A stretch of DNA of 64,000 nt from Agromyces sp. Marseille-P2726 (GTDB lineage Bacteria; Actinomycetota; Actinomycetes; Actinomycetales; Microbacteriaceae), in contig NZ_CADDWM010000012.1 of assembly GCF_902809835.1 (NCBI RefSeq), positions 62,001-126,000 of the forward strand, written 5' to 3'. A program made the position numbers and the translations under genes. Positions within the stretch are counted from its first letter, which is position 1, and each line of letters opens with the position of its first letter. Below the pieces are notes generated by a model, which was not told the origin of the DNA, made no database searches, and was given only the letters and a program-made list of their open reading frames with translations. Shown here piece after piece: positions 1 through 64,000 of this stretch.

Positions 1-1105
1 GTACCTCTCGAGCGACTTCGTCGACGCGAACTTCGACTTCTACGGGCGCACGCTGACCGGCACGCCGCAGCTGCGCGAGCGCTGGAAGCGGGGCGTCTCG
101 CTCGTCGAGGGCGCGATGGGCGAGGCGGTCGGTCGCATCTACGTCGAACGGCACTTCCCGCCCGCGGCGAAGGAGGCGATGGACGACCTCGTCGGGAACC
201 TCGTCGAGGCGTACCGGCAATCGATCAGCGCCCTCGAGTGGATGGGCGACGAGACACGTGCCCGCGCGCTCGAGAAGCTCGAGAAGTTCACGCCGAAGAT
301 CGGATACCCCGTGAAATGGCGCGACTACTCGAGCCTCGCCATCAGGCCCGACGACCTCATCGGCAACGTCCGGGCGACCGCGGAGTTCGAGTTCAATCGC
401 GAGCTCGGCAAGATCGGCAAGCCGATCGACCGCGACGAGTGGTTCATGACCCCGCAGACGATCAACGCGTACTACAACCCGGGCTTCAACGAGATCGTCT
501 TCCCGGCCGCCATCCTGCAGTACCCGTTCTTCGATGCGAGTCGGGATGCCGCGGCCAACTACGGCGCGATCGGCGCGGTGATCGGGCACGAGATCGGGCA
601 CGGATTCGACGACCAGGGCTCGAAGTACGACGGCGACGGCCGGCTCGTGGACTGGTGGACCGACGACGACCGCGCCGCCTTCGAGGACCGCACCAAGGCG
701 CTCATCGCCCAGTACGACGTGTTGCGGCCGGCGCAGCTCGACGGCACCGAGCACGGTGACGACCACCACGTGAACGGCGCTCTCACGATCGGCGAGAACA
801 TCGGCGATCTGGGCGGACTCGCGATCGCGTGGAAGGCCTACGTGCTGTCGCTCGATGGTGGGGAGCCGCCCGTCATCGACGGGCTCACGGGGGCGCAGCG
901 GTTCTTCCTGTCATGGGCGCAGGCCTGGCAGATGAAGGGCCGCGACGAGGAGGTCATCCGGCTGCTCGCCATCGATCCGCACTCGCCCAACGAGTTCCGG
1001 TGCAACCAGATCGTGCGGAACATCGACGAGTTCTACGGAGCGTTCGACGTCGACGACGGTGACGCGCTCTGGCTCCATCCGAGCGAGCGCGTCACCATCT
1101 GGTAG
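1..1105 (+). CDS. M13 family zinc metallopeptidase (neprilysin/PepO-like), 3' part
   Basis: This is the C-terminal part of an M13 endopeptidase; the frame is already open at base 2 and the start lies outside the window. The zinc-binding HEIGH motif is at 587-601, the third zinc ligand lies in ENIGDLGG near 794, and the substrate-binding NAYYNP motif is near 467. The protein ends in the Trp residue (…RVTIW) typical of the family. M13 enzymes cleave oligopeptides; bacterial PepO-type members may be cytosolic or exported, and the N-terminus that would decide this is missing. All catalytic residues visible here are intact, so the gene looks functional. Confidence 0.95.
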   Translation, partial: YLSSDFVDANFDFYGRTLTGTPQLRERWKRGVSLVEGAMGEAVGRIYVERHFPPAAKEAMDDLVGNLVEAYRQSISALEWMGDETRARALEKLEKFTPKIGYPVKWRDYSSLAIRPDDLIGNVRATAEFEFNRELGKIGKPIDRDEWFMTPQTINAYYNPGFNEIVFPAAILQYPFFDASRDAAANYGAIGAVIGHEIGHGFDDQGSKYDGDGRLVDWWTDDDRAAFEDRTKALIAQYDVLRPAQLDGTEHGDDHHVNGALTIGENIGDLGGLAIAWKAYVLSLDGGEPPVIDGLTGAQRFFLSWAQAWQMKGRDEEVIRLLAIDPHSPNEFRCNQIVRNIDEFYGAFDVDDGDALWLHPSERVTIW

Positions 1106-1131
1106 GCAGCGAGCTGGGAGGGCCCGAGCCC

Positions 1132-1959
1132 TCAACTCGTGACCGAGATGTTGCCGATGTTCGTCTCGAAGCGGTACTGACGAGACGCCGACATGTCGCT
1201 GTCGGCCTGCACGTCGACCTCGCCGAGCGCCGAATCGACCGTGATGGCGTAGCGTCCCTGCGGCAGGTTCACGTCGACCTCGCCCAGGTCGGTCTCGACT
1301 CGGATGCCACTGGGCAACGACTCGAGCGCGAGCGTCACGTCGCCGACGGCCGACTGCACGGTCAGCTCACCCTCGGTGTCGAACCGGGCGAGATCGATGG
1401 TGCCCACGTCCGACGTCACGTCGAGCGACGCGGCGGACCCGACCAGCACGATGTCGCCGACGTGGCTGCGGGCCGAGACGTCGTCGAATGTTCCGACGGC
1501 GTCGACGTCGCCCACGTCCGTGCGGAGGTCGAGGGCCACCGGCTCGCGCTCGAGGGCGGCGGGCAGCACGAGCTGCAGTTCGGGCGCGCGGTCGCCCATC
1601 CACGGCCACCACAGGTCGGGGATCCCGAACTCGCGGACGTGCCGGAGCGAGACGTGCAGGGTGTCGCCGCGCACCTCATGGTCGAGGGCGAGACGCGCGC
1701 GCGAATCGTTCTGGCGCAGCGTCAGCTCGCCGCTCTCGACATCGCCGTAGGCAACGCTGACGTCCGCGAGGTCGCCGTCGAGCACGACCGCGTCGAATCG
1801 CTCGGAGATCTCGAACGTTCCGGATGCATCGGGACGGGTGAGGGTGCGCACGAACGCCACGGCGAGCCACGCGAGCATGGCCGTGATGAGCACGCCGACG
1901 ACGATGAGGGCAGCCGTTCGGCCGGCGTGCGAGGGACTGGGGGTCGGTGTGGTGGACAT
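1132..1959 (-). CDS. Membrane-anchored DUF4097-like beta-repeat protein
   Basis: The 275-residue product has a short Ser/Thr/Pro-rich cytosolic N-terminus, one hydrophobic segment (about residues 14-36) and an extracytoplasmic part made of repeated short strands with a recurring V-G-D-V/I or LGEVDV motif. This pattern is typical of DUF4097 'putative adhesin' proteins, which fold as right-handed beta-helices. Several proteins of this kind sit in envelope-stress loci, but the molecular role is not established. It converges on the M13 peptidase gene with a 26-base gap. The family call rests on the repeat pattern; no catalytic residues are evident. Confidence 0.7.
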   Translation of the reverse strand: MSTTPTPSPSHAGRTAALIVVGVLITAMLAWLAVAFVRTLTRPDASGTFEISERFDAVVLDGDLADVSVAYGDVESGELTLRQNDSRARLALDHEVRGDTLHVSLRHVREFGIPDLWWPWMGDRAPELQLVLPAALEREPVALDLRTDVGDVDAVGTFDDVSARSHVGDIVLVGSAASLDVTSDVGTIDLARFDTEGELTVQSAVGDVTLALESLPSGIRVETDLGEVDVNLPQGRYAITVDSALGEVDVQADSDMSASRQYRFETNIGNISVTS

Positions 1960-2085
1960 CTTTCGCTTCCTGACTCGGACCGCTCGTGCGGTGGTGTTCG
2001 GCCGATCGCGGGGGATCTCGGCGGTATGTCTTCACGGTACGGAGGGGAGGTCACCGGGAGGAGCCGGGCAGCCGCCCGATCCCTC

Positions 2086-2100
2086 GGGGGGTAACCCCCC
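2086..2100. other. GC hairpin of six G, TAA, six C between divergent genes
   Basis: A perfect 6-bp G/C stem around a TAA loop lies between the starts of the divergent DUF4097-like and serine hydrolase genes. There is no T-run, so it is not a typical terminator. It could be an operator or a structured leader element. The remainder of the 1960-2233 gap holds a likely promoter at 2143 and nothing else recognisable. Confidence 0.3.
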
Positions 2101-2142
2101 TCGCCGTGCCCGAGTCGGGTGAGCCGCATGCCCGAGGGGTCT

Positions 2143-2148
2143 TACACT
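2143..2148 (+). promoter_or_regulatory. -10 element TACACT for the serine hydrolase gene
   Basis: TACACT fits the actinobacterial TANNNT -10 consensus and lies upstream of the only rightward gene here. No convincing -35 box was found. Confidence 0.4.
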
Positions 2149-2233
2149 GGCTTAGTCCGATCCGTCCTTCTCGAGCGCGCCGCGACCCGCGGTGGGGGAG
2201 CGCCGAGCCCCAGAGGAAGAGCGTGCAGCCACC

Positions 2234-3142
2234 GTGGTGACGTCGTCGCAGGGTTCCGAGCGGCGAGCGAAGCATGCGAGCATCCGACGAGGGCGTCACC
2301 GCACCGAGGAGGCGAGCGAGAACTTCGCACGCGGGTTCAACGCACTCGGCGAGCTCGCACTCGACGGCGTGCAGGTGTCCGCTCGCGCGACCGACCTTGC
2401 GACCGGAAAGGTGCTCTTCTCCGTCGACGACCACGTGGTGATGCCCACGGCATCGATCGGCAAGGTGCTCCTGCTCGTCGAGGTCGCGTCGCGCCTGGTG
2501 GGCGCGAACTCCGAGTCGTTCACGGTGCTCGACCGGGCCCCGCGCGACGCCGTGGGCGACTCCGGCATCTGGCAGCACCTGCAGTCACCCTCCCTGCCGA
2601 TCGCCGACCTCGCGTCACTGATCGGGGCGACGAGTGACAACCTCGCCACGAACGTGCTCATCCGCTACGTCGGGCTCGAAGCGGTGCGCGCTCGCACCGA
2701 GGCGCTCGGCCTCACCCGCACGGCACTGCTCGACCTCGTTCGCGATCACCGTGGCCCCGACGACGCGCCGCAGCTGTCGATCGGCTCGGCCAAGGAGCTC
2801 ACCTGGCTCTTCGCCTCGCTCGCGCGCGGCGAGATCGTGAGCCCCGAGGTGTCGCAGCGCGTCGTCGGCTGGCTGTCGCTCAACTCCGACCTCTCGATGG
2901 TGGCGAGCGCGTTCGGGCTCGACCCGCTCGCCCACCGCATGCCCGATCACGGCGTGCTGCTCATGAACAAGACCGGCACCGACGGCGGCGTGCGCAGCGA
3001 GGTGGGAGTGCTGCGCGGTCCCCGCGCGAGCGTGGCCTACGCCGTGTCGATGTACTTCGCCGACACCATGCTCACGTCACGCCTCGCCGTGCTCGACGGC
3101 ATGCGCCAGGTCGGCCTCGATCTGCTCGAGTACGTTCACTAG
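2234..3142 (+). CDS. Class A beta-lactamase-fold serine hydrolase
   Basis: The protein has the three motifs of the penicillin-recognising serine hydrolase fold: SIGK (SxxK nucleophile, codons around 2453), SDN (around 2635) and KTG (around 2970). The order and spacing fit PF13354 class A beta-lactamase-like enzymes. There is no signal peptide or lipobox, so it is probably cytosolic, and a hydrolase or esterase role is as likely as beta-lactam resistance. The start is uncertain. GTG at 2234 follows an AGAGGAAG sequence, and an in-frame GTG at 2192 would add 14 residues. The gene converges on the tandem hydrolase gene, with an inverted repeat pair between them that may end transcription in both directions. 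Confidence 0.8.
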   Translation: MVTSSQGSERRAKHASIRRGRHRTEEASENFARGFNALGELALDGVQVSARATDLATGKVLFSVDDHVVMPTASIGKVLLLVEVASRLVGANSESFTVLDRAPRDAVGDSGIWQHLQSPSLPIADLASLIGATSDNLATNVLIRYVGLEAVRARTEALGLTRTALLDLVRDHRGPDDAPQLSIGSAKELTWLFASLARGEIVSPEVSQRVVGWLSLNSDLSMVASAFGLDPLAHRMPDHGVLLMNKTGTDGGVRSEVGVLRGPRASVAYAVSMYFADTMLTSRLAVLDGMRQVGLDLLEYVH

Positions 3143-3150
3143 TCGGTTCC

Positions 3151-3237
3151 GCGGGTTGAGGAGTCGCGCAGCGACGTCTCGAAACCCATGTGCCCGGTGT
3201 CGGTTTCGAGACGCGCCTGCGGCGCTCCTCAACCCGC
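3151..3237. repeat. Inverted pair of 36-bp intergenic repeats (hairpin)
   Basis: The arm at 3151-3186 (begins GCGGGTTGAGGAG, ends TCTCGAAACC) is almost the exact reverse complement of 3202-3237, with a 15-base loop. It lies just after the serine hydrolase stop and before the end of the opposing hydrolase gene, a natural place for a bidirectional terminator. It is a variant subfamily of the GGTCGAG…TCGAGACC repeats seen elsewhere in the window. Confidence 0.85.
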
Positions 3238-3238
3238 A

Positions 3239-3308
3239 GAGGCGAGACGCGCCTGCGGCGCTCCTCAACCCGCAGAGGCGAGACGCGCGCGGCTGCTCGT
3301 CAACCCGC
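3239..3308. repeat. Two further direct copies of the same repeat
   Basis: Two more copies, each starting GCGAGACGCGC and ending CAACCCGC, follow the hairpin in tandem. The last is diverged. The reverse complement of its right end reads GCG GGT TGA, so it supplies the last codons and the stop of the hydrolase gene on the minus strand. Confidence 0.8.
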
Positions 3309-4796
3309 GGCGTCCGAGGTGAGCAACGCCAGGCCATCGCGCACCGCGAGGGCCGTCTCGCGGGCGCCCAGGATGCGGAAGTGCCCGGCGACCGGCACGC
3401 GCACGTTCGTCGCTCCGTCGAGTGCGCTGCCGTCGGGCACGTGCGGATCGAACGTGCCGAACACCGAGACGATCTGCGAGTTCACGGATGCCGCGCTGCC
3501 GAGCATCACGATGGTCTCGTCGGTCGGCAGCAGCGCGCGAATGCTCGGGTCGCGGAAGAGCCTCGCTCGCCGGGCTCCGGCGAACGGCGTGCAGATCGCG
3601 ACGAGTCCGCGGATGCCGAGCGAAGCCGCCCGGTCGTCGAGCAGCAGGCGCTTGCCGATGAGCCCGCCCTTCGAGTGCCCGACGATGACCCGTCCGGCAG
3701 ACGGCACGCGCACGCGAGCGAGCGCCTCCGCCACGTGGTCGGCCGTCTCGGCGATGGCCGCGCGGTTCGCTCGCAGGCCGTGCACGACGGTCACGCGGTA
3801 TCCCTCGGCGTTCAACGCGTCCCCGAGCGGGCGCAGGAACGACCAGTGCTCGTAGACCCCGGGAAGCAGCACGACCTGGGGCTTGGCCGGGTCGCCGACC
3901 GTCCAGCGCGCCGGCGAGCGTCGGCCGTCGAGGAGCACGGCGAGTTGCCTGAGGCCGGCGTAGGCGTAGTCGCGTGCCATCCATCCCACGGCGTCGAGCC
4001 GGTTCATCCGCTCGGCCTTCAGCGGTTGCGACGGCTGCGTGACGGCCCGTCCGACCGGCTCGCCGCGTGCGTCCTGGGCGATCATCTCGCCGACCCGGCG
4101 CCCACTGACCACCATGGTGTCGTGACCACGGCCGGGCACCTCGGCGTACCGCCCCTTCGGAGCCAGCGCCGCCATCTCCTCGCCCCAGTAGCGCGGCACC
4201 ACGGCGTCGGTCTCGCCACGGATGACCAGTGTGTCGGCGGTGATCTGCGGAAGCGCCTGCTCTATGCGGTGGTCGAGCATCGGCCGCAGGTTGGCGATGA
4301 ACCACCTGGGCCCGGCCTTGAGGTACAGCGCGAGCCCCGTGACGACGACCCTCGGATCGACCACCAGGAGGTCCTGCAGGAATCGCGCCGCCTGCTTCAC
4401 GAGGGTCCGCTCGCGCGGGTTCACGGTCGCGCCGATGAGCACGACGCGATCGACGAGCTCGGGATGGCGTGCGGCTGCCTCCGCGACGACCTGCGCGCCG
4501 GTGGAATGGCCCACGAGCACGGCCCGCGCGATGCCCTCGGTCGCGAGCAGGTCGGCGATCAGGTCGGCGGACTCGGCCATGGTCAACGGCCGGCGCGGCT
4601 CGGGCGCATCGCCGAATCCCGGCATGTCCAGCGCGTAGACCGTGCCGGTCGGCTCGAGGAGCTCGGCCACCGGGTCCCAGTATCCGTGCGCCATGCCGAG
4701 CCCGTGCACGAGCACGTAGTCGGGCCCGTCCGCGATGCCCGACCGGCGCACGACGACCGCGTGCTCGCCGCGGCGGAACTCGCGGGTCGTGGCCAT
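3300..4796 (-). CDS. Tandem (two-domain) alpha/beta hydrolase
   Basis: The 498-residue product holds two alpha/beta-hydrolase domains in one chain. The N-terminal domain (about 20-245) has the oxyanion segment VHGLGMAHG, nucleophile elbow GHSTG, an acid in GETD and a catalytic His in GRGHD. The C-terminal domain (about 300-490) starts at VVLLPGVYEHW, has a second elbow GHSKG and a possible His in AGHF, and resembles lipase-type serine hydrolases. The substrate is unknown. The ATG at 4796 lies six bases after a TAGAAT -10 box, so the mRNA is probably leaderless. The stop codon lies inside an intergenic repeat, so the last three residues (AAG) derive from that repeat. Confidence 0.85.
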   Translation of the reverse strand: MATTREFRRGEHAVVVRRSGIADGPDYVLVHGLGMAHGYWDPVAELLEPTGTVYALDMPGFGDAPEPRRPLTMAESADLIADLLATEGIARAVLVGHSTGAQVVAEAAARHPELVDRVVLIGATVNPRERTLVKQAARFLQDLLVVDPRVVVTGLALYLKAGPRWFIANLRPMLDHRIEQALPQITADTLVIRGETDAVVPRYWGEEMAALAPKGRYAEVPGRGHDTMVVSGRRVGEMIAQDARGEPVGRAVTQPSQPLKAERMNRLDAVGWMARDYAYAGLRQLAVLLDGRRSPARWTVGDPAKPQVVLLPGVYEHWSFLRPLGDALNAEGYRVTVVHGLRANRAAIAETADHVAEALARVRVPSAGRVIVGHSKGGLIGKRLLLDDRAASLGIRGLVAICTPFAGARRARLFRDPSIRALLPTDETIVMLGSAASVNSQIVSVFGTFDPHVPDGSALDGATNVRVPVAGHFRILGARETALAVRDGLALLTSDAAG

Positions 4797-4802
4797 GCCG
4801 GA

Positions 4803-4808
4803 ATTCTA
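4803..4808 (-). promoter_or_regulatory. -10 TAGAAT, leaderless promoter of the tandem hydrolase
   Basis: TAGAAT (read on the minus strand) ends six bases before the ATG at 4796. This leaves no room for a ribosome-binding site and fits a leaderless transcript. Confidence 0.6.
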
Positions 4809-4814
4809 GGCGCC

Positions 4815-5222
4815 TCAGTCGATGACCCCGGATGCCGCGAGCCGTTGCAGCACCTCGGCACCCGCCGGCGGACACCGGCTCAGGTCGGCCGTGGTCACCC
4901 AGTGCAACTCGCCGACCTCCGCCGACGCGACGGGCGGGGCATCCGTCTCGGCCCGGAATACCCGCATGCGCACGAGCCGGCCATCGGGTTCGCCGTGCGC
5001 CTGGACCACGACCTCGAACAGCTCCTCGAGCGACTCCGGTCGAAGGTCGAGTGCGACCTCCTCGAGCGCCTCGCGGGCGGCGGCTTCCGCGGCTGTCTCG
5101 CCGTCGTCGATCTTGCCGCCCGGCATGTAGTAGACCTCGCGGTCGCGCGCGGTCACCATGAGCACACGGCGGTCCCGCACGAGGGCGATCGCGGCGACAT
5201 GCAGGTCTGGCAGATGCGGCAT
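4815..5222 (-). CDS. Nudix hydrolase (MutT/NUDIX family)
   Basis: This 135-residue protein carries a Nudix box around residues 36-58, of form GX5EX7REALEEVAL, with the usual Gly near the end replaced by Ala. The EE pair that binds metal is intact. Nudix enzymes hydrolyse nucleoside diphosphates linked to another group; the substrate cannot be read from the sequence. The start at 5222 is chosen because the domain begins immediately after it and because TAGGGT lies seven bases upstream (leaderless pattern). It is divergent from the lactate monooxygenase-like gene. The frame is open much further upstream, but that extension is antisense to the neighbouring gene. Confidence 0.88.
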   Translation of the reverse strand: MPHLPDLHVAAIALVRDRRVLMVTARDREVYYMPGGKIDDGETAAEAAAREALEEVALDLRPESLEELFEVVVQAHGEPDGRLVRMRVFRAETDAPPVASAEVGELHWVTTADLSRCPPAGAEVLQRLAASGVID

Positions 5223-5229
5223 CCGTCTC

Positions 5230-5235
5230 ACCCTA
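5230..5235 (-). promoter_or_regulatory. -10 TAGGGT, leaderless promoter of the Nudix gene
   Basis: TAGGGT on the minus strand lies seven bases before the ATG at 5222 and decides that start. Confidence 0.55.
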
Positions 5236-5280
5236 GGCCGCGGCACGCCCCCAACCACTCGCTGCTGGGCCGGGCGCCGG

Positions 5281-5286
5281 TACGCT
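5281..5286 (+). promoter_or_regulatory. -10 TACGCT of the lactate monooxygenase-like gene
   Basis: TACGCT lies 32 bases before the ATG at 5319. This mRNA would have a leader containing the GAAGGAG ribosome-binding site at 5305-5311. Confidence 0.5.
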
Positions 5287-5318
5287 GGCTCGCAGTCCGA
5301 TCGCGAAGGAGCGAGCCG

Positions 5319-6620
5319 ATGGCCGACGAGAATCGCGGGTACGTGCGTGCCGTGCAGTCCGAGGTGTTCCGGGCCGGGGTGGGCGGCACGAAGCCCGCGG
5401 TGCCCGTGGACGTCGAACTGCTCGAGCGTGCCGCGCGCCGGGCGCTCTCGGCCGACGCGTTCGCGTACCTCGCCGGCGGTGCCGGCAGCGAGGCGACCAT
5501 GGCCGCGAACCGGGCCGCGTTCGCCCGGTGGCGCATCATCCCGCGGGTGCTGCGCGACGTCGGCACCCGCGACCTCTCGATCGAGCTGTTCGGGCGGCGT
5601 CGGGCGACGCCGTTCCTGCTCTCGGCCATCGGCGTCGCCGAGCTCGCGCACGCCGAGGCGGATCTCGCCGTGGGCCGCGCGGCATCGGCGCTCGACGTGC
5701 CGTACGTGCTCTCGAACCAGGCGTCGCGGCCGATGGAGGAGGTCGCGGCGGCGATGGGCGACCGGGCCAGGTGGTTCCAGCTCTACTGGAGCGGATCCGA
5801 CGAGCTGAACGCGTCGTTCGTCAGCCGTGCCGAGGCGGTGGGGTGCGAAGCCGTCGTCGTCACGCTCGACACCCACCTGCTCGGCTGGCGCGCACGCGAC
5901 CTCGACGCCGCATTCCTCCCGTTCACCCGTGGGCAGGGCATCGCGCAGTACACGAGCGACCCGGTGTTCGCCGACCTCGTGCGCGAACGTGTCGCCCGGG
6001 GAGGCGCCGGCGGTGCTCGGCCGAAGGTGACCCCGACGCTGCTCCGCTCGGCGTTCCGGATCGCCCGCTCGGGCGCCGGCACCCGCCTGGTCGAAGGCGG
6101 CGTACGCGACGCGCTGCGATCACCCCTGCCGCGGGCCGCCATCGAGACATTCCTCGACGTGTTCTCGAATCCGGCGCTCACGTGGGACGACCTCGCGCGG
6201 CTTCGGGAGTGGACGGGGCTGCCGGTCGTGCTGAAGGGGATCCTGCATCCCGATGATGCGAGCCGAGCCATCGACGCCGGCGTCGACGGCATCGTGGTGT
6301 CGAATCACGGAGGCCGCCAGGTCGACAACGCGGTCGCCTCGCTCGACGTGCTGCCCGACATCGTCGAGCGGGTCGGCGGTCGGGTGCCGGTCGTGCTGGA
6401 CAGCGGCGTGCGCGGCGGCGCCGACGCGTTCATCGCGCTCGCACTCGGCGCGACGGCCGTCGGCATCGGGCGCCCCTACGCCTACGGCCTCGCCGTCGCC
6501 GGGTCGGCCGGCGTGCGCGAGGTCGTGCGGAACCACATCGCCGAGTTCGACGTCACCATGGCGCTCGCCGGGCACACGGCGGTGTCGCAGATCGGGCGCG
6601 ACTCGCTGCGGGCTGCCTGA
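5319..6620 (+). CDS. FMN-dependent alpha-hydroxy acid oxidase, lactate 2-monooxygenase-like
   Basis: The 433-residue enzyme belongs to the FMN alpha-hydroxy acid dehydrogenase family. The active-site signature SNHGGRQ with its catalytic His is near 6300-6320, and phosphate-binding DSGVRGG and GRPYAYG follow. The segments QLYWSGSD and YTSDPVF match lactate 2-monooxygenases (lactate plus O2 to acetate and CO2) better than L-lactate cytochrome dehydrogenases, but the reaction outcome depends on subtle residues, so a plain lactate oxidase or dehydrogenase remains possible. The ATG follows a good GAAGGAG site. The frame is open for over 2 kb upstream, which is only antisense readthrough of the neighbouring genes. 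Confidence 0.88.
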   Translation: MADENRGYVRAVQSEVFRAGVGGTKPAVPVDVELLERAARRALSADAFAYLAGGAGSEATMAANRAAFARWRIIPRVLRDVGTRDLSIELFGRRRATPFLLSAIGVAELAHAEADLAVGRAASALDVPYVLSNQASRPMEEVAAAMGDRARWFQLYWSGSDELNASFVSRAEAVGCEAVVVTLDTHLLGWRARDLDAAFLPFTRGQGIAQYTSDPVFADLVRERVARGGAGGARPKVTPTLLRSAFRIARSGAGTRLVEGGVRDALRSPLPRAAIETFLDVFSNPALTWDDLARLREWTGLPVVLKGILHPDDASRAIDAGVDGIVVSNHGGRQVDNAVASLDVLPDIVERVGGRVPVVLDSGVRGGADAFIALALGATAVGIGRPYAYGLAVAGSAGVREVVRNHIAEFDVTMALAGHTAVSQIGRDSLRAA

Positions 6621-6645
6621 CCCGCGGCCACGCGGCATCCGCCAC

Positions 6646-9213
6646 CTATTTCGTCAGCGTCCGCACGAGCGCGACGGCCTCCTTGGTGGACACTTCGGGC
6701 AGGTACGCCCGGCCCACCGCGACCCCGATCGTCGGCAACGCGAGCGGATCGGGATAGGCCATCGACAGCGTCTCGTACTCGGGGTTGAACTTCGCCTTGA
6801 ACCGGAACAGCGACGAGAACCCGTACGCCGGCTCGAGCGTCTTCGCGAGGAAGTCGAGGAGGCGGGTCATCGCGGTCGGCTCGGGTGGCTCCTCGCCGGG
6901 GGCGAGCGGCTTGGTCGCGAGGGGAGCGCCTGACAGGCTGAGCACCTCGGCGCCCGTCTCCTTCATGTGCAAAGCGGCCGACGCGATGAGGAACTCCATG
7001 ATCCCGTTCATGCTGCCGTCGGTTCGGCGCATGAAGTCGATGGTCCAACCGACCACGTCGCCGTCGCGGTGCACCGGGAGCCAGCTCGTGACCGCCTGGA
7101 GGCGCCCGTCGGGATCGACGGCGAGCATGAGGCGCACGTCGGGATCCTTCAGCTCGTCCATCCCACCCAGGGTGAAGCCCATCTCGGGCAGCTCCTTCTC
7201 GGCGACCCACTCCTCCGAGATGGCGTTGATCTCGGCCGCCGTCGCGAGCGGGAGTTCGTCCCAGCTCGCCCACACGGTGGTCATGCCCTCCTTGATGCCG
7301 CGGTTCAGCGCCTGGCGCACCTTCTGCCACGGTTTGCCCGTGAACTCGAGGCCCGTCGTGCGCACGATGGTCTCCTCGCCGACCGACATGTGCGGCCATC
7401 CCATCTCCTCGAACACCGGGAGGCAGTGCGCGTGCACGCTGTAGAAGACGGGCACCCAGCTGTTCGAATCGCAGAAGGATGCGAATCCCCGGATGACTCG
7501 ACCCGTCTCCTCTCGTCGGCAGATCGGGTCCGACATCGTGATCGCGATGCCGTTGACGACCCGGTACGCGACCACGGACTCGCCGTCGGGGCCGAACCAG
7601 TAGACGTTTCCGGGCCAGGTCGTCATGAAGCCGAGCGTGCCGCCACCGTGGCGACGGAGGAGCTCGCGAGCGCGCAACCGGTCGGCGAAGCCCATCTCCG
7701 AGGTGGTGTGGCGCATGAGCATCACGGCCGCGACGACGAAGACCGTCCAGAACACCGGGCCGACCGCCTGGTACAGGACGCTCGCGACGTCGTGCCCGGG
7801 AAGGACGATGGGGTCGACGACCGCCAGGAAGTGCGGTGGCACGAACCGCTTGAGCGTGTCGATGAGCAGGTCGGAGGGTGCGGCGCCAGGCCAGTACTCG
7901 CCGATGGTCGCGAGGCCGACGGCGTAGTAGAGCACCGCCAGGGTGAGGAACGTCACGACGACCGTCACGAGGAAACGCGTGAACGCGCGTCGCGGTGCCC
8001 TGATCTGGAAGTGGCGTCGCGTCACCGTGAGCAGCACGATGATGCCGACCGGAAGCGCGATGATGGCGAGCACCCAGACGATGAGCTCGCCGATGTCGAA
8101 CACGGTCCACGTGCCGTCCTCCACGTCGGCGGTGGTGATCGTCACCTCGACGTTCGTGCGAGCGAAGACCAGGATGGCCACGTTCACGGCGATCGCGAGC
8201 CAGCGGGCGAATCGACGACCGTTGCGAAGTCCCCATGCCGCGACGAAGAGCAGCACGACCGGCACGAACGACAGGAGGAACATGCCGAACCCCTGGGCGC
8301 TGAGGAGCGCGAGTTGCCGCGTGCACTCGGCTGCCACCACGCTCGCCGCGGCGTTGCACTGCGTGATCACCGTGTCGATGTCGACGGGATCGTCGTCGAA
8401 GAGGTACGAGCCGTAGCTGAACGGCGTCAGCTCGGTGCGATTCACGAGGGCGACGATGGGCCCGGTCGCGGTCACCGCCACGATGGCGGCGACGAGCGTG
8501 CGCGTCTCGCCATGGGAGCTGCGTCGTGCCGTGAGCGTCGACGCGTCGCGCGCGAGGAGCGCTCCGAGGAAGTAGCCGGCGATCGCAGCGATGAGGCGGT
8601 ACACGTTCGATGAGTCGCCGTCGTACAGCACGAACACGAGGATGAACGCGAACGTCACGATGCGCACGCGGCGCCGCCAGAGCACCCCCATGAAGGCCGT
8701 CGAGGCGATCAGGGCCCCGACGACGCCGGCAAGCGGATCGAGCGTCAGGTCGACGGAGGTCCCCACGGCCCACCACTCCCCGGCGAGCGACCCCAGCCAC
8801 TGCAGCCACGTGCCGAGCGCGACGCCGAGGAGCCCTGTGACGAGGAAGGCGACGATCGCCCGCCATGAGCCCATTCGACGCTCGGCCACGCCGAGCAGCA
8901 CCAGCGCGCCGAGCGCGCCGAACACGAGCTGGAACGGGTCGAACGGGATGACGAGCGCCGAACCCACCGTCCACCACCGGCCGGACTCGATCGTGGTCGT
9001 CACGCCGGCCGACCAGGCCTGCAGCGTCGCCTCCGAGGCGGTGCCGAAGAACGTCCCGGTGACGAGCGACGTGCCGATCAGGACGACCGTGAGGGCGATG
9101 CTGACGGGTACGCGACGGATGAATGTCGCGAACGTCTCGCCGGTCGACCGCAGCCGCCCCTTCGGCTCGACATCGGCATCCTGCGGTGCGACGTTCGATT
9201 CGGTGCCGCTCAT
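6646..9213 (-). CDS. MprF-like aminoacyl-phosphatidylglycerol synthase (DUF2156) with rhomboid-like membrane domain
   Basis: The product has 855 residues. The first half is a multi-spanning membrane region of about 12 segments. Its first block (about 35-225) resembles a rhomboid fold but lacks the catalytic GxSG serine and the histidine. The C-terminal half (about 510-840) is a DUF2156/LPG-synthase GNAT-like domain, beginning GGTLGFMTTWPGNVYWF and ending in FKAKFNPEYE. MprF enzymes move an amino acid from a charged tRNA to membrane lipids, lowering surface charge and protecting against cationic peptides. The amino acid and lipid are not predictable. The ATG follows GGAGGAA. The membrane esterase gene lies 52 bases upstream on the same strand and is probably cotranscribed. 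Confidence 0.85.
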   Translation of the reverse strand: MSGTESNVAPQDADVEPKGRLRSTGETFATFIRRVPVSIALTVVLIGTSLVTGTFFGTASEATLQAWSAGVTTTIESGRWWTVGSALVIPFDPFQLVFGALGALVLLGVAERRMGSWRAIVAFLVTGLLGVALGTWLQWLGSLAGEWWAVGTSVDLTLDPLAGVVGALIASTAFMGVLWRRRVRIVTFAFILVFVLYDGDSSNVYRLIAAIAGYFLGALLARDASTLTARRSSHGETRTLVAAIVAVTATGPIVALVNRTELTPFSYGSYLFDDDPVDIDTVITQCNAAASVVAAECTRQLALLSAQGFGMFLLSFVPVVLLFVAAWGLRNGRRFARWLAIAVNVAILVFARTNVEVTITTADVEDGTWTVFDIGELIVWVLAIIALPVGIIVLLTVTRRHFQIRAPRRAFTRFLVTVVVTFLTLAVLYYAVGLATIGEYWPGAAPSDLLIDTLKRFVPPHFLAVVDPIVLPGHDVASVLYQAVGPVFWTVFVVAAVMLMRHTTSEMGFADRLRARELLRRHGGGTLGFMTTWPGNVYWFGPDGESVVAYRVVNGIAITMSDPICRREETGRVIRGFASFCDSNSWVPVFYSVHAHCLPVFEEMGWPHMSVGEETIVRTTGLEFTGKPWQKVRQALNRGIKEGMTTVWASWDELPLATAAEINAISEEWVAEKELPEMGFTLGGMDELKDPDVRLMLAVDPDGRLQAVTSWLPVHRDGDVVGWTIDFMRRTDGSMNGIMEFLIASAALHMKETGAEVLSLSGAPLATKPLAPGEEPPEPTAMTRLLDFLAKTLEPAYGFSSLFRFKAKFNPEYETLSMAYPDPLALPTIGVAVGRAYLPEVSTKEAVALVRTLTK

Positions 9214-9265
9214 GCTGGTTCCTCCGAGGTCGGGAATGTGTTCATCGCTGGATCCTCCGGCTCGC

Positions 9266-10570
9266 TCACGTCGGCGGCGCGAGTCCGAGGCGCGGGTACA
9301 GCACTCCGAAGCCCGCCTCGAGGCCGCCGTTCAGGCCCGAGACGCCGTGGTCGGCGTCGGGCACGAGGATGAAGGTGGTGGTCATGCCGGCCTCCACGGC
9401 GGCATCCGCGAGTCGTTCCGCGCCCGGCGCGAATCCCGGATCGTCGGCACCCACGGTGAAGATCGCCGTCGTGTCGGGGTACGGCGCGTTCGCCGCCATG
9501 ATGTTCACGGGTTTCACGGCGTCGTAGGCGGCCTGGTTGCCGTCGAAGACGCTCGCGAGCACGTCGTCGTTGTGCTCGGCGCCGGCGAACTCGACCGGTG
9601 AGACGGCGAGGATGTTGCCGAAGACCTGCGGGTGCTTCGCTCCGAAATAGGTGGCGCAGCCGCCTCCGTTCGAGTAGCCCGCGACCGTGGTGAAGGCCGG
9701 GCCCTGCAGTACCGCGAGGTTCGCCCTCGCCCACGGCACGACGTCCTGCATGACGTAGGTCTCGGCGTTGCCGCGCTCGGTGTCGAGGCAGAGCGGATCG
9801 ATCGACGGGTCGCCCAGTTGGTCGATCACGAGCGCGATCGGAGCGAGACCGTCGTGCTCGGCGGCATATCCGTCGAGCACCTCCGCGATGAAGCGGACAT
9901 CGGGGTCGCCGGGTTGGCCCATCATCATGATCACGAGCGGCAGCCGCGGCGGTTCCTCCACGAGCGCGGCGGGCGGCAGGTAGACCTGCGCGGGCCGCGC
10001 CGGAAACCCCGACGACGTGCTGGGCACGCCGCCCTCCACGATGCCGCTCGCACCCGCGGCGGGCATGTCGGGTGGCGGGGTCCAGGTGAGGTACAGGGGT
10101 TCGGCCGGATCGGCCGGCGGCGGGGCATCCGGTGGATCGATGTCGATCGTGGCCGCCCTGGAGATGTGCAGCATCGAGCCGAAGGTGGGGTTCAGGCCGT
10201 ACGCGGCGTTGATGCCGAACACCGCGGTCATCGCGAAGAGCGGGATCGCGAGCGAGGCGATGAGCTTGCGCCACCAGCGGGAATGCCAGAGGTTCCAGAT
10301 CGCGAGGGTGATGCCCGCGGATGCCGCGGCCACCCACGACCATGCCGCATCGATCACCGGTCCGCCGAACGAGTCGAGCGGGTTCACGGCGAACCAGAGC
10401 GCACCGGCTCCGACCATGGCGCCCACGATGAGCAGGACGACGACCGTGAGCACCCAGGACGTGCCGCTGCCCCGACCGAGCAGGTAGATGAACACCGCCG
10501 CCGACAGGACGTAGAGCGTGGTGAGGAAGGGCCCGTCGATCACCTCGACGTCGAGCAGGAAGTCCCACAC
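9266..10570 (-). CDS. Membrane-anchored alpha/beta-hydrolase esterase (antigen 85/esterase D-like)
   Basis: The start codon chosen (GTG at 10570) gives 434 residues: four transmembrane segments in about the first 130, then an exported esterase domain. The nucleophile is in GYSNGG, the general fold is that of esterase D and mycolyltransferase-like PF00756, and a late DADHG supplies the likely catalytic His. Such membrane-tethered esterases act outside the cytoplasm on lipid or cell-wall esters. It lies directly upstream of the MprF-like gene. In other Gram-positive bacteria aminoacyl-lipid synthases often pair with an esterase that removes the amino acid, so that role is an inference from context. 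The open frame continues upstream to 10834, but that would cross the glyS promoter. Confidence 0.75.
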
Positions 10571-10741
10571 CGTCGCCCCCCTCGGCCTCCGGTCTGCTGC
10601 GCACAGCGTATCGAGGCCCGGAGGCCACGGTCCGTACCCAGAACGGAGGGCCGCGGGGTGGGTGCAGGATTCCGCGGCCAAGGCCGCCGAGGGTCGTCCG
10701 GCGGCCGGTCGGCTCCGCCGATCGCCGGTTGCGCCGCCGCA

Positions 10742-10747
10742 TAGGAT
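10742..10747 (+). promoter_or_regulatory. -10 TAGGAT of glyS
   Basis: TAGGAT lies 55 bases before the glyS GTG, giving a leader that carries the GGAG site at 10794-10797. Confidence 0.5.
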
Positions 10748-10802
10748 GGTGGCGTCGTTTGTTTCGCGGGCGATCGCCCGATCCAGGACCATTGGAGCCA
10801 CC

Positions 10803-12188
10803 GTGGCCGCACCCAGCCGTCTCGACGCCGTCATCGCTCTCGCCCAGCACCGGGGATTCGTCTTCCAGGCGGGTGAGATCTACGGCGGATCCCGATCGGC
10901 ATGGGACTACGGACCCCTCGGCGTCGAGCTCAAGGAGAACATCAAGCGGCAGTGGTGGCGGTCGATGGTCACGAGCCGCGACGATGTCGTGGGCCTGGAT
11001 TCGAGCGTCATCCTGCCGAAGCAGGTGTGGGTGGCATCCGGTCACGTGGGGGTCTTCACCGACCCGCTCGTCGAGTGCCTGCACTGCCACAAGCGGTTCC
11101 GCGAGGACCACCTCCTCGAGCACTACGAGGAGAAGAAGGGCCGCGCGCCCGAGAACGGCATGGGCGACATCGTCTGTCCGAACTGCGGCACTCGCGGCCA
11201 GTGGACGCCGCCCCGCGACTTCAACATGATGCTGCGCACGTACCTGGGCCCCGTGGAAGACGAAGCGGGGCTGCACTACCTGCGACCCGAGACCGCGCAG
11301 GGCATCTTCACGAACTTCGCCAACGTGCTGCAGGCGGCGCGCATGAAGCCGCCGTTCGGCATCGGCCAGATCGGCAAGTCGTTCCGCAACGAGATCACGC
11401 CCGGCAACTTCATCTTCCGTACGCGCGAGTTCGAGCAGATGGAGCTCGAGTACTTCGTCGAACCGGGCACCGACGACGAGTGGTTCGACTACTGGCTCGA
11501 GTACCGGTGGAACTGGTACGTCGACCTGGGCATCGACCCCGAGAACCTGCGTCGCTTCGAGCATCCGAAAGACAAGTTGTCGCACTACTCCAAGCGCACG
11601 ATCGACATCGAGTACCGCTTCGGCTTCCAGGGCGGCGAGTGGGGCGAACTCGAGGGCGTCGCGAATCGTACCGACTTCGACCTCTCGACGCACTCGGAGC
11701 ACTCCGGCAAGGACCTCTCGTACTTCGACCAGTCGAAGAACGAGCGGTGGACGCCGTATGTCATCGAGCCCGCGGCCGGCCTGACCCGGTCGCTGATGGC
11801 GTTCCTCGTCGACGCGTATGACGTCGAGGAGGTGCCGAACGCGAAGGGCGGAATGGATTCGCGCACGGTGCTTCGGCTGGATCATCGCCTCGCGCCGGTG
11901 AAGGCAGCCGTGCTCCCGCTCTCGCGCAATGAGAAGCTGTCGCCGCTGGCCCGAGACGTCGCGGCTTCGCTCCGGAAGCACTGGAACGTCGACTTCGACG
12001 ACGCGGGCGCGATCGGGCGTCGCTACCGGCGCCAAGATGAGATCGGCACGCCGTACTGCATCACGGTCGACTTCGACTCACTCGACGACGACGCCGTGAC
12101 CGTACGCGACCGCGACACCATGGCCCAGGATCGAGTGCCGCTCGACGAGCTCGAGGCGTACATGGCCGCGCGCCTCGTCGGCGCGTAG
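10803..12188 (+). CDS. glyS: Glycine--tRNA ligase (homodimeric alpha2 type)
   Basis: This class II aminoacyl-tRNA synthetase attaches glycine to tRNA-Gly. At 461 residues it has the usual length of the single-chain actinobacterial enzyme. Seen in order are the N-terminal [13 protein letters not shown], a CxxC pair zinc site (ECLHCHK and VCPNCGT), [30 protein letters not shown] (motif 2 region) and the C-terminal anticodon-binding domain. The GTG at 10803 has GGAG five bases upstream; the open frame upstream of it has no homology. It is a single essential gene with its own promoter. Confidence 0.97.
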
Positions 12189-12218
12189 CGCGGCTCCACC
12201 CAGGCGCCCAACGGCTTG

Positions 12219-13715
12219 CTACGCGGCACGTTCGTCGCGTTCTGCCCGTATCACCGGGTCGCGCAGGCTTGGTGGCGTGGGCAGTCGTGCCGGGTCGATG
12301 GGGTTGATGAGGTCTGCCGGGGTCTTCGGTCGCATCAGTCGTGGGGTCTGTTCGGGGTCGACGCCCGGTGGCGGGATCAGCCAGTAGGCACCGCCGTCGC
12401 GGCGGATCTCCCAGCCTTCGTTGTGATACCGGAGATGATCTCGTCGGCAGAGCAGGATGCCCTCGGCGATATCAGTCCGTCCCTGGTCGCGTTTCCAGTG
12501 ATCGATGTGGTGCGCCTCACACCACGAGGGTGGGCGATCGCAGTCAGGGTCGAGGCATCCACCGTCACGGACCGCGAGCACGGCCTTCTGCGCCGCGGTG
12601 AACAGCCGCTCCTCCCGGCCCAGGTCGAGCACGTTGCCCTCACGGTCGAACCGGATCGGCAGGTACCCCGCGCACAGCCCGGTGTGCACGTTCCCGACCG
12701 GGATCCGGTCGGGATGACCCTCGAGCATGCCCGACCCACGGCCCGTCGCGAGGGTTCGCTCGTTGACGACGACCCGTACCGCGGGCTTGGTGGAGTTCAG
12801 CAGCCGGCCCGGGTCGACGGTGACGCCGGCGTGCAACACCTGCACGAGCCCGTCCGCCGCGTTGCGTTCGCGCATCACCTTCGCGTCGGCGTAGGCGGTG
12901 TCGCCCGTGACCGGGTCACCGAACCCGCGCCGCACCTTCGGTTCCACAAGTCGTGGATGGGTGAGCTGGTCGAACACTGCTTTCACGTACATCCCGGTCT
13001 CGGGATCGAGCTCGAATTCACCCCGTACCATACCGTCGGGTTTCACCCAGACTCGCCAGAACCGTCGCTGGTGCTGTGCTTGGGCCCGGGCCTCCACGCC
13101 GGCAGCGTCGACTCGGTCCCGAGCCTGCCGGGCCAGTCTGCGCGCAGCGTCGGCGTCGACCTCTCGACACACGGGCATCAGTTCGTCGAGGGCGGCGGCG
13201 AGCAGCTGCTCATCGGCGTCACCACCCGGGTCGCCGAGGCCAGACCGGATGGCGTCGGCGACCGCCACTGTCACCTCACCAGCGACCACCGCCGCGGACA
13301 ACGCCCCGTACCAGGGCGGGGCGATCTCGGGCAGGATCGTGGCGGCTGCGGGGTCACCGGCGCGGAGCCGGTCGAACTAGGCGGCCGCCTCGGCTTCGAC
13401 GACCATCTCACCGACCGCGACCAGCGCGGCGGTGTCACGTCGGGTGGCGCGGGTGATCTTCTGCAGCATCTGCGTCGCCGAGGCGTGCCCGTCACGACGC
13501 GCCAAGCCTTGCTGCCCGAACGGCACCCGGGACCGGCGGGCGACCTCGGCGGCGGCCAACGCCTGGAGCCGTTCCAGCTCGTGCCGCAACGTCGAGATTC
13601 CCTCAAGCGCCGCCACCAGTGCAGCATCATCGGCGGCACGAAACGCGGCGGGCGTCAGCCCGGATGCCGGTATCGCGCGGGTGATTCCCGCGAAATCGGG
13701 CAATGGTTCGGGCAT
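12219..13715 (-). pseudogene. DUF222/13E12-repeat HNH endonuclease gene split by an in-frame amber codon
   Basis: The N-terminal part (13715 down to 13377, starting MPEPLPDF) ends at a TAG codon (13377-13379). The same frame then continues without shift as FDRLRAGDPAAATILPEIAP, joining smoothly to the remaining DUF222 domain and the C-terminal HNH domain (EAHHIDHW…LRYHNEGW) ending at 12219. The family usually has one chain of about 450-500 residues, and the joined frame is 499 codons including the stop. A CAG to TAG change is the simplest cause. A TTG at 13301 could restart the C-terminal 360 residues. These genes occur in many copies in Microbacteriaceae and their role is unknown. Decay, readthrough, or a sequencing error are all possible. 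Confidence 0.85.
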
Positions 13716-13863
13716 GACTCCATTCTCCCGCAACGCGTCGACATTCGAACAAAGATTCGAGAGTCTGTGGATAAGTCGCACACCTGGTGGGCGGTCCTTC
13801 GACCGGCCCAGCGACCGGGGCGCGCACAGCCCACGCGTCGGTCGCGGCGCCGCTCGACCGACC

Positions 13864-14538
13864 TCAGCAGCGCGCCGCCGCCCACTCCCGCCGCAGCACC
13901 CCGTAGACGGCCGTGTCGGTCCACTCGCCGTCGTGGTACTCCTCCTCGAGGATCGTCGCCTCGCGACGCATCCCGAGGCGTTCGCACAGCGCAGCGGATG
14001 CCGCGTTCCGCGCGTCGAGGAACGCCTGCAGGCGGGGCGGACGCAGCGTCTCGAACGCGAAGTCCATCACAGCGCCGGCTGCCTCGCGTGCGGGCCCCCG
14101 CCCCTGGAAGTCGGGATGCAGCACCCAGCCGAGCTCGAGCTGCGCGTGCTGCACGCTCGAGACGCGCACCATGAAGTCGCCGATGACGCGATCGCGCGCG
14201 GCATCATCGATCGACGGTTCGCCGAGCAGGATCGCCGCAAACACGACGAAATCCCCGTCGCCCGCGAGCAGCCGCCCGGCGGCGCGCTTCGCCGTGTGCT
14301 CGTACGCTTCGACACGGTCGCGCTCGGGCCACGGCAGGTACCGGATCCCCTCGGCCAGTCGCTGGTACTCGAAGACATCAGGGGCGTCGGATGCCTCGAG
14401 CGGGCGCAGCACGAGCCGCTCCGTGCGCAACGGGGCATCGGTCAGCGCCGACGCGTCGTAGGGGAACCGCAGCGCGGGCGGCCCGTCGGATGCCACGACG
14501 GCATCGCGACCGGAGGCCGGCGCCGCCGCGCCGGTCAT
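13864..14538 (-). CDS. GNAT N-acetyltransferase (RimJ/RimL type)
   Basis: The 224-residue protein has the RimJ/L pattern: TERLVLRPLEASDAPDVFEYQ at the N-terminus, GWVLHPDFQGRGPAREAAGAVMDFAF as the acetyl-CoA-binding motif A, and a C-terminal ERLGMRREATI segment. It probably acetylates the amino group of a small molecule or a protein N-terminus. The ATG at 14538 overlaps the hemA stop codon by four bases (ATGA), so it is translationally coupled to hemA although nothing ties its function to heme. Longer starts upstream run inside hemA. Confidence 0.88.
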   Translation of the reverse strand: MTGAAAPASGRDAVVASDGPPALRFPYDASALTDAPLRTERLVLRPLEASDAPDVFEYQRLAEGIRYLPWPERDRVEAYEHTAKRAAGRLLAGDGDFVVFAAILLGEPSIDDAARDRVIGDFMVRVSSVQHAQLELGWVLHPDFQGRGPAREAAGAVMDFAFETLRPPRLQAFLDARNAASAALCERLGMRREATILEEEYHDGEWTDTAVYGVLRREWAAARC

Positions 14539-15920
14539 GACGCGTCGGCCGCCGCGGCCCGCCCCGCGGCATCCGTCGCCTGCGCGGCGCTCTGCGACCC
14601 CGCCGTCGCGTCGGGCACCACGCCGAACAGCGCCTCGAGCCCGTCGACCCACGCCTGCTGCTCGCCCGAGCGGGCCAGCTCGCGCGAGCGCACCATGGGC
14701 GTGTGCAGCAGCACGCCGGCCATGTGCCGAAGCGCCGCCTCGGTGCGTCCGTCGTCGTCGCCCCGCGAACGAGCGCGGGCGATCTCGGAGTCGAGGATGT
14801 CGAAGACGTGGCGGCGCAGGGCGACCACCGCGGGAGCGATGTCGCGCTCGTCGATGGTGTCGCCGAACGCGCGGGCGTCGTGGCGCACGATCTCGCGAGC
14901 GGCATCGGTCGCCCCGAACTCCTCGAGCGGCGCGTGGATCTTGATGGTCTCGAGGTCGAGCAGCTCGACGCCGGGCAGCTCGACCACGTCGGGCGCGACG
15001 TTCCGGGGGAGTCCCAGGTCGATGACGAGCTGCCGGATGTCGCGTGCGGGTGCCGTGGCGTCATGCCCTGCGCCGGGCAGGCTCACCACCGATCCGGCGA
15101 GGGATGCCGCGAGCTCCTCGCGCCCGACGGCGAGCAGCGTGCGGTCGACCACGTGGTGGTCGGCCGTGGTGCAGGTGATGATGACGTCAGCGTCTGCGGC
15201 CGCGGCGGCGAACTCACCGCGAGTGATGGCGGCGATGCCGTGGTTCCGCGCGAAGCGGCTGCCGCGGCCCGACGGCGAGTGCACGCGCACATCGATCACG
15301 CCGCGGTCGCGGAGAGCTGCGAGCGAGGCGCCCGCGAACCGCCCGGGGCCGACGAGCAGCACGCGCGTGGCGGCCCAGTCGGTGACGCGGCTCTCGGCGA
15401 GGTCGAGGGCGAGCCGTACGAGGGAGCGCCCTTCGCCGCCGATGCCGGTCTCGTTCTTCACGCGTCGCGAGGTCTGCGAGGCGCGCTGGAACAGCCGCTC
15501 GAGGTCGGGCGTCGTCGTGCCCTCGGCACGCGCCTGCTCGAGCGAGCGGCGCACCTGGCCCGCGATCTCGCCCTCGCCCACGACGACCGACTCAAGACCC
15601 GACGCCACCGAGAAGAGGTGGCCGGCGACGGCGTTGCCGTGGACGAACCCGAACGTGGAGCGGAGCTCATCGGCCTCGAGCCCGGCCACGGCACCCACCG
15701 CGTGGATCGCTTCGTGCACCGCGGCGACGGGCGACTCGCCCTCGGCTGTGTCAAGGTCGAGGTAGGCCTCGAAGCGGTTGCAGGTCGAGACGACGACCGC
15801 GCCGCGAAGTGCGTCGTGGCCGTCGAGCATGCGGGGTGCTGCGTGTACCGCGCTCGCCGAAAGCCGCTCGAGCATGTCGAACCCGGCGTTCTTGTGACTC
15901 GCGGTGAGGCAGATGAGCAC
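14535..15920 (-). CDS. hemA: Glutamyl-tRNA reductase
   Basis: HemA reduces glutamyl-tRNA(Glu) to glutamate-1-semialdehyde with NADPH, the first committed step of tetrapyrrole synthesis in bacteria that use the C5 route. The 461-residue chain has the catalytic cysteine in VVSTCNRFE, the substrate-recognition domain, the NADPH-binding LLVGPGRFAGAS segment and the C-terminal dimerisation helix. The GTG at 15920 stands six bases after a TAGAAT box (leaderless). It is transcribed away from the rightward heme operon, with one unrelated membrane-protein gene in between. Confidence 0.96.
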   Translation of the reverse strand: MLICLTASHKNAGFDMLERLSASAVHAAPRMLDGHDALRGAVVVSTCNRFEAYLDLDTAEGESPVAAVHEAIHAVGAVAGLEADELRSTFGFVHGNAVAGHLFSVASGLESVVVGEGEIAGQVRRSLEQARAEGTTTPDLERLFQRASQTSRRVKNETGIGGEGRSLVRLALDLAESRVTDWAATRVLLVGPGRFAGASLAALRDRGVIDVRVHSPSGRGSRFARNHGIAAITRGEFAAAAADADVIITCTTADHHVVDRTLLAVGREELAASLAGSVVSLPGAGHDATAPARDIRQLVIDLGLPRNVAPDVVELPGVELLDLETIKIHAPLEEFGATDAAREIVRHDARAFGDTIDERDIAPAVVALRRHVFDILDSEIARARSRGDDDGRTEAALRHMAGVLLHTPMVRSRELARSGEQQAWVDGLEALFGVVPDATAGSQSAAQATDAAGRAAAADAS

Positions 15921-15926
15921 GAAGGG

Positions 15927-15932
15927 ATTCTA
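15927..15932 (-). promoter_or_regulatory. -10 TAGAAT, leaderless promoter of hemA
   Basis: TAGAAT on the minus strand ends six bases before the hemA GTG, leaving no leader for a riboswitch or attenuator. Confidence 0.6.
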
Positions 15933-15982
15933 CCCGCCGTCGAACACGGCTCCGGTCAGCACCGGTGCGGTCGCGGCATCCG

Positions 15983-16705
15983 TCAGCGCCGAGCCGCGGC
16001 GGCCTGCGCCGGCGTGATGATCGGGATCGGCGCCGTCAGCGGCGGCAGTTCGAGCCCTTCGGCCGCGAGCGCCGCGCGGTGCTTCGCCTTCCAGCTGCGC
16101 ACGACGGCGTAGAACGGTGCATCCGCGAGCGCGTACCGACCGACCCGGCCGGCCGCCAGGATGATCGGCAGTTCGATGCTCGCGCCGTGGTGCCGCACCC
16201 GCAGCACGACGACCTGCACGACGGAACTCCCGACCACCATGGAGTCGGCACGGATGTTCCGCACTTCGCGCCACGGGAACTGCGCTGCTCGCCTCGGCCG
16301 GCGGCCTCCGTTCCAGAATGCGATGCCGAGCTCGTCGACGACCACCGAGAAGCGCGAGCCGAGGCGTACGGTGCTCGCGTCTTCACGCACGAGGTCGTTG
16401 AGCCGCCGCTCGAGAAGCCGGCTCCGGATGCCGCTGCTGAGCTCTCCTCGCACGGCCGCCTCGAGTGCGGTACGGCGGGAACGCGTGCGCGTCGCCCGGG
16501 CGAGACGCACGCCGCTCCAGCCCACGGGCGCGACCGGCGCGCCGCCCGCGAACCCGGGGGCGACGTGCGCGGTGGGGACGGGGGGAAGGCGCGGCACGAT
16601 GCGCTCGAGCACCGCGGAGCCGGTCACCAGGCCGGCGATCACCGCGACCGCCGTGAGGGCGACCAGCGCCGTGAGGCTGGCACGGTACTGGGGTGCGGGG
16701 TTCAT
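15983..16705 (-). CDS. Hypothetical membrane protein
   Basis: No family is recognised. The 240-residue protein begins with a hydrophobic segment (about 9-33) likely to be a membrane anchor, followed by a Pro-rich linker. A C-terminal domain of about 130 residues alternates strands such as [16 protein letters not shown] and [20 protein letters not shown], a pattern like bacterial PH-type domains. It lies between hemA and the rightward heme genes. No promoter was evident, and the position next to heme genes is the only functional hint. Confidence 0.6.
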
Positions 16706-16943
16706 GACGCGGCTCGCCGTGGCGGAACCGGGGCGCCGGAAATCGGGGTGGACAGGACGTTCGACACGATCGGGGACCTCGTCGTCTTCTCCGTGGGGGT
16801 GCGGAGGCGTGCCGGGGCGGGCACGTCGTCATGCTCGGGGGCGCACAACGCCTCCGACAGTAGCGCCGATCACGCGGACGATGGAAGGGGTCCTGCCCAT
16901 CGGCGTGTCGTCCGTGCGCGACCCCTCAGACCGGTGCGCGACA

Positions 16944-18164
16944 ATGGCACGCGTGATCCTCTCCTCGCAGCATCCCCTTTCCGCCGGTCGCACGTCCGAG
17001 TCACGACTCGTGCGCGCCTATCGGGGCGAGCGTGCCGACACCACGCCCGTGTGGTTCATGCGGCAGGCCGGCCGGTCGCTCCCCGAATACCGCGAGCTGC
17101 GCGTCGGCACCCGCATGCTCGACGCGTGCCTCGAGCCCGCGATGGCGAGCGAGATCACATTGCAGCCGGTGCGCCGTCACGGTGTCGACGCGGGGATCTT
17201 CTTCAGCGACATCGTCGTGCCGTTGAAGCTCGTCGGCGTCGACGTCGAGATCCAGCCCGGACGCGGACCGGTCTTCGACAAGGGGTACGCGGATGCCGCG
17301 GCTGTCGCCGAGCTGACGAGCATCGACCCGGCACGCCTCGATGCGGCATCCGGCCCCATCACCGAGGCGGTGGAGCGCACCGTCGTGGAGCTCGGCGAGA
17401 CCCCGCTCATCGGCTTCGCCGGGGCGCCGTTCACGCTCGCCGCGTACCTCACCGAGGGCGGTCCGTCGAAGGACCATCTCGCGGCACGCACGCTCATGCA
17501 CGCCGACCCCGGAGCGTGGCGCGCGCTCATGGACTGGACGGCCGAGCTCACCGGACGCTTCCTTCGCGCACAGGTCGTGGCCGGGGCTTCCGCGGCCCAG
17601 CTCTTCGACTCGTGGGCAGGCGCCCTTTCGCTCGCCGACTACGAGGCGCACGTGGCGCCCGCGTCGGCGAAGGCGCTCGGCTTCGTGCACGACCTCGAGT
17701 ACGAGACCCCCGGATCCTCCGGTGGTCGAGGAGCGCCCGCCGAAGGCGGTTCCTCCGGTGGTCGAGGAGCGCCCGCCGAAGGCGGATCCTCCGGTGGTCG
17801 AGTAGCGCCCGCCGAAGGCGGACGCGTATCGAGACCCGTCCCCGTCGTGCACTTCGGCGTCGGCACGGGCGAGCTGCTCGGCGCGATGAGCGCGATCGGC
17901 GTCGACGCGGTCGGCGTCGACTACCGCATCCCGCTCGACGTAGCGGCGCAGCGAGTCGGCGCCGGCGTGCCGCTGCAGGGCAACCTCGATCCCGCGCTGC
18001 TCGCCGCGCCGTGGCCGGTGCTCGAGGCCGCCGTGCGCGATGTGCTCACTCGCGGGAAGGCCGCCCCGGCACACGTCTTCAACCTCGGCCACGGCGTGCC
18101 CCCCGAGACCGACCCGACCGTACTGACCCGCATCGTCGAGCTCGTCCACAAGGCGGCCGCATGA
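16944..18164 (+). CDS. hemE: Uroporphyrinogen decarboxylase carrying an in-frame repeat insertion
   Basis: HemE removes four carboxylates from uroporphyrinogen III to give coproporphyrinogen III. The family signatures [14 protein letters not shown] and [13 protein letters not shown], and the C-terminal [10 protein letters not shown], are intact. The 406 residues exceed the usual 340-360 because about 42 residues of low-complexity sequence (three units of [12 protein letters not shown] type) lie between HDLEYETP and [14 protein letters not shown]. They encode copies of the intergenic repeat family in frame. The insertion falls in a loop before a core strand, so activity may be kept. An ATG at 16944 is used here; GTG at 16953 stands seven bases after a GACAAT box and could be a leaderless start. 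Its stop overlaps the next gene by four bases. Confidence 0.95.
17715..17838 (+). repeat. Three repeat units inside hemE, 36-bp period, read in frame
   Basis: Units start at 17715, 17751 and 17787 (TCCTCCGGTGGTCGAG…). The period of 36 is a multiple of three, so the frame is kept. The third unit continues into GACGCGTATCGAGACC, the full-length form of the intergenic family. The first two carry GAGGAG where many intergenic copies have GAGTAG. Confidence 0.95.
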
Positions 18165-19702
18165 CCGACCGGGAGATCCCGGCGCTCGACGGCGAGCTCG
18201 AGCCCGAGGAGCGCACCGCCGACGTGGTCGTGATCGGCGGCGGCGTCGCGGGCATGGTCGCGGCGCTCGAGTGCGCCAAGGTCGGCCTGCGTGTCTCGCT
18301 GCTCGAGCGCAGCGACCAGCTCGGCGGATGCGTCGGTCGCATCGAACTCGACGGGCTCACCCTCGACAGCGGCGCCGAGTCGTTCGCGACGCGTGGCGGT
18401 GCCGTCGCCGAGATGCTGACGACGCTCGGCCTCGAGGGCGACATCGAGAAGCCGAACCCCGCGGGCGCATGGCTCGTCATGCCGGGCCCGAGCGGAGGGA
18501 CGGATGCCGCTCCGCTGCCCCGGACGGGCATGCTCGGCATCCCGGCCAATCCGCTCGGCGACGACGTGCGTCGCATCATCGGATGGCGCGGCGCCATCCG
18601 TGCGTACGCCGACCGCCTCATCCCGATCCTCAAGATCGGGCGCTACCGCAACCTCGGGCACCTCGTGAGCTCGCGCATGGGACAGGCCGTGCTCGACCGG
18701 CTCGTGACGCCCATCTCCGCGGGCGTGTACTCGACCGACCCGAACGAGCTCGACCTCGACGTCGTCGCGCCCGGGCTCAACCAGGCGATGACCCGCACGG
18801 GCTCGCTCTCGGGCGGAGTGGGTCAGCTCGTCGAGGAGCGCAAGGCCGGAAGCGCGGTGCTCGGACTTCGCGGCGGGATGCACCGGCTCGTCGACGCGCT
18901 CGCGGTCCAGCTCGACCGGTTCGGCGTGGAGGTCGTGCGCGCGGCGGAGGCGACGCGCCTGGCGCGGATGTCACCGACCGGTTCCGATTCGTCGGAGAAG
19001 CGCTCCCAGGGCTGGCGCGTCGAAGCCGGCACCGCCGGTGGCATCCTCCGCTACGAGGTCGCGTACGTGATCGTCGCCGCTCCGTCCGACACGTCGCGCA
19101 GGCTGCTCGACGAGGCCGCCCTGGGGCGGACCGATGCCGCGACCCTTCGAGGGCCTCAGGGCGGCGCCTGGCCCCCGGCGGCATCCGTCGACATCGTCAC
19201 CCTCGTGCTCGACGCACCCGAGCTCGCCGCAGCACCGCGCGGGACCGGCGTGCTGGTGGCCGCCGGCACACCGGGCATCGCCGCGAAGGCGCTCACGCAC
19301 TCGACGGCGAAGTGGCGATGGCTTGCGGATGCCGCGGCGCCGCGTCAGGTCGTGCGGCTCTCGTACGGGCGGGCGGGTGAGCCCGGCCCCCTGACCGGAC
19401 TCGACGAGGGCGCCGTCACCCGGCTGGCCCTCGCCGACGCGTCGGCGCTGCTCGGCGTGCCCCTGGACGGCACGATGCTGCGCGCCGCCGGACGCACGTC
19501 CTGGCGTGACGCCCTGTCGCAGGCGACGCTCGGTCAGCGCGACCGCGTGCGCGACCTCGAGCAGGTGTTGGCCGCCGAGCCGGGCATCGAGGCGACCGGC
19601 TCGTGGGTCGCCGGCACGGGCCTCGCGTCCGTGATCCCGCACGCGCTCGAGGCGGCACGCCGCATCCGCCACCTCGCCGTGAGACCCGGCGGGCACTCGT
19701 GA
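18161..19702 (+). CDS. hemG: Coproporphyrinogen III oxidase / protoporphyrinogen oxidase family (HemY-type FAD enzyme)
   Basis: This 513-residue FAD protein has the dinucleotide-binding [29 protein letters not shown] and the flavin-contact [12 protein letters not shown] and [14 protein letters not shown] segments of the HemY family. In Actinobacteria with ChdC, this enzyme oxidises coproporphyrinogen III to coproporphyrin III and is also called CgoX. ChdC is encoded downstream, which supports that role here. Start ATG overlaps the hemE stop (ATGA). The N-terminal 18 residues are acidic and precede the fold. Confidence 0.93.
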
Positions 19703-19753
19703 CAGGCCCGGCTTCGCGCATGGCCCGAACGGCATATTCGGTTCGCAACCCCC

Positions 19754-19781
19754 TTGCGCCCTTCCTTCCGGGGTCTACGCT
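19754..19781 (+). promoter_or_regulatory. Promoter TTGCGC-16-TACGCT before the small membrane genes
   Basis: A -35-like TTGCGC (19754-19759) and a -10 TACGCT (19776-19781) are separated by 16 bases, upstream of the YtxH-like gene. This suggests that the three small genes form a transcription unit separate from hemE-hemG. Confidence 0.55.
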
Positions 19782-19820
19782 GGGAGAGTCGTTGGTGATC
19801 ACTGGGGAAACGGGGTGCAC

Positions 19821-20318
19821 ATGAAGGGCAAGATCCTCTTCGTCGTCGGACTCGGCGTCGGGTACGTGCTCGGCACTCGAGCCGGCCGCGAGCGGTACGA
19901 ACAGATCCGCAAGGCGGCCGAGCGGGTGTGGAACCAGCCGTCGGTGCAGCAGGGCGTCGGCACCGTGAAGGAATTCGCCACCGCCCGCGTCGGCGATCTC
20001 GGCGACACGGTGCTCGACGGCGTCAAGAACCTCATCGGCAACGCCACGAAGTCGAGCGGCGCCACCAAGCAAGACGTCAGCAACGCCGCGCGCTCTGCGA
20101 AGTCGAACATCTCGAAGGCGGCGGATGCCGCGCGCGCGGCCGTCGACGCCGCCACCGCCAAGCTCGACGACGCGGTCGACGATGCGGCCGAGGTCGCCTC
20201 CAAGTCGGCGAAGTCCGGCACGAGCAAGCCGAGCACGACGAAATCGCGCCCCGCCAAGCCGAGCCCGACCACGGGCGCGTCGGCACCGGGCGACGAGACC
20301 GCGTCGGCCGGCCTCTGA
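19821..20318 (+). CDS. YtxH-like small membrane/stress protein
   Basis: The 165-residue protein starts with a short hydrophobic segment (about 3-19, KILFVVGLGVGYVLGTRAGRERYEQI), the Gly-rich membrane signature of YtxH-domain proteins. A long Ala/Lys/Asp-rich amphipathic region and a Lys/Pro/Ser tail follow, similar to LEA-like stress proteins. Function is unknown; homologues are linked to general stress. GGGGAAACGGGG precedes the ATG; GTG at 19815 is an alternative. It lies inside the heme cluster with a holin-X-type and a DUF3618 gene directly downstream. Confidence 0.7.
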   Translation: MKGKILFVVGLGVGYVLGTRAGRERYEQIRKAAERVWNQPSVQQGVGTVKEFATARVGDLGDTVLDGVKNLIGNATKSSGATKQDVSNAARSAKSNISKAADAARAAVDAATAKLDDAVDDAAEVASKSAKSGTSKPSTTKSRPAKPSPTTGASAPGDETASAGL

Positions 20319-20331
20319 CGGGAGGCGCACC

Positions 20332-20736
20332 ATGGCCCTGCCGTCGAACGACGAACGGTCGCTGTTCACCCTGATCGGCGAGTTGCCCGACCGCGTGTCC
20401 GATCTCGTCCGCGCCGAGATCGACCAGGTCAAGGCCGAGATGAGCTACAAGGCCAAGCATTTCGGCATCGGCGCCGGCCTCTTCGCCGGCGCCGCGGTCG
20501 TCGGCGTGTTCCTGCTCTTCACCTTGATCGTCGCCGCGATCTTCGCGCTCGCCCTCGTGATGCCCGGCTGGGCGGCGGCCCTCACGGTCTCGGGCGTGCT
20601 GGTCGTGATCATCGTCATCCTGGTCCTGATCGCGATCGCCAACTTCAAGGCCGGCAGCGAACCGCTCGAGTCGATCGAGAGCCTCCGCAAAGACCTCGAC
20701 GTCGTGAAGGGAACCGGCGAGTATGACCGCAACTGA
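20332..20736 (+). CDS. Holin-X/DUF1469-type membrane protein
   Basis: The 134-residue product has an amphipathic N-terminal helix (GELPDRVSDLVRAEIDQVKAEM), two adjacent transmembrane segments (about 47-75 and 80-108) and a charged tail. This matches 'Actinobacteriophage holin family' (phage holin X / DUF1469), which is common on actinobacterial chromosomes outside prophages. A role in envelope stress is more likely than lysis, since no phage gene is near. GGGAGG precedes the ATG. It overlaps the next gene by 14 bases. Confidence 0.8.
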   Translation: MALPSNDERSLFTLIGELPDRVSDLVRAEIDQVKAEMSYKAKHFGIGAGLFAGAAVVGVFLLFTLIVAAIFALALVMPGWAAALTVSGVLVVIIVILVLIAIANFKAGSEPLESIESLRKDLDVVKGTGEYDRN

Positions 20737-21034
20737 CGTCCCCGCTCGTCTCAACAAGCGCGACGCGAAGACTCGCGAGCGCAACCTCACCCGCCTCGAG
20801 GCGAAGGTCAACTCCGAGCGGGCGCGCGCCCAGTTCGCGAACACGCTCAACGCCCTGGAAGACAAGCTCAATGTCCCGAAGCAGGTCGGGCTCCGCGTCG
20901 ACCGCGCCAAGGTCCGCCTGCGCCGAATGGCCGACGAGGAACCCGGCACGGCGATCGCGCTCGCCGTGGGCGTCGCTGCGGCAGTCGGCGTGACCGTCTG
21001 GCTCGTGGTTCGATCGGTCGCCGACCGCAGCTGA
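20723..21034 (+). CDS. DUF3618 family protein
   Basis: The 103-residue protein has the DUF3618 layout: a charged helix with repeated ER/ARAQFANTLNALEDKLNVPKQ, then one C-terminal transmembrane segment (about 76-97). It usually follows the holin-X-type gene in Actinobacteria, so the pair probably works together at the membrane. The start lies inside the previous gene, which implies coupled translation. Function is unknown. Confidence 0.8.
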   Translation: MTATDVPARLNKRDAKTRERNLTRLEAKVNSERARAQFANTLNALEDKLNVPKQVGLRVDRAKVRLRRMADEEPGTAIALAVGVAAAVGVTVWLVVRSVADRS

Positions 21035-21102
21035 GCCGTCGCAATCCGAGGTCGCAGCGAGCAGAATAGGCGACGACCCGGTCCTGACGGAGGGAGCCGA
21101 CG

Positions 21103-22230
21103 ATGGCGTCGGACGACCAGATCGAAGACCAGCCCACCACCCGTGACGAAGGCCGGCCCGCCTTCGCCGATCGCGTCTTCGCGTCGGCACTCGGGGCGCT
21201 CGAACTCCTGAGCATCTACCTCGGCGACCGGCTCGGCTGGTACCGGGCGCTCGCCGAGGCCGGACCACTCGACGCTCCGACGCTGGCCGAGCGCACGGGC
21301 ACCCAGGAGCGCTACGCCCGCGAGTGGCTCGAGCAGCAGGCCGTGTACGGCATTCTGGCCGTCGACGGCACGGGTGTCCGAGACACGGATGCCGCGGCAC
21401 CCGCTCGCCGATTCTCGCTGCCGGCCGAGCACGCCGACGCGCTCGTGAACCGCGACTCTCTCGAGTACGTCGCCCCGCTCGGGCGGTTCGTCGCCGCCGT
21501 CGGCGCCCAGCTCGGCCCACTGCTCGAGGCGTACCGGAGCGGCGGCGGCGTCTCCTGGGCGCAGCTGGGCGACGATGCTCGTGACGCGCAGGGCGACATC
21601 AACCGGCCGTGGTTCCTGCAGAAGCTGGGCCAGGCACTCGAAGGGGTGCCTGAGGTGCACGACGCGCTCTCGCGGCACGGAGCCCGCATCGCCGACGTGG
21701 GCATGGGGCACGGCTGGTCGTCGATCGCGCTGGCGCAGGCGTATCCGAACGCTCGGGTCGAGGGCTTCGACGTCGATGCGGAATCGGTCGCCGCAGCGCG
21801 TCGGCACGCCGACGAGGCGGGCGTCGGCGACCGGGTGCGATTCCACCAAGTCGCCGGCGAGGGGATGCCGCAGGAGGGAGTCTTCGACGCAGCCTTCGTG
21901 TTCGAGGCCCTGCACGACATGCCGTTCCCGGTCGACGTGCTCGGGTCGATCAAGCGGGCCGTGAAACCTGACGGCGAGGTCGTCATCATGGACGAAGCGG
22001 TGGCCGACACGTTCGCACCCGACGGCGATGAGGTGGAGCGAGCGATGTACGGCTACAGCGTCTTCGTGTGCCTGCCCGACAGCCTGTCGACGCCGGGTTC
22101 GGTCGGCACCGGCACGGTGATGCGGCAGTCGACGCTCGAGCGTTACGCGCGCGAGGCGGGCTTCGCGGGAGCCGAGGTGCTGCCGATCGAGGGGTTCGCG
22201 GCGTTCCGGTTCTCGCGCCTCGTCCGGTGA
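21103..22230 (+). CDS. Class I SAM-dependent methyltransferase with winged-helix N-terminus
   Basis: The 375-residue protein has an N-terminal winged-helix dimerisation domain (about 25-85, containing LAERTGTQERYAREWLEQQAVYG), typical of the Rv2258c-type group, and a Rossmann methyltransferase domain. SAM-binding motif I is ADVGMGHGWSS and the acidic ribose ligand is in VEGFDVD. The substrate is unknown. It sits between the small membrane genes and chdC. A GGAGGGAG site precedes the ATG. Membership of the heme operon suggests, but does not show, a link to tetrapyrroles or to quinone or lipid methylation. Confidence 0.85.
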   Translation: MASDDQIEDQPTTRDEGRPAFADRVFASALGALELLSIYLGDRLGWYRALAEAGPLDAPTLAERTGTQERYAREWLEQQAVYGILAVDGTGVRDTDAAAPARRFSLPAEHADALVNRDSLEYVAPLGRFVAAVGAQLGPLLEAYRSGGGVSWAQLGDDARDAQGDINRPWFLQKLGQALEGVPEVHDALSRHGARIADVGMGHGWSSIALAQAYPNARVEGFDVDAESVAAARRHADEAGVGDRVRFHQVAGEGMPQEGVFDAAFVFEALHDMPFPVDVLGSIKRAVKPDGEVVIMDEAVADTFAPDGDEVERAMYGYSVFVCLPDSLSTPGSVGTGTVMRQSTLERYAREAGFAGAEVLPIEGFAAFRFSRLVR

Positions 22231-22248
22231 CGGATGCCGGCGGGATCC

Positions 22249-22275
22249 GCCCTTCGAGGAGCTCAGCAACGGGGC
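22249..22275. repeat. CCCTTCGA…GCTCAGCAACGG intergenic repeat
   Basis: A copy of the widespread CCTTCGA-n-GCTCAG repeat lies between the methyltransferase and chdC. A second copy is translated inside the thioesterase gene near 48959. Confidence 0.6.
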
Positions 22276-22316
22276 CCGTTTTTGGTCGTCGGCGGCGAAG
22301 GGGGGAAACTGGAGAT

Positions 22317-23054
22317 ATGTCTTCCCCCGCTGCCGAAGCGGCAGCCGACGCGCTCCAGACCGAATCCAACACCGAGCAGGCTCCTGAGGGCTACACGGTG
22401 TTCGCCGTGTTCCGCAAGGATCCCGCCCGACCCGACGACCTCGACGGCCGCGACGTGCCGCGCTTCGTCGACGAGCTCGACGGCGTCATCGCCACCGTCG
22501 AGGACGAGGGCGTGACCCTCCGCGGCATCTACGACGTGTCGGGCCTGCGCGCCGATGCCGACGTGATGCTGTGGCTGCACGGGCCCACCGCCGAGGGCCT
22601 CCAGTGGGCCATCCGCCAGCTGCGCCGGTCGCGCCTGTTCCGCGCGCTGCTGCCGACATGGAACGCCATGGGCGTGCACCGCGACGCCGAGTTCAACCGC
22701 GCGCACGTACCCGGGTTCCTCCGTGGCGTCGAGCCGAAGGGGTGGCTCACGGTGTACCCGTTCGTCCGCAGCTACGAGTGGTACCTCCTGCCGCCCGAGG
22801 CGCGCGGCCGCATGCTCGCCGAACACGGCCGCAAGGGCGCCGCGTTCACGCGCGTCGTCGCCAATACCGTCGCATCGTTCTCGCTCGGCGACTACGAGTG
22901 GCTGCTGCCGCTCGAGGCCGACGACCTCACCGACCTGGTCGACCTCATGCGCGACCTCCGCGCGACCGACGCCCGCCGCCACGTGCGCGAGGGGGTGCCG
23001 TTCTACCCCGGGCGCCGCATCACGACCGCCGAGCTCGTCGAGGTGGTGCAGTAG
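22317..23054 (+). CDS. chdC: Coproheme decarboxylase (hydrogen peroxide-dependent heme synthase)
   Basis: ChdC (formerly HemQ) decarboxylates coproheme to heme b using H2O2, the final step of the Gram-positive pathway. The 245-residue protein belongs to the chlorite-dismutase-like fold. The actinobacterial catalytic region PTWNAMGVHRDAEFNRAHVPGF and the radical-forming Tyr in YPFVRSYEWYLL are present. A GGAG lies four bases before the ATG. Its presence fixes the whole cluster as the coproporphyrin-dependent route. It overlaps the ferrochelatase start by one base. Confidence 0.96.
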   Translation: MSSPAAEAAADALQTESNTEQAPEGYTVFAVFRKDPARPDDLDGRDVPRFVDELDGVIATVEDEGVTLRGIYDVSGLRADADVMLWLHGPTAEGLQWAIRQLRRSRLFRALLPTWNAMGVHRDAEFNRAHVPGFLRGVEPKGWLTVYPFVRSYEWYLLPPEARGRMLAEHGRKGAAFTRVVANTVASFSLGDYEWLLPLEADDLTDLVDLMRDLRATDARRHVREGVPFYPGRRITTAELVEVVQ

Positions 23055-24337
23055 TGGCTGCGACCAACCTCGGGTCGACGGGCGAGCACGCAGCGACGGA
23101 TGCCGCGGGCACCCCCCATCGAGGACGCAAGCCGGGGCCCGCGGCATCCGCCCCCTGTGCACCGGGCGCCGTCGGGCCGGGCGCGCCACCCGCCGCGCAG
23201 GCCGGTCCCGAGCACGTGACCGAGCCCGTCGCCTACGACGCGATCCTCCTCGCCGGCTTCGGCGGACCCGAGGGCCAAGACGACGTCATCCCGTTCCTCC
23301 GCAACGTCACCAGCGGGCGCGGTATCCCCGACGAGCGGCTCGAGGAGGTGGCCCACCACTATCGCCACTTCGGCGGGGTGAGTCCCATCAACGAGCACAA
23401 CCGTCAGCTGAAAGCGGCCCTCGAGGCCGAGCTCGCGAGCCGCGGCATCCACCTGCCCGTGATCTGGGGCAACCGCAACTGGGACCCGTACCTCAACGAC
23501 GCGCTCGCCGAGGCGCGGCAGCGCGGCTTCACCAGGCTCATCGCCGTCGCGACGAGCGCCTACAGCTCCTACTCGAGTTGCCGCCAGTATCGCGAGGACT
23601 TCGCCGACGCCCTCGCAGACACCGGGTTCGGCGAGGGCGCAGACGCCATCCAGATCGACAAGGTGCGGCAGTTCTTCGACCACCCGGGATTCGTGCAGCC
23701 GTTCATCGAGGGCGTGCGCGACGGCATCGCCCAGCTCGAGGCGGCAGATCCGGCACTGGATCGCACCACTGATCTCGAGGTGCTCTTCGCGACCCACTCG
23801 ATCCCGTCGACGGATGCCGCGAAGTCGGGCCCTGCCGAGCGCGGGTTCGGTGAGGGTGGCGCCTACGCCGCACAGCACCTCGCGGTCGCCGAGGTCGTCA
23901 TGCGCGAGGCGGGCGCCGGCGACGTGCCGTGGCAGCTCGTGTACCAGTCGCGCTCAGGACCGCCGTCGATGCCATGGCTCGAGCCCGACATCAACGACGC
24001 GATCGAGGAACTGCCCGCCGCCGGCCGCAAGGCCATCGTGATCGTCCCCCTCGGGTTCGTGAGCGACCACATGGAGGTGCTCTGGGACCTCGACAACGAG
24101 GCGCTCGAGACCGCGCAGGAGCAGGGGCTCGCCGCCGTTCGCGTGCCGACGCCCGGCACCCACCCCGCCTACGTCGCGGGGCTCGTCGACCTCGTGCTCG
24201 AGCGCGTGAACGGCACGCCCCTCGCCGACCGCCCCGCCGTCACCCGACTCGGCCCCTGGTACGACGTCTGCCGACCCGGATGCTGCGAGAACGTGCGTCT
24301 CGGGTTCCGCCCAGCGCTGGCGGGGATCGCGCCGTGA
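23054..24337 (+). CDS. cpfC: Coproporphyrin ferrochelatase
   Basis: CpfC (HemH) inserts Fe2+ into coproporphyrin III. Family segments seen are AILLAGFGGPEG, GRGIPDERLEEVAHHYRHFGGVSPIN, SAYSSYSSCRQYRED and the metal-site VSDHMEVLWDLDNEA. One Cys in SSCRQY and three C-terminal cysteines (DVCRPGCC) fit the [2Fe-2S] cluster known from actinobacterial ferrochelatases. GTG at 23054 overlaps the chdC stop and adds a Pro/Ala-rich, non-conserved N-terminus of about 54 residues. GTG at 23216 would start just before the conserved fold. The stop overlaps hemC. Confidence 0.94.
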   Translation: MAATNLGSTGEHAATDAAGTPHRGRKPGPAASAPCAPGAVGPGAPPAAQAGPEHVTEPVAYDAILLAGFGGPEGQDDVIPFLRNVTSGRGIPDERLEEVAHHYRHFGGVSPINEHNRQLKAALEAELASRGIHLPVIWGNRNWDPYLNDALAEARQRGFTRLIAVATSAYSSYSSCRQYREDFADALADTGFGEGADAIQIDKVRQFFDHPGFVQPFIEGVRDGIAQLEAADPALDRTTDLEVLFATHSIPSTDAAKSGPAERGFGEGGAYAAQHLAVAEVVMREAGAGDVPWQLVYQSRSGPPSMPWLEPDINDAIEELPAAGRKAIVIVPLGFVSDHMEVLWDLDNEALETAQEQGLAAVRVPTPGTHPAYVAGLVDLVLERVNGTPLADRPAVTRLGPWYDVCRPGCCENVRLGFRPALAGIAP

Positions 24338-25287
24338 TCGACGTCATCCGCGTCGGCACCCGGGGCAGCGCGCTCGCGATGGCCCAGACGAAGCAGATCT
24401 CGGAACGGCTCGGCAAGGCCGCGAAGGCCGAGATCGAACTCGTTCCCGTCACGACCCAGGGCGACACCTCGCGTGCGTCGCTCTCGACGATCGGCGGTAC
24501 GGGCGTGTTCGCCGCCGCCCTGCGCGAGTCATTGCTGCGCGGCGAGTGCGATGTCGTCGTGCACTCCCTGAAGGACCTGCCGACGGCCGAGCATCCGGGT
24601 CTTCGCCTCGGCGCCGTGCCGAAGCGCGCCGACGCCCGCGACGCGCTCTGCGCCCGCGACGGGCTGACGCTCGAGACGCTTCCCGAGGGCGCGCGAGTCG
24701 GCACCGGCTCGCCTCGCCGCATCGCGCAGCTGCGCGAGGCACGCCCCGATGTCGAGGCCGTCGACATCCGCGGCAACGTCGACTCGCGACTCGCCCGTGT
24801 CGCGTCGGGCGAGCTCGACGCGGTGCTGCTCGCCGCCGCCGGCCTCGGCCGGCTCGGGCGGACCGATGCGATCACCGACCTGCTCGAACTCGCCGACTGG
24901 CCGACCGCTCCGGGTCAGGGCGCACTCGCGATCGAGATGCGACGCGAGCGCGGAGACCGCGAGCTCGAGGGTGCGCTCGACTCGATCGACCACCGTGTCA
25001 CGCGTGCGACCGTGCTCGCCGAACGCCTCGTTCTCGCGGGGCTCGAGGCCGGGTGCTCCGCGCCCGTCGGTGCGACGGCCTTCATCGATGACGAACTTCT
25101 GTTCCTGACGGCGAGCGTGTACAGTGCCGACGGTACGAAGCGAATCACCAGCTCGCACGCAGCTACCCCCGACAGCCGCTCTGCCGCCGACCTGGCGGCC
25201 GCGGCTCGCGACGTCGCCGAACGCGCCGTCGCAGAACTCCTCGGCAATGGCGCCGCTGAACTTGCACCACCTGAGGAGTCAGTGTGA
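24334..25287 (+). CDS. hemC: Porphobilinogen deaminase (hydroxymethylbilane synthase)
   Basis: HemC polymerises four porphobilinogens to hydroxymethylbilane. The 317-residue enzyme begins IRVGTRGSALAMAQT, has the catalytic-Asp region VVHSLKDLPT and VGTGSPRR, and carries the dipyrromethane-attaching Cys in LEAGCSAPVGA. The GTG start overlaps the cpfC stop by four bases (GTGA), so the genes are translationally coupled. Confidence 0.97.
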   Translation: MIDVIRVGTRGSALAMAQTKQISERLGKAAKAEIELVPVTTQGDTSRASLSTIGGTGVFAAALRESLLRGECDVVVHSLKDLPTAEHPGLRLGAVPKRADARDALCARDGLTLETLPEGARVGTGSPRRIAQLREARPDVEAVDIRGNVDSRLARVASGELDAVLLAAAGLGRLGRTDAITDLLELADWPTAPGQGALAIEMRRERGDRELEGALDSIDHRVTRATVLAERLVLAGLEAGCSAPVGATAFIDDELLFLTASVYSADGTKRITSSHAATPDSRSAADLAAAARDVAERAVAELLGNGAAELAPPEESV

Positions 25288-26099
25288 CCGAATCCGACGC
25301 CCCGTTGACCGGCGCCATCAAGCTGCCCTTCCACGGCGGGAAGCCGTTGGCGGGCTGGCGGGTGCTGGTGCCTCGCGGCGGACCCTGGGGCGACGGCGTC
25401 GCCGCCGCGCTCCGTGCCGGCGGCGCGAGCCCGATCATCGCCCCGCTGATCAACTTCGCCCCGACCGACGACCAGCCGGCGCTCGAGGCCGCGCTGGCGA
25501 AGCTGGCCCGAGGCGAGTTCGACTGGGTCACCGTGACCAGCGCCACGACGGTCGACGTGCTCGCGTCGTACGGCGCCGTCATCCCCGAGACGACGAAGGT
25601 CGCAGCGGTGGGGGAGACCACCGCTGCCGCGCTCGTCGCAGCGGGGTACCGCGCCGACATCGTGCCATCCGAGGAGAACTCCGCCCGCGGGCTCCTCGAG
25701 GAGTGGGAGGCCGCGACCGGCGGCCAGCGCGGACTTCGCGTGCTCGCCCTCAGGTCGGCCATCGCGAAGCAGGTGCTCTCCGTCGGGCTCGCTCGGGTGG
25801 GTCACCACGTCGAGGCGGTCGTCGCGTACCGCACCGTGGGGGTTCCGGTCGCCCAGAAGGTGGGCGACGACGTTCGCGCCGGCCGGGTGAACGCGGTGCT
25901 CGTGACATCCGGAAGCGTCGCCGAGCAGGTGCAGCAGCAGCTCGGACCCATCCCCGAGACGACGCTCGTCGCGGCGATCGGTCCGCAGACGAAGCGCGAC
26001 GCGGCCAAGTTCGGCCTCCGCGTCGATGTCGTGGCGAAGGAGCGCACGGCCGAGTCCCTCATCGACGCGGTCGTCGAGGCCGCGACCGCGCGCGCCTGA
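25284..26099 (+). CDS. hemD: Uroporphyrinogen-III synthase
   Basis: HemD closes hydroxymethylbilane with inversion of ring D. The 271-residue protein is divergent, as usual for this family, but shows the two-lobed pattern with GWRVLVPRGGPWG at the start, SATTVDVLASYG, VGETTAAALVAAGY and the later VTSGSVAEQV and AAIGPQTKRDA. GTG overlaps the hemC stop; position between hemC and hemB supports the call. Confidence 0.93.
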   Translation: MTESDAPLTGAIKLPFHGGKPLAGWRVLVPRGGPWGDGVAAALRAGGASPIIAPLINFAPTDDQPALEAALAKLARGEFDWVTVTSATTVDVLASYGAVIPETTKVAAVGETTAAALVAAGYRADIVPSEENSARGLLEEWEAATGGQRGLRVLALRSAIAKQVLSVGLARVGHHVEAVVAYRTVGVPVAQKVGDDVRAGRVNAVLVTSGSVAEQVQQQLGPIPETTLVAAIGPQTKRDAAKFGLRVDVVAKERTAESLIDAVVEAATARA

Positions 26100-26170
26100 C
26101 CGCAACTCGGTCTGCCGGTGCGATGAGCGGCAGCGGAGACGGTCGGGGTGAGTGCCCAGCCACCGGCACG

Positions 26171-26176
26171 TAGGCT
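26171..26176 (+). promoter_or_regulatory. -10 TAGGCT, internal leaderless promoter of hemB
   Basis: TAGGCT ends seven bases before the GTG at 26184. It selects that start over an in-frame GTG at 26148 and suggests hemB-hemL can be expressed apart from the upstream operon. Confidence 0.55.
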
Positions 26177-26183
26177 TGATCGG

Positions 26184-27179
26184 GTGAGTTCCGCCCCCGT
26201 TCCCCGTCTCCGTCCGCGTCGTCTGCGCGAGTCGCCGGCATTGCGTCGCCTCGTGTCCGAGACCCGCCTCGACCCCGCCGACCTCGTGCTGCCGATCTTC
26301 GTGCGCGAGGGCGTCGACGAGGCCGTGCCCATCCCCTCGATGCCGGGCGTCGTGCAGCACTCCCTCGAGAGCGTGAAGGGCGCGGTGACGGATGCCGCGG
26401 CCGCAGGCGTCGGCGGCGTGATGCTGTTCGGCGTGCCCGAGGTGCGCGACGACGTCGGATCCGCCGCCACCGACCCCGACGGGATCCTCAACGTGGCGAC
26501 CCGCGTCGTCGCCGACGAGGTCGGCGACGCCCTCGTCGTGCAGACCGACCTCTGCCTCGACGAGTTCACCGATCACGGCCACTGCGGCGTCCTCGATCCG
26601 CTCGGACGCGTCGACAACGACGCCACGCTCGAGCGGTACCGGGAGATGGCGCTCGTGCAGGCGGCATCCGGGTCGCAGCTGCTCGGCCTGTCGGGCATGA
26701 TGGACGGCCAGGTCGCCGCGGTGCGCGACGCGCTCGACGGGTCGGGCCTCACGCACACGGCGATCCTCGCGTACTCCGCGAAGTACGCCTCGGCGTTCTA
26801 CGGGCCGTTCCGCGACGCGGTCGAGTCGACGCTCGAGGGCGATCGGCGCACCTACCAGCTCGACCCCGGCAATCGCCGGGAGGGGCTCCGCGAGGCGATC
26901 ATCGACATCGACGAGGGCGCCGACATCGTCATGGTGAAGCCGGCGGGATCGTACCTCGACGTGCTGTCGGATGTCGCAGCCGCGAGCGACGTGCCCGTGT
27001 GGGCGTACCAGGTGTCGGGCGAGTACGCCATGATCGAGGCCGCCGCCATGCACGGTTGGATCGACCGCCGTCGCGCGGTGATCGAGTCGATCCGCGGCAT
27101 CAAGCGCGCCGGGGCCGACGCGGTGCTGACGTACTGGGCGACCGAGCTCGCGCGATGGATCCGGGAGGGCGCCGAATGA
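26184..27179 (+). CDS. hemB: Delta-aminolevulinic acid dehydratase (porphobilinogen synthase)
   Basis: HemB condenses two 5-aminolevulinates to porphobilinogen. The 331-residue enzyme shows the N-terminal RPRRLRES, the Schiff-base Lys regions [15 protein letters not shown] and [13 protein letters not shown], and the substrate loop YQVSGEYAM. Metal-site residues in [16 protein letters not shown] give cysteines, compatible with a zinc-containing type. The stop overlaps the hemL ATG by four bases. Confidence 0.97.
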
Positions 27180-28507
27180 GCGCACCGTCGAACGCCGAGC
27201 TGTTCGCCCGCGCGCAGGCGGCCATCCCGGGCGGCGTCAACTCGCCGGTGCGGGCGTTCCGCTCGGTGGGCGGCACGCCGCTGTTCCTCGTCTCGGCCCG
27301 CGGCCCGTACGTCACCGACGCGGAGGGTCGCGAGTACGTCGACCTCGTCGCCGGCTGGGGCCCGGCGATCCTGGGCCACGCCCACCCGCGCGTCATCGAG
27401 GCGGTGACGGATGCCGCGAGCCGCGGCCTCTCGTTCGGCGCCTCGACGCCCGCCGAGACCGAGCTCGCCGAGCTCGTCGAGCAGCGCGTCGCCCCGGTCG
27501 AGAAGCTGCGGCTCGTCTCGACCGGCACCGAGGCGACCATGAGCGCCATCCGCCTCGCCCGCGGCTTCACCGGCCGCGACGTGCTCGTGAAGTTCGCCGG
27601 CCACTACCACGGCCACTCCGACGGCCTGCTCGCCGAGGCCGGCTCGGGCCTCGCCACGTTCGCCCTGCCGGGCTCGGCCGGGGTGCCCGCCGATATCGCG
27701 GCGCTCACGCTCGTGCTGCCGTACAACGACCTCGACGCCGTGCGTCTCGCATTCGAGGAGCACGGCGACCGCATCGCCGCGGTCATCGTCGAGGCCGCTG
27801 CGGCGAACATGGGCGTCGTGCCGCCGGCACCCGGGTTCAACCGCGCGCTCGTGGAGCTCGCCCATGCCAACGGCGCACTGGTCATCAGCGACGAGGTGCT
27901 CACCGGCTTCCGCGTCTCGGCCGGCGGCTGGTGGGGGCTGGAGGCGATGGTCGAAGCGGGCGCCTACACGCCCGACCTGATGACGTTCGGCAAGGTCATC
28001 GGCGGGGGGATGCCGGTCGCCGCGCTCGGCGGACGTGCCGACGTCATGGACCAGCTCGCGCCGCTCGGCCCCGTGTACCAGGCGGGCACGCTCTCGGGGA
28101 ACCCGGTCGCCGTGGCCGCCGGCGTCGCGACCCTGCAGGCAGCGGATGCCGCGGTGTACGCGAAGCTCGACGGCGCCGCCGAGACCATCAGCGACGCGGT
28201 TTCCGACGCGCTCACCGCCGAGGGGGTCGCGCATCGCGTGCAGCGGGCGGGCAACCTGTTCAGCTTCGTGTTCGGCGCGGATGCGGCATCCGACGAGGTC
28301 CGCGACTACGCGGGCGTGCAGCGGCAGGAGTCGTGGCGCTACCCGCCGTTCTTCCACGCGATGCTCGATGCCGGGGTGTCGTTGCCGCCGAGCGTCTTCG
28401 AGGCGTGGTTCGTCACCGCCGCCCACGACGACTCGGCGATCGGCCGGATCATCGACGCGCTGCCGGCCGCGGCGCGGGCTGCGGCATCCGCCACGGTGGT
28501 CGAGTAG
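27176..28507 (+). CDS. hemL: Glutamate-1-semialdehyde 2,1-aminomutase
   Basis: HemL converts glutamate-1-semialdehyde to 5-aminolevulinate with PLP. The 443-residue protein starts with [23 protein letters not shown]. The PLP-binding Lys lies in [19 protein letters not shown], and the aspartate in [10 protein letters not shown]. The final residues TVVE and the TAG stop come from a copy of the intergenic repeat (GGTGGTCGAGTAG), so the native C-terminus has been replaced or extended by repeat sequence. It is the last gene of the heme cluster. Confidence 0.97.
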
Positions 28508-28537
28508 CGCCCGGCGGCGCCGGCGCGTATCGAGACC
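28495..28537. repeat. Repeat copy overlapping the hemL stop codon
   Basis: A full-length copy (GGTGGTCGAGTAGCGC … GCGTATCGAGACC) starts inside hemL and provides its stop. It is placed where a terminator of the heme operon would be. The rest of 28538-28753 shows nothing else recognisable except the promoter at 28742. Confidence 0.85.
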
Positions 28538-28741
28538 CCGACTCAGCACCCGCCCGCCGGCACCGCCAGCAACCACCCCCCGGCCGCCCCGAAAACCGGA
28601 GCCGGTCGTGAGTGCAGGCGGTTCGGGCCTGTTTGGGATGCCGCGACGGCGTGTCGGCCGGTAATCGAGGCGCGCGGAATCGTGGACGAAACCGTTACGG
28701 CATTGTGGGATGACGACATGCCGGGCGTCGGTCGCCTCCGG

Positions 28742-28747
28742 CAGGAT
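28742..28747 (+). promoter_or_regulatory. -10-like CAGGAT, leaderless promoter
   Basis: CAGGAT (one base off TAGGAT) lies six bases before the ATG at 28754, the spacing seen at the other leaderless genes. Confidence 0.4.
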
Positions 28748-28753
28748 GGAACC

Positions 28754-29137
28754 ATGTCCCACCTTCGCGTGCACAACGACCGGATCGAGGTTCACCTCAC
28801 ACCGGCCGAGAAGGCGCTGGCACTGCGTGCCGACGACGTGGTGGTGCAACGCGATGACATCCGCTCGGCCACCGTCGCCGACGACCCGTGGGTGTGGATT
28901 CGCGGCATCCGCCGGCGGGGCACCGAGATTCCGCTCGTGGTCGCCGTCGGCGCGTGGAAGTACCACGGCGGCATGGACTTCGTCATCGTGAAGGGCAAGC
29001 GACAGGCGGTCGTGCTCGAACTCTCGGGCGGAGAGTTCACGCGCATCATCCTGAGCACGAACCACTCGGCCGCGCTCATCGATCGGCTGCGGCTCACCGA
29101 GCCGCCGAACGGCGACGAGCCCGAGGCCGCCGAATAG
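28754..29137 (+). CDS. Small hypothetical protein, possible PH-like fold
   Basis: The 127-residue protein is not a recognised enzyme. It has no membrane segment, and alternating strands (RIEVHLTPAEKALAL, PLVVAVGAWKYHGGMDFVIV, RQAVVLELSG, RIILSTNH) precede a C-terminal helix. Such a layout suggests a PH-like or similar beta-rich fold. The ATG at 28754 was preferred over an upstream start at 28682 because of the promoter spacing. The acidic tail (DEPEAAE) ends the protein. Confidence 0.65.
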   Translation: MSHLRVHNDRIEVHLTPAEKALALRADDVVVQRDDIRSATVADDPWVWIRGIRRRGTEIPLVVAVGAWKYHGGMDFVIVKGKRQAVVLELSGGEFTRIILSTNHSAALIDRLRLTEPPNGDEPEAAE

Positions 29138-29194
29138 CGTCGGCGGGCCTCGAGTGGCCCCGGGTTGCCGCCGGAGCTCGTCGGCCACCCGGTG

Positions 29195-29575
29195 TCAGGC
29201 GAACAGGAACAGCACGAACGCGATCAGCGGCAGCGTGCCCTGGATCAGCGCGGCGCGCAGGTAGCGGCGACCGGTGGTGAGGAGCACCGCCGCGGCGAGC
29301 ACCATGCACGCCATCGTGAACTCGACGAGCGCGATGCCCGGCAGCACCGCCCCCGACCAGTAGAGCACCAGGCCGAGGGTCGCGCCGAGGCCGAGGAAGA
29401 GGTTGTAGAACCCCTGGTTGTACGCCATCGGCCGCAGGGTGTCGGCCGAGGCCTGGTCGGCGACACCGAAGCGCTTCCAGGTCGCCGGGCGGGTCCACCA
29501 GACGCTCTCCATGAGGAAGATGTAGCCGTGCAGCAGCGCGGCGAGGGCGACGAAGATGCTCGCGATGACGGCCAT
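29195..29575 (-). CDS. DUF1304 family membrane protein
   Basis: The 126-residue protein has four transmembrane segments and the DUF1304 signatures LHGYIFLMESVWW and NQGFYNLFLGLGA. Function is unknown. It is a compact integral membrane protein with its own leaderless promoter and converges on the preceding gene. Confidence 0.88.
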   Translation of the reverse strand: MAVIASIFVALAALLHGYIFLMESVWWTRPATWKRFGVADQASADTLRPMAYNQGFYNLFLGLGATLGLVLYWSGAVLPGIALVEFTMACMVLAAAVLLTTGRRYLRAALIQGTLPLIAFVLFLFA

Positions 29576-29582
29576 GGCCGCG

Positions 29583-29588
29583 ATCGTA
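29583..29588 (-). promoter_or_regulatory. -10 TACGAT, leaderless promoter of the DUF1304 gene
   Basis: TACGAT on the minus strand ends seven bases before the ATG at 29575. Confidence 0.55.
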
Positions 29589-29643
29589 CCGGCAGGCGGC
29601 CGCGTTCAGGGGAGGCGGACGTCGCTGCAGCCGGATGCCTCGA

Positions 29644-31599
29644 TCAGACGGATGCCTCGACCTGCTCCTGTCCGGCGGGCGCGGCCGCAGCCGGCTCACC
29701 CCTCTGCGAGAGCATGCTCCGGCCGAAGAACTCGCTGAGCTCCTCCCGCGCCGTCAGCGGAAGGATGCACGCGACGTACTGGTCGGGACGGACGACGACC
29801 ACGCAGCCGCCGCGATCGATGCCGCGGGCGTCGAAGAAGTCCTCCTCCTTCGGGTCGATGGCGTAGACCTTCTCGTAGTCGATGACCTGGAACGGACCGA
29901 CTCGGGGGAGGAAGATCTCGGGCACCCGGGTGAGGTCGACGTCTTCGTAGCGCTGCTGGTACACGACCTTGACGTCGAAGACGCGGTCGATGTCGGCGCC
30001 CGGCGGAGTGAACTGCGCGACGGGCGAGTCGTCGGAGGTGCCGACCCACTGCGCCCAGTCGGCCAGCGCCGAGGGCTCACCGGCAGCTGGGGCGTCGGCG
30101 AAGGCGTAGATGCGCCACCGGCCGTCGGCCCGGTGATGATGACCGAGGTGCATGTCGTTCGCGTCGGCGACCCGCACCACATGGGCCGACTTGAATCGCT
30201 TGCCGATCGGGAAGCCGGTGGCGAGGTCTTGGTGCGTGGCTTCGGCGGTGATCACCGACGGAACGTACTGCGTCATGAAGCCCGCGGGGAACTCGGCCGT
30301 GGCCGTGTAGAACTCGGCGAGCTGGGTCGGGCTCTCGAACTCCTCGGGCTTCTTGGCCATCATGGCCGCCCATTCCTTGTCGAAGTCGATGAGGTTCTGG
30401 GCGATGACCTGGCGCTCGCCCGAGTAGGTGGCGAGCAGCGACGCGGGGCTCCGGCCCTCGAGCACCTGGCCGAGCTTCCACCCGAGGTTGAATCCGTCCT
30501 GCATGGAGACGTTCATGCCCTGGCCCGCCTTGGCGCTGTGCGTGTGGCAGGCGTCGCCGGCGATGAAGACGCGCGGGTCGCGCGTTCCGATGAGCTCGAC
30601 CGGCACGTCGTCGAACCGGTCGGTGACGCGGTGCCCGACCTCGTAGACGCTGCTCCAGGCGACGTTGCGAACGTCGAGCGTGTAGGGGCTGAGGATGCGA
30701 TTCGCCTTCGCGATGATGTCGTCGAGCGGCGTCTTGCGCACCTTGCCGTGGTCGTCTTCGGGGACCTCGCCGAGGTCGACGTACATGCGGAAGAGGTAGC
30801 CGCCCTCGCGAGGGATGAGGAGGATGCTGCCGTCTTCGTGCGACTGGATGGCGCACTTCGTGCGGATGTCGGGGAAGTCGGTGACGGCCAGCACGTCCAT
30901 GACGCCCCATGCGTGGTACGACACGTCGCCGACGTGCTTGCAGCCGATCGATTCCCGCACGCTACTGCGGGCGCCATCGCATCCGACCACGTACTTCGCT
31001 CGGACGACGCGCTCTTCGCCTTCGTTCTCACCTGCGCTGCGCCGGAGCGTCACGCGCACGGGGAACTCGCCCTCCTCCTCGACCTGGAGCGTGACGAACT
31101 GCCACCCGTAGTCGGGCGTGATGCGGGCCGGCCCGTTGGCGGCCGACTCGGCGAAGTAGTCGAGGATGCGCGCCTGGTTCACGATGAGGTGCGGGAACTC
31201 GCTGACGCCGTGCGGGTCGTCTTCGGCGCGAGAGGTGCGAACGATCTTCGACGGGTCGTGCTCGTCGGGAGACCAGAAGTTCATCGCGGTGAGGTGGAAC
31301 GCCTCGGCGGTGACGCGCTCGGCGAAGCCGAACGCCTGGAAGGTCTCGACGCTGCGCGCCTGGATGCCGTCGGCCTGGCCGATGGCGAGTCGGCCCGCCC
31401 GCCGCTCGACGAGGCGCGTCATGACCGACGGATACTGCGAGAGCTGCGCCGCGAGCAGCATGCCGGCCGGACCGGAGCCGACGATCAGCACGTCGATCTC
31501 GTCGGGAAGGTCGGCCGGTCGGTCGAGGCCCGTGCCTTCAGCAGGAAGCACGCGCGGGTCTCCGGACACGTAGCCGTGGTGGTGGAACTGCATCGTCAT
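29644..31599 (-). CDS. FAD-dependent aromatic monooxygenase (phenol 2-monooxygenase / 3-hydroxybenzoate 4-monooxygenase type)
   Basis: The 651-residue flavoprotein belongs to the class A aromatic hydroxylases. It has the FAD-binding VLIVGSGPAGMLLAAQLSQ, the DG motif in GCDGARSSVRESIG, the GD motif in VFIAGDACHTHSAKAGQGMN and a C-terminal thioredoxin-like domain, the arrangement of phenol 2-monooxygenase and MobA. It hydroxylates a phenol or hydroxybenzoate using NAD(P)H and O2; the exact substrate is not predictable. ATG at 31599 follows GGAAGGG. A divergent IclR regulator and two palindromes in the shared promoter region suggest induction by an aromatic compound. Confidence 0.9.
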   Translation of the reverse strand: MTMQFHHHGYVSGDPRVLPAEGTGLDRPADLPDEIDVLIVGSGPAGMLLAAQLSQYPSVMTRLVERRAGRLAIGQADGIQARSVETFQAFGFAERVTAEAFHLTAMNFWSPDEHDPSKIVRTSRAEDDPHGVSEFPHLIVNQARILDYFAESAANGPARITPDYGWQFVTLQVEEEGEFPVRVTLRRSAGENEGEERVVRAKYVVGCDGARSSVRESIGCKHVGDVSYHAWGVMDVLAVTDFPDIRTKCAIQSHEDGSILLIPREGGYLFRMYVDLGEVPEDDHGKVRKTPLDDIIAKANRILSPYTLDVRNVAWSSVYEVGHRVTDRFDDVPVELIGTRDPRVFIAGDACHTHSAKAGQGMNVSMQDGFNLGWKLGQVLEGRSPASLLATYSGERQVIAQNLIDFDKEWAAMMAKKPEEFESPTQLAEFYTATAEFPAGFMTQYVPSVITAEATHQDLATGFPIGKRFKSAHVVRVADANDMHLGHHHRADGRWRIYAFADAPAAGEPSALADWAQWVGTSDDSPVAQFTPPGADIDRVFDVKVVYQQRYEDVDLTRVPEIFLPRVGPFQVIDYEKVYAIDPKEEDFFDARGIDRGGCVVVVRPDQYVACILPLTAREELSEFFGRSMLSQRGEPAAAAPAGQEQVEASV

Positions 31600-31652
31600 C
31601 GATCCCTTCCCCGGACAGCGATGTCGAGGTGTTGTGCGGTGGCCGCATTCGG

Positions 31653-31685
31653 TTCTATATTAGAATCCCAGTCTCCATAATGGAG
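31653..31685. promoter_or_regulatory. Two palindromes over the monooxygenase promoter (putative IclR operators)
   Basis: TTCTA-tat-TAGAA (31653-31665) and CTCCAT-a-ATGGAG (31673-31685) are perfect 13-bp palindromes with centres 20 bp apart, about two helix turns. On the minus strand they cover a possible -35 (TTATGG) and -10 (TATAGA) with 15-base spacing. The stretch is unusually AT-rich for this genome. Confidence 0.6.
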
Positions 31686-31727
31686 CGCTGCGAAAAATGG
31701 TAGTGCAGGTGACTCGGGCTCTGCAAG

Positions 31728-32495
31728 GTGACGCTGCACTCCTCACCACTCGAGAGGACGAGGTTGCCCACGACAGCACGAGCCGCCACCGACGGTGGCC
31801 GGGTCGCTCCGGCGTCGCAGACGCTGAGTCGCGGCATCCGCATTCTCGAGGTCCTCGCGGATGCCGCGGGGCCGCTCACCACCGATGAGGTCGCGAACGC
31901 GCTCGGCGTGCATCGATCGATCGCGTACCGCCTCGTTCGCACGCTCGAAGACCACGGCCTCGTCCTCCGCGATTCCGCAGGCGGTGTCGAGCTCGGCGCA
32001 CGGATGGCGGCGCTCGCCTCGGGCGTCTCCCGCGACCTGCAGGCCGAGGCGCTCCCCGAGTTGACGGCCATCGCGAACGAATTCGGCATCACGAGCTTCG
32101 TCGCCGTGCTCGATCAGGCGGAATGCATCACGCTCGCCAGCGTGGAACCACGCCACGCCGTCGCATCCATGGTGCAGCGACCCGGCTCCCGGCACTCCGT
32201 CACCGTCGGCGCTCCCGGCAAGGTGATCCTCTCGATGCTCCCCCCGGCCGAGTGGCCCGAGAACGTCTCCGACCGCCTGCGGGCCGACGTGGCCGAGGTC
32301 GCGGTCACCGGATACGCGACGAGCCACGACGAGGTCATTCCGACCGTGCAATCGGTTGCGGTGCCGCTCGTGCTGCCCGCACGACGTCCGGCCGCCCTCG
32401 CCGTGGTGTACATCGGTCCCCGGTACGATCCGGCCGAGGTGGCCGAGCGGTTGCAGCGGTCGGCCGCCACGATTCGCGGCGCCCTGGGCGGCTGA
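31728..32495 (+). CDS. IclR family transcriptional regulator
   Basis: The 255-residue protein has an N-terminal winged helix (SQTLSRGIRILEVLADAAGPLTTDEVANALGVHRSIAYRLVRTLE) and a C-terminal IclR effector-binding domain with the signature SVTVGAPGKVILSMLPP. IclR proteins bind palindromes near divergent catabolic genes and respond to aromatic or small acidic effectors. It faces the monooxygenase gene across about 130 bases. GTG at 31728 is used here. TTG at 31764 directly follows a GAGGACGAGG site and may be the real start. Confidence 0.92.
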   Translation: MTLHSSPLERTRLPTTARAATDGGRVAPASQTLSRGIRILEVLADAAGPLTTDEVANALGVHRSIAYRLVRTLEDHGLVLRDSAGGVELGARMAALASGVSRDLQAEALPELTAIANEFGITSFVAVLDQAECITLASVEPRHAVASMVQRPGSRHSVTVGAPGKVILSMLPPAEWPENVSDRLRADVAEVAVTGYATSHDEVIPTVQSVAVPLVLPARRPAALAVVYIGPRYDPAEVAERLQRSAATIRGALGG

Positions 32496-32516
32496 GCTGC
32501 CCCGGGCGCACCTCGC

Positions 32517-33677
32517 TCACTCCGGCGCTGCCGGCTCCGCTCGCTCGATCGCGGCCGGCACGCCGAGGAACCGCTCCACCTCGGCGACGGATGCCGCGAG
32601 CGACCGTTCCTCGTCGCGGGTGAACGGCCGCCACGGCACGATGCGCACGGTGGCCTTCCTGCCCTGCACCACCGGCGCCCACCGGCCGGCCATGACCCCG
32701 TCGATCATCAGTGCATGGAGAGGGAACTCGGCATGCACCGGATTCGATCGCCCGGGTGGCAGCAGGTGCATTCGGGGCACCGCGTAGCCCATGATGTACT
32801 CGTCGTACGCCTGCAGCAGGTCGACGACCGGTCCGGTTTCCGCTTCACGAGCCGCGTCGCCGTCGTCGGAGCGGGCGGATGCCGCGGCCACCGCCTCGGC
32901 ATCGAGCACGTGGGTGACACCGTCGACGTCGACCTGCTCGAGGCGTGCACCGTGCGCGGCGGCGCCGTCTGTGGCATCCGCGAATGCCTGCCGGGTGTCG
33001 CCGAGGGTGAAGCCCGACCACGCGGCGAAGTCGCGGTCGGTCACGGGCCCTCGCGACGCGATGAATCGCGCGGCGAGCTCGGCGAGCGCCTCGTCGCGAG
33101 GGCGCGGCTCGGCGGCGGGCACGCGATCGTCGAACGCCGCGTAGGTGCGCTGCTTGCCGACATCGGCCCCGCTGATCGCGACGCGTTCGAGCTCGGCGAG
33201 CATGAGCAGGTAGGTGAACGCGAGCCCGGTGTGCGGCAGGCCGCTCGAGTCGAGTGCCGCCGCGAGCTGCGAGCGAGTGCGATGCCCGCCCGCGAGCGAC
33301 TGCGCGATGAGATCGAGCCCGCGCGTGGCGGTCTCGCCGTCGACGCCGGTTCGACGGTAGTACGTCGCGTTCACGCGGTGCACCCGCTCGGCCGACAGCT
33401 CGAGCACCCATCGCGCGTCGGCGGGGTGCAGGAAGTGCCACGTCGGCCGCAGCACGTGCGTGCGGAGGATCTCGCCGGCGTCGACCTGCGCGGCGACGGC
33501 CGCGGCATCGGGCCGGCGCTCGCTGGGTACCCGCACGGCGAGGCCGAACTGCGCGGGCAGGAACTCCTGCGACTGCACGGCGACGAACCGGCGCACGACC
33601 TCGGGTGCCGTCGCGTCGAAGGGCGCACGCAGCCCCTGTACCCGGAGGCGCAACTCGCGCAGCTCGGCGATGCGCAC
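32517..33677 (-). CDS. Winged-helix DNA-binding protein of the AlkZ DNA glycosylase family
   Basis: The 386-residue protein shows the HTH_42/AlkZ arrangement: LRLRVQGLRAPF, then VQSQEFLPAQFGLAVR (place of the catalytic QxQ motif), HVLRPTWHFLHPADARWVLELSA and YDEYIMGY near the C-terminus. AlkZ glycosylases unhook interstrand crosslinks or remove alkylated bases; in producers they give self-resistance. Here QSQ is compatible with activity. GTG at 33677 starts two bases after the stop of the upstream permease gene, so it is likely cotranscribed with the ABC transporter. A longer frame to 33770 runs into that gene. Confidence 0.8.
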   Translation of the reverse strand: MRIAELRELRLRVQGLRAPFDATAPEVVRRFVAVQSQEFLPAQFGLAVRVPSERRPDAAAVAAQVDAGEILRTHVLRPTWHFLHPADARWVLELSAERVHRVNATYYRRTGVDGETATRGLDLIAQSLAGGHRTRSQLAAALDSSGLPHTGLAFTYLLMLAELERVAISGADVGKQRTYAAFDDRVPAAEPRPRDEALAELAARFIASRGPVTDRDFAAWSGFTLGDTRQAFADATDGAAAHGARLEQVDVDGVTHVLDAEAVAAASARSDDGDAAREAETGPVVDLLQAYDEYIMGYAVPRMHLLPPGRSNPVHAEFPLHALMIDGVMAGRWAPVVQGRKATVRIVPWRPFTRDEERSLAASVAEVERFLGVPAAIERAEPAAPE

Positions 33678-33679
33678 CG

Positions 33680-34507
33680 CTACGTCACGTCTCGGCGCCA
33701 GGTCGTGGCGCCGCCGATCACCGTCGCGATCACGCCGATCGCGAGCAGGACGAGTCCGCCCTGCCACCACTCCAGGCTCTGACCCGGACCGACCGCCGCC
33801 AGGGAGTAGAACGAGGCGCCGACCAGTGCATCGCTCGCCGCACCGGGCAGGAACTGGCCGATGTTCGCGGTGACCGAGTTGAGGGATGCCGCGAGCCGCA
33901 GCACGGGCTCCAGGAACTGGGTGAACGCGATCACGATGACGATGGTGGCGACCTGGTTCGGAACGAGCGACCCGAGGCCGACGCCGATCGTCGCCCAGAG
34001 CGCCATCGCGAGCACGCCGCGGGCGATGAGCGCCCAGGTGTCGCTGTCGTCGAGACCGGTTCCGAGCCCGAAGGCCGAGAGCGCCGCGGCGCCGAGGCCG
34101 ACGGACGTGATGAACGCGATGACGCCCAGGCCCGCGCCCATGACGAGCTGCGAGGCGAACTTCGCACCCAGCACCAGCGAACGGTTCGGTTGGGCGAGGA
34201 ACGTCGGCGTGAGCGTCTTGTGCCGGAACTCGCCCGTCACCGCCAGCGCACCGAGGAGCACGGGGAACACGAAGCCCACCGACGACGCGAAGCTGTAGAT
34301 GAGGGGCGCGAGGAACTCACCGGGCGGAATCTGGGTGTTGCCCGCGGATGCGGCGGCATCGGGATTCTCGGACGCCCAGCCGAGGAACGTCCCGAGCCCG
34401 CCCGCCAGGAATGCGACGTAGGCGACGAGGAGGATGGCGAGCAGCCACCACATGCGCGTCGTGAACGTCTTCTGGAACTCGGATGCGATCGCACGCAGCA
34501 CCGACAT
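33680..34507 (-). CDS. ABC-2 type permease subunit
   Basis: The 275-residue product has about six transmembrane segments and a cytosolic N-terminal helix (LRAIASEFQKTFTTRMWW), with a central TGEFRHKTLTPTFLAQPNRSLVLGAKF loop typical of ABC-2 permeases paired with drug or lantibiotic-type ATPases. ATG at 34507 overlaps the ATPase stop (TGATG), so the pair is translationally coupled. The transported substrate is not known. Confidence 0.88.
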   Translation of the reverse strand: MSVLRAIASEFQKTFTTRMWWLLAILLVAYVAFLAGGLGTFLGWASENPDAAASAGNTQIPPGEFLAPLIYSFASSVGFVFPVLLGALAVTGEFRHKTLTPTFLAQPNRSLVLGAKFASQLVMGAGLGVIAFITSVGLGAAALSAFGLGTGLDDSDTWALIARGVLAMALWATIGVGLGSLVPNQVATIVIVIAFTQFLEPVLRLAASLNSVTANIGQFLPGAASDALVGASFYSLAAVGPGQSLEWWQGGLVLLAIGVIATVIGGATTWRRDVT

Positions 34508-35403
34508 CACTGCTCACCTCCCTCGACGAGCGCGAGGAACGTTTCCTCGAGCCCCGATCGCCTCGCGTGGAGGGCTCTCAACTCGACGCCGCCGACGAAC
34601 GCGGCATGACCGACGCGGCCCGGGTCGGGCTCTGCGACGACGAGCCCCTCGCCGTCCTCCGTGTATTCCAGCCCGGCCGCATCGAGTGCCGCGGCCAGCG
34701 CGACCCGATCGGGCGAGTCGACGATCGTCGCGGCCGCCGTCTGGGCCTCGAGGGTCGAGAGCGGGCCGCTCTTCACGAGTCGCCCGCGCGAGATGATGAC
34801 GATGTCGTCGACGCTCTGCTGCACCTCGCTCAGCAGGTGCGAGCTCACGAGCACCGTGCGGCCCTCGTGCGCGAGGCTCCGCATGAACCCGCGGATCCAC
34901 TTGATGCCCTCGGGGTCGAGTCCGTTGACGGGCTCGTCGAGCACGAACACCCCGGGGTCGCCGAGGAGCGTGTACGCGAGCGCGAGGCGCTGGCGCATGC
35001 CGAGCGAGTAGCCGCCCACGCGCCGGTCGGCGAACTCCGACATGCCGACCTGCTCGAGCACCGCCGGGACGCGCGAGCCCGAGATGCCCGCCGCGGTCGC
35101 GTACACCTTCAGGTGGTCGCGGGCCGAGCGGCCGGGGTGGAAGTTCGCGTCGAGGGCGGCGCCCACGGTCTCGAGGGGTCGATCGAGGTCCTCGTACCGG
35201 CGGCCGTCGAACGTCGCCGTGCCGGCCGTGGCACGGACGAGGCCGAGCAGCACCCGCAGGGTGGTCGTCTTTCCGGCGCCGTTCGGACCGAGGAACCCGG
35301 TCACGCGGCCCGGCTCGACGGCGAAGCTGAGGTCGTCGACGGCGGTCACCGCCCCGAATTGCTTGCTGAGTCCGGCGATCTCGATGCGGATGCCGCTTGC
35401 CAT
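34507..35403 (-). CDS. ABC transporter ATP-binding protein
   Basis: The 298-residue ATPase has Walker A (GPNGAGKTT), a Q-loop-like region, the signature YSLGMRQRL, Walker B (VFVLDEP) and the switch His in VSSHLLSE. A C-terminal extension of about 80 residues follows, as in BcrA/NatA-type exporters. It pairs with the downstream ABC-2 permease. GAGAGGAG precedes the ATG. An operon with the AlkZ-like gene would fit a self-protection module against a DNA-damaging compound, but that is inference. Confidence 0.92.
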   Translation of the reverse strand: MASGIRIEIAGLSKQFGAVTAVDDLSFAVEPGRVTGFLGPNGAGKTTTLRVLLGLVRATAGTATFDGRRYEDLDRPLETVGAALDANFHPGRSARDHLKVYATAAGISGSRVPAVLEQVGMSEFADRRVGGYSLGMRQRLALAYTLLGDPGVFVLDEPVNGLDPEGIKWIRGFMRSLAHEGRTVLVSSHLLSEVQQSVDDIVIISRGRLVKSGPLSTLEAQTAAATIVDSPDRVALAAALDAAGLEYTEDGEGLVVAEPDPGRVGHAAFVGGVELRALHARRSGLEETFLALVEGGEQ

Positions 35404-35582
35404 GCTGCTCCTCTCAGGTGAAGACGTACCCGGCCGCCGGGCCCGCGCCCCCACGCCCGCCCGGCGGTCGAGCCGCCTCACGGCAACAGTAACGAGAGCG
35501 GCGCGGCGGAGGCATCCGTCGCGGGGTGGAGACGCGCCCGTCGCGCGGGGGAGTCTGTGCGACCCGGAGTCGGACAGCCGGT

Positions 35583-36350
35583 TCAGCGGGCGGATGTCGC
35601 GGGCGGCACGCCCCCGGCGTAGAGATCGGTCGCGAGGTCGCGGAGCGCGCCGAGGGCGACCCGCTGCGGCATCGGCCCGTACGAGATGCGAGCGACGCCG
35701 AGCTCCTGGAGCCGCGCGGGAGCCGGCACCGACGGGGCGCCGATGACGCTGAGCCGGCACTCGCCGATGCCTGCCACGAGCTCGGCCACGGTGGCCTCGT
35801 CGAGATCACCGGGCACGAAGACGCAGGTGGCGCCCTCGTCGAGGAACGCGCGCCCGCGTTCGATGGCATCGGCGACCCAGACCTCGCGGGGGCGCTGCTT
35901 GCCGCGCACCCACGCATCGGTGCGGGCGTTCAACGCGAACGGCACGCCCTCGGCGTCGGCCGCGGCGACGGCGGCCCGCACGGCCGCGACCGACTCGTCG
36001 AGCGGCTTGAGCTGGTCTTCGAGGTTCGCGCCGACCACGCCCTCGCCGATCGCCCGCCGCACCGTCTCACCCGGATCGCCGTATCCGGCCTCGAGGTCGG
36101 CGGAGACCGGCACCTCGACCGCGCGAGCGATGCGGCCGACCATGTCGAGCATGAGGTCGACGGGGATCCGCTCGCCGTCGGGATAGCCGAAGGTCGCCGC
36201 GATCGCGTGGCTGGCCGTCGCGAGCGCGCGGGTCTCGGGCAGGGCGGCGATCGCCTTCGCCGACGCGACATCCCAGACGTTCACGACCTGCAGGAGCTCG
36301 GGCGACGCGTGGAGGCGCCGCAGCTCGGCGGCGGTATCGGCGAGGCTCAT
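35583..36350 (-). CDS. Isocitrate lyase/PEP mutase family protein
   Basis: This 255-residue TIM-barrel protein shows NVWDVASAKAIAALPETRALATASHA, VPVSADLEAGYGD and GANLEDQ of the PEP mutase/isocitrate lyase superfamily. The active-site loop with the catalytic Cys of true (methyl)isocitrate lyases (KKCGH-type) is missing: LKPLDESV follows LEDQ. It therefore probably belongs to the oxaloacetate-hydrolase or phosphonomutase-like group. The ATG is leaderless; its -10 overlaps the stop codon of the desulfurase-like gene upstream. Confidence 0.8.
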   Translation of the reverse strand: MSLADTAAELRRLHASPELLQVVNVWDVASAKAIAALPETRALATASHAIAATFGYPDGERIPVDLMLDMVGRIARAVEVPVSADLEAGYGDPGETVRRAIGEGVVGANLEDQLKPLDESVAAVRAAVAAADAEGVPFALNARTDAWVRGKQRPREVWVADAIERGRAFLDEGATCVFVPGDLDEATVAELVAGIGECRLSVIGAPSVPAPARLQELGVARISYGPMPQRVALGALRDLATDLYAGGVPPATSAR

Positions 36351-36356
36351 CCGCCC

Positions 36357-36362
36357 AGCCTA
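36357..36362 (-). promoter_or_regulatory. -10 TAGGCT, leaderless promoter overlapping the upstream stop codon
   Basis: TAGGCT ends six bases before the ATG at 36350, and its first three bases are the TAG stop of the gene upstream. Confidence 0.55.
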
Positions 36363-37571
36363 GGAGAGCGCGGCGCGCAGCCCGTCGAGCAGGCGCTCGA
36401 CGTCGGAGGCGTCCGTGTATGGGGCGAGACCCACCCGAAGGCCGCCGTCGTCGCCGAGACCCAGGTGACGCGAGACCTCGAGCGCGTAGAAGTTGCCCGA
36501 CGGTGCCAGCACTCGGCCGTGTGCCAGGGAGCGGGTGATGTCGGATGCCGCGTGGCCATCGAACGTCATGAGCAGCGTGGGCGTGCGGCGTGCGGCACGT
36601 GACCACACGGTGATGCCCGGAAGCTCTGCGAGCCCGTCCTCGAGTCGCACCCGGAGCGCGTCCTCGTGGTCGTGCAGGGCGGCGTACGACGCGACGAGCC
36701 GGTTGCGTCGCGACATCGCCGCTCCGGCGGCCTCAGTGTCGAGTGCCGCGAGCACGTCGACCGCGGCGGTCACGCCCGCGAGCAGCTCGTACGGCAGCGT
36801 GCCGAACTCGAACCGCTCGGGCACCACGTCGGTCGCCGGCAGGAGCTTGTCGGGCACGATCGTCTCGAGCAGCTCGGGCCGCGCGATGAGCACGCCGCAG
36901 TGGGGGCCGAGGAACTTGTACGGCGAGCACGTGAAGAAGTCGGCGCCGAGCGTGACAAGGTCGGGCAGTTCGTGCGCGGTGTAGTGCACGCCGTCGACGT
37001 ACACGAGTGCGCCGACGGCGTGAGCGCGGGCCGCGATTCCCGGGATGTCGGGCATCGTGCCGATGAGGTTCGATGCGGCGGTGACGGCGACCATGCGGGT
37101 GCGTGACGAGAGCACTGAGGTCACGGCATCCGTGGGCAGCTCCCCGGACTCGGGATCGAAATCGGCCCAGCGCACCGTGGCTCCCACCCGCTCGGCGGCC
37201 TGCACCCACGGCCGCACGTTCGCGTCGTGATCGAGACGGGTCACCACGACCTCGTCGCCAGGGGCCCAGTCGCGCGACAGGTGGCGCGAGAAGTCGTAGG
37301 TGAGCTGGGTCGCGCTTCGGCCGTGCACGACGCCGGCCGGGTGCGCGTTCACGAGGTCGGCGACGGCGAGCCGGAACCCGTGCACGGTCTCTTCGGCGCG
37401 CACCTCGGACTCCCCGATGGTGCCGCGATTCGACAGGGGACCGGTGAGCACGGATGCCACGGCGTCGCCCACCGCGCGGGGCGTCTGCGTCCCGCCGGGC
37501 CCGTCGAACTGCGCCCACCCGAAGTCGAGCGAGGGGAACTGCGAACGGATGCGCGCGACGTCGTAGGCCAT
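36360..37571 (-). CDS. Cysteine desulfurase-like aminotransferase class V protein
   Basis: The 403-residue PLP enzyme fits the 'cysteine desulfurase-like, VC1184' group: FDGPGGTQTPRAV, GRSATQLTYDFSRHL, the cofactor Lys in FFTCSPYKFLGPHCGVL and a C-terminal domain with RVGLAPYTDASDVERLLDGL. The conserved catalytic-Cys loop of IscS/SufS was not identified, so sulfur transfer is unproven. The ATG lies seven bases after TATGCT, giving a leaderless mRNA. Confidence 0.85.
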   Translation of the reverse strand: MAYDVARIRSQFPSLDFGWAQFDGPGGTQTPRAVGDAVASVLTGPLSNRGTIGESEVRAEETVHGFRLAVADLVNAHPAGVVHGRSATQLTYDFSRHLSRDWAPGDEVVVTRLDHDANVRPWVQAAERVGATVRWADFDPESGELPTDAVTSVLSSRTRMVAVTAASNLIGTMPDIPGIAARAHAVGALVYVDGVHYTAHELPDLVTLGADFFTCSPYKFLGPHCGVLIARPELLETIVPDKLLPATDVVPERFEFGTLPYELLAGVTAAVDVLAALDTEAAGAAMSRRNRLVASYAALHDHEDALRVRLEDGLAELPGITVWSRAARRTPTLLMTFDGHAASDITRSLAHGRVLAPSGNFYALEVSRHLGLGDDGGLRVGLAPYTDASDVERLLDGLRAALS

Positions 37572-37578
37572 GACGGAG

Positions 37579-37584
37579 AGCATA
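37579..37584 (-). promoter_or_regulatory. -10 TATGCT, leaderless promoter of the desulfurase-like gene
   Basis: TATGCT on the minus strand ends seven bases before the ATG at 37571. Confidence 0.55.
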
Positions 37585-37630
37585 ATTCGCCCCGCCCTCG
37601 GGGGGCGTGACGGGCGCCGCAGGTCCTCCA

Positions 37631-37636
37631 TAGGCT
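37631..37636 (+). promoter_or_regulatory. -10 TAGGCT, leaderless promoter of the serine hydrolase lipoprotein
   Basis: TAGGCT ends six bases before the ATG at 37643. Confidence 0.6.
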
Positions 37637-37642
37637 GGATCG

Positions 37643-38740
37643 ATGCGCGCGACGAACCCGATCTCCATGCTGCTCACGAGCCTCACGGTCGTCGGATGCC
37701 TCGCACTCACGGCCTGCTCGGCGGCGGGCGAGGCGCCCGAGACCGAGCCCGCGTCGGGCGCGTCGGGCGCCGACACGCCCGCGAACGACGAGGAGCTCCT
37801 TCGCGCCATCCGCCCCTCCTTCACCGATTCGACCGATCGCGCCGCCGTCGCTGTGATCGATGCCGGCGGCGTGCGCACGGCGTTCATCGATGCCGACGAG
37901 TCGACCGTGTTCGAGGTCGGCTCGATCACCAAGGTGTTCACCGGTGAGCTGCTCGCCGAGGCGATCGAGCGCGGCGAGGTGCGAGCCGATGACGAGCTCG
38001 GCGCTCACCTCGATCTCGGCGACGCGCCCGTGGCATCCGTCACCCTGCGCGACCTCGCCGCGCACACCGCAGGACTGCCGATCTTCCCCGACGACCCCGA
38101 GTTCGTGGAGGCGGCCACGGCCGATATCGAAGCCGGTGGCGACGGCATCGACGCGACGCTCGACGACCTGCTCGAGCACGCTCGCAGCCTCGAGATCACG
38201 CCGGGTCAGGGCTTCAGCTACAGCAACATCGGCGCCGCGCTCGTCGGACAGGCGCTCGCCGCCGCGGCCGGCGCCGACTACGGGACGATCCTGTCCGAGC
38301 GGCTCCTCGAACCGCTCGGCCTCGACGGCGTGTCGCTGCCGCTCGATGACGCCGAGGTGCCGAGCGGGCACGCGGTTGGATTCGACTCCGACGGCGATGC
38401 CGTCGAGCCCTCGACGCTCGGGGCCTACGCACCGGCCGGCGGCATCCACGCGACGGTCGGCGACCTCGTGAAGTTCGCGAACGCCGTGATCGACGGCCAG
38501 CTCGCCGGGAGTGCGGCGCAGACCGACACGGTCGACGTCGGCGGCGGCACCTCGATGGGCTACTTCTGGAGCGTCGACGACCGCGGCGACCGCCGCATCG
38601 TCTCGCACAACGGACTGACGGGCGGCTTCGCGAGCGTGCTGTTCATCGACGTCGACGCGGGAACCGCGGCGATCGTGCTGTCGAACCAGGCCGACGGCAT
38701 CGACCAGGTCGGAGAGACCCTGCTCGACCACGTTCGCTGA
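37643..38740 (+). CDS. Class C beta-lactamase-fold serine hydrolase, lipoprotein
   Basis: The 365-residue protein begins with a lipoprotein signal peptide (lipobox LTAC, Cys near residue 25). The hydrolase domain has SITK (SxxK), YSN (YxN) and HNG in place of KTG, the set seen in class C-type D-aminopeptidases and esterases of PF00144. It is probably anchored outside the membrane and acts on peptidoglycan peptides or esters. The linker after the Cys is acidic and Ala/Ser-rich. Confidence 0.9.
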   Translation: MRATNPISMLLTSLTVVGCLALTACSAAGEAPETEPASGASGADTPANDEELLRAIRPSFTDSTDRAAVAVIDAGGVRTAFIDADESTVFEVGSITKVFTGELLAEAIERGEVRADDELGAHLDLGDAPVASVTLRDLAAHTAGLPIFPDDPEFVEAATADIEAGGDGIDATLDDLLEHARSLEITPGQGFSYSNIGAALVGQALAAAAGADYGTILSERLLEPLGLDGVSLPLDDAEVPSGHAVGFDSDGDAVEPSTLGAYAPAGGIHATVGDLVKFANAVIDGQLAGSAAQTDTVDVGGGTSMGYFWSVDDRGDRRIVSHNGLTGGFASVLFIDVDAGTAAIVLSNQADGIDQVGETLLDHVR

Positions 38741-38771
38741 GCCGTGTCCCCGGGTCGGCTGGGCTGCGGGC

Positions 38772-38777
38772 TACCAT
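38772..38777 (+). promoter_or_regulatory. -10 TACCAT, leaderless promoter
   Basis: TACCAT ends six bases before the ATG at 38784. Confidence 0.5.
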
Positions 38778-38783
38778 TCAGGC

Positions 38784-39694
38784 ATGGGCGGGGCGGGCGC
38801 TGAGGCATCCCGAACGGCGGTGGAATCGACGAGACGCGACGGGAGGCCGGCGGAACGACGCCGGTTCTCGCTGAGCGCGCTGCTCGACGGCTTCTTCTTC
38901 GTGTTCGCGGGCTTGGCCGCCATCTGGTTGGCGTGGCTCCTGTTCACCGAGTCGTTCACATTCGGGTGGTGGGGCATCGCCGGCTTCGTCGTGTTCTGGG
39001 CCCTGCTCGCCTATCTCGTGCTCCCGCGCCTGCATCGCATCCTGACCTCCATCTACGTGCCCGACTACTTCATCGGACGGACCCGAACGAGCGACGGACT
39101 GCTCGGCGACCCGGTGAACCTGGCCTTCCTCGGCGACGAGTCGCAGGTGCACGCCGCCATGGCGAAGGCGGGCTGGACGCGCGCCGACGACATCACGCTC
39201 GCCTCGAGCTGGCGCATCATCACCACGACGCTCACGCGCCGCAGCTACGACCAGGCACCGGTGAGCCCGCTCTTCCTGTTCGGCCGGCAGCAGGACTTCG
39301 CGTACCAGCAGGAGGTGGAGGCAATCCGGCCAAGCGCCACCACGTGCGATTCTGGCGCTGCCCCGACGACTGGCCCCTGCCGGGTGGATACCGGGTCGAC
39401 TGGCTCGCCGCGGGCACCTTCGATCGAGCGGTCGGGTTGTCGTTGTTCACGCTGCAGGTGACGCACAAGATCGACGCCGACACCGACATCGAGCGCGACC
39501 ACATCGTGGCGACGCTGCGCGCGGCCGACCCCGCCCTCGGGGTCGACGTGCTTCGCGATTTCTCCACGGGATATCACGCGCGCAACGGCGGCGGCGACAC
39601 GATCCAGACCGACGGGGACCTGCCGGTGGTCGACGTGCGCGGCGTGGCAGGCGCCGCCGGGTTGCCCGTCGCGCAGAGCGAGGTGGGCCCGTGA
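38784..39694 (+). pseudogene. LssY C-terminal domain-like membrane protein, frameshifted
   Basis: The first frame codes for two transmembrane segments (about 33-75) and the start of an LssY-C-like domain (SPLFLFGRQQDFAYQQEVE) and then degenerates. The family's next segment, GNPAKRHHVRFWRCPDDWPLPGG…VDWLAAGTFDRAVGLSLFTLQVTHKIDAD, continues in the next frame from about 39320 to 39694. Loss of one G in a run near 39317-39321 explains both. The full product would be about 303 residues. Either a true 1-base deletion or a sequencing error is possible; the downstream frame has kept normal codon use, suggesting a recent event. Confidence 0.8.
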
Positions 39695-40218
39695 CCTCCG
39701 TCGACAAGCGCCCGGCGTTCGAGGTGCCGGCCGAGCTGGCGACGCCCGTTCCCGTCGACGCTCCGAGGCGACGACCGGTGGCGACGGTGGTCGGCGCGGC
39801 GCTCGTCGTGCTCCGTGTGCTCGGGGGCGTGATCTGGCTCATCGCACTGACGCTGCAGTGGCCCGACGTGCTCTCCGACGAGTTCGACACCATCTCCGCG
39901 GAGCAACTCAGCAGCGAGGATGCCCGGGCCATCGCTGCTGCCGGTCTCACCGTGGTGCTGGTGATCGGCGGCGTCATCCTGCTCGTCGAGCTCGTGCTCG
40001 CCGTGCTCATCTACCTCGGGTGGAACTGGCCGCGCGTCGTGGTGATGGTGTTCGCCACCCTGAGCATCAGCGGGGCGTTCGCAGCCTGGTGGGCGGGCGA
40101 CCAGGAGATCACGCTCCAGACGACCCTGCTGACGCTGTCGCTCGACATCCTCGTCATGCTCGCCCTGTCGAGTCGCGCGGCGCGCGACTATGCGCGAGGC
40201 AGGCGACGCCGCGGCTGA
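39691..40218 (+). CDS. Hypothetical four-TM membrane protein
   Basis: The 175-residue protein has a cytosolic N-terminus of about 30 residues, four hydrophobic segments (about 32-55, 85-110, 113-132, 142-160) and a basic tail (ARGRRRRG). No family was recognised. GTG overlaps the stop of the frameshifted LssY-like gene by four bases, so its translation may depend on that gene being read in the correct frame. Confidence 0.7.
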   Translation: MTSVDKRPAFEVPAELATPVPVDAPRRRPVATVVGAALVVLRVLGGVIWLIALTLQWPDVLSDEFDTISAEQLSSEDARAIAAAGLTVVLVIGGVILLVELVLAVLIYLGWNWPRVVVMVFATLSISGAFAAWWAGDQEITLQTTLLTLSLDILVMLALSSRAARDYARGRRRRG

Positions 40219-40225
40219 CGCCCGC

Positions 40226-41341
40226 TCAGCCGAGCCCGACGGCCCGGCCGCCGATCTCGAGCCCGAGCCAGCCGGCGAGCGAGTCGAGCTCGCTGAACAC
40301 CGCCTCGACGACGTCGCGGGTGAACGGCTCGTCCTCGTGGATGGCGTCGACTCGCAGCACGCCCTCGGCCCGGTCGGCGGTGGCATCGACCTTGCCGACG
40401 AGGCGGTCGCCGATGAGGATCGGCATCGCCCAGTAGCCCCAGCGCCGCTGGTCGCGTGGCTTGTACATCTCGAGCACGTACTCGTAGTCGAACAGGTCGG
40501 CCAGACGCGCGCGATCGAAGACGAGCCGATCGAGCGGCGAGAGCAGGGCGGTTCGCTCGGCGAGCGGCTCGTCGGCCTGCTCGAGCGACCGAGGGTCGAC
40601 CCGCCACGTGCCGCGCAGACCCTCGACACGCGCGGGCTCGCCGATGCCGCGAGTGTCGATCGGCTCGTTCGGCGATCCGCCGGCCTTGCGCTCGCGAAGG
40701 ATGCCGAGCGACGCGAGGCGACGCTCGTTGCGCCGCCGGTACGCCTCGACGTGATCGAGCTCCGGCACGTCTGGATACACCCGCTCCGCGAGGTCCCACA
40801 GGCGCTGGCCATCACGACGGGCCGAGACCGCGACGTCGCCGCACATCATCAGGCATTCGAGCATCGTCGTCACGTTGCGGTCGTTGGTCCACCCGGTGGA
40901 CGACCAGGGCACCGCCGAGGTGTCGGGGAGCTCGGTCGCGGGCAGCGGTCCGTCGCCGCTGAGCCGGACCAGGATGTCGCGGCGGAATTGCTCGTTCGCC
41001 GCCATCCAGTTGCGCGTGCGCTCGTGCTTCGGCCACCGCTTCATCGACGGGCGGAACAGCACGAGGTCCTCCATCGGCCGGACCATCAGGTCGAGCTCGA
41101 AGAGGGTGCGATCCCGCTCGAGTCCGCGAACGAGCTCGGCTGGGTCGTACCCTTCGCCGAGCCGGCTCCAGAGCACGACGTCGGCGCTCGGGGCGATCGC
41201 CGAGATCGGATCGACCTTGACGAACGTCAGTGGCCGCAGGGCGTCGAGCACGTTCGACGGCCGGGCCGCCTCGAGCGCCTGTGCCCGCACGGCGACCCGT
41301 CGTGCCTGCGCCTTCGTCAGCCGGGCCGGCTCCACTGCCAC
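40226..41341 (-). CDS. Winged-helix DNA-binding protein of the YcaQ/AlkX (AlkZ-like) family
   Basis: The 371-residue protein matches the YcaQ group, with PLDRLVFDRARLADLFDYEYVLEMYKPRDQRRWGYWAMPILIGDRLVGKVD near the C-terminus. Where YcaQ has the catalytic QxD, the equivalent position appears to read KVD (FVKVDPISAIAPSADVVLWSR), which would be unusual for an active glycosylase. GTG at 41341 is chosen because TACGTT lies six bases upstream. It is the second AlkZ/YcaQ-type gene in 9 kb. Confidence 0.8.
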   Translation of the reverse strand: MAVEPARLTKAQARRVAVRAQALEAARPSNVLDALRPLTFVKVDPISAIAPSADVVLWSRLGEGYDPAELVRGLERDRTLFELDLMVRPMEDLVLFRPSMKRWPKHERTRNWMAANEQFRRDILVRLSGDGPLPATELPDTSAVPWSSTGWTNDRNVTTMLECLMMCGDVAVSARRDGQRLWDLAERVYPDVPELDHVEAYRRRNERRLASLGILRERKAGGSPNEPIDTRGIGEPARVEGLRGTWRVDPRSLEQADEPLAERTALLSPLDRLVFDRARLADLFDYEYVLEMYKPRDQRRWGYWAMPILIGDRLVGKVDATADRAEGVLRVDAIHEDEPFTRDVVEAVFSELDSLAGWLGLEIGGRAVGLG

Positions 41342-41347
41342 CCGATC

Positions 41348-41353
41348 AACGTA
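41348..41353 (-). promoter_or_regulatory. -10 TACGTT, leaderless promoter of the YcaQ-like gene
   Basis: TACGTT on the minus strand ends six bases before the GTG at 41341 and decides that start. Confidence 0.5.
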
Positions 41354-41403
41354 CCGGGAGCCGACATGGGCGGTCGGCAGAGCGGATGCCGCGGGCGCCC
41401 CCA

Positions 41404-41409
41404 TAGGCT
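41404..41409 (+). promoter_or_regulatory. -10 TAGGCT of the PEBP gene
   Basis: TAGGCT lies 41 bases before the ATG at 41451. The leader holds a strong GAGGAGG site at 41439-41445. Confidence 0.55.
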
Positions 41410-41450
41410 GGGAGACGACGACCGCCACGCACCCACCGAGGAGGATCGCG

Positions 41451-41987
41451 ATGCTCGAGGTCGACCCGTACGAAGCCCTGCAGCGGCTGCGGCCCGTCGA
41501 GACGTTCAGCGTGACGAGCACCGACCTCGAGCAGGGCGGCCCGCTCGCGAGGGCGCAGTGGGCCGCGTTCGCCGGCGGAGCAGACCGGTCGCCCCAGCTG
41601 AGCTGGTCGGGATTCCCCGACGGCACCCGCAGCTTCGCCGTCACGTGCCTCGACCCCGATTCGCCGTCGGGTTCGGGGTGGTGGCACTGGTCGGTCGCGA
41701 ACCTCCCCGTCTCGGTGACGAGCCTCGACGCCGACGCCGGGGTCGAGGGCGGCGCGAAGCTGCCCGCGGGCGGGCTCATGCTCCGCAACGACAGCGGTAC
41801 GGTCGGGTTCGCCGGTGCCGCTCCGCCGCGCGGCACCGGCGCGCATCGGTACATCTTCGTCGTGCACGCGCTCGACGTGCCGAGCTTCGACCTGGCCGCC
41901 GACGACACGCCCGCGAGCCTCGGCTCGCGCTGCTTCTTCCACGGGCTGGCCCGCGGCATCCTCATCGGCACCGCCTCGCGCGACTGA
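41451..41987 (+). CDS. YbhB/YbcL family Raf kinase inhibitor-like (PEBP) protein
   Basis: The 178-residue protein has the PEBP core DRSPQLSWSGFPDGTRSFAVTCLDPDSPSGSGWWHWSVANLP and the later GTGAHRYIFVVHALD. No signal peptide is seen, so it is cytosolic. Bacterial PEBP proteins bind small anionic ligands; their role is unclear. The gene has a good ribosome-binding site and its own promoter. Confidence 0.93.
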   Translation: MLEVDPYEALQRLRPVETFSVTSTDLEQGGPLARAQWAAFAGGADRSPQLSWSGFPDGTRSFAVTCLDPDSPSGSGWWHWSVANLPVSVTSLDADAGVEGGAKLPAGGLMLRNDSGTVGFAGAAPPRGTGAHRYIFVVHALDVPSFDLAADDTPASLGSRCFFHGLARGILIGTASRD

Positions 41988-42004
41988 CCCCCGTGCTGGC
42001 GCCG

Positions 42005-42151
42005 CATCGCGGCGTCTCCTTCCGCGTCCCGCCGCGCCCGGCGCGCTGCCGCGCATCGCGGCGTCTCGTTCCGCGTCCCGCCGCGCCCGGCGCGCTGCGC
42101 CGCATCGCGGCGTCTCCTTCCGCGTCCCGCCGCGCCCGGCGCGCGGGCGCC
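42005..42151. repeat. Three tandem 49-bp GC-rich units
   Basis: Units beginning CATCGCGGCGTCTC recur every 49 bases (42006, 42054/55, 42103), each with GCGTCCCGCCGCGCCCGGCG. They lie directly after the PEBP gene. The stretch 41988-42342 has no gene and consists almost wholly of this array and the hairpin pair after it. Confidence 0.85.
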
Positions 42152-42169
42152 GCCGCGGCCGGCCCTCGG

Positions 42170-42282
42170 ATCGAGAAGTCGCGTTTGCAGGGTTCGACTG
42201 TGCATTCGCGACTTCTCGATTCGCACCCTTGATCGAGAAGTCGCGTTTGCAGGGTTCGACTGTGCATTCGCGACTTCTCGAT
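42170..42282. repeat. Two tandem copies of a 51-bp hairpin element
   Basis: Each copy (42170-42220 and 42232-42282) has 14-bp perfect inverted ends ATCGAGAAGTCGCG / CGCGACTTCTCGAT around an AT-richer 23-base loop. The two copies are identical over 51 bp and 62 bp apart. The position between convergent genes suits a terminator, but identity over the loop suggests a mobile or gene-converted element. Confidence 0.9.
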
Positions 42283-42342
42283 TCGGCGAGGTGAGTGCCG
42301 TCGGGCTATCGGGCAGTCCGCCGCGCCAGCGCCCCCCCGCGC

Positions 42343-42981
42343 TCAGTGCCTGTCGCCGCTGAGCGCGAGCACCCCGCCGAGGCCGATCATCATCACCCCG
42401 CCGGTCGCCGCCAGGTGCGACGCACGCCTGGGCGAACGGGCGAACCAGTCGCGTGCGGCGCTCGCCGCGATCGCCCACACCGAGTCGAAGAGCAGCGCCA
42501 GCACGATGAACACGACGCCGAGCTCGAACAGCTGCAGGGGGATGTCGCCCGAGCTGAAGTCCACGAACTGGGGGAGCACCGCCACGAAGAACGCGATCGT
42601 CTTGGGGTTCGTGACGCCCACGACGAAGCCCTCGCCGAGCTGCCGCCAGTGGGATCGCACCGGGGCACCGCCGTGGACGGCAGCTGCGGCATCCGCCCGG
42701 TGCCGGATGGCCTGGATACCGAGGTACACGAGGTAGAGCGCGCCGACGACCTTGATGATCGTGAACAGCACGACCGACTGGGCCACGAGCGCCCCGACCC
42801 CGAGCGCCACCGCCGTCAGGAGGGGGATCATGCCGATCGCATTGCCGAGCACGCTGAGCAGCCCGCCGAGGCGGCCGAGGGCGAGCGATCGACCGATCAC
42901 GAAGAGCACGCTCGGGCCGGGAATCGCGATGAGCACGACCGAGGCCACGACGAACGCCCAGAGGTTTTCGGCGGGGACCAT
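42343..42981 (-). CDS. LysE/RhtB family amino acid exporter
   Basis: The 212-residue protein has six hydrophobic segments and the family signature IAIPGPSVLFVIGRSLALGRLGGLLSVLGNAIG, with the second conserved region GVTNPKTIAFFVAVLPQFVD. LysE-type permeases export amino acids or analogues; the substrate is not predictable. ATG at 42981 is supported by a TACGAT box six bases upstream; a longer frame has no homology. Confidence 0.92.
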   Translation of the reverse strand: MVPAENLWAFVVASVVLIAIPGPSVLFVIGRSLALGRLGGLLSVLGNAIGMIPLLTAVALGVGALVAQSVVLFTIIKVVGALYLVYLGIQAIRHRADAAAAVHGGAPVRSHWRQLGEGFVVGVTNPKTIAFFVAVLPQFVDFSSGDIPLQLFELGVVFIVLALLFDSVWAIAASAARDWFARSPRRASHLAATGGVMMIGLGGVLALSGDRH

Positions 42982-42987
42982 CCGTGC

Positions 42988-42993
42988 ATCGTA
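42988..42993 (-). promoter_or_regulatory. -10 TACGAT, leaderless promoter of the LysE-type gene
   Basis: TACGAT on the minus strand ends six bases before the ATG at 42981. Confidence 0.55.
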
Positions 42994-43027
42994 CTCCCGC
43001 CCGCCGGTTGCCGACGGCGAGGGTCGG

Positions 43028-43408
43028 CTACTCCTCGGTCGGCGGGGGAGCGATCGCCGCACCCAGTCGGATGCGCGTCCCGAAGGGGTCGGCGACGAGG
43101 GAGGTCCGTTCGCCCCATGCCTGGTCGACCGGCTGCTCGAGCACGGACGCGCCGGCAGCCGCCGCCTCGGCGGTGACCCGGTCGACATCGTCGACGTAGA
43201 ACCAGAGCAGCACGTTGCCGGGTGGCGGTGGAGCCTCGGAGAACCCGATGCCGAGCGACGACGATCCCACCGCCAGCGAGACGTAGACCGGGTCGCCGCC
43301 CTCCAGCGGGAACGAGTAGGTGAGCACCCCGCCCAGGGTGTCGCGATAGAACGTGAGCGCGACCGCCATGTCGCTCACCTCGAGGATCGGGAATGCGGAT
43401 TCGATCAT
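43028..43408 (-). CDS. VOC family (glyoxalase/bleomycin resistance-like) protein
   Basis: The 126-residue protein has the two beta-alpha-beta-beta-beta modules of the vicinal oxygen chelate fold: FPILEVSDMAVALTFYRDTLGG and VLLWFYVDDVDRVTAEAAAAGASVLEQPVDQAWGERTSLVADPFGTRIRL. Function could be lyase, dioxygenase or ligand binding. AAGGAGG precedes the ATG. It is divergent from the enoyl-CoA hydratase gene. Confidence 0.9.
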   Translation of the reverse strand: MIESAFPILEVSDMAVALTFYRDTLGGVLTYSFPLEGGDPVYVSLAVGSSSLGIGFSEAPPPPGNVLLWFYVDDVDRVTAEAAAAGASVLEQPVDQAWGERTSLVADPFGTRIRLGAAIAPPPTEE

Positions 43409-43453
43409 GACGCCTCCTTGGGGCGAGGGTACGTGGCAGCAGAGTGATGCCGC

Positions 43454-43459
43454 TACGGT
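43454..43459 (+). promoter_or_regulatory. -10 TACGGT, leaderless promoter of the enoyl-CoA hydratase-family gene
   Basis: TACGGT ends six bases before the GTG at 43466. Confidence 0.5.
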
Positions 43460-43465
43460 GGCCTC

Positions 43466-44587
43466 GTGAGCGACGAGATCTCCGCAACCGTGGCCGACGG
43501 CGTCGGCCATGTGACGCTCGACCGTCCGCAGGCCCTGAATGCGCTCAGCTTCGAGATGATCCGTGAGCTCACGGCGGTCTTCGAGCTGTGGCGCGACGAC
43601 CCCGAGGTCGGGCTCGTGGTTCTCGACGGCGCTGGCGACCGGGGCTTCTCGGCGGGTGGCGACATCCGGGAGCTCTACGGATACGTGTTCGACGGGAACG
43701 TGACGGAGGCGCGCGAGTTCTTCCGGTCGGAGTATCGGCTCGACGCGATGATCGCCCGCTATCCGAAGCCGGTCGTGGCGATCATGGACGGCATCACGAT
43801 GGGCGGCGGCATCGGGCTCGCCGGTCATGCGGCGATCCGCGTGGTCACGGAGCGATCACGCGTGGCGATGCCCGAGACCCGCATCGGCTTCACGCCCGAC
43901 GTCGGCGGGTCGTGGCTGCTCGCGAAGGCGCCCGGCGAACTGGGCGTGCACCTCGCCCTGAACTCGCGCACGATGGATGCCGCGGATGCGATCCACACCG
44001 GATTCGCCGACTCGTTCGTGCCATCCGGCCGGATTCCGCACCTCCTGCAGGCGCTCGCCGAGCGCGCCGACCCCGGCAGCCCGGCCGAGATCGTGATGCT
44101 GTTCGACGAGACCCCCGGACCGTCGTCGCTCGCCCTCGCCCGTGACTGGGTCGACGCCTGCTACTCCGCTCCCACGGTGTCCGAGATCATCGGGCGGCTG
44201 CGGGCGTTCGCCGAGCAGACGCCGCACGACGCGTCGAGCTCGTTCCCGACGCATCCGCTCGATTCCGCCGCCTTCGCCGACGCCGCCGCTGCCGCCGACG
44301 AACTGGAGTCGCTCTCCCCGACGGCGCTCACGGTGACCCTCGAGTCGGTGCGGCGCGCCCGTACCCTGCGCACCATCGAGGAGGCGCTCGAGCAGGAGTT
44401 CCGACTCGTGTCCTGGTTCATCGAGCAGCCCGACCTGCGCGAGGGCATCCGCGCCCAGGTCATCGACAAGGACCGTTCGCCGAGGTGGAATCCCGCCACC
44501 CTCGACGACGTGGACCCCGAACTGGCGGCACGCGTCATCGAGACACCAGTTCACGATCCGGTGTGGCCGTCTCCGGTCGTGGAGTAG
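43466..44587 (+). CDS. Enoyl-CoA hydratase/isomerase family, probable 3-hydroxyisobutyryl-CoA hydrolase
   Basis: The 373-residue length and the segments LDRPQALNALSFEMI, FSAGGDIRELY, GGGIGLAGHAAIRVVTERSRVAMPETRIGFTPDVGGSWLLAKAPGELGVHLAL and the C-terminal IRAQVIDKDRSPRWNP match HIBYL-CoA hydrolases of valine breakdown better than the 260-residue crotonases. The last residues PVVE and the TAG stop come from a repeat unit. Neighbouring prpD and prpC would process the propionyl-CoA formed by valine breakdown. Confidence 0.9.
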   Translation: MSDEISATVADGVGHVTLDRPQALNALSFEMIRELTAVFELWRDDPEVGLVVLDGAGDRGFSAGGDIRELYGYVFDGNVTEAREFFRSEYRLDAMIARYPKPVVAIMDGITMGGGIGLAGHAAIRVVTERSRVAMPETRIGFTPDVGGSWLLAKAPGELGVHLALNSRTMDAADAIHTGFADSFVPSGRIPHLLQALAERADPGSPAEIVMLFDETPGPSSLALARDWVDACYSAPTVSEIIGRLRAFAEQTPHDASSSFPTHPLDSAAFADAAAAADELESLSPTALTVTLESVRRARTLRTIEEALEQEFRLVSWFIEQPDLREGIRAQVIDKDRSPRWNPATLDDVDPELAARVIETPVHDPVWPSPVVE

Positions 44588-44766
44588 TGCCGGCCGGAGG
44601 CCGACGCGTATCGAGACGTCAGACATTCGGATAGGTCTCCGGTCGTCGAGTAGTGCCGGCCGGAGGCCGACGCGTATCGAGACGCCGGACATTCGGATAG
44701 GTCTCCGGTCGTCGAGTAGTGCCGGCCGGAGGCCGACGCGTATCGAGACGCCAGACATTCGGATAG
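44571..44766. repeat. Three tandem 66-bp units between the HIBYL-CoA hydrolase gene and prpD
   Basis: Units begin CTCCGGTCGT at 44571, 44637 and 44703. Each holds a repeat-family core (GGTCG…GAGTAG to GCGTATCGAGAC) followed by a spacer ending ATTCGGATAG. The first unit includes the end and stop codon of the upstream gene; the last runs into the prpD -10 element. Tandem duplication has therefore copied a stop codon and part of a promoter region. Confidence 0.92.
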
Positions 44767-44769
44767 TTT
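44764..44769 (+). promoter_or_regulatory. -10 TAGTTT, leaderless promoter of prpD
   Basis: TAGTTT ends seven bases before the GTG at 44777. The corresponding place in the two earlier tandem units reads TAGGTC, so only the last copy has a good box. Confidence 0.45.
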
Positions 44770-44776
44770 GGGGCAC

Positions 44777-46315
44777 GTGAAGAGCCACCACCTGCGCACC
44801 CACCGGAGTGACGAGAACCTCGCGCGTGAGGGGCAGCTCGCCTGGCAGTTGGCGGCTGTCGCGACCGACCCCGTCGAGGTCGACGACGACGTGGTCGAGA
44901 TGGTCGTGAACCGCGTGATCGACAACGCCGCGGTCGCTGCGGCCGCGCTCGCTCGCAGGCCGGTGGTGTCGGCGCGCAGCCAGGCACTGGCGCATCCAGT
45001 GTCGATCGGCGGCGACGGGGCGACCGTGTTCGGTGCGGATGCCGCGCGTCGCACCTCACCCGAGTGGGCCGCGTGGGCGAACGGGGTCGCCGTGCGCGAG
45101 CTGGACTTCCACGACACGTTCCTCGCGGCCGACTACTCGCACCCGGGTGACAACATTCCGCCGATCGTCGCCGTCGCCCAGCACCTCGCCGCACGGCGTG
45201 GGTTGACCGGACGCGACGTCGTCCGCGGGATCGCCACCGCCTACGAGATCCAGATCGATCTCGTGAAGGCCATCTCGCTGCACGAGCACAAGATCGACCA
45301 CGTCGCCCACCTCGGCCCGTCGGCCGCCGCGGGCATCGGCACGCTGCTCGGGCTCGACCAGGAGACGATCTTCCAGGCGATCGGTCAGGCCCTGCACACG
45401 ACCACGGCGACACGCCAGTCGCGCAAGGGCGAGATCTCGACGTGGAAGGCGCATGCGCCCGCGTTCGCGGGCAAGATGGCAATCGAGGCCGTCGATCGCG
45501 CCATGCGCGGCGAGACCAGCCCGGTGCCGATCTACGAGGGCGAAGACGGGGTGATCGCGTGGCTTCTGGGGGGTCCGGATGCCACGTACGACGTGCCATT
45601 GCCCGAGGCGGGTGAGGCGAAGCGCGCCATCCTCGACTCGTACACCAAGGAGCACTCGGCCGAGTACCAGGCGCAGGCGTGGATCGACCTCGCCCGCAAG
45701 CTCCACGACGAGTACCCGATCATCCTCGACGACCCCGACCGGGTCGAGTCGATCGTGCTGCACACCTCGCACCACACCCATTACGTGATCGGGTCGGGGG
45801 CGAACGACCCGCAGAAGTACGATCCCGACGCGTCGCGCGAGACGCTCGACCACTCGATCCCGTACATCTTCACGGTCGCCCTGCAGGACGGCGCGTGGCA
45901 TCACGTCGACTCCTACGCTCCCGAGCGAGCCCATCGCGAGGACACCGTGGCGCTCTGGAAGAAGGTGTCGACGGTCGAGGATCCGGAGTGGACGCGTCGA
46001 TACCACGCGCTCGACATCGATGAGAAGGCGTTCGGAGGCCGGGTCGTCATCAAGCTGTCCGACGGCAGCGAGATCGTCGACGAGATCGCGGTCGCCGACG
46101 CGCATCCGCTCGGCGCCCGGCCGTTCGGCCGCGAGCAATACGTGCAGAAGTTCCGCACGCTCGCCGAATGGGTGCTCGAGGAGGCGGAGATCGAGCGGTT
46201 CCTCGACCTCGCGCAACGGCTGCCCGAGCTCGGCCCCGACGAACTGGCCGGCTTGACGTTCACGGCCGCACCCGGCGCACTCGTCGCCGTCGAGATCCCG
46301 ACCGGCCTCTTCTGA
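44777..46315 (+). CDS. prpD: MmgE/PrpD family 2-methylcitrate dehydratase
   Basis: PrpD dehydrates 2-methylcitrate in the methylcitrate cycle that oxidises propionyl-CoA. The 512-residue protein has the PrpD features [72 protein letters not shown] and the C-terminal [17 protein letters not shown] at 44777 is used because of the promoter spacing; TTG at 44768 is also open. It is followed by repeats and then by the methylcitrate synthase gene, with no prpB between them. Confidence 0.92.
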
Positions 46316-46326
46316 CGGAGCTCCTC

Positions 46327-46562
46327 GCTGGTCGAGTAGCGCCCGGCGGAGCCGGACGCGTATCGAGACCCTCGTCCTGACGGCGCTTCCGCTGGTCGAG
46401 TAGCGCCCGGCGGAGCCGGACGCGTATCGAGACCCTCGTCCTGACGGCGCTTCCGCTGGTCGAGTAGCGCCCGGCGGAGCCGGACGCGTATCGAGACCCT
46501 CGTGCAACCTCATCTCGATGCGGCTCTGGTCCCGATACGGCTGCTTCGCTGCCTACTCCACC
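46327..46562. repeat. Three direct 64-bp units plus one inverted copy between prpD and prpC
   Basis: Units begin GCTGGTCGAGTAGCGC at 46327, 46391 and 46455, all ending CGTATCGAGACC, with near-identical spacers. A diverged inverted copy (46528-46562) follows. Together they fill the 318-base gap up to the prpC promoter. Confidence 0.92.
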
Positions 46563-46576
46563 GGCAGCGGGGGCCC

Positions 46577-46582
46577 TAGGCT
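46577..46582 (+). promoter_or_regulatory. -10 TAGGCT of prpC
   Basis: TAGGCT lies 51 bases before the ATG at 46634. GAGGAG at 46624-46629 is the ribosome-binding site. Confidence 0.5.
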
Positions 46583-46633
46583 GGGTGAGCGGAGTCGCGC
46601 TGGGGCGAGCCGCATCGAATCGCGAGGAGCACG

Positions 46634-47782
46634 ATGAGCGAGCAGCAGGGGGCAGCCCCGGTGATCTACAAGGGGTTGGCGGGCGTGCCGGTCGACTACA
46701 CGTCCATCTCGAAGGTGAACCCCGAGACGAACTCCCTGCTGTACCGCGGCTACCCGGTACAGGAGCTCGCGGCATCCGTCACGTTCGAGGAGGTCGCGTA
46801 CCTGCTCTGGTACGGCGAGCTGCCCGATGACGAGCAACTCGCCCAGTTCGAGGAACTCGAGCGCTCCTATCGCGGGCTCGACCACGAGGTGAAGCGCATC
46901 ATCGACGAGCTGCCGCTGACCGCGCATCCCATGGACGTGGTCCGCACGGCGGTCAGCGTCATCGGGGCCAGCGACCCGAACACGCCCGACGACTCACCCG
47001 AAGCGAACCTCGACAAGGCGATCCGGTTGCTCGCGAAGCTCCCGTCGATCGTGTCGTACGACCAGCGGCGACGACACGAGCTCGAGTTCGTGGAACCGCG
47101 GCTCGACCTCGGCTACTCGGCGAACTTCCTCTGGCAGACGTTCGACGAGGCCCCCGAGCTCGCCGTCGTCAACGCCTTCGACGTGTCGATGATCCTCTAC
47201 GCCGAGCACTCCTTCAATGCCTCGACCTTCACGGCGCGCGTGATCGCGAGCACCCTGTCCGACCTGTACTCCGCGGTGACCGGCGCGATCGGCGCGCTGA
47301 AGGGCCCCCTGCACGGCGGCGCCAACGAAGCGGTCATGCATGCGTTCGAGGAGATCGGACCCGGCGACGGAAGCGGTGAACGAGCCGTCGCATGGCTCGA
47401 TTCCGCACTCGCCGAGAAGCGCAAGATCATGGGATTCGGCCACCGCGTGTACAAGAACGGCGACTCGCGCGTTCCGACGATGCGCGATGCGCTCGAGCGG
47501 ATGGTCGAGCACTACGACCGCCCCGACCTGCTCGAGCTCTATACGGCCCTCGAGTCGGCGATGGCCGAGCGCAAGGGCATCAAACCCAACCTCGACTATC
47601 CGGCAGGGCCCACGTACCACCTCATGGGCTTCGACACCCTCACCTTCACGCCCCTGTTCGTCGCGAGCCGAGTCACCGGCTGGACGGCGCACATCATGGA
47701 GCAGCTCGCGGCCAATGCCCTGATCCGTCCCCTCTCGGTGTACGACGGACCCGAAGAGCGGCACGTCCCAGTCAGGGCCTGA
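46634..47782 (+). CDS. prpC: 2-methylcitrate synthase / citrate synthase (type II)
   Basis: The 382-residue enzyme condenses propionyl-CoA (or acetyl-CoA) with oxaloacetate. Length and sequence fit the PrpC/bifunctional group: YKGLAGVPVDYTSISKVNPETNSLLYRGYPVQEL at the start, catalytic residues in LYAEHSFNASTF and MGFGHRVYK, and the Asp in NLDYPAGPTYHLMGF. Location after prpD supports a methylcitrate role. A RibD-type gene follows four bases later. Confidence 0.94.
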   Translation: MSEQQGAAPVIYKGLAGVPVDYTSISKVNPETNSLLYRGYPVQELAASVTFEEVAYLLWYGELPDDEQLAQFEELERSYRGLDHEVKRIIDELPLTAHPMDVVRTAVSVIGASDPNTPDDSPEANLDKAIRLLAKLPSIVSYDQRRRHELEFVEPRLDLGYSANFLWQTFDEAPELAVVNAFDVSMILYAEHSFNASTFTARVIASTLSDLYSAVTGAIGALKGPLHGGANEAVMHAFEEIGPGDGSGERAVAWLDSALAEKRKIMGFGHRVYKNGDSRVPTMRDALERMVEHYDRPDLLELYTALESAMAERKGIKPNLDYPAGPTYHLMGFDTLTFTPLFVASRVTGWTAHIMEQLAANALIRPLSVYDGPEERHVPVRA

Positions 47783-47786
47783 CGCG

Positions 47787-48449
47787 ATGGCCGACGTCTT
47801 CCTCGAGATGACGATGACGCTCGACGGCTTCACCGCCGCACCCGGCGTCAGCACCGAGCATCCGCTCGGCATCGGCGGTGAGCGCGTGCAGGAGTGGCTC
47901 TTCGGATCCGCGGAGGAGCCCGAGGAGACGGCAGCCGATCTCTTCAATCCCGGCTACGGCGCCGAGGGCGCAGCGGATGCCGCTGCCGACGAGATCGACC
48001 GCAGTGCCGCCGCCCGTATGTTCGAGACGACGGGCGCCTTCGTGCTCGGTCGGCGCACGTTCGACGTCAGCGAGCTTCCCTGGGGTGGCGACAACCCGTT
48101 CGCCGGACGACCGTGCTTCGTCGTCACCAGCCGCTCGCGCGAGCCGTTCACCCGCGGCGGGTCCCGCTTCGAGTTCGTCACCGGCGGCGTCGCCGAGGCG
48201 GTCGCGCGGGCCCGCGAGGCCGCGCACGCGGCATCCGTCTGCATCATGGGCGGGGCGGATGTCGCACGCCAGGCGCTCTCGGCCGAACTCGTCGCCGAGG
48301 TGCGCCTGCACCTCGTGCCCGTGCTGCTCGGCGCGGGCAGCCGGCTGTTTCCCGAGTCGCACGACCGCCGCATCGAACTCGAACCGCTCTCGGTGGAGCA
48401 GGGGGCCAGGGCGACACACCTGCGTTACCGGGTGCTGAAGCGTCGCTGA
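47787..48449 (+). CDS. Dihydrofolate reductase/RibD C-terminal domain family protein
   Basis: The 220-residue protein has the DHFR/RibD-C fold markers VFLEMTMTLDGFTAAPG, FVLGRRTFDVSE, CFVVTSRSREPF, SVCIMGGADVARQAL and LHLVPVLLGAGSRLFPE. These NADPH-binding reductases often have unknown substrates. It starts just after prpC and may be cotranscribed, with no evident pathway link. Confidence 0.9.
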   Translation: MADVFLEMTMTLDGFTAAPGVSTEHPLGIGGERVQEWLFGSAEEPEETAADLFNPGYGAEGAADAAADEIDRSAAARMFETTGAFVLGRRTFDVSELPWGGDNPFAGRPCFVVTSRSREPFTRGGSRFEFVTGGVAEAVARAREAAHAASVCIMGGADVARQALSAELVAEVRLHLVPVLLGAGSRLFPESHDRRIELEPLSVEQGARATHLRYRVLKRR

Positions 48450-48591
48450 GCCCGGCCGTCGCACGGGCGACGCAGACCGCCGTCGCGATGCCGGCCGAGC
48501 GATTCCAGACTCCGTACAACGCCGGCCCGCGGCATCCCACGGCCGACTGTGGCGTCCCTACCAACGATCCGCCTTCGCGCCTGAGGGCGCC

Positions 48592-48597
48592 TACAGT
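48592..48597 (+). promoter_or_regulatory. -10 TACAGT, near-leaderless promoter of the thioesterase gene
   Basis: TACAGT ends eight bases before the ATG at 48606. Confidence 0.45.
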
Positions 48598-48605
48598 GAT
48601 GGCTC

Positions 48606-49187
48606 ATGCACATGATCTTCCGCACGCTGCTGCACGTGCTCTTCCTGGCGCGCCGCAAGCCCGACCTGACTCACGACGAGGTCGCCCGCACCAACTTCAT
48701 CACGCTGCCGACCGACCTCGACATCAACCGGCACATGAACAACGGCGTGTACTTCTCGATCATGGATGTCGCGCGATTCGACATGCTCGTGCGCAACGGG
48801 GTCTGGCAGATGATGCGTGAGCGCGGCTGGTACCCGGTCGTCGCGAGTGAGACGATCACGTTCCGCAAGTCGCTCTCGCTGTGGCAGCGCTTCACCATCG
48901 AATCGCGGCTCGTCGGGCACGACGAGAAGGCCGTCTACATGGAGCAGCGGTTCGTGCGCCCTTCGACGGGCTCAGGGAACGGCCCCGGTGGGGCGCCGGA
49001 GGTGTACGCGACCGGGTTCATCCGGGCGCGGTTCCTGCGGAAGTCGGGCGGCACCGTGCCGATGGCCGAGATCGTCGACGCGCTCGGCGTGACCGCTGAG
49101 CACGGGATCCCCGAGTGGCTCGAGCGCTGGGGTGCGGATGTCGCGCTGCCGCCGACGCGCGCGGAGGCACCGTCCATCTGGCGCTGA
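48606..49187 (+). CDS. Acyl-CoA thioesterase (4-hydroxybenzoyl-CoA thioesterase/THEM6-like hotdog)
   Basis: The 193-residue protein shows the single-hotdog pattern FITLPTDLDINRHMNNGVYFSIMDVARFD, with ETITFRKSLSLWQRFTIESRL and YMEQRF strands. A run of Gly/Ser/Pro residues (PSTGSGNGPGGAP) interrupts the expected EVYATGFIRARF strand. It is the translation of a CCCTTCGACGGGCTCAGGGA repeat in frame. The insertion lies in a loop between strands, so the fold may survive. It converges on the AI-2E-family gene. Confidence 0.87.
   Translation: MHMIFRTLLHVLFLARRKPDLTHDEVARTNFITLPTDLDINRHMNNGVYFSIMDVARFDMLVRNGVWQMMRERGWYPVVASETITFRKSLSLWQRFTIESRLVGHDEKAVYMEQRFVRPSTGSGNGPGGAPEVYATGFIRARFLRKSGGTVPMAEIVDALGVTAEHGIPEWLERWGADVALPPTRAEAPSIWR
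48959..48982 (+). repeat. CCTTCGA…CTCAGGGA repeat translated inside the thioesterase
   Basis: This copy of a repeat common in high-GC genomes, otherwise intergenic (see 22249), is read in frame as RPSTGSGNG. Confidence 0.75.
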
Positions 49188-49306
49188 CGCCGCCTCCCGA
49201 CCCGCGACTCACTGGTTTGTAGGACATCGCGCGGAATGTAGGACGCCCGAATCGTTGCGCGTACGGCATCGCGGCCATCGTCCTACCAACGCGGAAGCGT
49301 GAGGGG

Positions 49307-50422
49307 TCAGCTGCGGGCCTTCGCCGGCACTACGACCTCCTTGATGATGAGCAGGATGCCGGCGGCGACCGGAATCGCGACGAGCGCGCCCGGCAGGCCC
49401 GCGAGCGTGCCGCCCGCGAGTGCGGCGATGAGGACGATGGACCCGGGCACCTGCACGGCCTTGCTCATGACCTTCGGGGTGAGGATGTAGGCCTCGACCT
49501 GCATGTACACGAGCATCGCGACGAGCACGATCACCGCGGACAGCGGCGACACGAACAGCGTGATCAGCGTCATCACGATGGTGGTGAGCACCGTTCCGAT
49601 GAGCGGGATGAGCGTGATGAAGAATGCAGCGACCGCGATGACGAGCGCGTACGGCACACCGACGAGGTACAGCAGGAGGAGGCTGTAGAGGGCATTGAAG
49701 AACGCCAGGATGACCATGCCGCTGAGGTAGCGGCCCACGTTCTGCATGATGCGGTCGGCGAGGTCGACCACGCGCTCGCGGTGCGAGGCGGCGACGAGCG
49801 TGTAGACCGCATCCTTGGACCGGTCGAGCGTCGCCATGAAGTAGATCGTGAGGATGAAGATGAAGAACGCCGACGAGATGCCTCCGACGATCGCGAAGCC
49901 GATGTTGAGCGCCCCGCCGCCCACGGTCGCCCAGAAGTTCGGGTCGCTGAGCGTGTCGGTGACCCAGGCGTAGATGGTTCCGACCACGCCACCGGTGCCT
50001 GCTTGCGCGTCCTGGTACCACTGCTGCTGCTGGAGGCCGGCGTAGAGATCGGGCAGTGCCTCGATGAACGTGATCGCCTGGTTGATCACCAGGGGAAGCA
50101 CCAGCCAGAGCAGCCCCGCGATGACGAGGATGAACAACACGATGACGGTGACGATCGCGAGGCCCCGCTTCATGCCGTGACGCTGGAACCACCGCACGAG
50201 CGGGTCGAGGCCGAGGGTGATGAAGATCGCGGCGAACACCGAGAACACCACGCCCGAGATGCTGAGCAGCATCGAGACGATGCCGATCGCGACGATCGCA
50301 CCGAGCGTCGCGATGAACGCCCACCGGAAGGGGTGGTCGGCCATCATGCCGCGGAATGCGCTCGTACGACCCCCCGTGGCGGGTGAGTCGACACCCCGCG
50401 CACGCCGCTCGATGGCCTTCAC
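49307..50422 (-). CDS. AI-2E family transporter (YdiK/PerM-like membrane protein)
   Basis: The 371-residue protein has about eight membrane segments and the family regions VFSVFAAIFITLGLDPLVRWFQRHGMKRGLAIVTV, a large soluble loop, and VGVPYALVIAVAAFFITLIPLIGTVLTTI with PKVMSKAVQVPGSIVLIAALAGGTLAGLPGALVAIPVAA. Despite the name, most members transport unknown substrates. GTG at 50422 is used; there is no good start further upstream because the SRPBCC gene ends there. The 119-base convergent gap contains an inverted pair of GTAGGAC/GTCCTAC words that may stop transcription. Confidence 0.88.
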   Translation of the reverse strand: MKAIERRARGVDSPATGGRTSAFRGMMADHPFRWAFIATLGAIVAIGIVSMLLSISGVVFSVFAAIFITLGLDPLVRWFQRHGMKRGLAIVTVIVLFILVIAGLLWLVLPLVINQAITFIEALPDLYAGLQQQQWYQDAQAGTGGVVGTIYAWVTDTLSDPNFWATVGGGALNIGFAIVGGISSAFFIFILTIYFMATLDRSKDAVYTLVAASHRERVVDLADRIMQNVGRYLSGMVILAFFNALYSLLLLYLVGVPYALVIAVAAFFITLIPLIGTVLTTIVMTLITLFVSPLSAVIVLVAMLVYMQVEAYILTPKVMSKAVQVPGSIVLIAALAGGTLAGLPGALVAIPVAAGILLIIKEVVVPAKARS

Positions 50423-50429
50423 GACCGAC

Positions 50430-50939
50430 TCACGTGCGGACGCCGTCGGGGACCGGAAGCTCCTTGTAGTAGGGCGAGAGCGCGGGGTAGTACTCCTCCC
50501 ACGTCGGCATGGCACGCCCGGCGCGAGCAGCGGAGAGTCGATCGAGGTAGAAGTCCCAGCCGGGGCCCATCGACGCGGCATCCGCCGGATTTGCAAGTCG
50601 CTGTCCGAGGGTGAGGGTGGTCATGCCGCCGCCCTCGACGAGGTGGCAGAAGACCCGCATGCCCTCGGGCGCGGGTCCCGAGTCAACGAGGAAGCGGTGC
50701 GGCGGGTCGCACTCGAGGATGCTCACGTTCTGCCAGTCCCCTCCCTCTTCGAAGGTCATGAGGAACCGCACGCCGCCGGTCTCGGGGCGACCCGTGTACG
50801 TGCCGATCCACGCCTTCATGGCATTGGGATTGGTCAGGCTGTACCACACGTCTTCGATCGGAGCATGGAACAGGCGATCGAACTGCAGGTACAGTCCGTC
50901 GGGCTTCAACGTATAGTGGCCGGTCGCTTTCGCGGTCAT
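50430..50939 (-). CDS. SRPBCC domain protein (AHSA1-like)
   Basis: The 169-residue protein has the START/AHSA1 layout: LYLQFDRLFHAPIEDVWYSLTNPNAMKAWIGTYTG, GGVRFLMTFEEGGDWQNVSILECDPPHRFLV and a C-terminal helix with GPGWDFYLDRL. Such proteins bind hydrophobic ligands or act as Hsp90-activator-like chaperones. GGGGAGG precedes the ATG, and TAGCCT at about 50966-50971 on the minus strand is a likely -10. It lies seven bases upstream of the AI-2E-family gene. Confidence 0.88.
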   Translation of the reverse strand: MTAKATGHYTLKPDGLYLQFDRLFHAPIEDVWYSLTNPNAMKAWIGTYTGRPETGGVRFLMTFEEGGDWQNVSILECDPPHRFLVDSGPAPEGMRVFCHLVEGGGMTTLTLGQRLANPADAASMGPGWDFYLDRLSAARAGRAMPTWEEYYPALSPYYKELPVPDGVRT

Positions 50940-51011
50940 CGCGCCTCCCCTGCTCGCCGTGCTCTCAGGCTAGTGCGGACCTTGTGCTATGGCCAGCATC
51001 ACCCGCCTCAC

Positions 51012-51017
51012 TAGAGT
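51012..51017 (+). promoter_or_regulatory. -10 TAGAGT, leaderless promoter
   Basis: TAGAGT ends seven bases before the ATG at 51025 and selects it over an upstream in-frame start at 50989. Confidence 0.5.
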
Positions 51018-51024
51018 GGGCGGC

Positions 51025-51492
51025 ATGGGTTCGAAGGGGAGCGCACCGCGAAAGGGCCGACAGCAGGCCCGGACTCGCCCGCAAGGCCGTCCGCAGGGTC
51101 AGCCCGGCGCACAGCAGGGGCAGGGGCGCGGGCAGCAGGGGCACGTCCACCCGCGCGAGGAGACACTCGACGTCAGCCGGGGCCGCTCCGGGCTGTGGGG
51201 AGCACTCGCCGGCCTCATCGTCGCCGCGTTGATCGCGGTGCCGCTCTCGGCGGCGTTCGCATTCGCCACGCACCCGAATTCGCAGCAGCTGTTCGCCGGA
51301 CGTCTCGAGGACGCCTCGGCCGGCGGCTACGTCGCGTTCTGGTGGATCGTCACGCTGCTCCTGCTCGCCCTGCCGTTCCTCGTGGGCTTCGGTGTGGCGA
51401 AGCTGTCGGTCCGATCCATCGCGATCGTCGGCGCCGTGGTCGTGATCTTCCTCATCGCGATCCTCGTGCTCGGGCAGATGTTCGTGTTCTGA
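51025..51492 (+). CDS. Hypothetical membrane protein with Gln/Gly/Arg-rich N-terminus
   Basis: The 155-residue protein starts with about 50 low-complexity residues rich in Q, G, R and P (GQPGAQQGQGRGQQG). Three transmembrane segments follow (about 58-80, 101-122, 128-150). No family is recognised. The basic tail could bind nucleic acid or anionic lipids at the membrane. Its last bases converge on the FAD oxidoreductase gene with a seven-base gap. Confidence 0.7.
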   Translation: MGSKGSAPRKGRQQARTRPQGRPQGQPGAQQGQGRGQQGHVHPREETLDVSRGRSGLWGALAGLIVAALIAVPLSAAFAFATHPNSQQLFAGRLEDASAGGYVAFWWIVTLLLLALPFLVGFGVAKLSVRSIAIVGAVVVIFLIAILVLGQMFVF

Positions 51493-51499
51493 TTCCCGG

Positions 51500-53179
51500 T
51501 CAGCGGGCGGCCTCGAGCACGGCCATCGCCGCGTTGTGGCCGCCGATGCCGCTCACTGCACCCCCGCGCACCGCGCCCGAGCCGCAGAGGAGGATCCGCG
51601 GATGCCGCGTCGCCACGCCCCAGCGCTCGGCGGGCGTCTCGAGGACCGCGTCGTCGTCGGCCCAGGGCCACGACAGGGGGCCGTGGAAGATGTTCCCCCC
51701 GGGCATCCGTAGTGCCTCCTCGAGGTCGAGCGTCGTCTTCGTCTCGATGCAGGGCCGGCCCGCGGCATCCGTTGCGATGACCGTCTCGATCGGCTCGGCC
51801 AGCACGGAGTTCAGCGACTCGAGCACGGCTGCCTGCAGTCGCTCGCGAAGCCCGTCGTTGTCGAACCGCTCGAGGAGCCGGTGCGGCACGTGCAGGCCGA
51901 ACACGGTCAGGGTCTGCATGTCGGATGCCGCGAGCTCGGGCCCGAGGATCGAACGGTCGCTCAGGGTGTGGCAGTAGATCTCGCACGGCAGCGGCGAGGG
52001 GATCTCACCGCGGGCCGCGGCACGGTACGCCGCGTCGAGCTGCGACTCGAGTTCGTTGATGTGGAACGTGCCGGCGAACGCCGCCTCGGGCCGCACCGAC
52101 TCGTCGCGAAGGCGGGGCAGTCGGGGGAGCAGCAGGTTCACCTTCACCTGGGCGCCCTCGGGTGCGGCGAGCTGCCGGAGGCGTTCGCGCACGACCGGAG
52201 GGACGCCCAGCGCGGCGTCGGGCGAGATCGGCGCCTCGTCGCGCGGCGCCACCGGCTCCGCGCGCGCGGTCGCGGCATCCGTTCGGTTCATCTCCAGCAG
52301 TCGATCGAGCACCGCTGGGGCGACGTTCGCGAGCAGGGTGCCAGCGGATGCCTCGTGCTGGATGCCGTCGGCCAGGTAGCGCACACGTCCGACCGGGTCG
52401 ACCGCGATCACCTCGGCGCGCGTCACCAGCCGCGCCCCCGCCTCTCGTGCCGCACGAGCGAGCTCGCCGCTCACGGCGCCCATCCCACCGGTCGGCACGT
52501 CCCAGTCACCGGTGCCGCCGCCGATGACGTGGTAGAGGAAGCAGCGGTTCGCGTCGAGTGATGCGTCGTCGAGGTCGGTGAACGTGCCGATGAGCCCGTC
52601 GGTCGCGACGACGCCGCGCACGAGATCGTCGTCGAATCGTGCATCGATCGTGCGGCCCAGCGGCTGCTCGACGAACTCGGACCAGATGCGGTCGTCGCCG
52701 ACGAGCGCACGTGCCTCGGTTCGAGTGGGAAGTGGTTCGGTGAGGGTCGGGAAGAGCCGTTCGGCAACACGGGCGGTGTCGGCGTAGAAGGCCGACCACG
52801 CCTCGGCGTCGGCTCGGGCGCCGACACGTTCGAACGCCTCGCGTGCGGCCGCGGCATCCGCTTCGACATCCACGAGCAGGCCGCGCCGCGGGTCGCGTGG
52901 ATCGGGGGTGTAGGAGGAGTACCGACGCCGGATGAGCTGCACGTCGAGGCCGAGGTCGTCGATGATGCGCTGCGGCAGGAGGCTCACGAGGTACGAGTAG
53001 CGGGAGAGGCGCGCGTCGACGCCCTCGAATGCTTCGGCCGAGACGGCCGCGCCGCCGAGGTGGTCGTCGCGCTCGAGGAGCAGCACGTCGAGCCCTGCAC
53101 GTGCGAGGTACGCGGCGGCGGTCAGTCCGTTGTGACCGCCGCCGATGATCACGACGTCATGGGGCTGGTGCTGGGGCAT
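51500..53179 (-). CDS. FAD-dependent oxidoreductase of the phytoene desaturase/PYROXD2-like group
   Basis: The 559-residue protein begins with DVVIIGGGHNGLTAAAYLARAGLDVLLLERDDHLGGA, the FAD-binding motif of the CrtI-like superfamily, and ends with LCGSGAVRGGAVSGIGGHNAAMAVL, the matching FAD-contact segment. The GGGHNG form is typical of PYROXD2-like members of unknown substrate rather than carotenoid enzymes, and no carotenoid gene is near. The start lies six bases after TAGGAT. Confidence 0.88.
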   Translation of the reverse strand: MPQHQPHDVVIIGGGHNGLTAAAYLARAGLDVLLLERDDHLGGAAVSAEAFEGVDARLSRYSYLVSLLPQRIIDDLGLDVQLIRRRYSSYTPDPRDPRRGLLVDVEADAAAAREAFERVGARADAEAWSAFYADTARVAERLFPTLTEPLPTRTEARALVGDDRIWSEFVEQPLGRTIDARFDDDLVRGVVATDGLIGTFTDLDDASLDANRCFLYHVIGGGTGDWDVPTGGMGAVSGELARAAREAGARLVTRAEVIAVDPVGRVRYLADGIQHEASAGTLLANVAPAVLDRLLEMNRTDAATARAEPVAPRDEAPISPDAALGVPPVVRERLRQLAAPEGAQVKVNLLLPRLPRLRDESVRPEAAFAGTFHINELESQLDAAYRAAARGEIPSPLPCEIYCHTLSDRSILGPELAASDMQTLTVFGLHVPHRLLERFDNDGLRERLQAAVLESLNSVLAEPIETVIATDAAGRPCIETKTTLDLEEALRMPGGNIFHGPLSWPWADDDAVLETPAERWGVATRHPRILLCGSGAVRGGAVSGIGGHNAAMAVLEAAR

Positions 53180-53185
53180 CCGTCG

Positions 53186-53191
53186 ATCCTA
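53186..53191 (-). promoter_or_regulatory. -10 TAGGAT, leaderless promoter of the FAD oxidoreductase gene
   Basis: TAGGAT on the minus strand ends six bases before the ATG at 53179. Confidence 0.6.
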
Positions 53192-53211
53192 AGCCAGGCG
53201 CTGCAGGATAC

Positions 53212-53296
53212 GCGGGTTGAGGAGGCCTCAAGGGCCGTCTCGAGACCCGACCGCGAACGGGGGTTCGAGACGCGGCTGCGCCGCTCCTCAACCCGC
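53212..53296. repeat. Inverted pair of 36-bp repeats
   Basis: The arm at 53212-53247 (GCGGGTTGAGGAGG … TCTCGAGACCC) pairs with 53261-53296 around a 13-base loop. It is the same subfamily as the pair at 3151. It lies just downstream of the ABC permease gene on its strand and may act as its terminator. Confidence 0.85.
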
Positions 53297-53306
53297 AGAG
53301 TCCCGC

Positions 53307-54128
53307 TCAGCGGGCGCGGCGCATCGCTCGCACGCCGACGACGATCCCGATCGCGCACGTCACGGCGGCCGCGATGAGGCCGCCGAGTACGACGGGCGCC
53401 CCGAAGTCACCCGCGAGGAGCGCCCGCTCGGCGCCGACGAGGTAGCTGAGCGGGTTGACGGCCGCGGCGACACGCATCCATGCGGGGCCGTCCTCGAGCG
53501 GAAGCAGCATGCCCGACAGGATCATGAGCGGGAACAGCAGCGTCTGGTGCACCATCCAGAACATCCAGTCGCGGTTGCGGCAGGCGAGCGCGAGCGTGTA
53601 GCTGAGGGCGCCGAAGCCGATGCCGAAGACGGCGAGGATCGCGAGACCCGCGACGAGCCCCGGCACGTCGAGCCGGAAGCCGAACGGCACCGCGACGACG
53701 ACGACGATCGTGCCCTGGATGACGAGCGGTACGACCTCCTTGAGGGCGCGTCCGATGAGCAGCGCGCTGCGCGAGACCGGCGCGACGAGGGTGCGCTCAT
53801 GCGAGCCGGTCTGCATCTCGAAGAGCAGGTTCGCGCCCGTCGAGGCCGTGCCGAACAGCGCGACCATCACGAGGATTCCGGGTACGAACCACTGCAGTGT
53901 TCCCGCGACGTCGCCGCCGGCCGCGCCGACGAGCAGCGGCCCGAACAGGCCGAGGAAGATGAGCGGCTGTACGAGCGAGAACATCACGCTGAACGGGTCG
54001 CGCACGAGCGGGCGCGACTCGCGAACGAAGACGGTGGCGGTGTCGTGCACGAATCCGGTCTGGCGAACGGATGCCGCGGCGGGCGTGTCGTGGGTGGCGG
54101 TGCGTGCAGCAGTGGTGATGGTGTTCAT
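53307..54128 (-). CDS. DrrB-type ABC-2 permease
   Basis: The 273-residue protein has six membrane segments and the ABC-2 features RDPFSVMFSLVQPLIFLGLFGPLL, SHERTLVAPVSRSALLIGRALKEVVPL and MILSGMLLPLEDGPAWMRVAAAVNPLSYLVGAERALL, characteristic of daunorubicin-resistance type exporters. It lies 130 bases downstream of its ATPase gene on the same strand, with an inverted repeat pair in the gap. Confidence 0.9.
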   Translation of the reverse strand: MNTITTAARTATHDTPAAASVRQTGFVHDTATVFVRESRPLVRDPFSVMFSLVQPLIFLGLFGPLLVGAAGGDVAGTLQWFVPGILVMVALFGTASTGANLLFEMQTGSHERTLVAPVSRSALLIGRALKEVVPLVIQGTIVVVVAVPFGFRLDVPGLVAGLAILAVFGIGFGALSYTLALACRNRDWMFWMVHQTLLFPLMILSGMLLPLEDGPAWMRVAAAVNPLSYLVGAERALLAGDFGAPVVLGGLIAAAVTCAIGIVVGVRAMRRAR

Positions 54129-54164
54129 GGGGTGCTCCTTGTCGGTTCGGTGGTGTCGTTCGTT

Positions 54165-54246
54165 GGTCGAGTAGCGCCGCCGAAGGCGACGGGTATCGAG
54201 ACCGGAGGTGAGGTCTCGATACGGCTGCTCCGCGGCCTACTCGACC
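54165..54246. repeat. Inverted repeat pair inside the DrrAB-type operon
   Basis: 54165-54203 (GGTCGAGTAGCGCC … TATCGAGACC) is inverted against 54212-54246 with an 8-base loop. It lies between the ATPase gene and the permease gene of one operon, where it could stabilise or attenuate the message. Confidence 0.88.
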
Positions 54247-54258
54247 ACCGGGAGTGGG

Positions 54259-55269
54259 TCACGCGGCTGCGGGCGTTGGGGTGGCCGCCTCGTCGCGGAG
54301 GCTGCGGCCGGTGAGCGCGAGGAACACGTCGTCGAGTGTCGGCTCGCGGTGGGTGGCCGCGACGACGTCGATCCCTGCGTCCGACAGCTCGCGGATCCAG
54401 CGCGGCAGCGCGCGGGCTCCGTCGTCGGCCGTGGCGGTGACCACGAGATCGCCGACACCGCCGACACCGCCGACCCCGGCGACCTCGCCGCCGATGCGGG
54501 CTGCGGCGGCTGCGGCATCCGTCGCCGACCCGAGCGTGAGCGTCACGCGGTCGCCCGCGAGCGAGGACTTGAGCGCCCTGGCGGTGTCGTCGGCGATGAC
54601 CGAGCCGTGGTCCATGACCATGACCCGCTCGGCGAGCTGGTCGGCCTCGTCGAGGTAGTGGGTGGTCAGGAAGATCGTCGTGCCGGTCTCGCGGCGCAGA
54701 TCGACGATGTGCTCCCAGAGGTTGGCGCGGCTGTGCGGGTCGAGCCCGGTCGACGGCTCGTCGAGGAACAGCAGTTCGGGCCGGTGGATGAGCCCGAGCG
54801 CGATGTCGAGCCGGCGCTTCTGGCCGCCCGACAGGGACTGCACCTGGCGGTTCGCGACCTGCCCGAGCTCGAGCGACTCGATGAGCTCGGTGGCGCGGGC
54901 ACGGGACTCGCGTCGGCCCAGTCCGTAGAACATGCCCTGCGCGTGCAGCTCGTCGCGCACCCGCTGGGTGTGCCCGCCCGACGAGCCCTGGCCGACGTAG
55001 CCGATGCGGCGGCGCACCCCGGCGGGGTCGCGGCGGATGTCGCAGCCGGCCACCGTCGCCTCGCCCGACGTCGGCGGCAGCAGCGTCGTCAGCATGCGGA
55101 GGGTCGTCGACTTGCCGGCGCCGTTCGGCCCGAGGAACGCGACGAGTTCGCCCTCGCCCACGGAGAGGTCGACGGCGGCGACGGCCTCGACGCGCTGCCC
55201 CTTCGAGTGGAACGTCTTGCTGAGACCGCGGGCGGTGATCATCTGGTTCGTGTTCGTGGAGTTCGTCAT
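54259..55269 (-). CDS. DrrA-type ABC transporter ATP-binding protein
   Basis: The 336-residue ATPase carries Walker A (GPNGAGKST), the DrrA-group IGYVGQGSSGGHTQRVRDELHAQGMFYGLG region, signature LSGGQKRRL, Walker B (LLFLDEPSTGLDP) and the switch His in LTTHYLDEAD. The C-terminal domain ends with REPTLDDVFLALTGRSL, also typical of DrrA. It should power export of a hydrophobic drug or lipid with the downstream permease. A divergent WYL regulator and an operator-like palindrome lie upstream. Confidence 0.94.
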   Translation of the reverse strand: MTNSTNTNQMITARGLSKTFHSKGQRVEAVAAVDLSVGEGELVAFLGPNGAGKSTTLRMLTTLLPPTSGEATVAGCDIRRDPAGVRRRIGYVGQGSSGGHTQRVRDELHAQGMFYGLGRRESRARATELIESLELGQVANRQVQSLSGGQKRRLDIALGLIHRPELLFLDEPSTGLDPHSRANLWEHIVDLRRETGTTIFLTTHYLDEADQLAERVMVMDHGSVIADDTARALKSSLAGDRVTLTLGSATDAAAAAARIGGEVAGVGGVGGVGDLVVTATADDGARALPRWIRELSDAGIDVVAATHREPTLDDVFLALTGRSLRDEAATPTPAAA

Positions 55270-55289
55270 GGGTCGAGTCTCGCGAGGTC

Positions 55290-55310
55290 TCCGGTCAACT
55301 TCTGACCGGA
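55290..55310. promoter_or_regulatory. Perfect inverted repeat TCCGGTCA-N5-TGACCGGA (putative WYL operator)
   Basis: 8-bp perfect arms around ACTTC lie in the 60-base gap between the divergent ABC operon and the WYL regulator. The symmetry and location fit autoregulation and repression of the exporter by the regulator. Confidence 0.65.
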
Positions 55311-55329
55311 TTGCCGAGATACTTGGAGC

Positions 55330-56319
55330 ATGGCCGCCACGACCTCTCGAACCCTCGAACTCCTCTCGCTCCTGCAGAGCCATCGGCACTGGTCGGCGCG
55401 CGAGCTCGTCGATCGCCTGGGCGTGAGCGAGCGCACGCTGCGCCGCGACGTCGAACGACTGCGGGAGCTCGGCTACGGCATCGAGTCGATGCGGGGAAGC
55501 GCGGGCGGGTACCGTCTCGAGGCCGGCACCGGGCTGCCGCCGCTCCTGCTCACCGACGACGAGGGCGTCGCGATCGCGGTGGGCCTGCGCTCGCAGGCGA
55601 CGGCCGGGCTGCGCGGCGCCGAGCACACGACGCTCAGCGCGCTCGCGAAGATCGAGCAGGTGCTGCCGGCTGCGCTGCGCCGACGCATCGACGCGCTCGC
55701 CTCGCACGCGACGGTCGCGGTCGCCGGTCGCGGTGCCTCCGATCTCCCCGCTCCCGTCGTCGACACCGAGCTGCTCGGGTTGCTCGCGCTCGCGTGCCGC
55801 GACTCGGAGCGACTGCGATTCAGCTACACGGATGCCGCGGGCACGGCGTCATCCCGCGTCGTCGAGCCCTACCGGCTCGTGCCCGTCGCGCGGCGCTGGT
55901 ACCTGCTCGCGTGGGATCGGCAGCGCGAGGACTGGCGCACGTTCCGGTTGGACCGGATCGCCGACGTCTTCCAGACCCGCGTGCACTTCGAGCCGCGGCC
56001 GCTGACCGATGAGGCGGCGCGGGCCCGCGTCGAGACGGCACTGCGGTACCGCGCCCGCACCGTGCGCGCCCGGGTCATCGTCGACCTGCCCCGCGACGAG
56101 CTCGTCGAGCACCTCGGCTGGTACGGCCGCGACGTCGTCGCCGACGGCCCATCGCGGAGCGTCTGGCCGCTCGAGGCCGACTACGTCGAGAGCCTTGTGA
56201 TGGCCCTCATGTGGGTTCCGCGGGGTGTTGCATACCGGATCGACGGGCCGCCCGAAGTGCTCGAGTTCGTGGCGACGCAGGGCGAGCGGTTCGCGGCGGC
56301 CGCCGGGGCAACGGCCTGA
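55330..56319 (+). CDS. WYL-domain transcriptional regulator (YafY/DeoR-type HTH)
   Basis: The 329-residue protein has an N-terminal winged helix (SRTLELLSLLQSHRHWSARELVDRLGVSERTLRRDVERLRELGYGIES) and a central WYL domain with YRLVPVARRWYLLAWDRQREDWRTFRLDRI. A C-terminal WCX-like domain follows. Such regulators often sit beside DrrAB-type exporters and sense nucleic-acid or ligand signals. It is divergent from the ABC operon. A TACTTG lies a few bases before the ATG. Confidence 0.93.
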   Translation: MAATTSRTLELLSLLQSHRHWSARELVDRLGVSERTLRRDVERLRELGYGIESMRGSAGGYRLEAGTGLPPLLLTDDEGVAIAVGLRSQATAGLRGAEHTTLSALAKIEQVLPAALRRRIDALASHATVAVAGRGASDLPAPVVDTELLGLLALACRDSERLRFSYTDAAGTASSRVVEPYRLVPVARRWYLLAWDRQREDWRTFRLDRIADVFQTRVHFEPRPLTDEAARARVETALRYRARTVRARVIVDLPRDELVEHLGWYGRDVVADGPSRSVWPLEADYVESLVMALMWVPRGVAYRIDGPPEVLEFVATQGERFAAAAGATA

Positions 56320-56373
56320 ACGCGCATGCTCACGCCAGGGGGTTGAAGCGTGCAGGACGACGCCGTCCGTTCC

Positions 56374-57531
56374 CTAACGACCGGCCGGCGTCGCGTTCGC
56401 GCGAGCGGCGCGCACGAGGGCGTCGCGACAGGCCACGACCGCCGGTCGGGCGGCGGCAGCGAGGCGTGTCGACGAGAAGACCTCGCGCTGCGGATGCCCC
56501 GCCAGGTCGACGAGCCTCACGGTCGGCGCCTCGCCCGCCCACACGAGGTCGGGCAGCAGCCCGACGGCATTGCCCGATCGGATGAGGCGGATGTGCGCCA
56601 TGAGATCGGCGGTCTCGAAGCGCACGTCGGGCTCGAACCCCGCGTCGCGGCAGAGCTGCTCGGCCCACTCGCGCGGCGCGGTGCCCTCGGGCTCGAGCAC
56701 CCAGGGCCGGTCGGATGCCGCAGCGAGGGCGGGGGTCTCGATACGCGTCGCCTGCGGCGGCGCTACTCGACCACCGGGGTACTCGGGCGGCGCTCCTCGA
56801 CCACCGGGGTACTCGGGCGGCGCTCCTCGACCACCGGGGGTCTCGATACGCGTCGCCTGCGGCGGCGCTACTCGACCACCGGGGGTCTCGATACGCGTCG
56901 CCTGCGGCGGCGCTACTCGACCATCGGGGTTCTCGGGCGGCGGCGCTCCTCGACCACCGGGGTTCGCGGGCGGCGGCGCTCCTCGACCACCGGTGTCGTC
57001 GGGCGGCAGCGCCAGCCGGATCGCGTCGGACGCGAGGTGCACGCGATCGAGGTCGGCGCGGTGGGCTCGCGTGTAGCCCGGGTACTGCTCGGCGATCACG
57101 AGGTCGAAGTCGCGCGCGGCCAGGTCGAAGAGGGCGAGCTCGGGCTCGCGCTCCGTGACCTCGACGCGCAGGGCGGGATGCTCGGTGCGCAGCAGCGTGA
57201 GAGCGAGCGGCACCATCGCGTGCGCCGCCGACTGGAACACGGCGATGCGCACCGTGCCGCCGACGGTGGTGAGCGACCGCGCGACATCCGCCTCGGCCTC
57301 CTCGAGCCGATCCAGCACCGCGCGTGCGTGCTCGACGAGCACGAGCGCCTGCGGCGTGAGCTGCACGCGCCGCCCGACCTGCACGAGCAGCGGCACGCCG
57401 GCCTCCTTCTCGAGCAGGCTCAGCTGCTGCGACACCGACGACGGGCTGTACGACAACGCCTCTGCCACGGCCGCGAGGGTGCCGCGCTGGCTCAACTCGA
57501 CCAGCAACCGCAGTCGGCGTACATCGAGCAT
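56374..57531 (-). CDS. LysR family transcriptional regulator with an 87-residue repeat-derived insertion
   Basis: The first 60 residues are a LysR winged helix (LDVRRLRLLVELSQRGTLAAVAEALSYSPSSVSQQLSLLEKEAGV), followed by the effector domain (VRIAVFQSAAHAMVPLALTLLR…YPGYTRA). Total length is 385 against about 300 usual for the family. The excess is a block between RLALPPDDT and ALAAASDRPWVLEPEG made of seven modules such as GGRGAPPEYP and GGRVAPPQATRIETP, which are translated intergenic repeats. The insertion sits in the effector-binding half, near the hinge, so the regulator may be altered or inactive. GGAGG precedes the ATG. It is divergent from putA and probably regulates it. Confidence 0.92.
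   Translation of the reverse strand: MLDVRRLRLLVELSQRGTLAAVAEALSYSPSSVSQQLSLLEKEAGVPLLVQVGRRVQLTPQALVLVEHARAVLDRLEEAEADVARSLTTVGGTVRIAVFQSAAHAMVPLALTLLRTEHPALRVEVTEREPELALFDLAARDFDLVIAEQYPGYTRAHRADLDRVHLASDAIRLALPPDDTGGRGAPPPANPGGRGAPPPENPDGRVAPPQATRIETPGGRVAPPQATRIETPGGRGAPPEYPGGRGAPPEYPGGRVAPPQATRIETPALAAASDRPWVLEPEGTAPREWAEQLCRDAGFEPDVRFETADLMAHIRLIRSGNAVGLLPDLVWAGEAPTVRLVDLAGHPQREVFSSTRLAAAARPAVVACRDALVRAARANATPAGR
56731..56991 (-). repeat. Seven repeat modules inside the LysR gene, all in frame (261 bp)
   Basis: In coding direction the modules are two of GGRGAPPP(A/E)NP, two long (ending QATRIETP), two of GGRGAPPEYP and one long. Each long module is a full repeat (GGTGGTCGAGTAGCGC … CGTATCGAGACC). 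TAG is avoided because the frame reads CGA GTA GCG. Total length is a multiple of three. Confidence 0.95.
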
Positions 57532-57555
57532 CGCGCCTCCCGGCATCCCTCGAAT

Positions 57556-57574
57556 TGTTCGGCTTCTATGAACA
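57556..57574. promoter_or_regulatory. LysR-type box TGTTC-N9-GAACA
   Basis: A 5-bp perfect dyad in the LysR-putA intergenic region matches the T-N11-A type of LysR binding site. It lies 25 bases upstream of the LysR start and about 110 before putA. Confidence 0.45.
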
Positions 57575-57671
57575 GTATCCATCGGATTCATTCGCTGTAC
57601 CGAACGGATGTCGCGGCGCACACTGGTGAGAAAGAGGCGTGCGATTCCGGCGCGCCCGCAGTCGAAGGACG

Positions 57672-57677
57672 TACCCT
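57672..57677 (+). promoter_or_regulatory. -10 TACCCT, leaderless promoter of putA
   Basis: TACCCT ends seven bases before the ATG at 57685. An in-frame GTG at 57679 is too close to the box to be a leaderless start. Confidence 0.5.
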
Positions 57678-57684
57678 CGTGACC

Positions 57685-60600
57685 ATGTCGAACGTCGCCA
57701 CCGATGTCGTGCCGAACACCGATCACGTCGTCGCACTCGTGCGGCGCTGGCTCGCGGACAGCGCCGACCACGCGGCCGAGCCGGCCGCGGAGCGGCTCGC
57801 CGGCGTGCTGAAGGACCCGAACGGGCTCGCGTTCACCGTGGGCTTCGTCGACGGCGTCATGCGCCCCGAAGACCTCGGCGTCGCCGGACGCAACCTCGAG
57901 CAGGTGGCGAAGCTCACGCCGAAGTTCCTTCCGTGGTACCTGCGTGCCGCCGTGCGCGTCGGCGGGTTCGTCGCGCCGGCGTTCCCGTGGGCGGTCATCC
58001 CGATCGCCCGCCGCGTCCTGCGCGGCATGGTGGGCCACCTCGTGCTCGATGCGACCCCGGCCAAGCTCGGGCCCGCCATCGCCACGCTGCGCGAGTCGGG
58101 CAATCGGCTGAACCTCAACCTGCTCGGCGAGGCTGTGCTCGGCGAGGACGAGGCCGACCGTCGCCTGCGCGGAACCAAGGAGTTCCTCGCCCGCGACGAT
58201 GTCGACTACGTGTCGATCAAGGTGTCGAGCGTCGTCAGCCAGCTCTCGATGTGGTCGTTCGACGAGGCGGTCGCCAAGGTCGTGCACAAGCTCACGCCGC
58301 TGTACGAGCTCGCCGCGAAGAGCGGGGCGAGCGGCATCCCGAAGTTCATCAACCTCGACATGGAGGAGTACCGCGACCTCGACCTCACCATCGCGGTCTT
58401 CACGACGTTGCTCGACCAGCCGCAGCTGCAGCACCTCGAGGCCGGCATCGTGCTGCAGACGTACCTGCCCGACGCGCTCGGCGCCATGCAGGAGCTCACC
58501 GCCTGGGCGCAGCGCCGCCGGGCCGCAGGGGGCGCGCCCATCAAGGTCCGCGTGGTGAAGGGCGCGAACCTCCCGATGGAGCGCGTGGACGCCGCGATCC
58601 ACGGCTGGCCGCTCGCGACCTACGACACCAAGCAGGACTCCGACACCAACTACAAGCGCGTGTTGCACTGGTCGATGACGCCCGAGCACACCGACGCCGT
58701 GAAGCTCGGCGTCGCCGGCCACAACCTGTTCGACGTCGCCCACGCCTGGCTCACCGCCCGCGAGCGGGGCGTCGAGTCACGCGTCGAGTTCGAGATGCTC
58801 CTCGGCATGGCGACCGGGCAGGCCGAGGCGGTGCGTCGCGACGTGGGCAACCTGCTCCTCTACACACCCGTCGTGAACCCTCGTGAGTTCGACGTGGCGA
58901 TCGCCTACCTCATCCGTCGCCTCGAGGAGAACGCCAGCCACGACAACTTCATGTCGGCCGTCTTCGAGCTCGCCGATGATCCCCGCCTCTTCGAGCGTGA
59001 GCAGCAGCGGTACCTGCGCTCCCTCGCGGCCCTCGAGTCGGATCCCGCGACCGTCCCCTCCCCGAACCGCACCCAGAACCGGCGCACCGAATGGACCGAC
59101 GAGTCGTTCGCGGCGGCGATGGCGGTGCCCGACGCCCCGGCCCCGGGGACCGAGCTCGACGAGGACGTCTCGCTCACGAGCACCGTGCTCGGCATCATGC
59201 GCGGCTCGAGCGGCATCGAGCAGGCGGATGCCGCGGCATCCGTCACCCCGACCGCGACCGGTCCCGGCTTCACGCCCGGATTCCGCAACGAGCCCGACAC
59301 CGACCCGGCGCTCGCGCCGAACCGGGAGTGGGGACGCCGTATCCTCGATCGCGTGCCCGCATCGCGGCTGGGCGCCGACACCATCGCCGCCGCACGGATC
59401 GACGACCACGAGAGCCTCGAGTCGGTGATCCAGACGGTGGCCGCGCGCGGACGCGCCTGGGGTGAGCTCTCTGGTGGGGAGCGCGCGGCCGTCCTCCACC
59501 GCGCGGGCCTCGCGCTCGCCGCCAATCGCGACCGCCTCATCGAGGTCATGGCCGCCGAGACCGGCAAGACCATCGCCGAGGCCGACCCCGAGGTGAGCGA
59601 GGCGATCGACTTCGCCCACTACTATGCCGAGCGCGCCCGCGAGCTCGACCATGTGCACGGCGCGATGTTCGTGCCGTCGACGCTCACGGTCGTCACGCCG
59701 CCGTGGAACTTCCCGGTGGCCATTCCCGCGGGCGGCGTGCTCGCCGCGCTCGCCGCAGGCTCGGGCGTCATCATCAAGCCCGCCAAGCTCGCGCAGCGCT
59801 CGGGCGCCGTCATGGTCGAGGCGCTGTGGGAGGCCGGCATCCCGCGCGATCTCCTCGCCCTCGTGGACATCGGCGAACGGGAGCTCGGCAGGGAGCTCGT
59901 CTCGCATCCGGCCGTCGACCGCGTCATCCTCACCGGGGCGTACGAGACCGCGCAGCTGTTCCGGTCGTTCCGCAACGACCTGCCGCTGCTCGCCGAGACG
60001 AGCGGCAAGAACGCGATCATCGTCACGCCATCGGCCGACCTCGACCTCGCGGTGTCCGACGTCGTCAAGAGCGCCTTCGGCCACGCCGGCCAGAAGTGCT
60101 CGGCTGCGTCGCTCGTGATCCTGGTCGGCTCGGTCGCGAAGTCCGAACGGTTCCACCGCCAGCTGCTCGACGCCACCGCGTCGCTGCGGGTCGGCTACCC
60201 CGAGCACCCCCTGAGCCAGATGGGCCCGATCATCGAGCCCGCCGACGGCAAGCTCCTGCATGCGCTCACCCAGCTCGGCATCGACGAGGAATGGCTCGTC
60301 GAGCCGAAGCAGCTCGACGCCACCGGCCGGCTCTGGTCGCCCGGCATACGAACCGGCGTGAAGCCGGGCTCGTACTTCCACCTCACCGAGTTCTTCGGCC
60401 CGGTGCTCGGGATCATGCACGCCAGGGACCTCGACGAGGCGATCCGCCTGCAGAACGCGGTCGACTACGGACTCACCGCCGGCCTGCACTCGCTGGACTC
60501 CGAAGAGATCGCGACCTGGCTCGAGCGCGTGGAGGCCGGCAACCTCTACGTGAACCGGGGCACCACCGGCGCGATCGTCCAGCGCCAGCCGTTCGGCGGG

Positions 60601-61317
60601 TGGAAGCGCTCGGCGGTCGGCGCGGGCGCGAAGGCCGGCGGACCGAACTACCTGTTCGGGCTCGGAGAGTGGATGCCGCGACACGGCGCCATGTCGAGCA
60701 CCCTCCACCTGCGCGGCCTCGAGAAGCGCGTCACCGAGCTGATCGAGGCGTCGCAGCCGGCCCTCGACTACGAGTCGTTCGAGATGCTGCGTCGGTCGGC
60801 GCTGTCCGACGAGCTCATGTGGGCCGAGGAGTACGGCGCGGTGAAGGACGTCTCGGGCGTCGGCGTCGAGCGGAACCTCTTCCGCTACCGACCCATCCCG
60901 GTGACCATCCGCATCAGCGAGTCCTCGAGCCTCGCCGAGGGCTTGCGCATCATCGCGGCGGGCCTGCTCGCCCGATCGCCGCTCACCGTCTCGACGGCGA
61001 TCGAGCTGCCGAAGACCGTGCACACGATTCTGGATGCGCGCGAGTTCCGCGTCATCCGCGAGGGCGACGCCGCCTGGCTCGACCGGGCGTCGAAGGGCGG
61101 CATCACCACGCCGCGCGTGCGCCTCGTGGGCGGCGGAGCGGCAGCGGCATCCGCGCTGGCGACCGCCCTGGGCGGGTCTCCGGATGTCGCGGTGTGGTCG
61201 CACCCCGTGACGCCGTCGGGCCGCGTCGAGTTGCTGCCGTTCCTGCACGAGCAGGCGATCTCGATCACGAACCACCGCTTCGGCAACCCCACGACGCTGA
61301 CCGACGGGGTGATCTGA
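57685..61317 (+). CDS. putA: Bifunctional proline dehydrogenase / L-glutamate gamma-semialdehyde dehydrogenase
   Basis: PutA oxidises proline to pyrroline-5-carboxylate with FAD and then to glutamate with NAD. The 1210-residue chain has the proline dehydrogenase barrel (about 70-430; DYVSIKVSSVVSQL, FINLDMEEYRDLDLT, VVKGANLPMERVDA, TYDTKQDSDTNYKRVL) and the aldehyde dehydrogenase domain (about 500-990; TPPWNFPVAIPAGG, catalytic Glu in LAETSGKN, catalytic Cys in GQKCSA). A C-terminal region of about 200 residues follows. No ribbon-helix-helix DNA-binding domain is present, so it is not a self-regulator; the divergent LysR gene is the likely regulator. Confidence 0.96.
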   Translation: MSNVATDVVPNTDHVVALVRRWLADSADHAAEPAAERLAGVLKDPNGLAFTVGFVDGVMRPEDLGVAGRNLEQVAKLTPKFLPWYLRAAVRVGGFVAPAFPWAVIPIARRVLRGMVGHLVLDATPAKLGPAIATLRESGNRLNLNLLGEAVLGEDEADRRLRGTKEFLARDDVDYVSIKVSSVVSQLSMWSFDEAVAKVVHKLTPLYELAAKSGASGIPKFINLDMEEYRDLDLTIAVFTTLLDQPQLQHLEAGIVLQTYLPDALGAMQELTAWAQRRRAAGGAPIKVRVVKGANLPMERVDAAIHGWPLATYDTKQDSDTNYKRVLHWSMTPEHTDAVKLGVAGHNLFDVAHAWLTARERGVESRVEFEMLLGMATGQAEAVRRDVGNLLLYTPVVNPREFDVAIAYLIRRLEENASHDNFMSAVFELADDPRLFEREQQRYLRSLAALESDPATVPSPNRTQNRRTEWTDESFAAAMAVPDAPAPGTELDEDVSLTSTVLGIMRGSSGIEQADAAASVTPTATGPGFTPGFRNEPDTDPALAPNREWGRRILDRVPASRLGADTIAAARIDDHESLESVIQTVAARGRAWGELSGGERAAVLHRAGLALAANRDRLIEVMAAETGKTIAEADPEVSEAIDFAHYYAERARELDHVHGAMFVPSTLTVVTPPWNFPVAIPAGGVLAALAAGSGVIIKPAKLAQRSGAVMVEALWEAGIPRDLLALVDIGERELGRELVSHPAVDRVILTGAYETAQLFRSFRNDLPLLAETSGKNAIIVTPSADLDLAVSDVVKSAFGHAGQKCSAASLVILVGSVAKSERFHRQLLDATASLRVGYPEHPLSQMGPIIEPADGKLLHALTQLGIDEEWLVEPKQLDATGRLWSPGIRTGVKPGSYFHLTEFFGPVLGIMHARDLDEAIRLQNAVDYGLTAGLHSLDSEEIATWLERVEAGNLYVNRGTTGAIVQRQPFGGWKRSAVGAGAKAGGPNYLFGLGEWMPRHGAMSSTLHLRGLEKRVTELIEASQPALDYESFEMLRRSALSDELMWAEEYGAVKDVSGVGVERNLFRYRPIPVTIRISESSSLAEGLRIIAAGLLARSPLTVSTAIELPKTVHTILDAREFRVIREGDAAWLDRASKGGITTPRVRLVGGGAAAASALATALGGSPDVAVWSHPVTPSGRVELLPFLHEQAISITNHRFGNPTTLTDGVI

Positions 61318-61383
61318 GGGCGGCTGAGCGTTCCCTCGACGCTCGCACAGGGGCAGGCAGAAGGGCAGAACGAAAGAGGCAGG

Positions 61384-61944
61384 TCAGAAGGGTGGCGGGT
61401 CGGTGTAGCTGCGGCCGGTCGGACTGCGCCACGTGACCGTATGGTCGGCATTCTTGGTCTGCCTCGGGCCGCGATTGCGGCGGCGGATGCGCTTCGGCGC
61501 GCGACCGCCGAGGAACGAGCTCGCCGAGTCGACCACGAAGCCCTGCCGCAACGCCTCTCGACCGATGAGCATGCGGAAGCCCATGACGTCGCGATTGGTG
61601 AGCGTCACCTCTGCGGTGACCGGTCGGCCGAGGAGGACGACGTCGATGAGCACGACGAGGCGATCTTCGAGGTGCCCCGAGGAGCTGCGCACCGAACGGC
61701 GATCGTGGATGGGCAGCTCGACGACGACGGCGTCGAGGTCGCTGTTCTGCCACGGGTGCACGCCGAAGCGCACCGCGGGTGCGGCGTCCGTGCCGATCTC
61801 CTCGATGTCGAACGCGTGCAGTGACGAGGTGCGGGCGCCGGTGTCGAGCTTGGCCTTGATCCACGGGATCCCGACCCCCGGCAGGTTCACCCATTCGCGC
61901 CATCCCGTGACGGTGATGGTGTTTGAATGGGGAGGTTCGCTCAC
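61384..61944 (-). CDS. RimB-like retropepsin-type protease (RimK-associated ATP-dependent zinc protease family)
   Basis: The 186-residue protein belongs to the PF05618 family, with the aspartic-protease-like signature KLDTGARTSSLHA and LIGREALRQGFVVD. In other bacteria RimB trims the poly-glutamate tail that RimK adds to ribosomal protein S6. The rimK homologue is divergent, only 27 bases away, which supports a linked function. GTG at 61944 is preferred; the longer frame to 62052 would run into rimK. Confidence 0.88.
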   Translation of the reverse strand: MSEPPHSNTITVTGWREWVNLPGVGIPWIKAKLDTGARTSSLHAFDIEEIGTDAAPAVRFGVHPWQNSDLDAVVVELPIHDRRSVRSSSGHLEDRLVVLIDVVLLGRPVTAEVTLTNRDVMGFRMLIGREALRQGFVVDSASSFLGGRAPKRIRRRNRGPRQTKNADHTVTWRSPTGRSYTDPPPF

Positions 61945-61971
61945 CCCACCATCTTCGCAGGGACCCCACGC

Positions 61972-63165
61972 ATGAAATTGGCGATCCTCTCGCGCGCGCC
62001 GCAGGCGTACTCGACGCAGCGACTCAAGGCGGCCGCCCAGCAGCGCGGACATGACGTGAAGGTGCTGAACACCCTACGCTTCGCGATCGACCTGTCGGGC
62101 CCCGAGCCCGACCTGCAGTACCGCGGCCGCCGGTTGTCGGACTACGACGCGATCCTGCCCCGCATCGGCAACTCGATCACGTACTTCGGCACGGCCGTGG
62201 TGCGCCAGTTCGAGCAGATGGACGTCTACACGCCGAACACCGCCAACGGCATCACGAACGCGCGCGACAAGCTTCGCGCGACCCAGATCCTGTCGCGCCA
62301 CAACATCGGCATGCCGGCCACGGCGTTCGTGCGCAATCGTGCCGACGTGCGGCCCGCCATCGAGCAGGTCGGCGGTGCGCCGGTCGTGATCAAGCTCCTC
62401 GAGGGTACCCAGGGCATCGGCGTCATCCTCGCGCCCGAGGTCAAAGTGGCCGAAGCCATCATCGAGACGCTGCACTCGACGAGGCAGAACGTGCTCATCC
62501 AGCGGTTCATCGCCGAGAGCCGTGGTCGCGACATCCGTGCCCTCGTCATCGGCGACCGGGTCGTCGCGGCGATGCGACGGGTGGCGAGCGGCGACGAGTT
62601 CCGGTCGAACGTGCACCGCGGCGGCATGGTGGAGCGCGTCGAGCTGACGCCCGAGTACGAGCAGGCGGCCGTGCGGTCGGCGCAGATCATGGGCCTGAAG
62701 GTGGCGGGCGTCGACATGCTCGAGGGCGCTGAGGGTCCGCTCGTCATGGAGGTGAACTCGTCGCCCGGCCTGCAGGGCATCGAGGGCGCGACCAAGCTCG
62801 ACGTGGCCGGCGCCGTCATCGACTACATCGCGAACCAGGTGGCGTTCCCCGAGATCGACGTGCGTCAACGGCTCACCGTCTCGACCGGGTACGGCGTGGC
62901 GGAACTCGTGGTGCACGGAGCCGCCGACCTGGTCGGCAAGACGCTCGGCGACTCGGGCCTCTGGGACCGCGACATCACCGTGCTCACGCTGCATCGCGGT
63001 ACGACCGTGATCCCCAACCCGCGCAAGGGCGTGGTGCTCGAGGCCGAGGATCGGCTGCTCTGCTTCGGGAAGCTCGAGGAGATGCGCTCGATGATCCCCG
63101 AGCGCCGCCGTCGCCGAGCGAAGGTGCGCAAGCTGCCGAAGCAGCCCCTTCCCGAGGCCGGCTGA
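61972..63165 (+). CDS. rimK: RimK-type ATP-grasp ligase fused to a C-terminal RCK_C (TrkA_C)-like domain
   Basis: The first 300 residues match RimK, an ATP-grasp enzyme that adds glutamate to ribosomal protein S6 or forms gamma-glutamyl links: KLAILSRAPQAYSTQRLKAAAQQRGHDVKVLNTL, LPRIGNSITYFG, VIKLLEGTQGIGVILA, IAESRGRDIRALVIG and MEVNSSPGLQGIE. Residues from about 310 to 385 (RQRLTVSTGYGVAELVVHGAADLVGKTLGDSGL…VVLEAEDRLLCFGKLEEM) resemble the ligand-binding RCK_C domain of K+ channel regulators. ATG at 61972 is used; an upstream frame from 61927 overlaps the RimB gene. Confidence 0.92.
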   Translation: MKLAILSRAPQAYSTQRLKAAAQQRGHDVKVLNTLRFAIDLSGPEPDLQYRGRRLSDYDAILPRIGNSITYFGTAVVRQFEQMDVYTPNTANGITNARDKLRATQILSRHNIGMPATAFVRNRADVRPAIEQVGGAPVVIKLLEGTQGIGVILAPEVKVAEAIIETLHSTRQNVLIQRFIAESRGRDIRALVIGDRVVAAMRRVASGDEFRSNVHRGGMVERVELTPEYEQAAVRSAQIMGLKVAGVDMLEGAEGPLVMEVNSSPGLQGIEGATKLDVAGAVIDYIANQVAFPEIDVRQRLTVSTGYGVAELVVHGAADLVGKTLGDSGLWDRDITVLTLHRGTTVIPNPRKGVVLEAEDRLLCFGKLEEMRSMIPERRRRRAKVRKLPKQPLPEAG

Positions 63166-63245
63166 GCGGATGCCGCGGCGGGCGCGGGCGACGAACCACC
63201 GACTGTTTTCGGCGCGGCTCGCGACCAATGGGTCTTTCGGCCGCG

Positions 63246-63374
63246 ACTCCTGAAAAGAAGGACGCCGCTGCGGATGAAGAAGGACGCGGCTGCGGGTCGA
63301 GGAAACGTCCTTGCTTTCAGGAGTGCACGCGGCGCCTTCAGGAGTGCACGCGGCGCCTTCAGGAGTGCACCGCG
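63246..63374. repeat. Long hairpin and three 21-bp tandem units downstream of rimK
   Basis: The arm 63246-63264 (ACTCCTGAAAAGAAGGACG) is inverted, with a single mismatch, against 63306-63324. The right arm runs into three tandem units of TTCAGGAGTGCACGCGGCGCC (63316, 63337 and a partial at 63358). It lies between convergent rimK and GntR genes. The rest of 63166-63462 shows no gene. Confidence 0.85.
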
Positions 63375-63462
63375 TTGAGAGATGCCTACGGCGTGCGGTC
63401 GACGGCGGTGAGCCCGGAACCGGCTCCGGCGGCGGTGGCGTGCGCCCGCGGCATCCGGCCGG

Positions 63463-63849
63463 TCAGCGCTCGACGTCGAGCGCGGATGCCGCGAGCTCGA
63501 GTGCCGTCGCACGGTCGATGCCGAGATGCCGCACCCGGTCGGCATAGGCGATCGCGGCGAGCTGTGCCTCGCGGGTGACGGCGTCGCCGTGCGCCGCCAC
63601 GTAGCTGCCGGCCCGACCGCGCGTCTCGATCACGTGGTCGGACTCGAGCGCGCGGTACGCCTTCGCGACCGTGTTCACTGCCAGGTCGAGTTCGGCGGCA
63701 AGGGCGCGCACCGTCGGCATCCGCGTGCCGGGCGGAAGGGCGCCGGAGGTCACGGCGTCCACGACCTGGCGCCGCAGCTGCTCGTAGGGCGGCGTGTCGA
63801 GGTCGTGCCGGATCGCGAACCGGATCGGCGCGTCCGCGGCATCCGCCAT
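63463..63849 (-). CDS. GntR family regulator, YtrA-type
   Basis: The 128-residue protein has a GntR winged helix (PPYEQLRRQVVDAVTSGALPPGTRMPTVRALAAELDLAVNTVAKAYRALESDHVIETRGRAGSYV) and only a short helical C-terminal part, the build of YtrA-type regulators that usually control ABC transporters. It starts two bases after the stop of the Lrp gene and is probably cotranscribed with it. Confidence 0.92.
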   Translation of the reverse strand: MADAADAPIRFAIRHDLDTPPYEQLRRQVVDAVTSGALPPGTRMPTVRALAAELDLAVNTVAKAYRALESDHVIETRGRAGSYVAAHGDAVTREAQLAAIAYADRVRHLGIDRATALELAASALDVER

Positions 63850-63851
63850 CG

Positions 63852-64000
63852 TCAGTCCCGGTTCCGGTTCACGAGCCGCGAGAGCACGATCGCGCTGCGG
63901 GTGTGATCGACGTTGGGCGCGATGCGCACGCGTTCGAGCGCATCCTCGAGCGAGGCGATGTCTCGGGCGCGCATGTGCACGATCGCATCTGCGCTGCCGG
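63852..64000 (-). CDS. Lrp/AsnC family regulator, C-terminal end
   Basis: The last 49 codons of a gene running out of the window read GSADAIVHMRARDIASLEDAL and end VDHTRSAIVLSRLVNRNRD. This is the end of the RAM effector-binding domain of Lrp/AsnC regulators, with the conserved T-R-S/T-…-V-L strand. The DNA-binding part lies outside the window. Confidence 0.85.
   Translation of the reverse strand, partial: GSADAIVHMRARDIASLEDALERVRIAPNVDHTRSAIVLSRLVNRNRD

Follow-up and report, generated by a model that had tools for sequence, protein, structure and literature searches.

In REPIN/RAYT systems, inverted pairs of short REPs are dispersed in the genome. GTAG- and CGTC-tagged REPs have been described in more than 80 species by Di Nocera, De Gregorio and Rocco (2013; PMC3733652), whose main text reports that the TAG ends of REPs act as stop codons, that REPs are translated within genes unrelated to one another, a DNA ligase and RNA helicases among them (many of 20–30 residues, some of 43–82), and that association with a RAYT gene is usual but not universal for the GTAG-tagged kind. 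That main text treats GTAG repeats of Proteobacteria, Cyanobacteria, Chloroflexi and the PVC group, and the string 'actinobact' is absent from it. The palindromic elements of Rickettsia (Ogata et al. 2000, 2002), of about 105–150 bp and with an internal reading frame, are found in frame in conserved genes and are thought to be compatible with the protein fold, according to the accounts in PMC10969869 and PMC2229807; the latter also describes the guanylate kinase of R. conorii, which is translated with its insert and active, with a changed affinity for its substrate. Some Rickettsia elements (RPE-4, RPE-6) are given in PMC3733652 as ending in CGTC.

The window analyzed here (the whole 64-kb stretch of DNA, from the Agromyces genome henceforth called G000) contains a hemE gene in which a segment of comparable nature is translated. 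We consider it very probable that this segment is one copy of a palindromic, REP-like element with a GTAG tag, found widely across the genus, and that it came to its present form by the course of entry, selection and duplication set out below. The gene and its insert are laid out as follows.

16944..18164, + strand: hemE, uroporphyrinogen decarboxylase, 406 aa including the insert; TIGR01464 equivalog above cut-off, PF01208 in two stretches
17712..17837, + strand: translated repeat insert of 42 codons (126 bp), residues 257–298, flanked by LEYETP and VPVVHFG
17711..17746, + strand: unit 1, left part only, GAGGAG form
17747..17782, + strand: unit 2, left part only, GAGGAG form
17783..17836, + strand: unit 3 with spacer, containing the complete 41-nt element GGTCGAGTAG...GTATCGAGACC at 17796–17836

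The identity of the gene is clear from the profile search (340 bits for TIGR01464, cut-off 303). The first-pass annotation had described three 36-bp repeat units adding about 42 residues between LEYETP and VPVVHFG, in a reading frame that avoids the TAG of the intergenic form, and the details bear this out: direct copies start at 17711, 17747 and 17783 (period 36 bp, 97–100% alike), the insert is 42 residues long, and the TAG of GAGTAG is out of frame. The encoded peptide consists of one 12-residue segment twice, a further 12-residue segment once, and then GRVSRP. Unit 3 extends into a complete element (GGTCGAGTAGCGCCCGCCGAAGGCGGACGCGTATCGAGACC) with the right end CGTATCGAGACC at 17825–17836, and the first 40 nt of this element are identical to those of a copy on another contig (G000:C1:95344–95383), which suggests, as far as sequence identity can tell, a recent entry.

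The window has 15 occurrences of the repeat core, TGGTCGAGNAGC, where shuffles predict 0.07, and the complete element was found in 91 copies in the 3.56-Mb draft (15 contigs), the reversed control giving 0. Among 90 copies re-read, 57 are distinct, lengths range from 33 to 42 nt and 50 are 41 nt long. In 28 distinct 41-nt copies, 97.5% of the stem cells are paired, 36 cells are changed on both sides (9.3 in shuffles) and covariation reaches 0.299, versus 0.072 (sd 0.016) when shuffled and at most 0.051 when the partner is slid by 1–3 columns. With both sides changed in 6 of 13 stem pairs, a short stem-loop with alternative complementary stems is confirmed; the loop is mostly GNA, and MFE z-scores for three sequences lie between -1.9 and -2.6. 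GTAG abuts the stem in all complete copies, an observation not independent of the search pattern, which required it. Beyond the hairpin there are conserved arms (GGTCGA and TATCGAGACC); the outer ends being fixed by the same pattern, their invariance is no evidence. Elements occur singly, as inverted pairs and in tandem arrays, with 45 same-strand arrays in G000. In 30 of 30 mixed arrays of this genome left-only units come first and a complete unit closes the array, an order that unit calling may favor at short spacing. Besides hemE, the window has the following sites.

28498..28537, + strand: single element after a gene; its TAG at 28505–28507 serves as stop codon to an aminotransferase class-III gene (26999–28507)
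44575..44750, + strand: three diverged units of the same repeat family, period 66 (GAGTAGTG...CGTATCGAGACG)
46330..46498, + strand: three complete elements in tandem, period 64, which the flank-frame test scores as not in frame
54165..54246, one element per strand: inverted element pair

As described in PMC3733652, GTAG-tagged REPs share with the Agromyces element the short hairpin, the short loop and the alternative complementary stems, as well as inverted pairs, tandem groups that carry flanking DNA, TAG serving as the stop codon of neighboring genes, high copy number, a mostly intergenic location and translated copies in unrelated genes. GTAG beside the stem would be a further likeness, though here the search pattern required it. 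The Agromyces element differs in the arms outside its hairpin and in the lack of a Y1 match in 60 genomes. The first-pass annotation had likened the insert to the Rickettsia elements and had known of no description in Actinobacteria. The likeness stands for the way of working, in-frame palindromes in unrelated conserved genes, but not for size or terminus: the Agromyces element has 33–42 nt, ends in GGTCGAGTAG and GTATCGAGACC and is GTAG-tagged with no CGTC terminus, as against about 105–150 bp for the Rickettsia elements. Identity with a Rickettsia palindromic element was rejected on these grounds; of the kinds described, the GTAG-tagged REP comes nearest. As to Actinobacteria, our searches of open-licence papers gave no report of translated palindromic repeats (in the Agromyces aureus paper, PMC5217419, 'palindrom' appears only within the CRISPR abbreviation), but the phenomenon is less new than had been thought, since translated REPs were already described in several bacterial groups (PMC3733652). 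What is new here is the actinobacterial family, the absence of a Y1 match in 60 of 60 genomes and the use of the same enzyme loops in different species. The case contributes an actinobacterial example, in probably indispensable genes (hemE, dnaX), of something known chiefly from Rickettsia and Proteobacteria.

The complete-element pattern was present in 43 of the 60 Agromyces genomes, with a maximum of 299 copies per genome; across the class it was found in 15 of 296 genomes (five of them Agromyces) and in 4 of 114 genera. In genomes of another actinobacterial family (f33: G085 and others) the same outer ends, often with longer inner parts, reach up to 261 copies per genome. A search for Y1 transposases with the Pfam model PF01797, to which we take RAYTs to belong, gave no match in any of the 60 Agromyces genomes and matches in 5 of 14 control genomes, although a diverged enzyme could escape a single model. 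The dispersed inverted pairs resemble those of REPIN/RAYT systems; the own genome and its 59 congeners, having no match to this one Pfam model, give no support for a RAYT as the mover. That no Y1 match accompanies up to 299 copies per genome makes the question of the mover testable.

Another line of evidence comes from the other genes that carry the element. The repeat forms 70 clusters in G000 (57 stretches plus the window); the 91 complete pairs and 64 places were covered in full, and 100 of 142 places in a further search. Lone left-only matches were dropped before this count, and most stretches around lone GGTCGAGGAGCG matches lie outside it. Only 16 clusters are in frame inside genes by a test that asks for one and the same best frame left and right of the repeat and for an open frame (17 when the C-terminal tail of pta is included), in keeping with the intergenic repeat family of the first-pass annotation; the test cannot score GAGTAG units in the TAG frame, part of the multiple-of-three spacing in coding arrays is built into it, and clusters called non-coding may hide coding ones (e.g. 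C3, C11:397884 and C15:824870, all GAGGAG-rich). The proposed genome search for repeat-bearing coding regions yielded some 17 genes, hemE included, whose names, apart from hemE, derive from Pfam matches and reading. In 13 of the 17, Pfam domains flank the repeat on both sides or span it: hemE, a LysR-type regulator, a mobA-like gene, a thiF-rhodanese gene, an ABC-F-type ABC ATPase, ligD, menB, a lysE-type gene, a clpC-type gene, hutH, a phosphotransferase-aminotransferase fusion, a SNF2 helicase and a DUF3516 protein. A domain on one side only was found in four (dnaX, a DEAD helicase, a family-3 glycosidase and pta). The phosphotransferase-aminotransferase protein (L204, G000:C14:85200–88200) has, in addition to the array that was counted, another long stretch resembling the repeat (GRVGPGEA..., SRYASPPASLLDERVTA...). 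The LysR-type regulator holds a second in-frame array of the window, absent from the first-pass annotation.

56374..57531, - strand: LysR-type regulator with seven repeat units; PF00126 lies to one side and PF03466 is split in two; start codon assigned by eye
56735..56988, - strand: in-frame array of three complete and four left-only units, peptide GGRVAPPQATRIETP and variants

The reading frames used in genes are far from random. All 34 forward units, from 13 clusters of G000, are read in one frame, giving GRVAP... or GRGAP..., although the forward element has one further frame open, plus a third in the GAGGAG form; 13 of 13 clusters in one frame has p 0.0002 against an even split between two frames. 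Reverse units are in the GLDT...ATRP frame in six of eight clusters. In G013, where 100 of 106 places were listed and 60 stretches taken (three listed places on contig C5 being excluded), 8 of 71 clusters pass the coding test, among them, by reading and among the matches listed, hemE, the clpC-type gene (same site), menB and a murB-like gene; seven of the eight are entered in the GRV frame, the murB-like gene being the exception (by eye, among the matches listed). Codon usage was rejected as the cause of the favored frame: in the consensus copy the favored forward frame has a third-position GC of 0.46, versus 0.77 and 0.85 in the other forward frames, and the GRV-type and GLDT...ATRP frames, both at 0.46, are the lowest of all six (hemE 0.86, genus mean 0.93). 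Because the favored frames fit the codons worst, the hydrophilic Gly/Ala/Pro/Arg-rich peptide is the likely reason for the choice. Coding clusters comprise 29 GGAG, 26 GTAG and 1 GAAG units.

The same sites were followed in relatives among the 60 genomes, reading the junctions of 19 of 30 hutH loci and of all 30 menB loci. The matches of most relatives lack residues ~258–325 of HutH, those of G013, G057, G005 and some others extending slightly into this part, and repeats or their remains were seen at 4 of the 19 junctions (G000, G013, G020 and G057). At the start of contig C14, beside hutH, G000:C14:1–568 matches part of the HutH C-terminus two more times (residues 585–667 and 585–638). In menB, five of the 30 junctions have clear repeats (G000, G002, G013, G031, G057) and one a decayed form (G024). 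Since G000, G013 and G057 share the off-consensus variants GGATCTCGATACGC and TACTCGATC, one old insertion into menB whose stems diverged afterwards is suggested, with gene transfer as an alternative.

These observations also bear on whether the inserts are kept for a function, as a hairpin in mRNA or DNA or as a protein linker, instead of being merely tolerated, which we regard as unlikely. The hairpin covariation would point to it, but was taken over all copies pooled, most of them outside genes; clusters that are mostly GAGGAG are commoner in genes (8/17 vs 4/53 outside, Fisher p 0.0007), but the search pattern for GAGGAG arrays also fits ordinary coding DNA. The same loops are indeed used in several species, yet neither the hemE loops of most species nor 24 of 30 menB junctions have the element, and some species show decayed coding copies in menB and hutH. 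It is conceivable, and we offer it tentatively, that the element is an orphan GTAG-type palindrome moved by non-Y1 machinery, whose stop-free GGAG coding form is amplifying in genes, and which would be a recurrent source of disordered loops in essential enzymes that later decay to ordinary linkers.

For hemE itself the comparison covered 58 intact genes from the 60 Agromyces genomes; G021, which gave no usable copy, and G036, whose gene is frameshifted, were set aside. There are two hypervariable loops: loop 1 near residue 151, where the compared stretches range from 36 to 117 bp, and loop 2 at residues 257–298, where they range from 6 to 147 bp. In loop 2 a stretch of 51 bp is the most frequent (31 of 58), and relative to it the 147 bp of G000 amount to 32 additional residues. 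The first-pass annotation had named conservation of the segment in most homologues as fatal to its reading, and this is not what is seen: the element is absent at this loop in 56 of the 57 other intact Agromyces hemE genes. Both element ends occur in loop 2 only in G000 and G013 (2/58), which are built differently, G013 having one copy in each orientation, with other stems, which encode GGRVGAQAPYRDPASGLDTLAALATRP; a single end with one mismatch in loop 2 of G026 is chance or a relic. As the two carriers are not sisters on the hemE tree, whose inner branches are short, two separate entries into loop 2 are likely. Loop 1 has a diverged reverse copy, nearly the same in DNA, in 4 of 58 genes (G010, G013, G020, G024). 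In three others (G002, G045, G049; loci L171, L165, L169) loop 1 has a different translated repeat-like sequence, TTTCGACA(A/G)GCTC(A/G)ACCA. Alignment with two relatives gave no clean junction at hemE, the loop being too hypervariable for the entry point or any target-site duplication to be read. The frameshift in hemE of G036 (L156, G036:C1:661900–663700) lies at loop 2 and is a sequencing error or a real break. With occupied, decayed and empty forms of the same loop sites spread over 60 genomes of a single genus, the path from DNA hairpin to protein becomes traceable.

The AlphaFold2 model (alignment of 50) has a mean pLDDT of 92.2, falling to 55–59 at residues 261–290, and residues 257–293 are without secondary structure; its best 24 PDB fold matches are URO-D enzymes. 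Loop 2 is placed between helix 230–249 and barrel strand 301–305, within a short strand pair (251–256 and 294–298), and loop 1 between helix 137–150 and strand 155–160, both thus of the helix-to-strand type. The insert is predicted to be a disordered loop between helix and strand of the URO-D barrel. In TIM barrels the helix-to-strand loops are on the face away from the active site, a position that would explain why the insert is tolerated. On the account that we favor, the element would have entered this already variable loop on the far face of the barrel, and selection would have retained it only where orientation and frame yielded a linker free of stops and rich in Gly, Ala, Pro and Arg. 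Tandem duplication of the left part together with some of the loop DNA, in 36-bp steps, would then have produced a 42-residue disordered loop in a working enzyme.

Growth of a low-complexity linker by slippage, with the likeness to the repeat secondary, would also suit a gene in which both loops vary in length among relatives and the units hold spacer DNA (GGATCCTCC) resembling a relative's loop, and tandem copies require some slippage in any case. We nonetheless consider it very unlikely as the origin of the insert, because the last unit is a complete element matching a copy on another contig over its first 40 nt and the same element is found in unrelated genes.

Contig C3 ends 42 bases after an array (4464–4555 of 4597) and C7 has a match at base 2, so array lengths in the 15-contig draft could be wrong and copy numbers may be too low. 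Although repeats evidently trouble the assembly, it is scarcely credible that an assembly or sequencing error put repeat DNA into hemE: the frame and both halves of the gene are intact across the insert, 16 other genes of the genome have in-frame copies, and other assemblies have them in hemE, menB, hutH and the clpC-type gene. Equally implausible is a decaying pseudogene, for which nothing speaks beyond the insert itself, given the open frame, the end-to-end alignment of HemE with 49 homologues, the lack of a second copy (the other five matches in G000 reach at most 36.1 bits and cover only query residues 253–320) and the adjoining hemA (NF000750, 489 bits, cut-off 289). From the same sequence features we infer that the insert-bearing HemE is functional. 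Both hemE and dnaX are essential in other bacteria and are probably indispensable here. A protoporphyrinogen-oxidase-like gene, whose best equivalog is below cut-off, also adjoins hemE.
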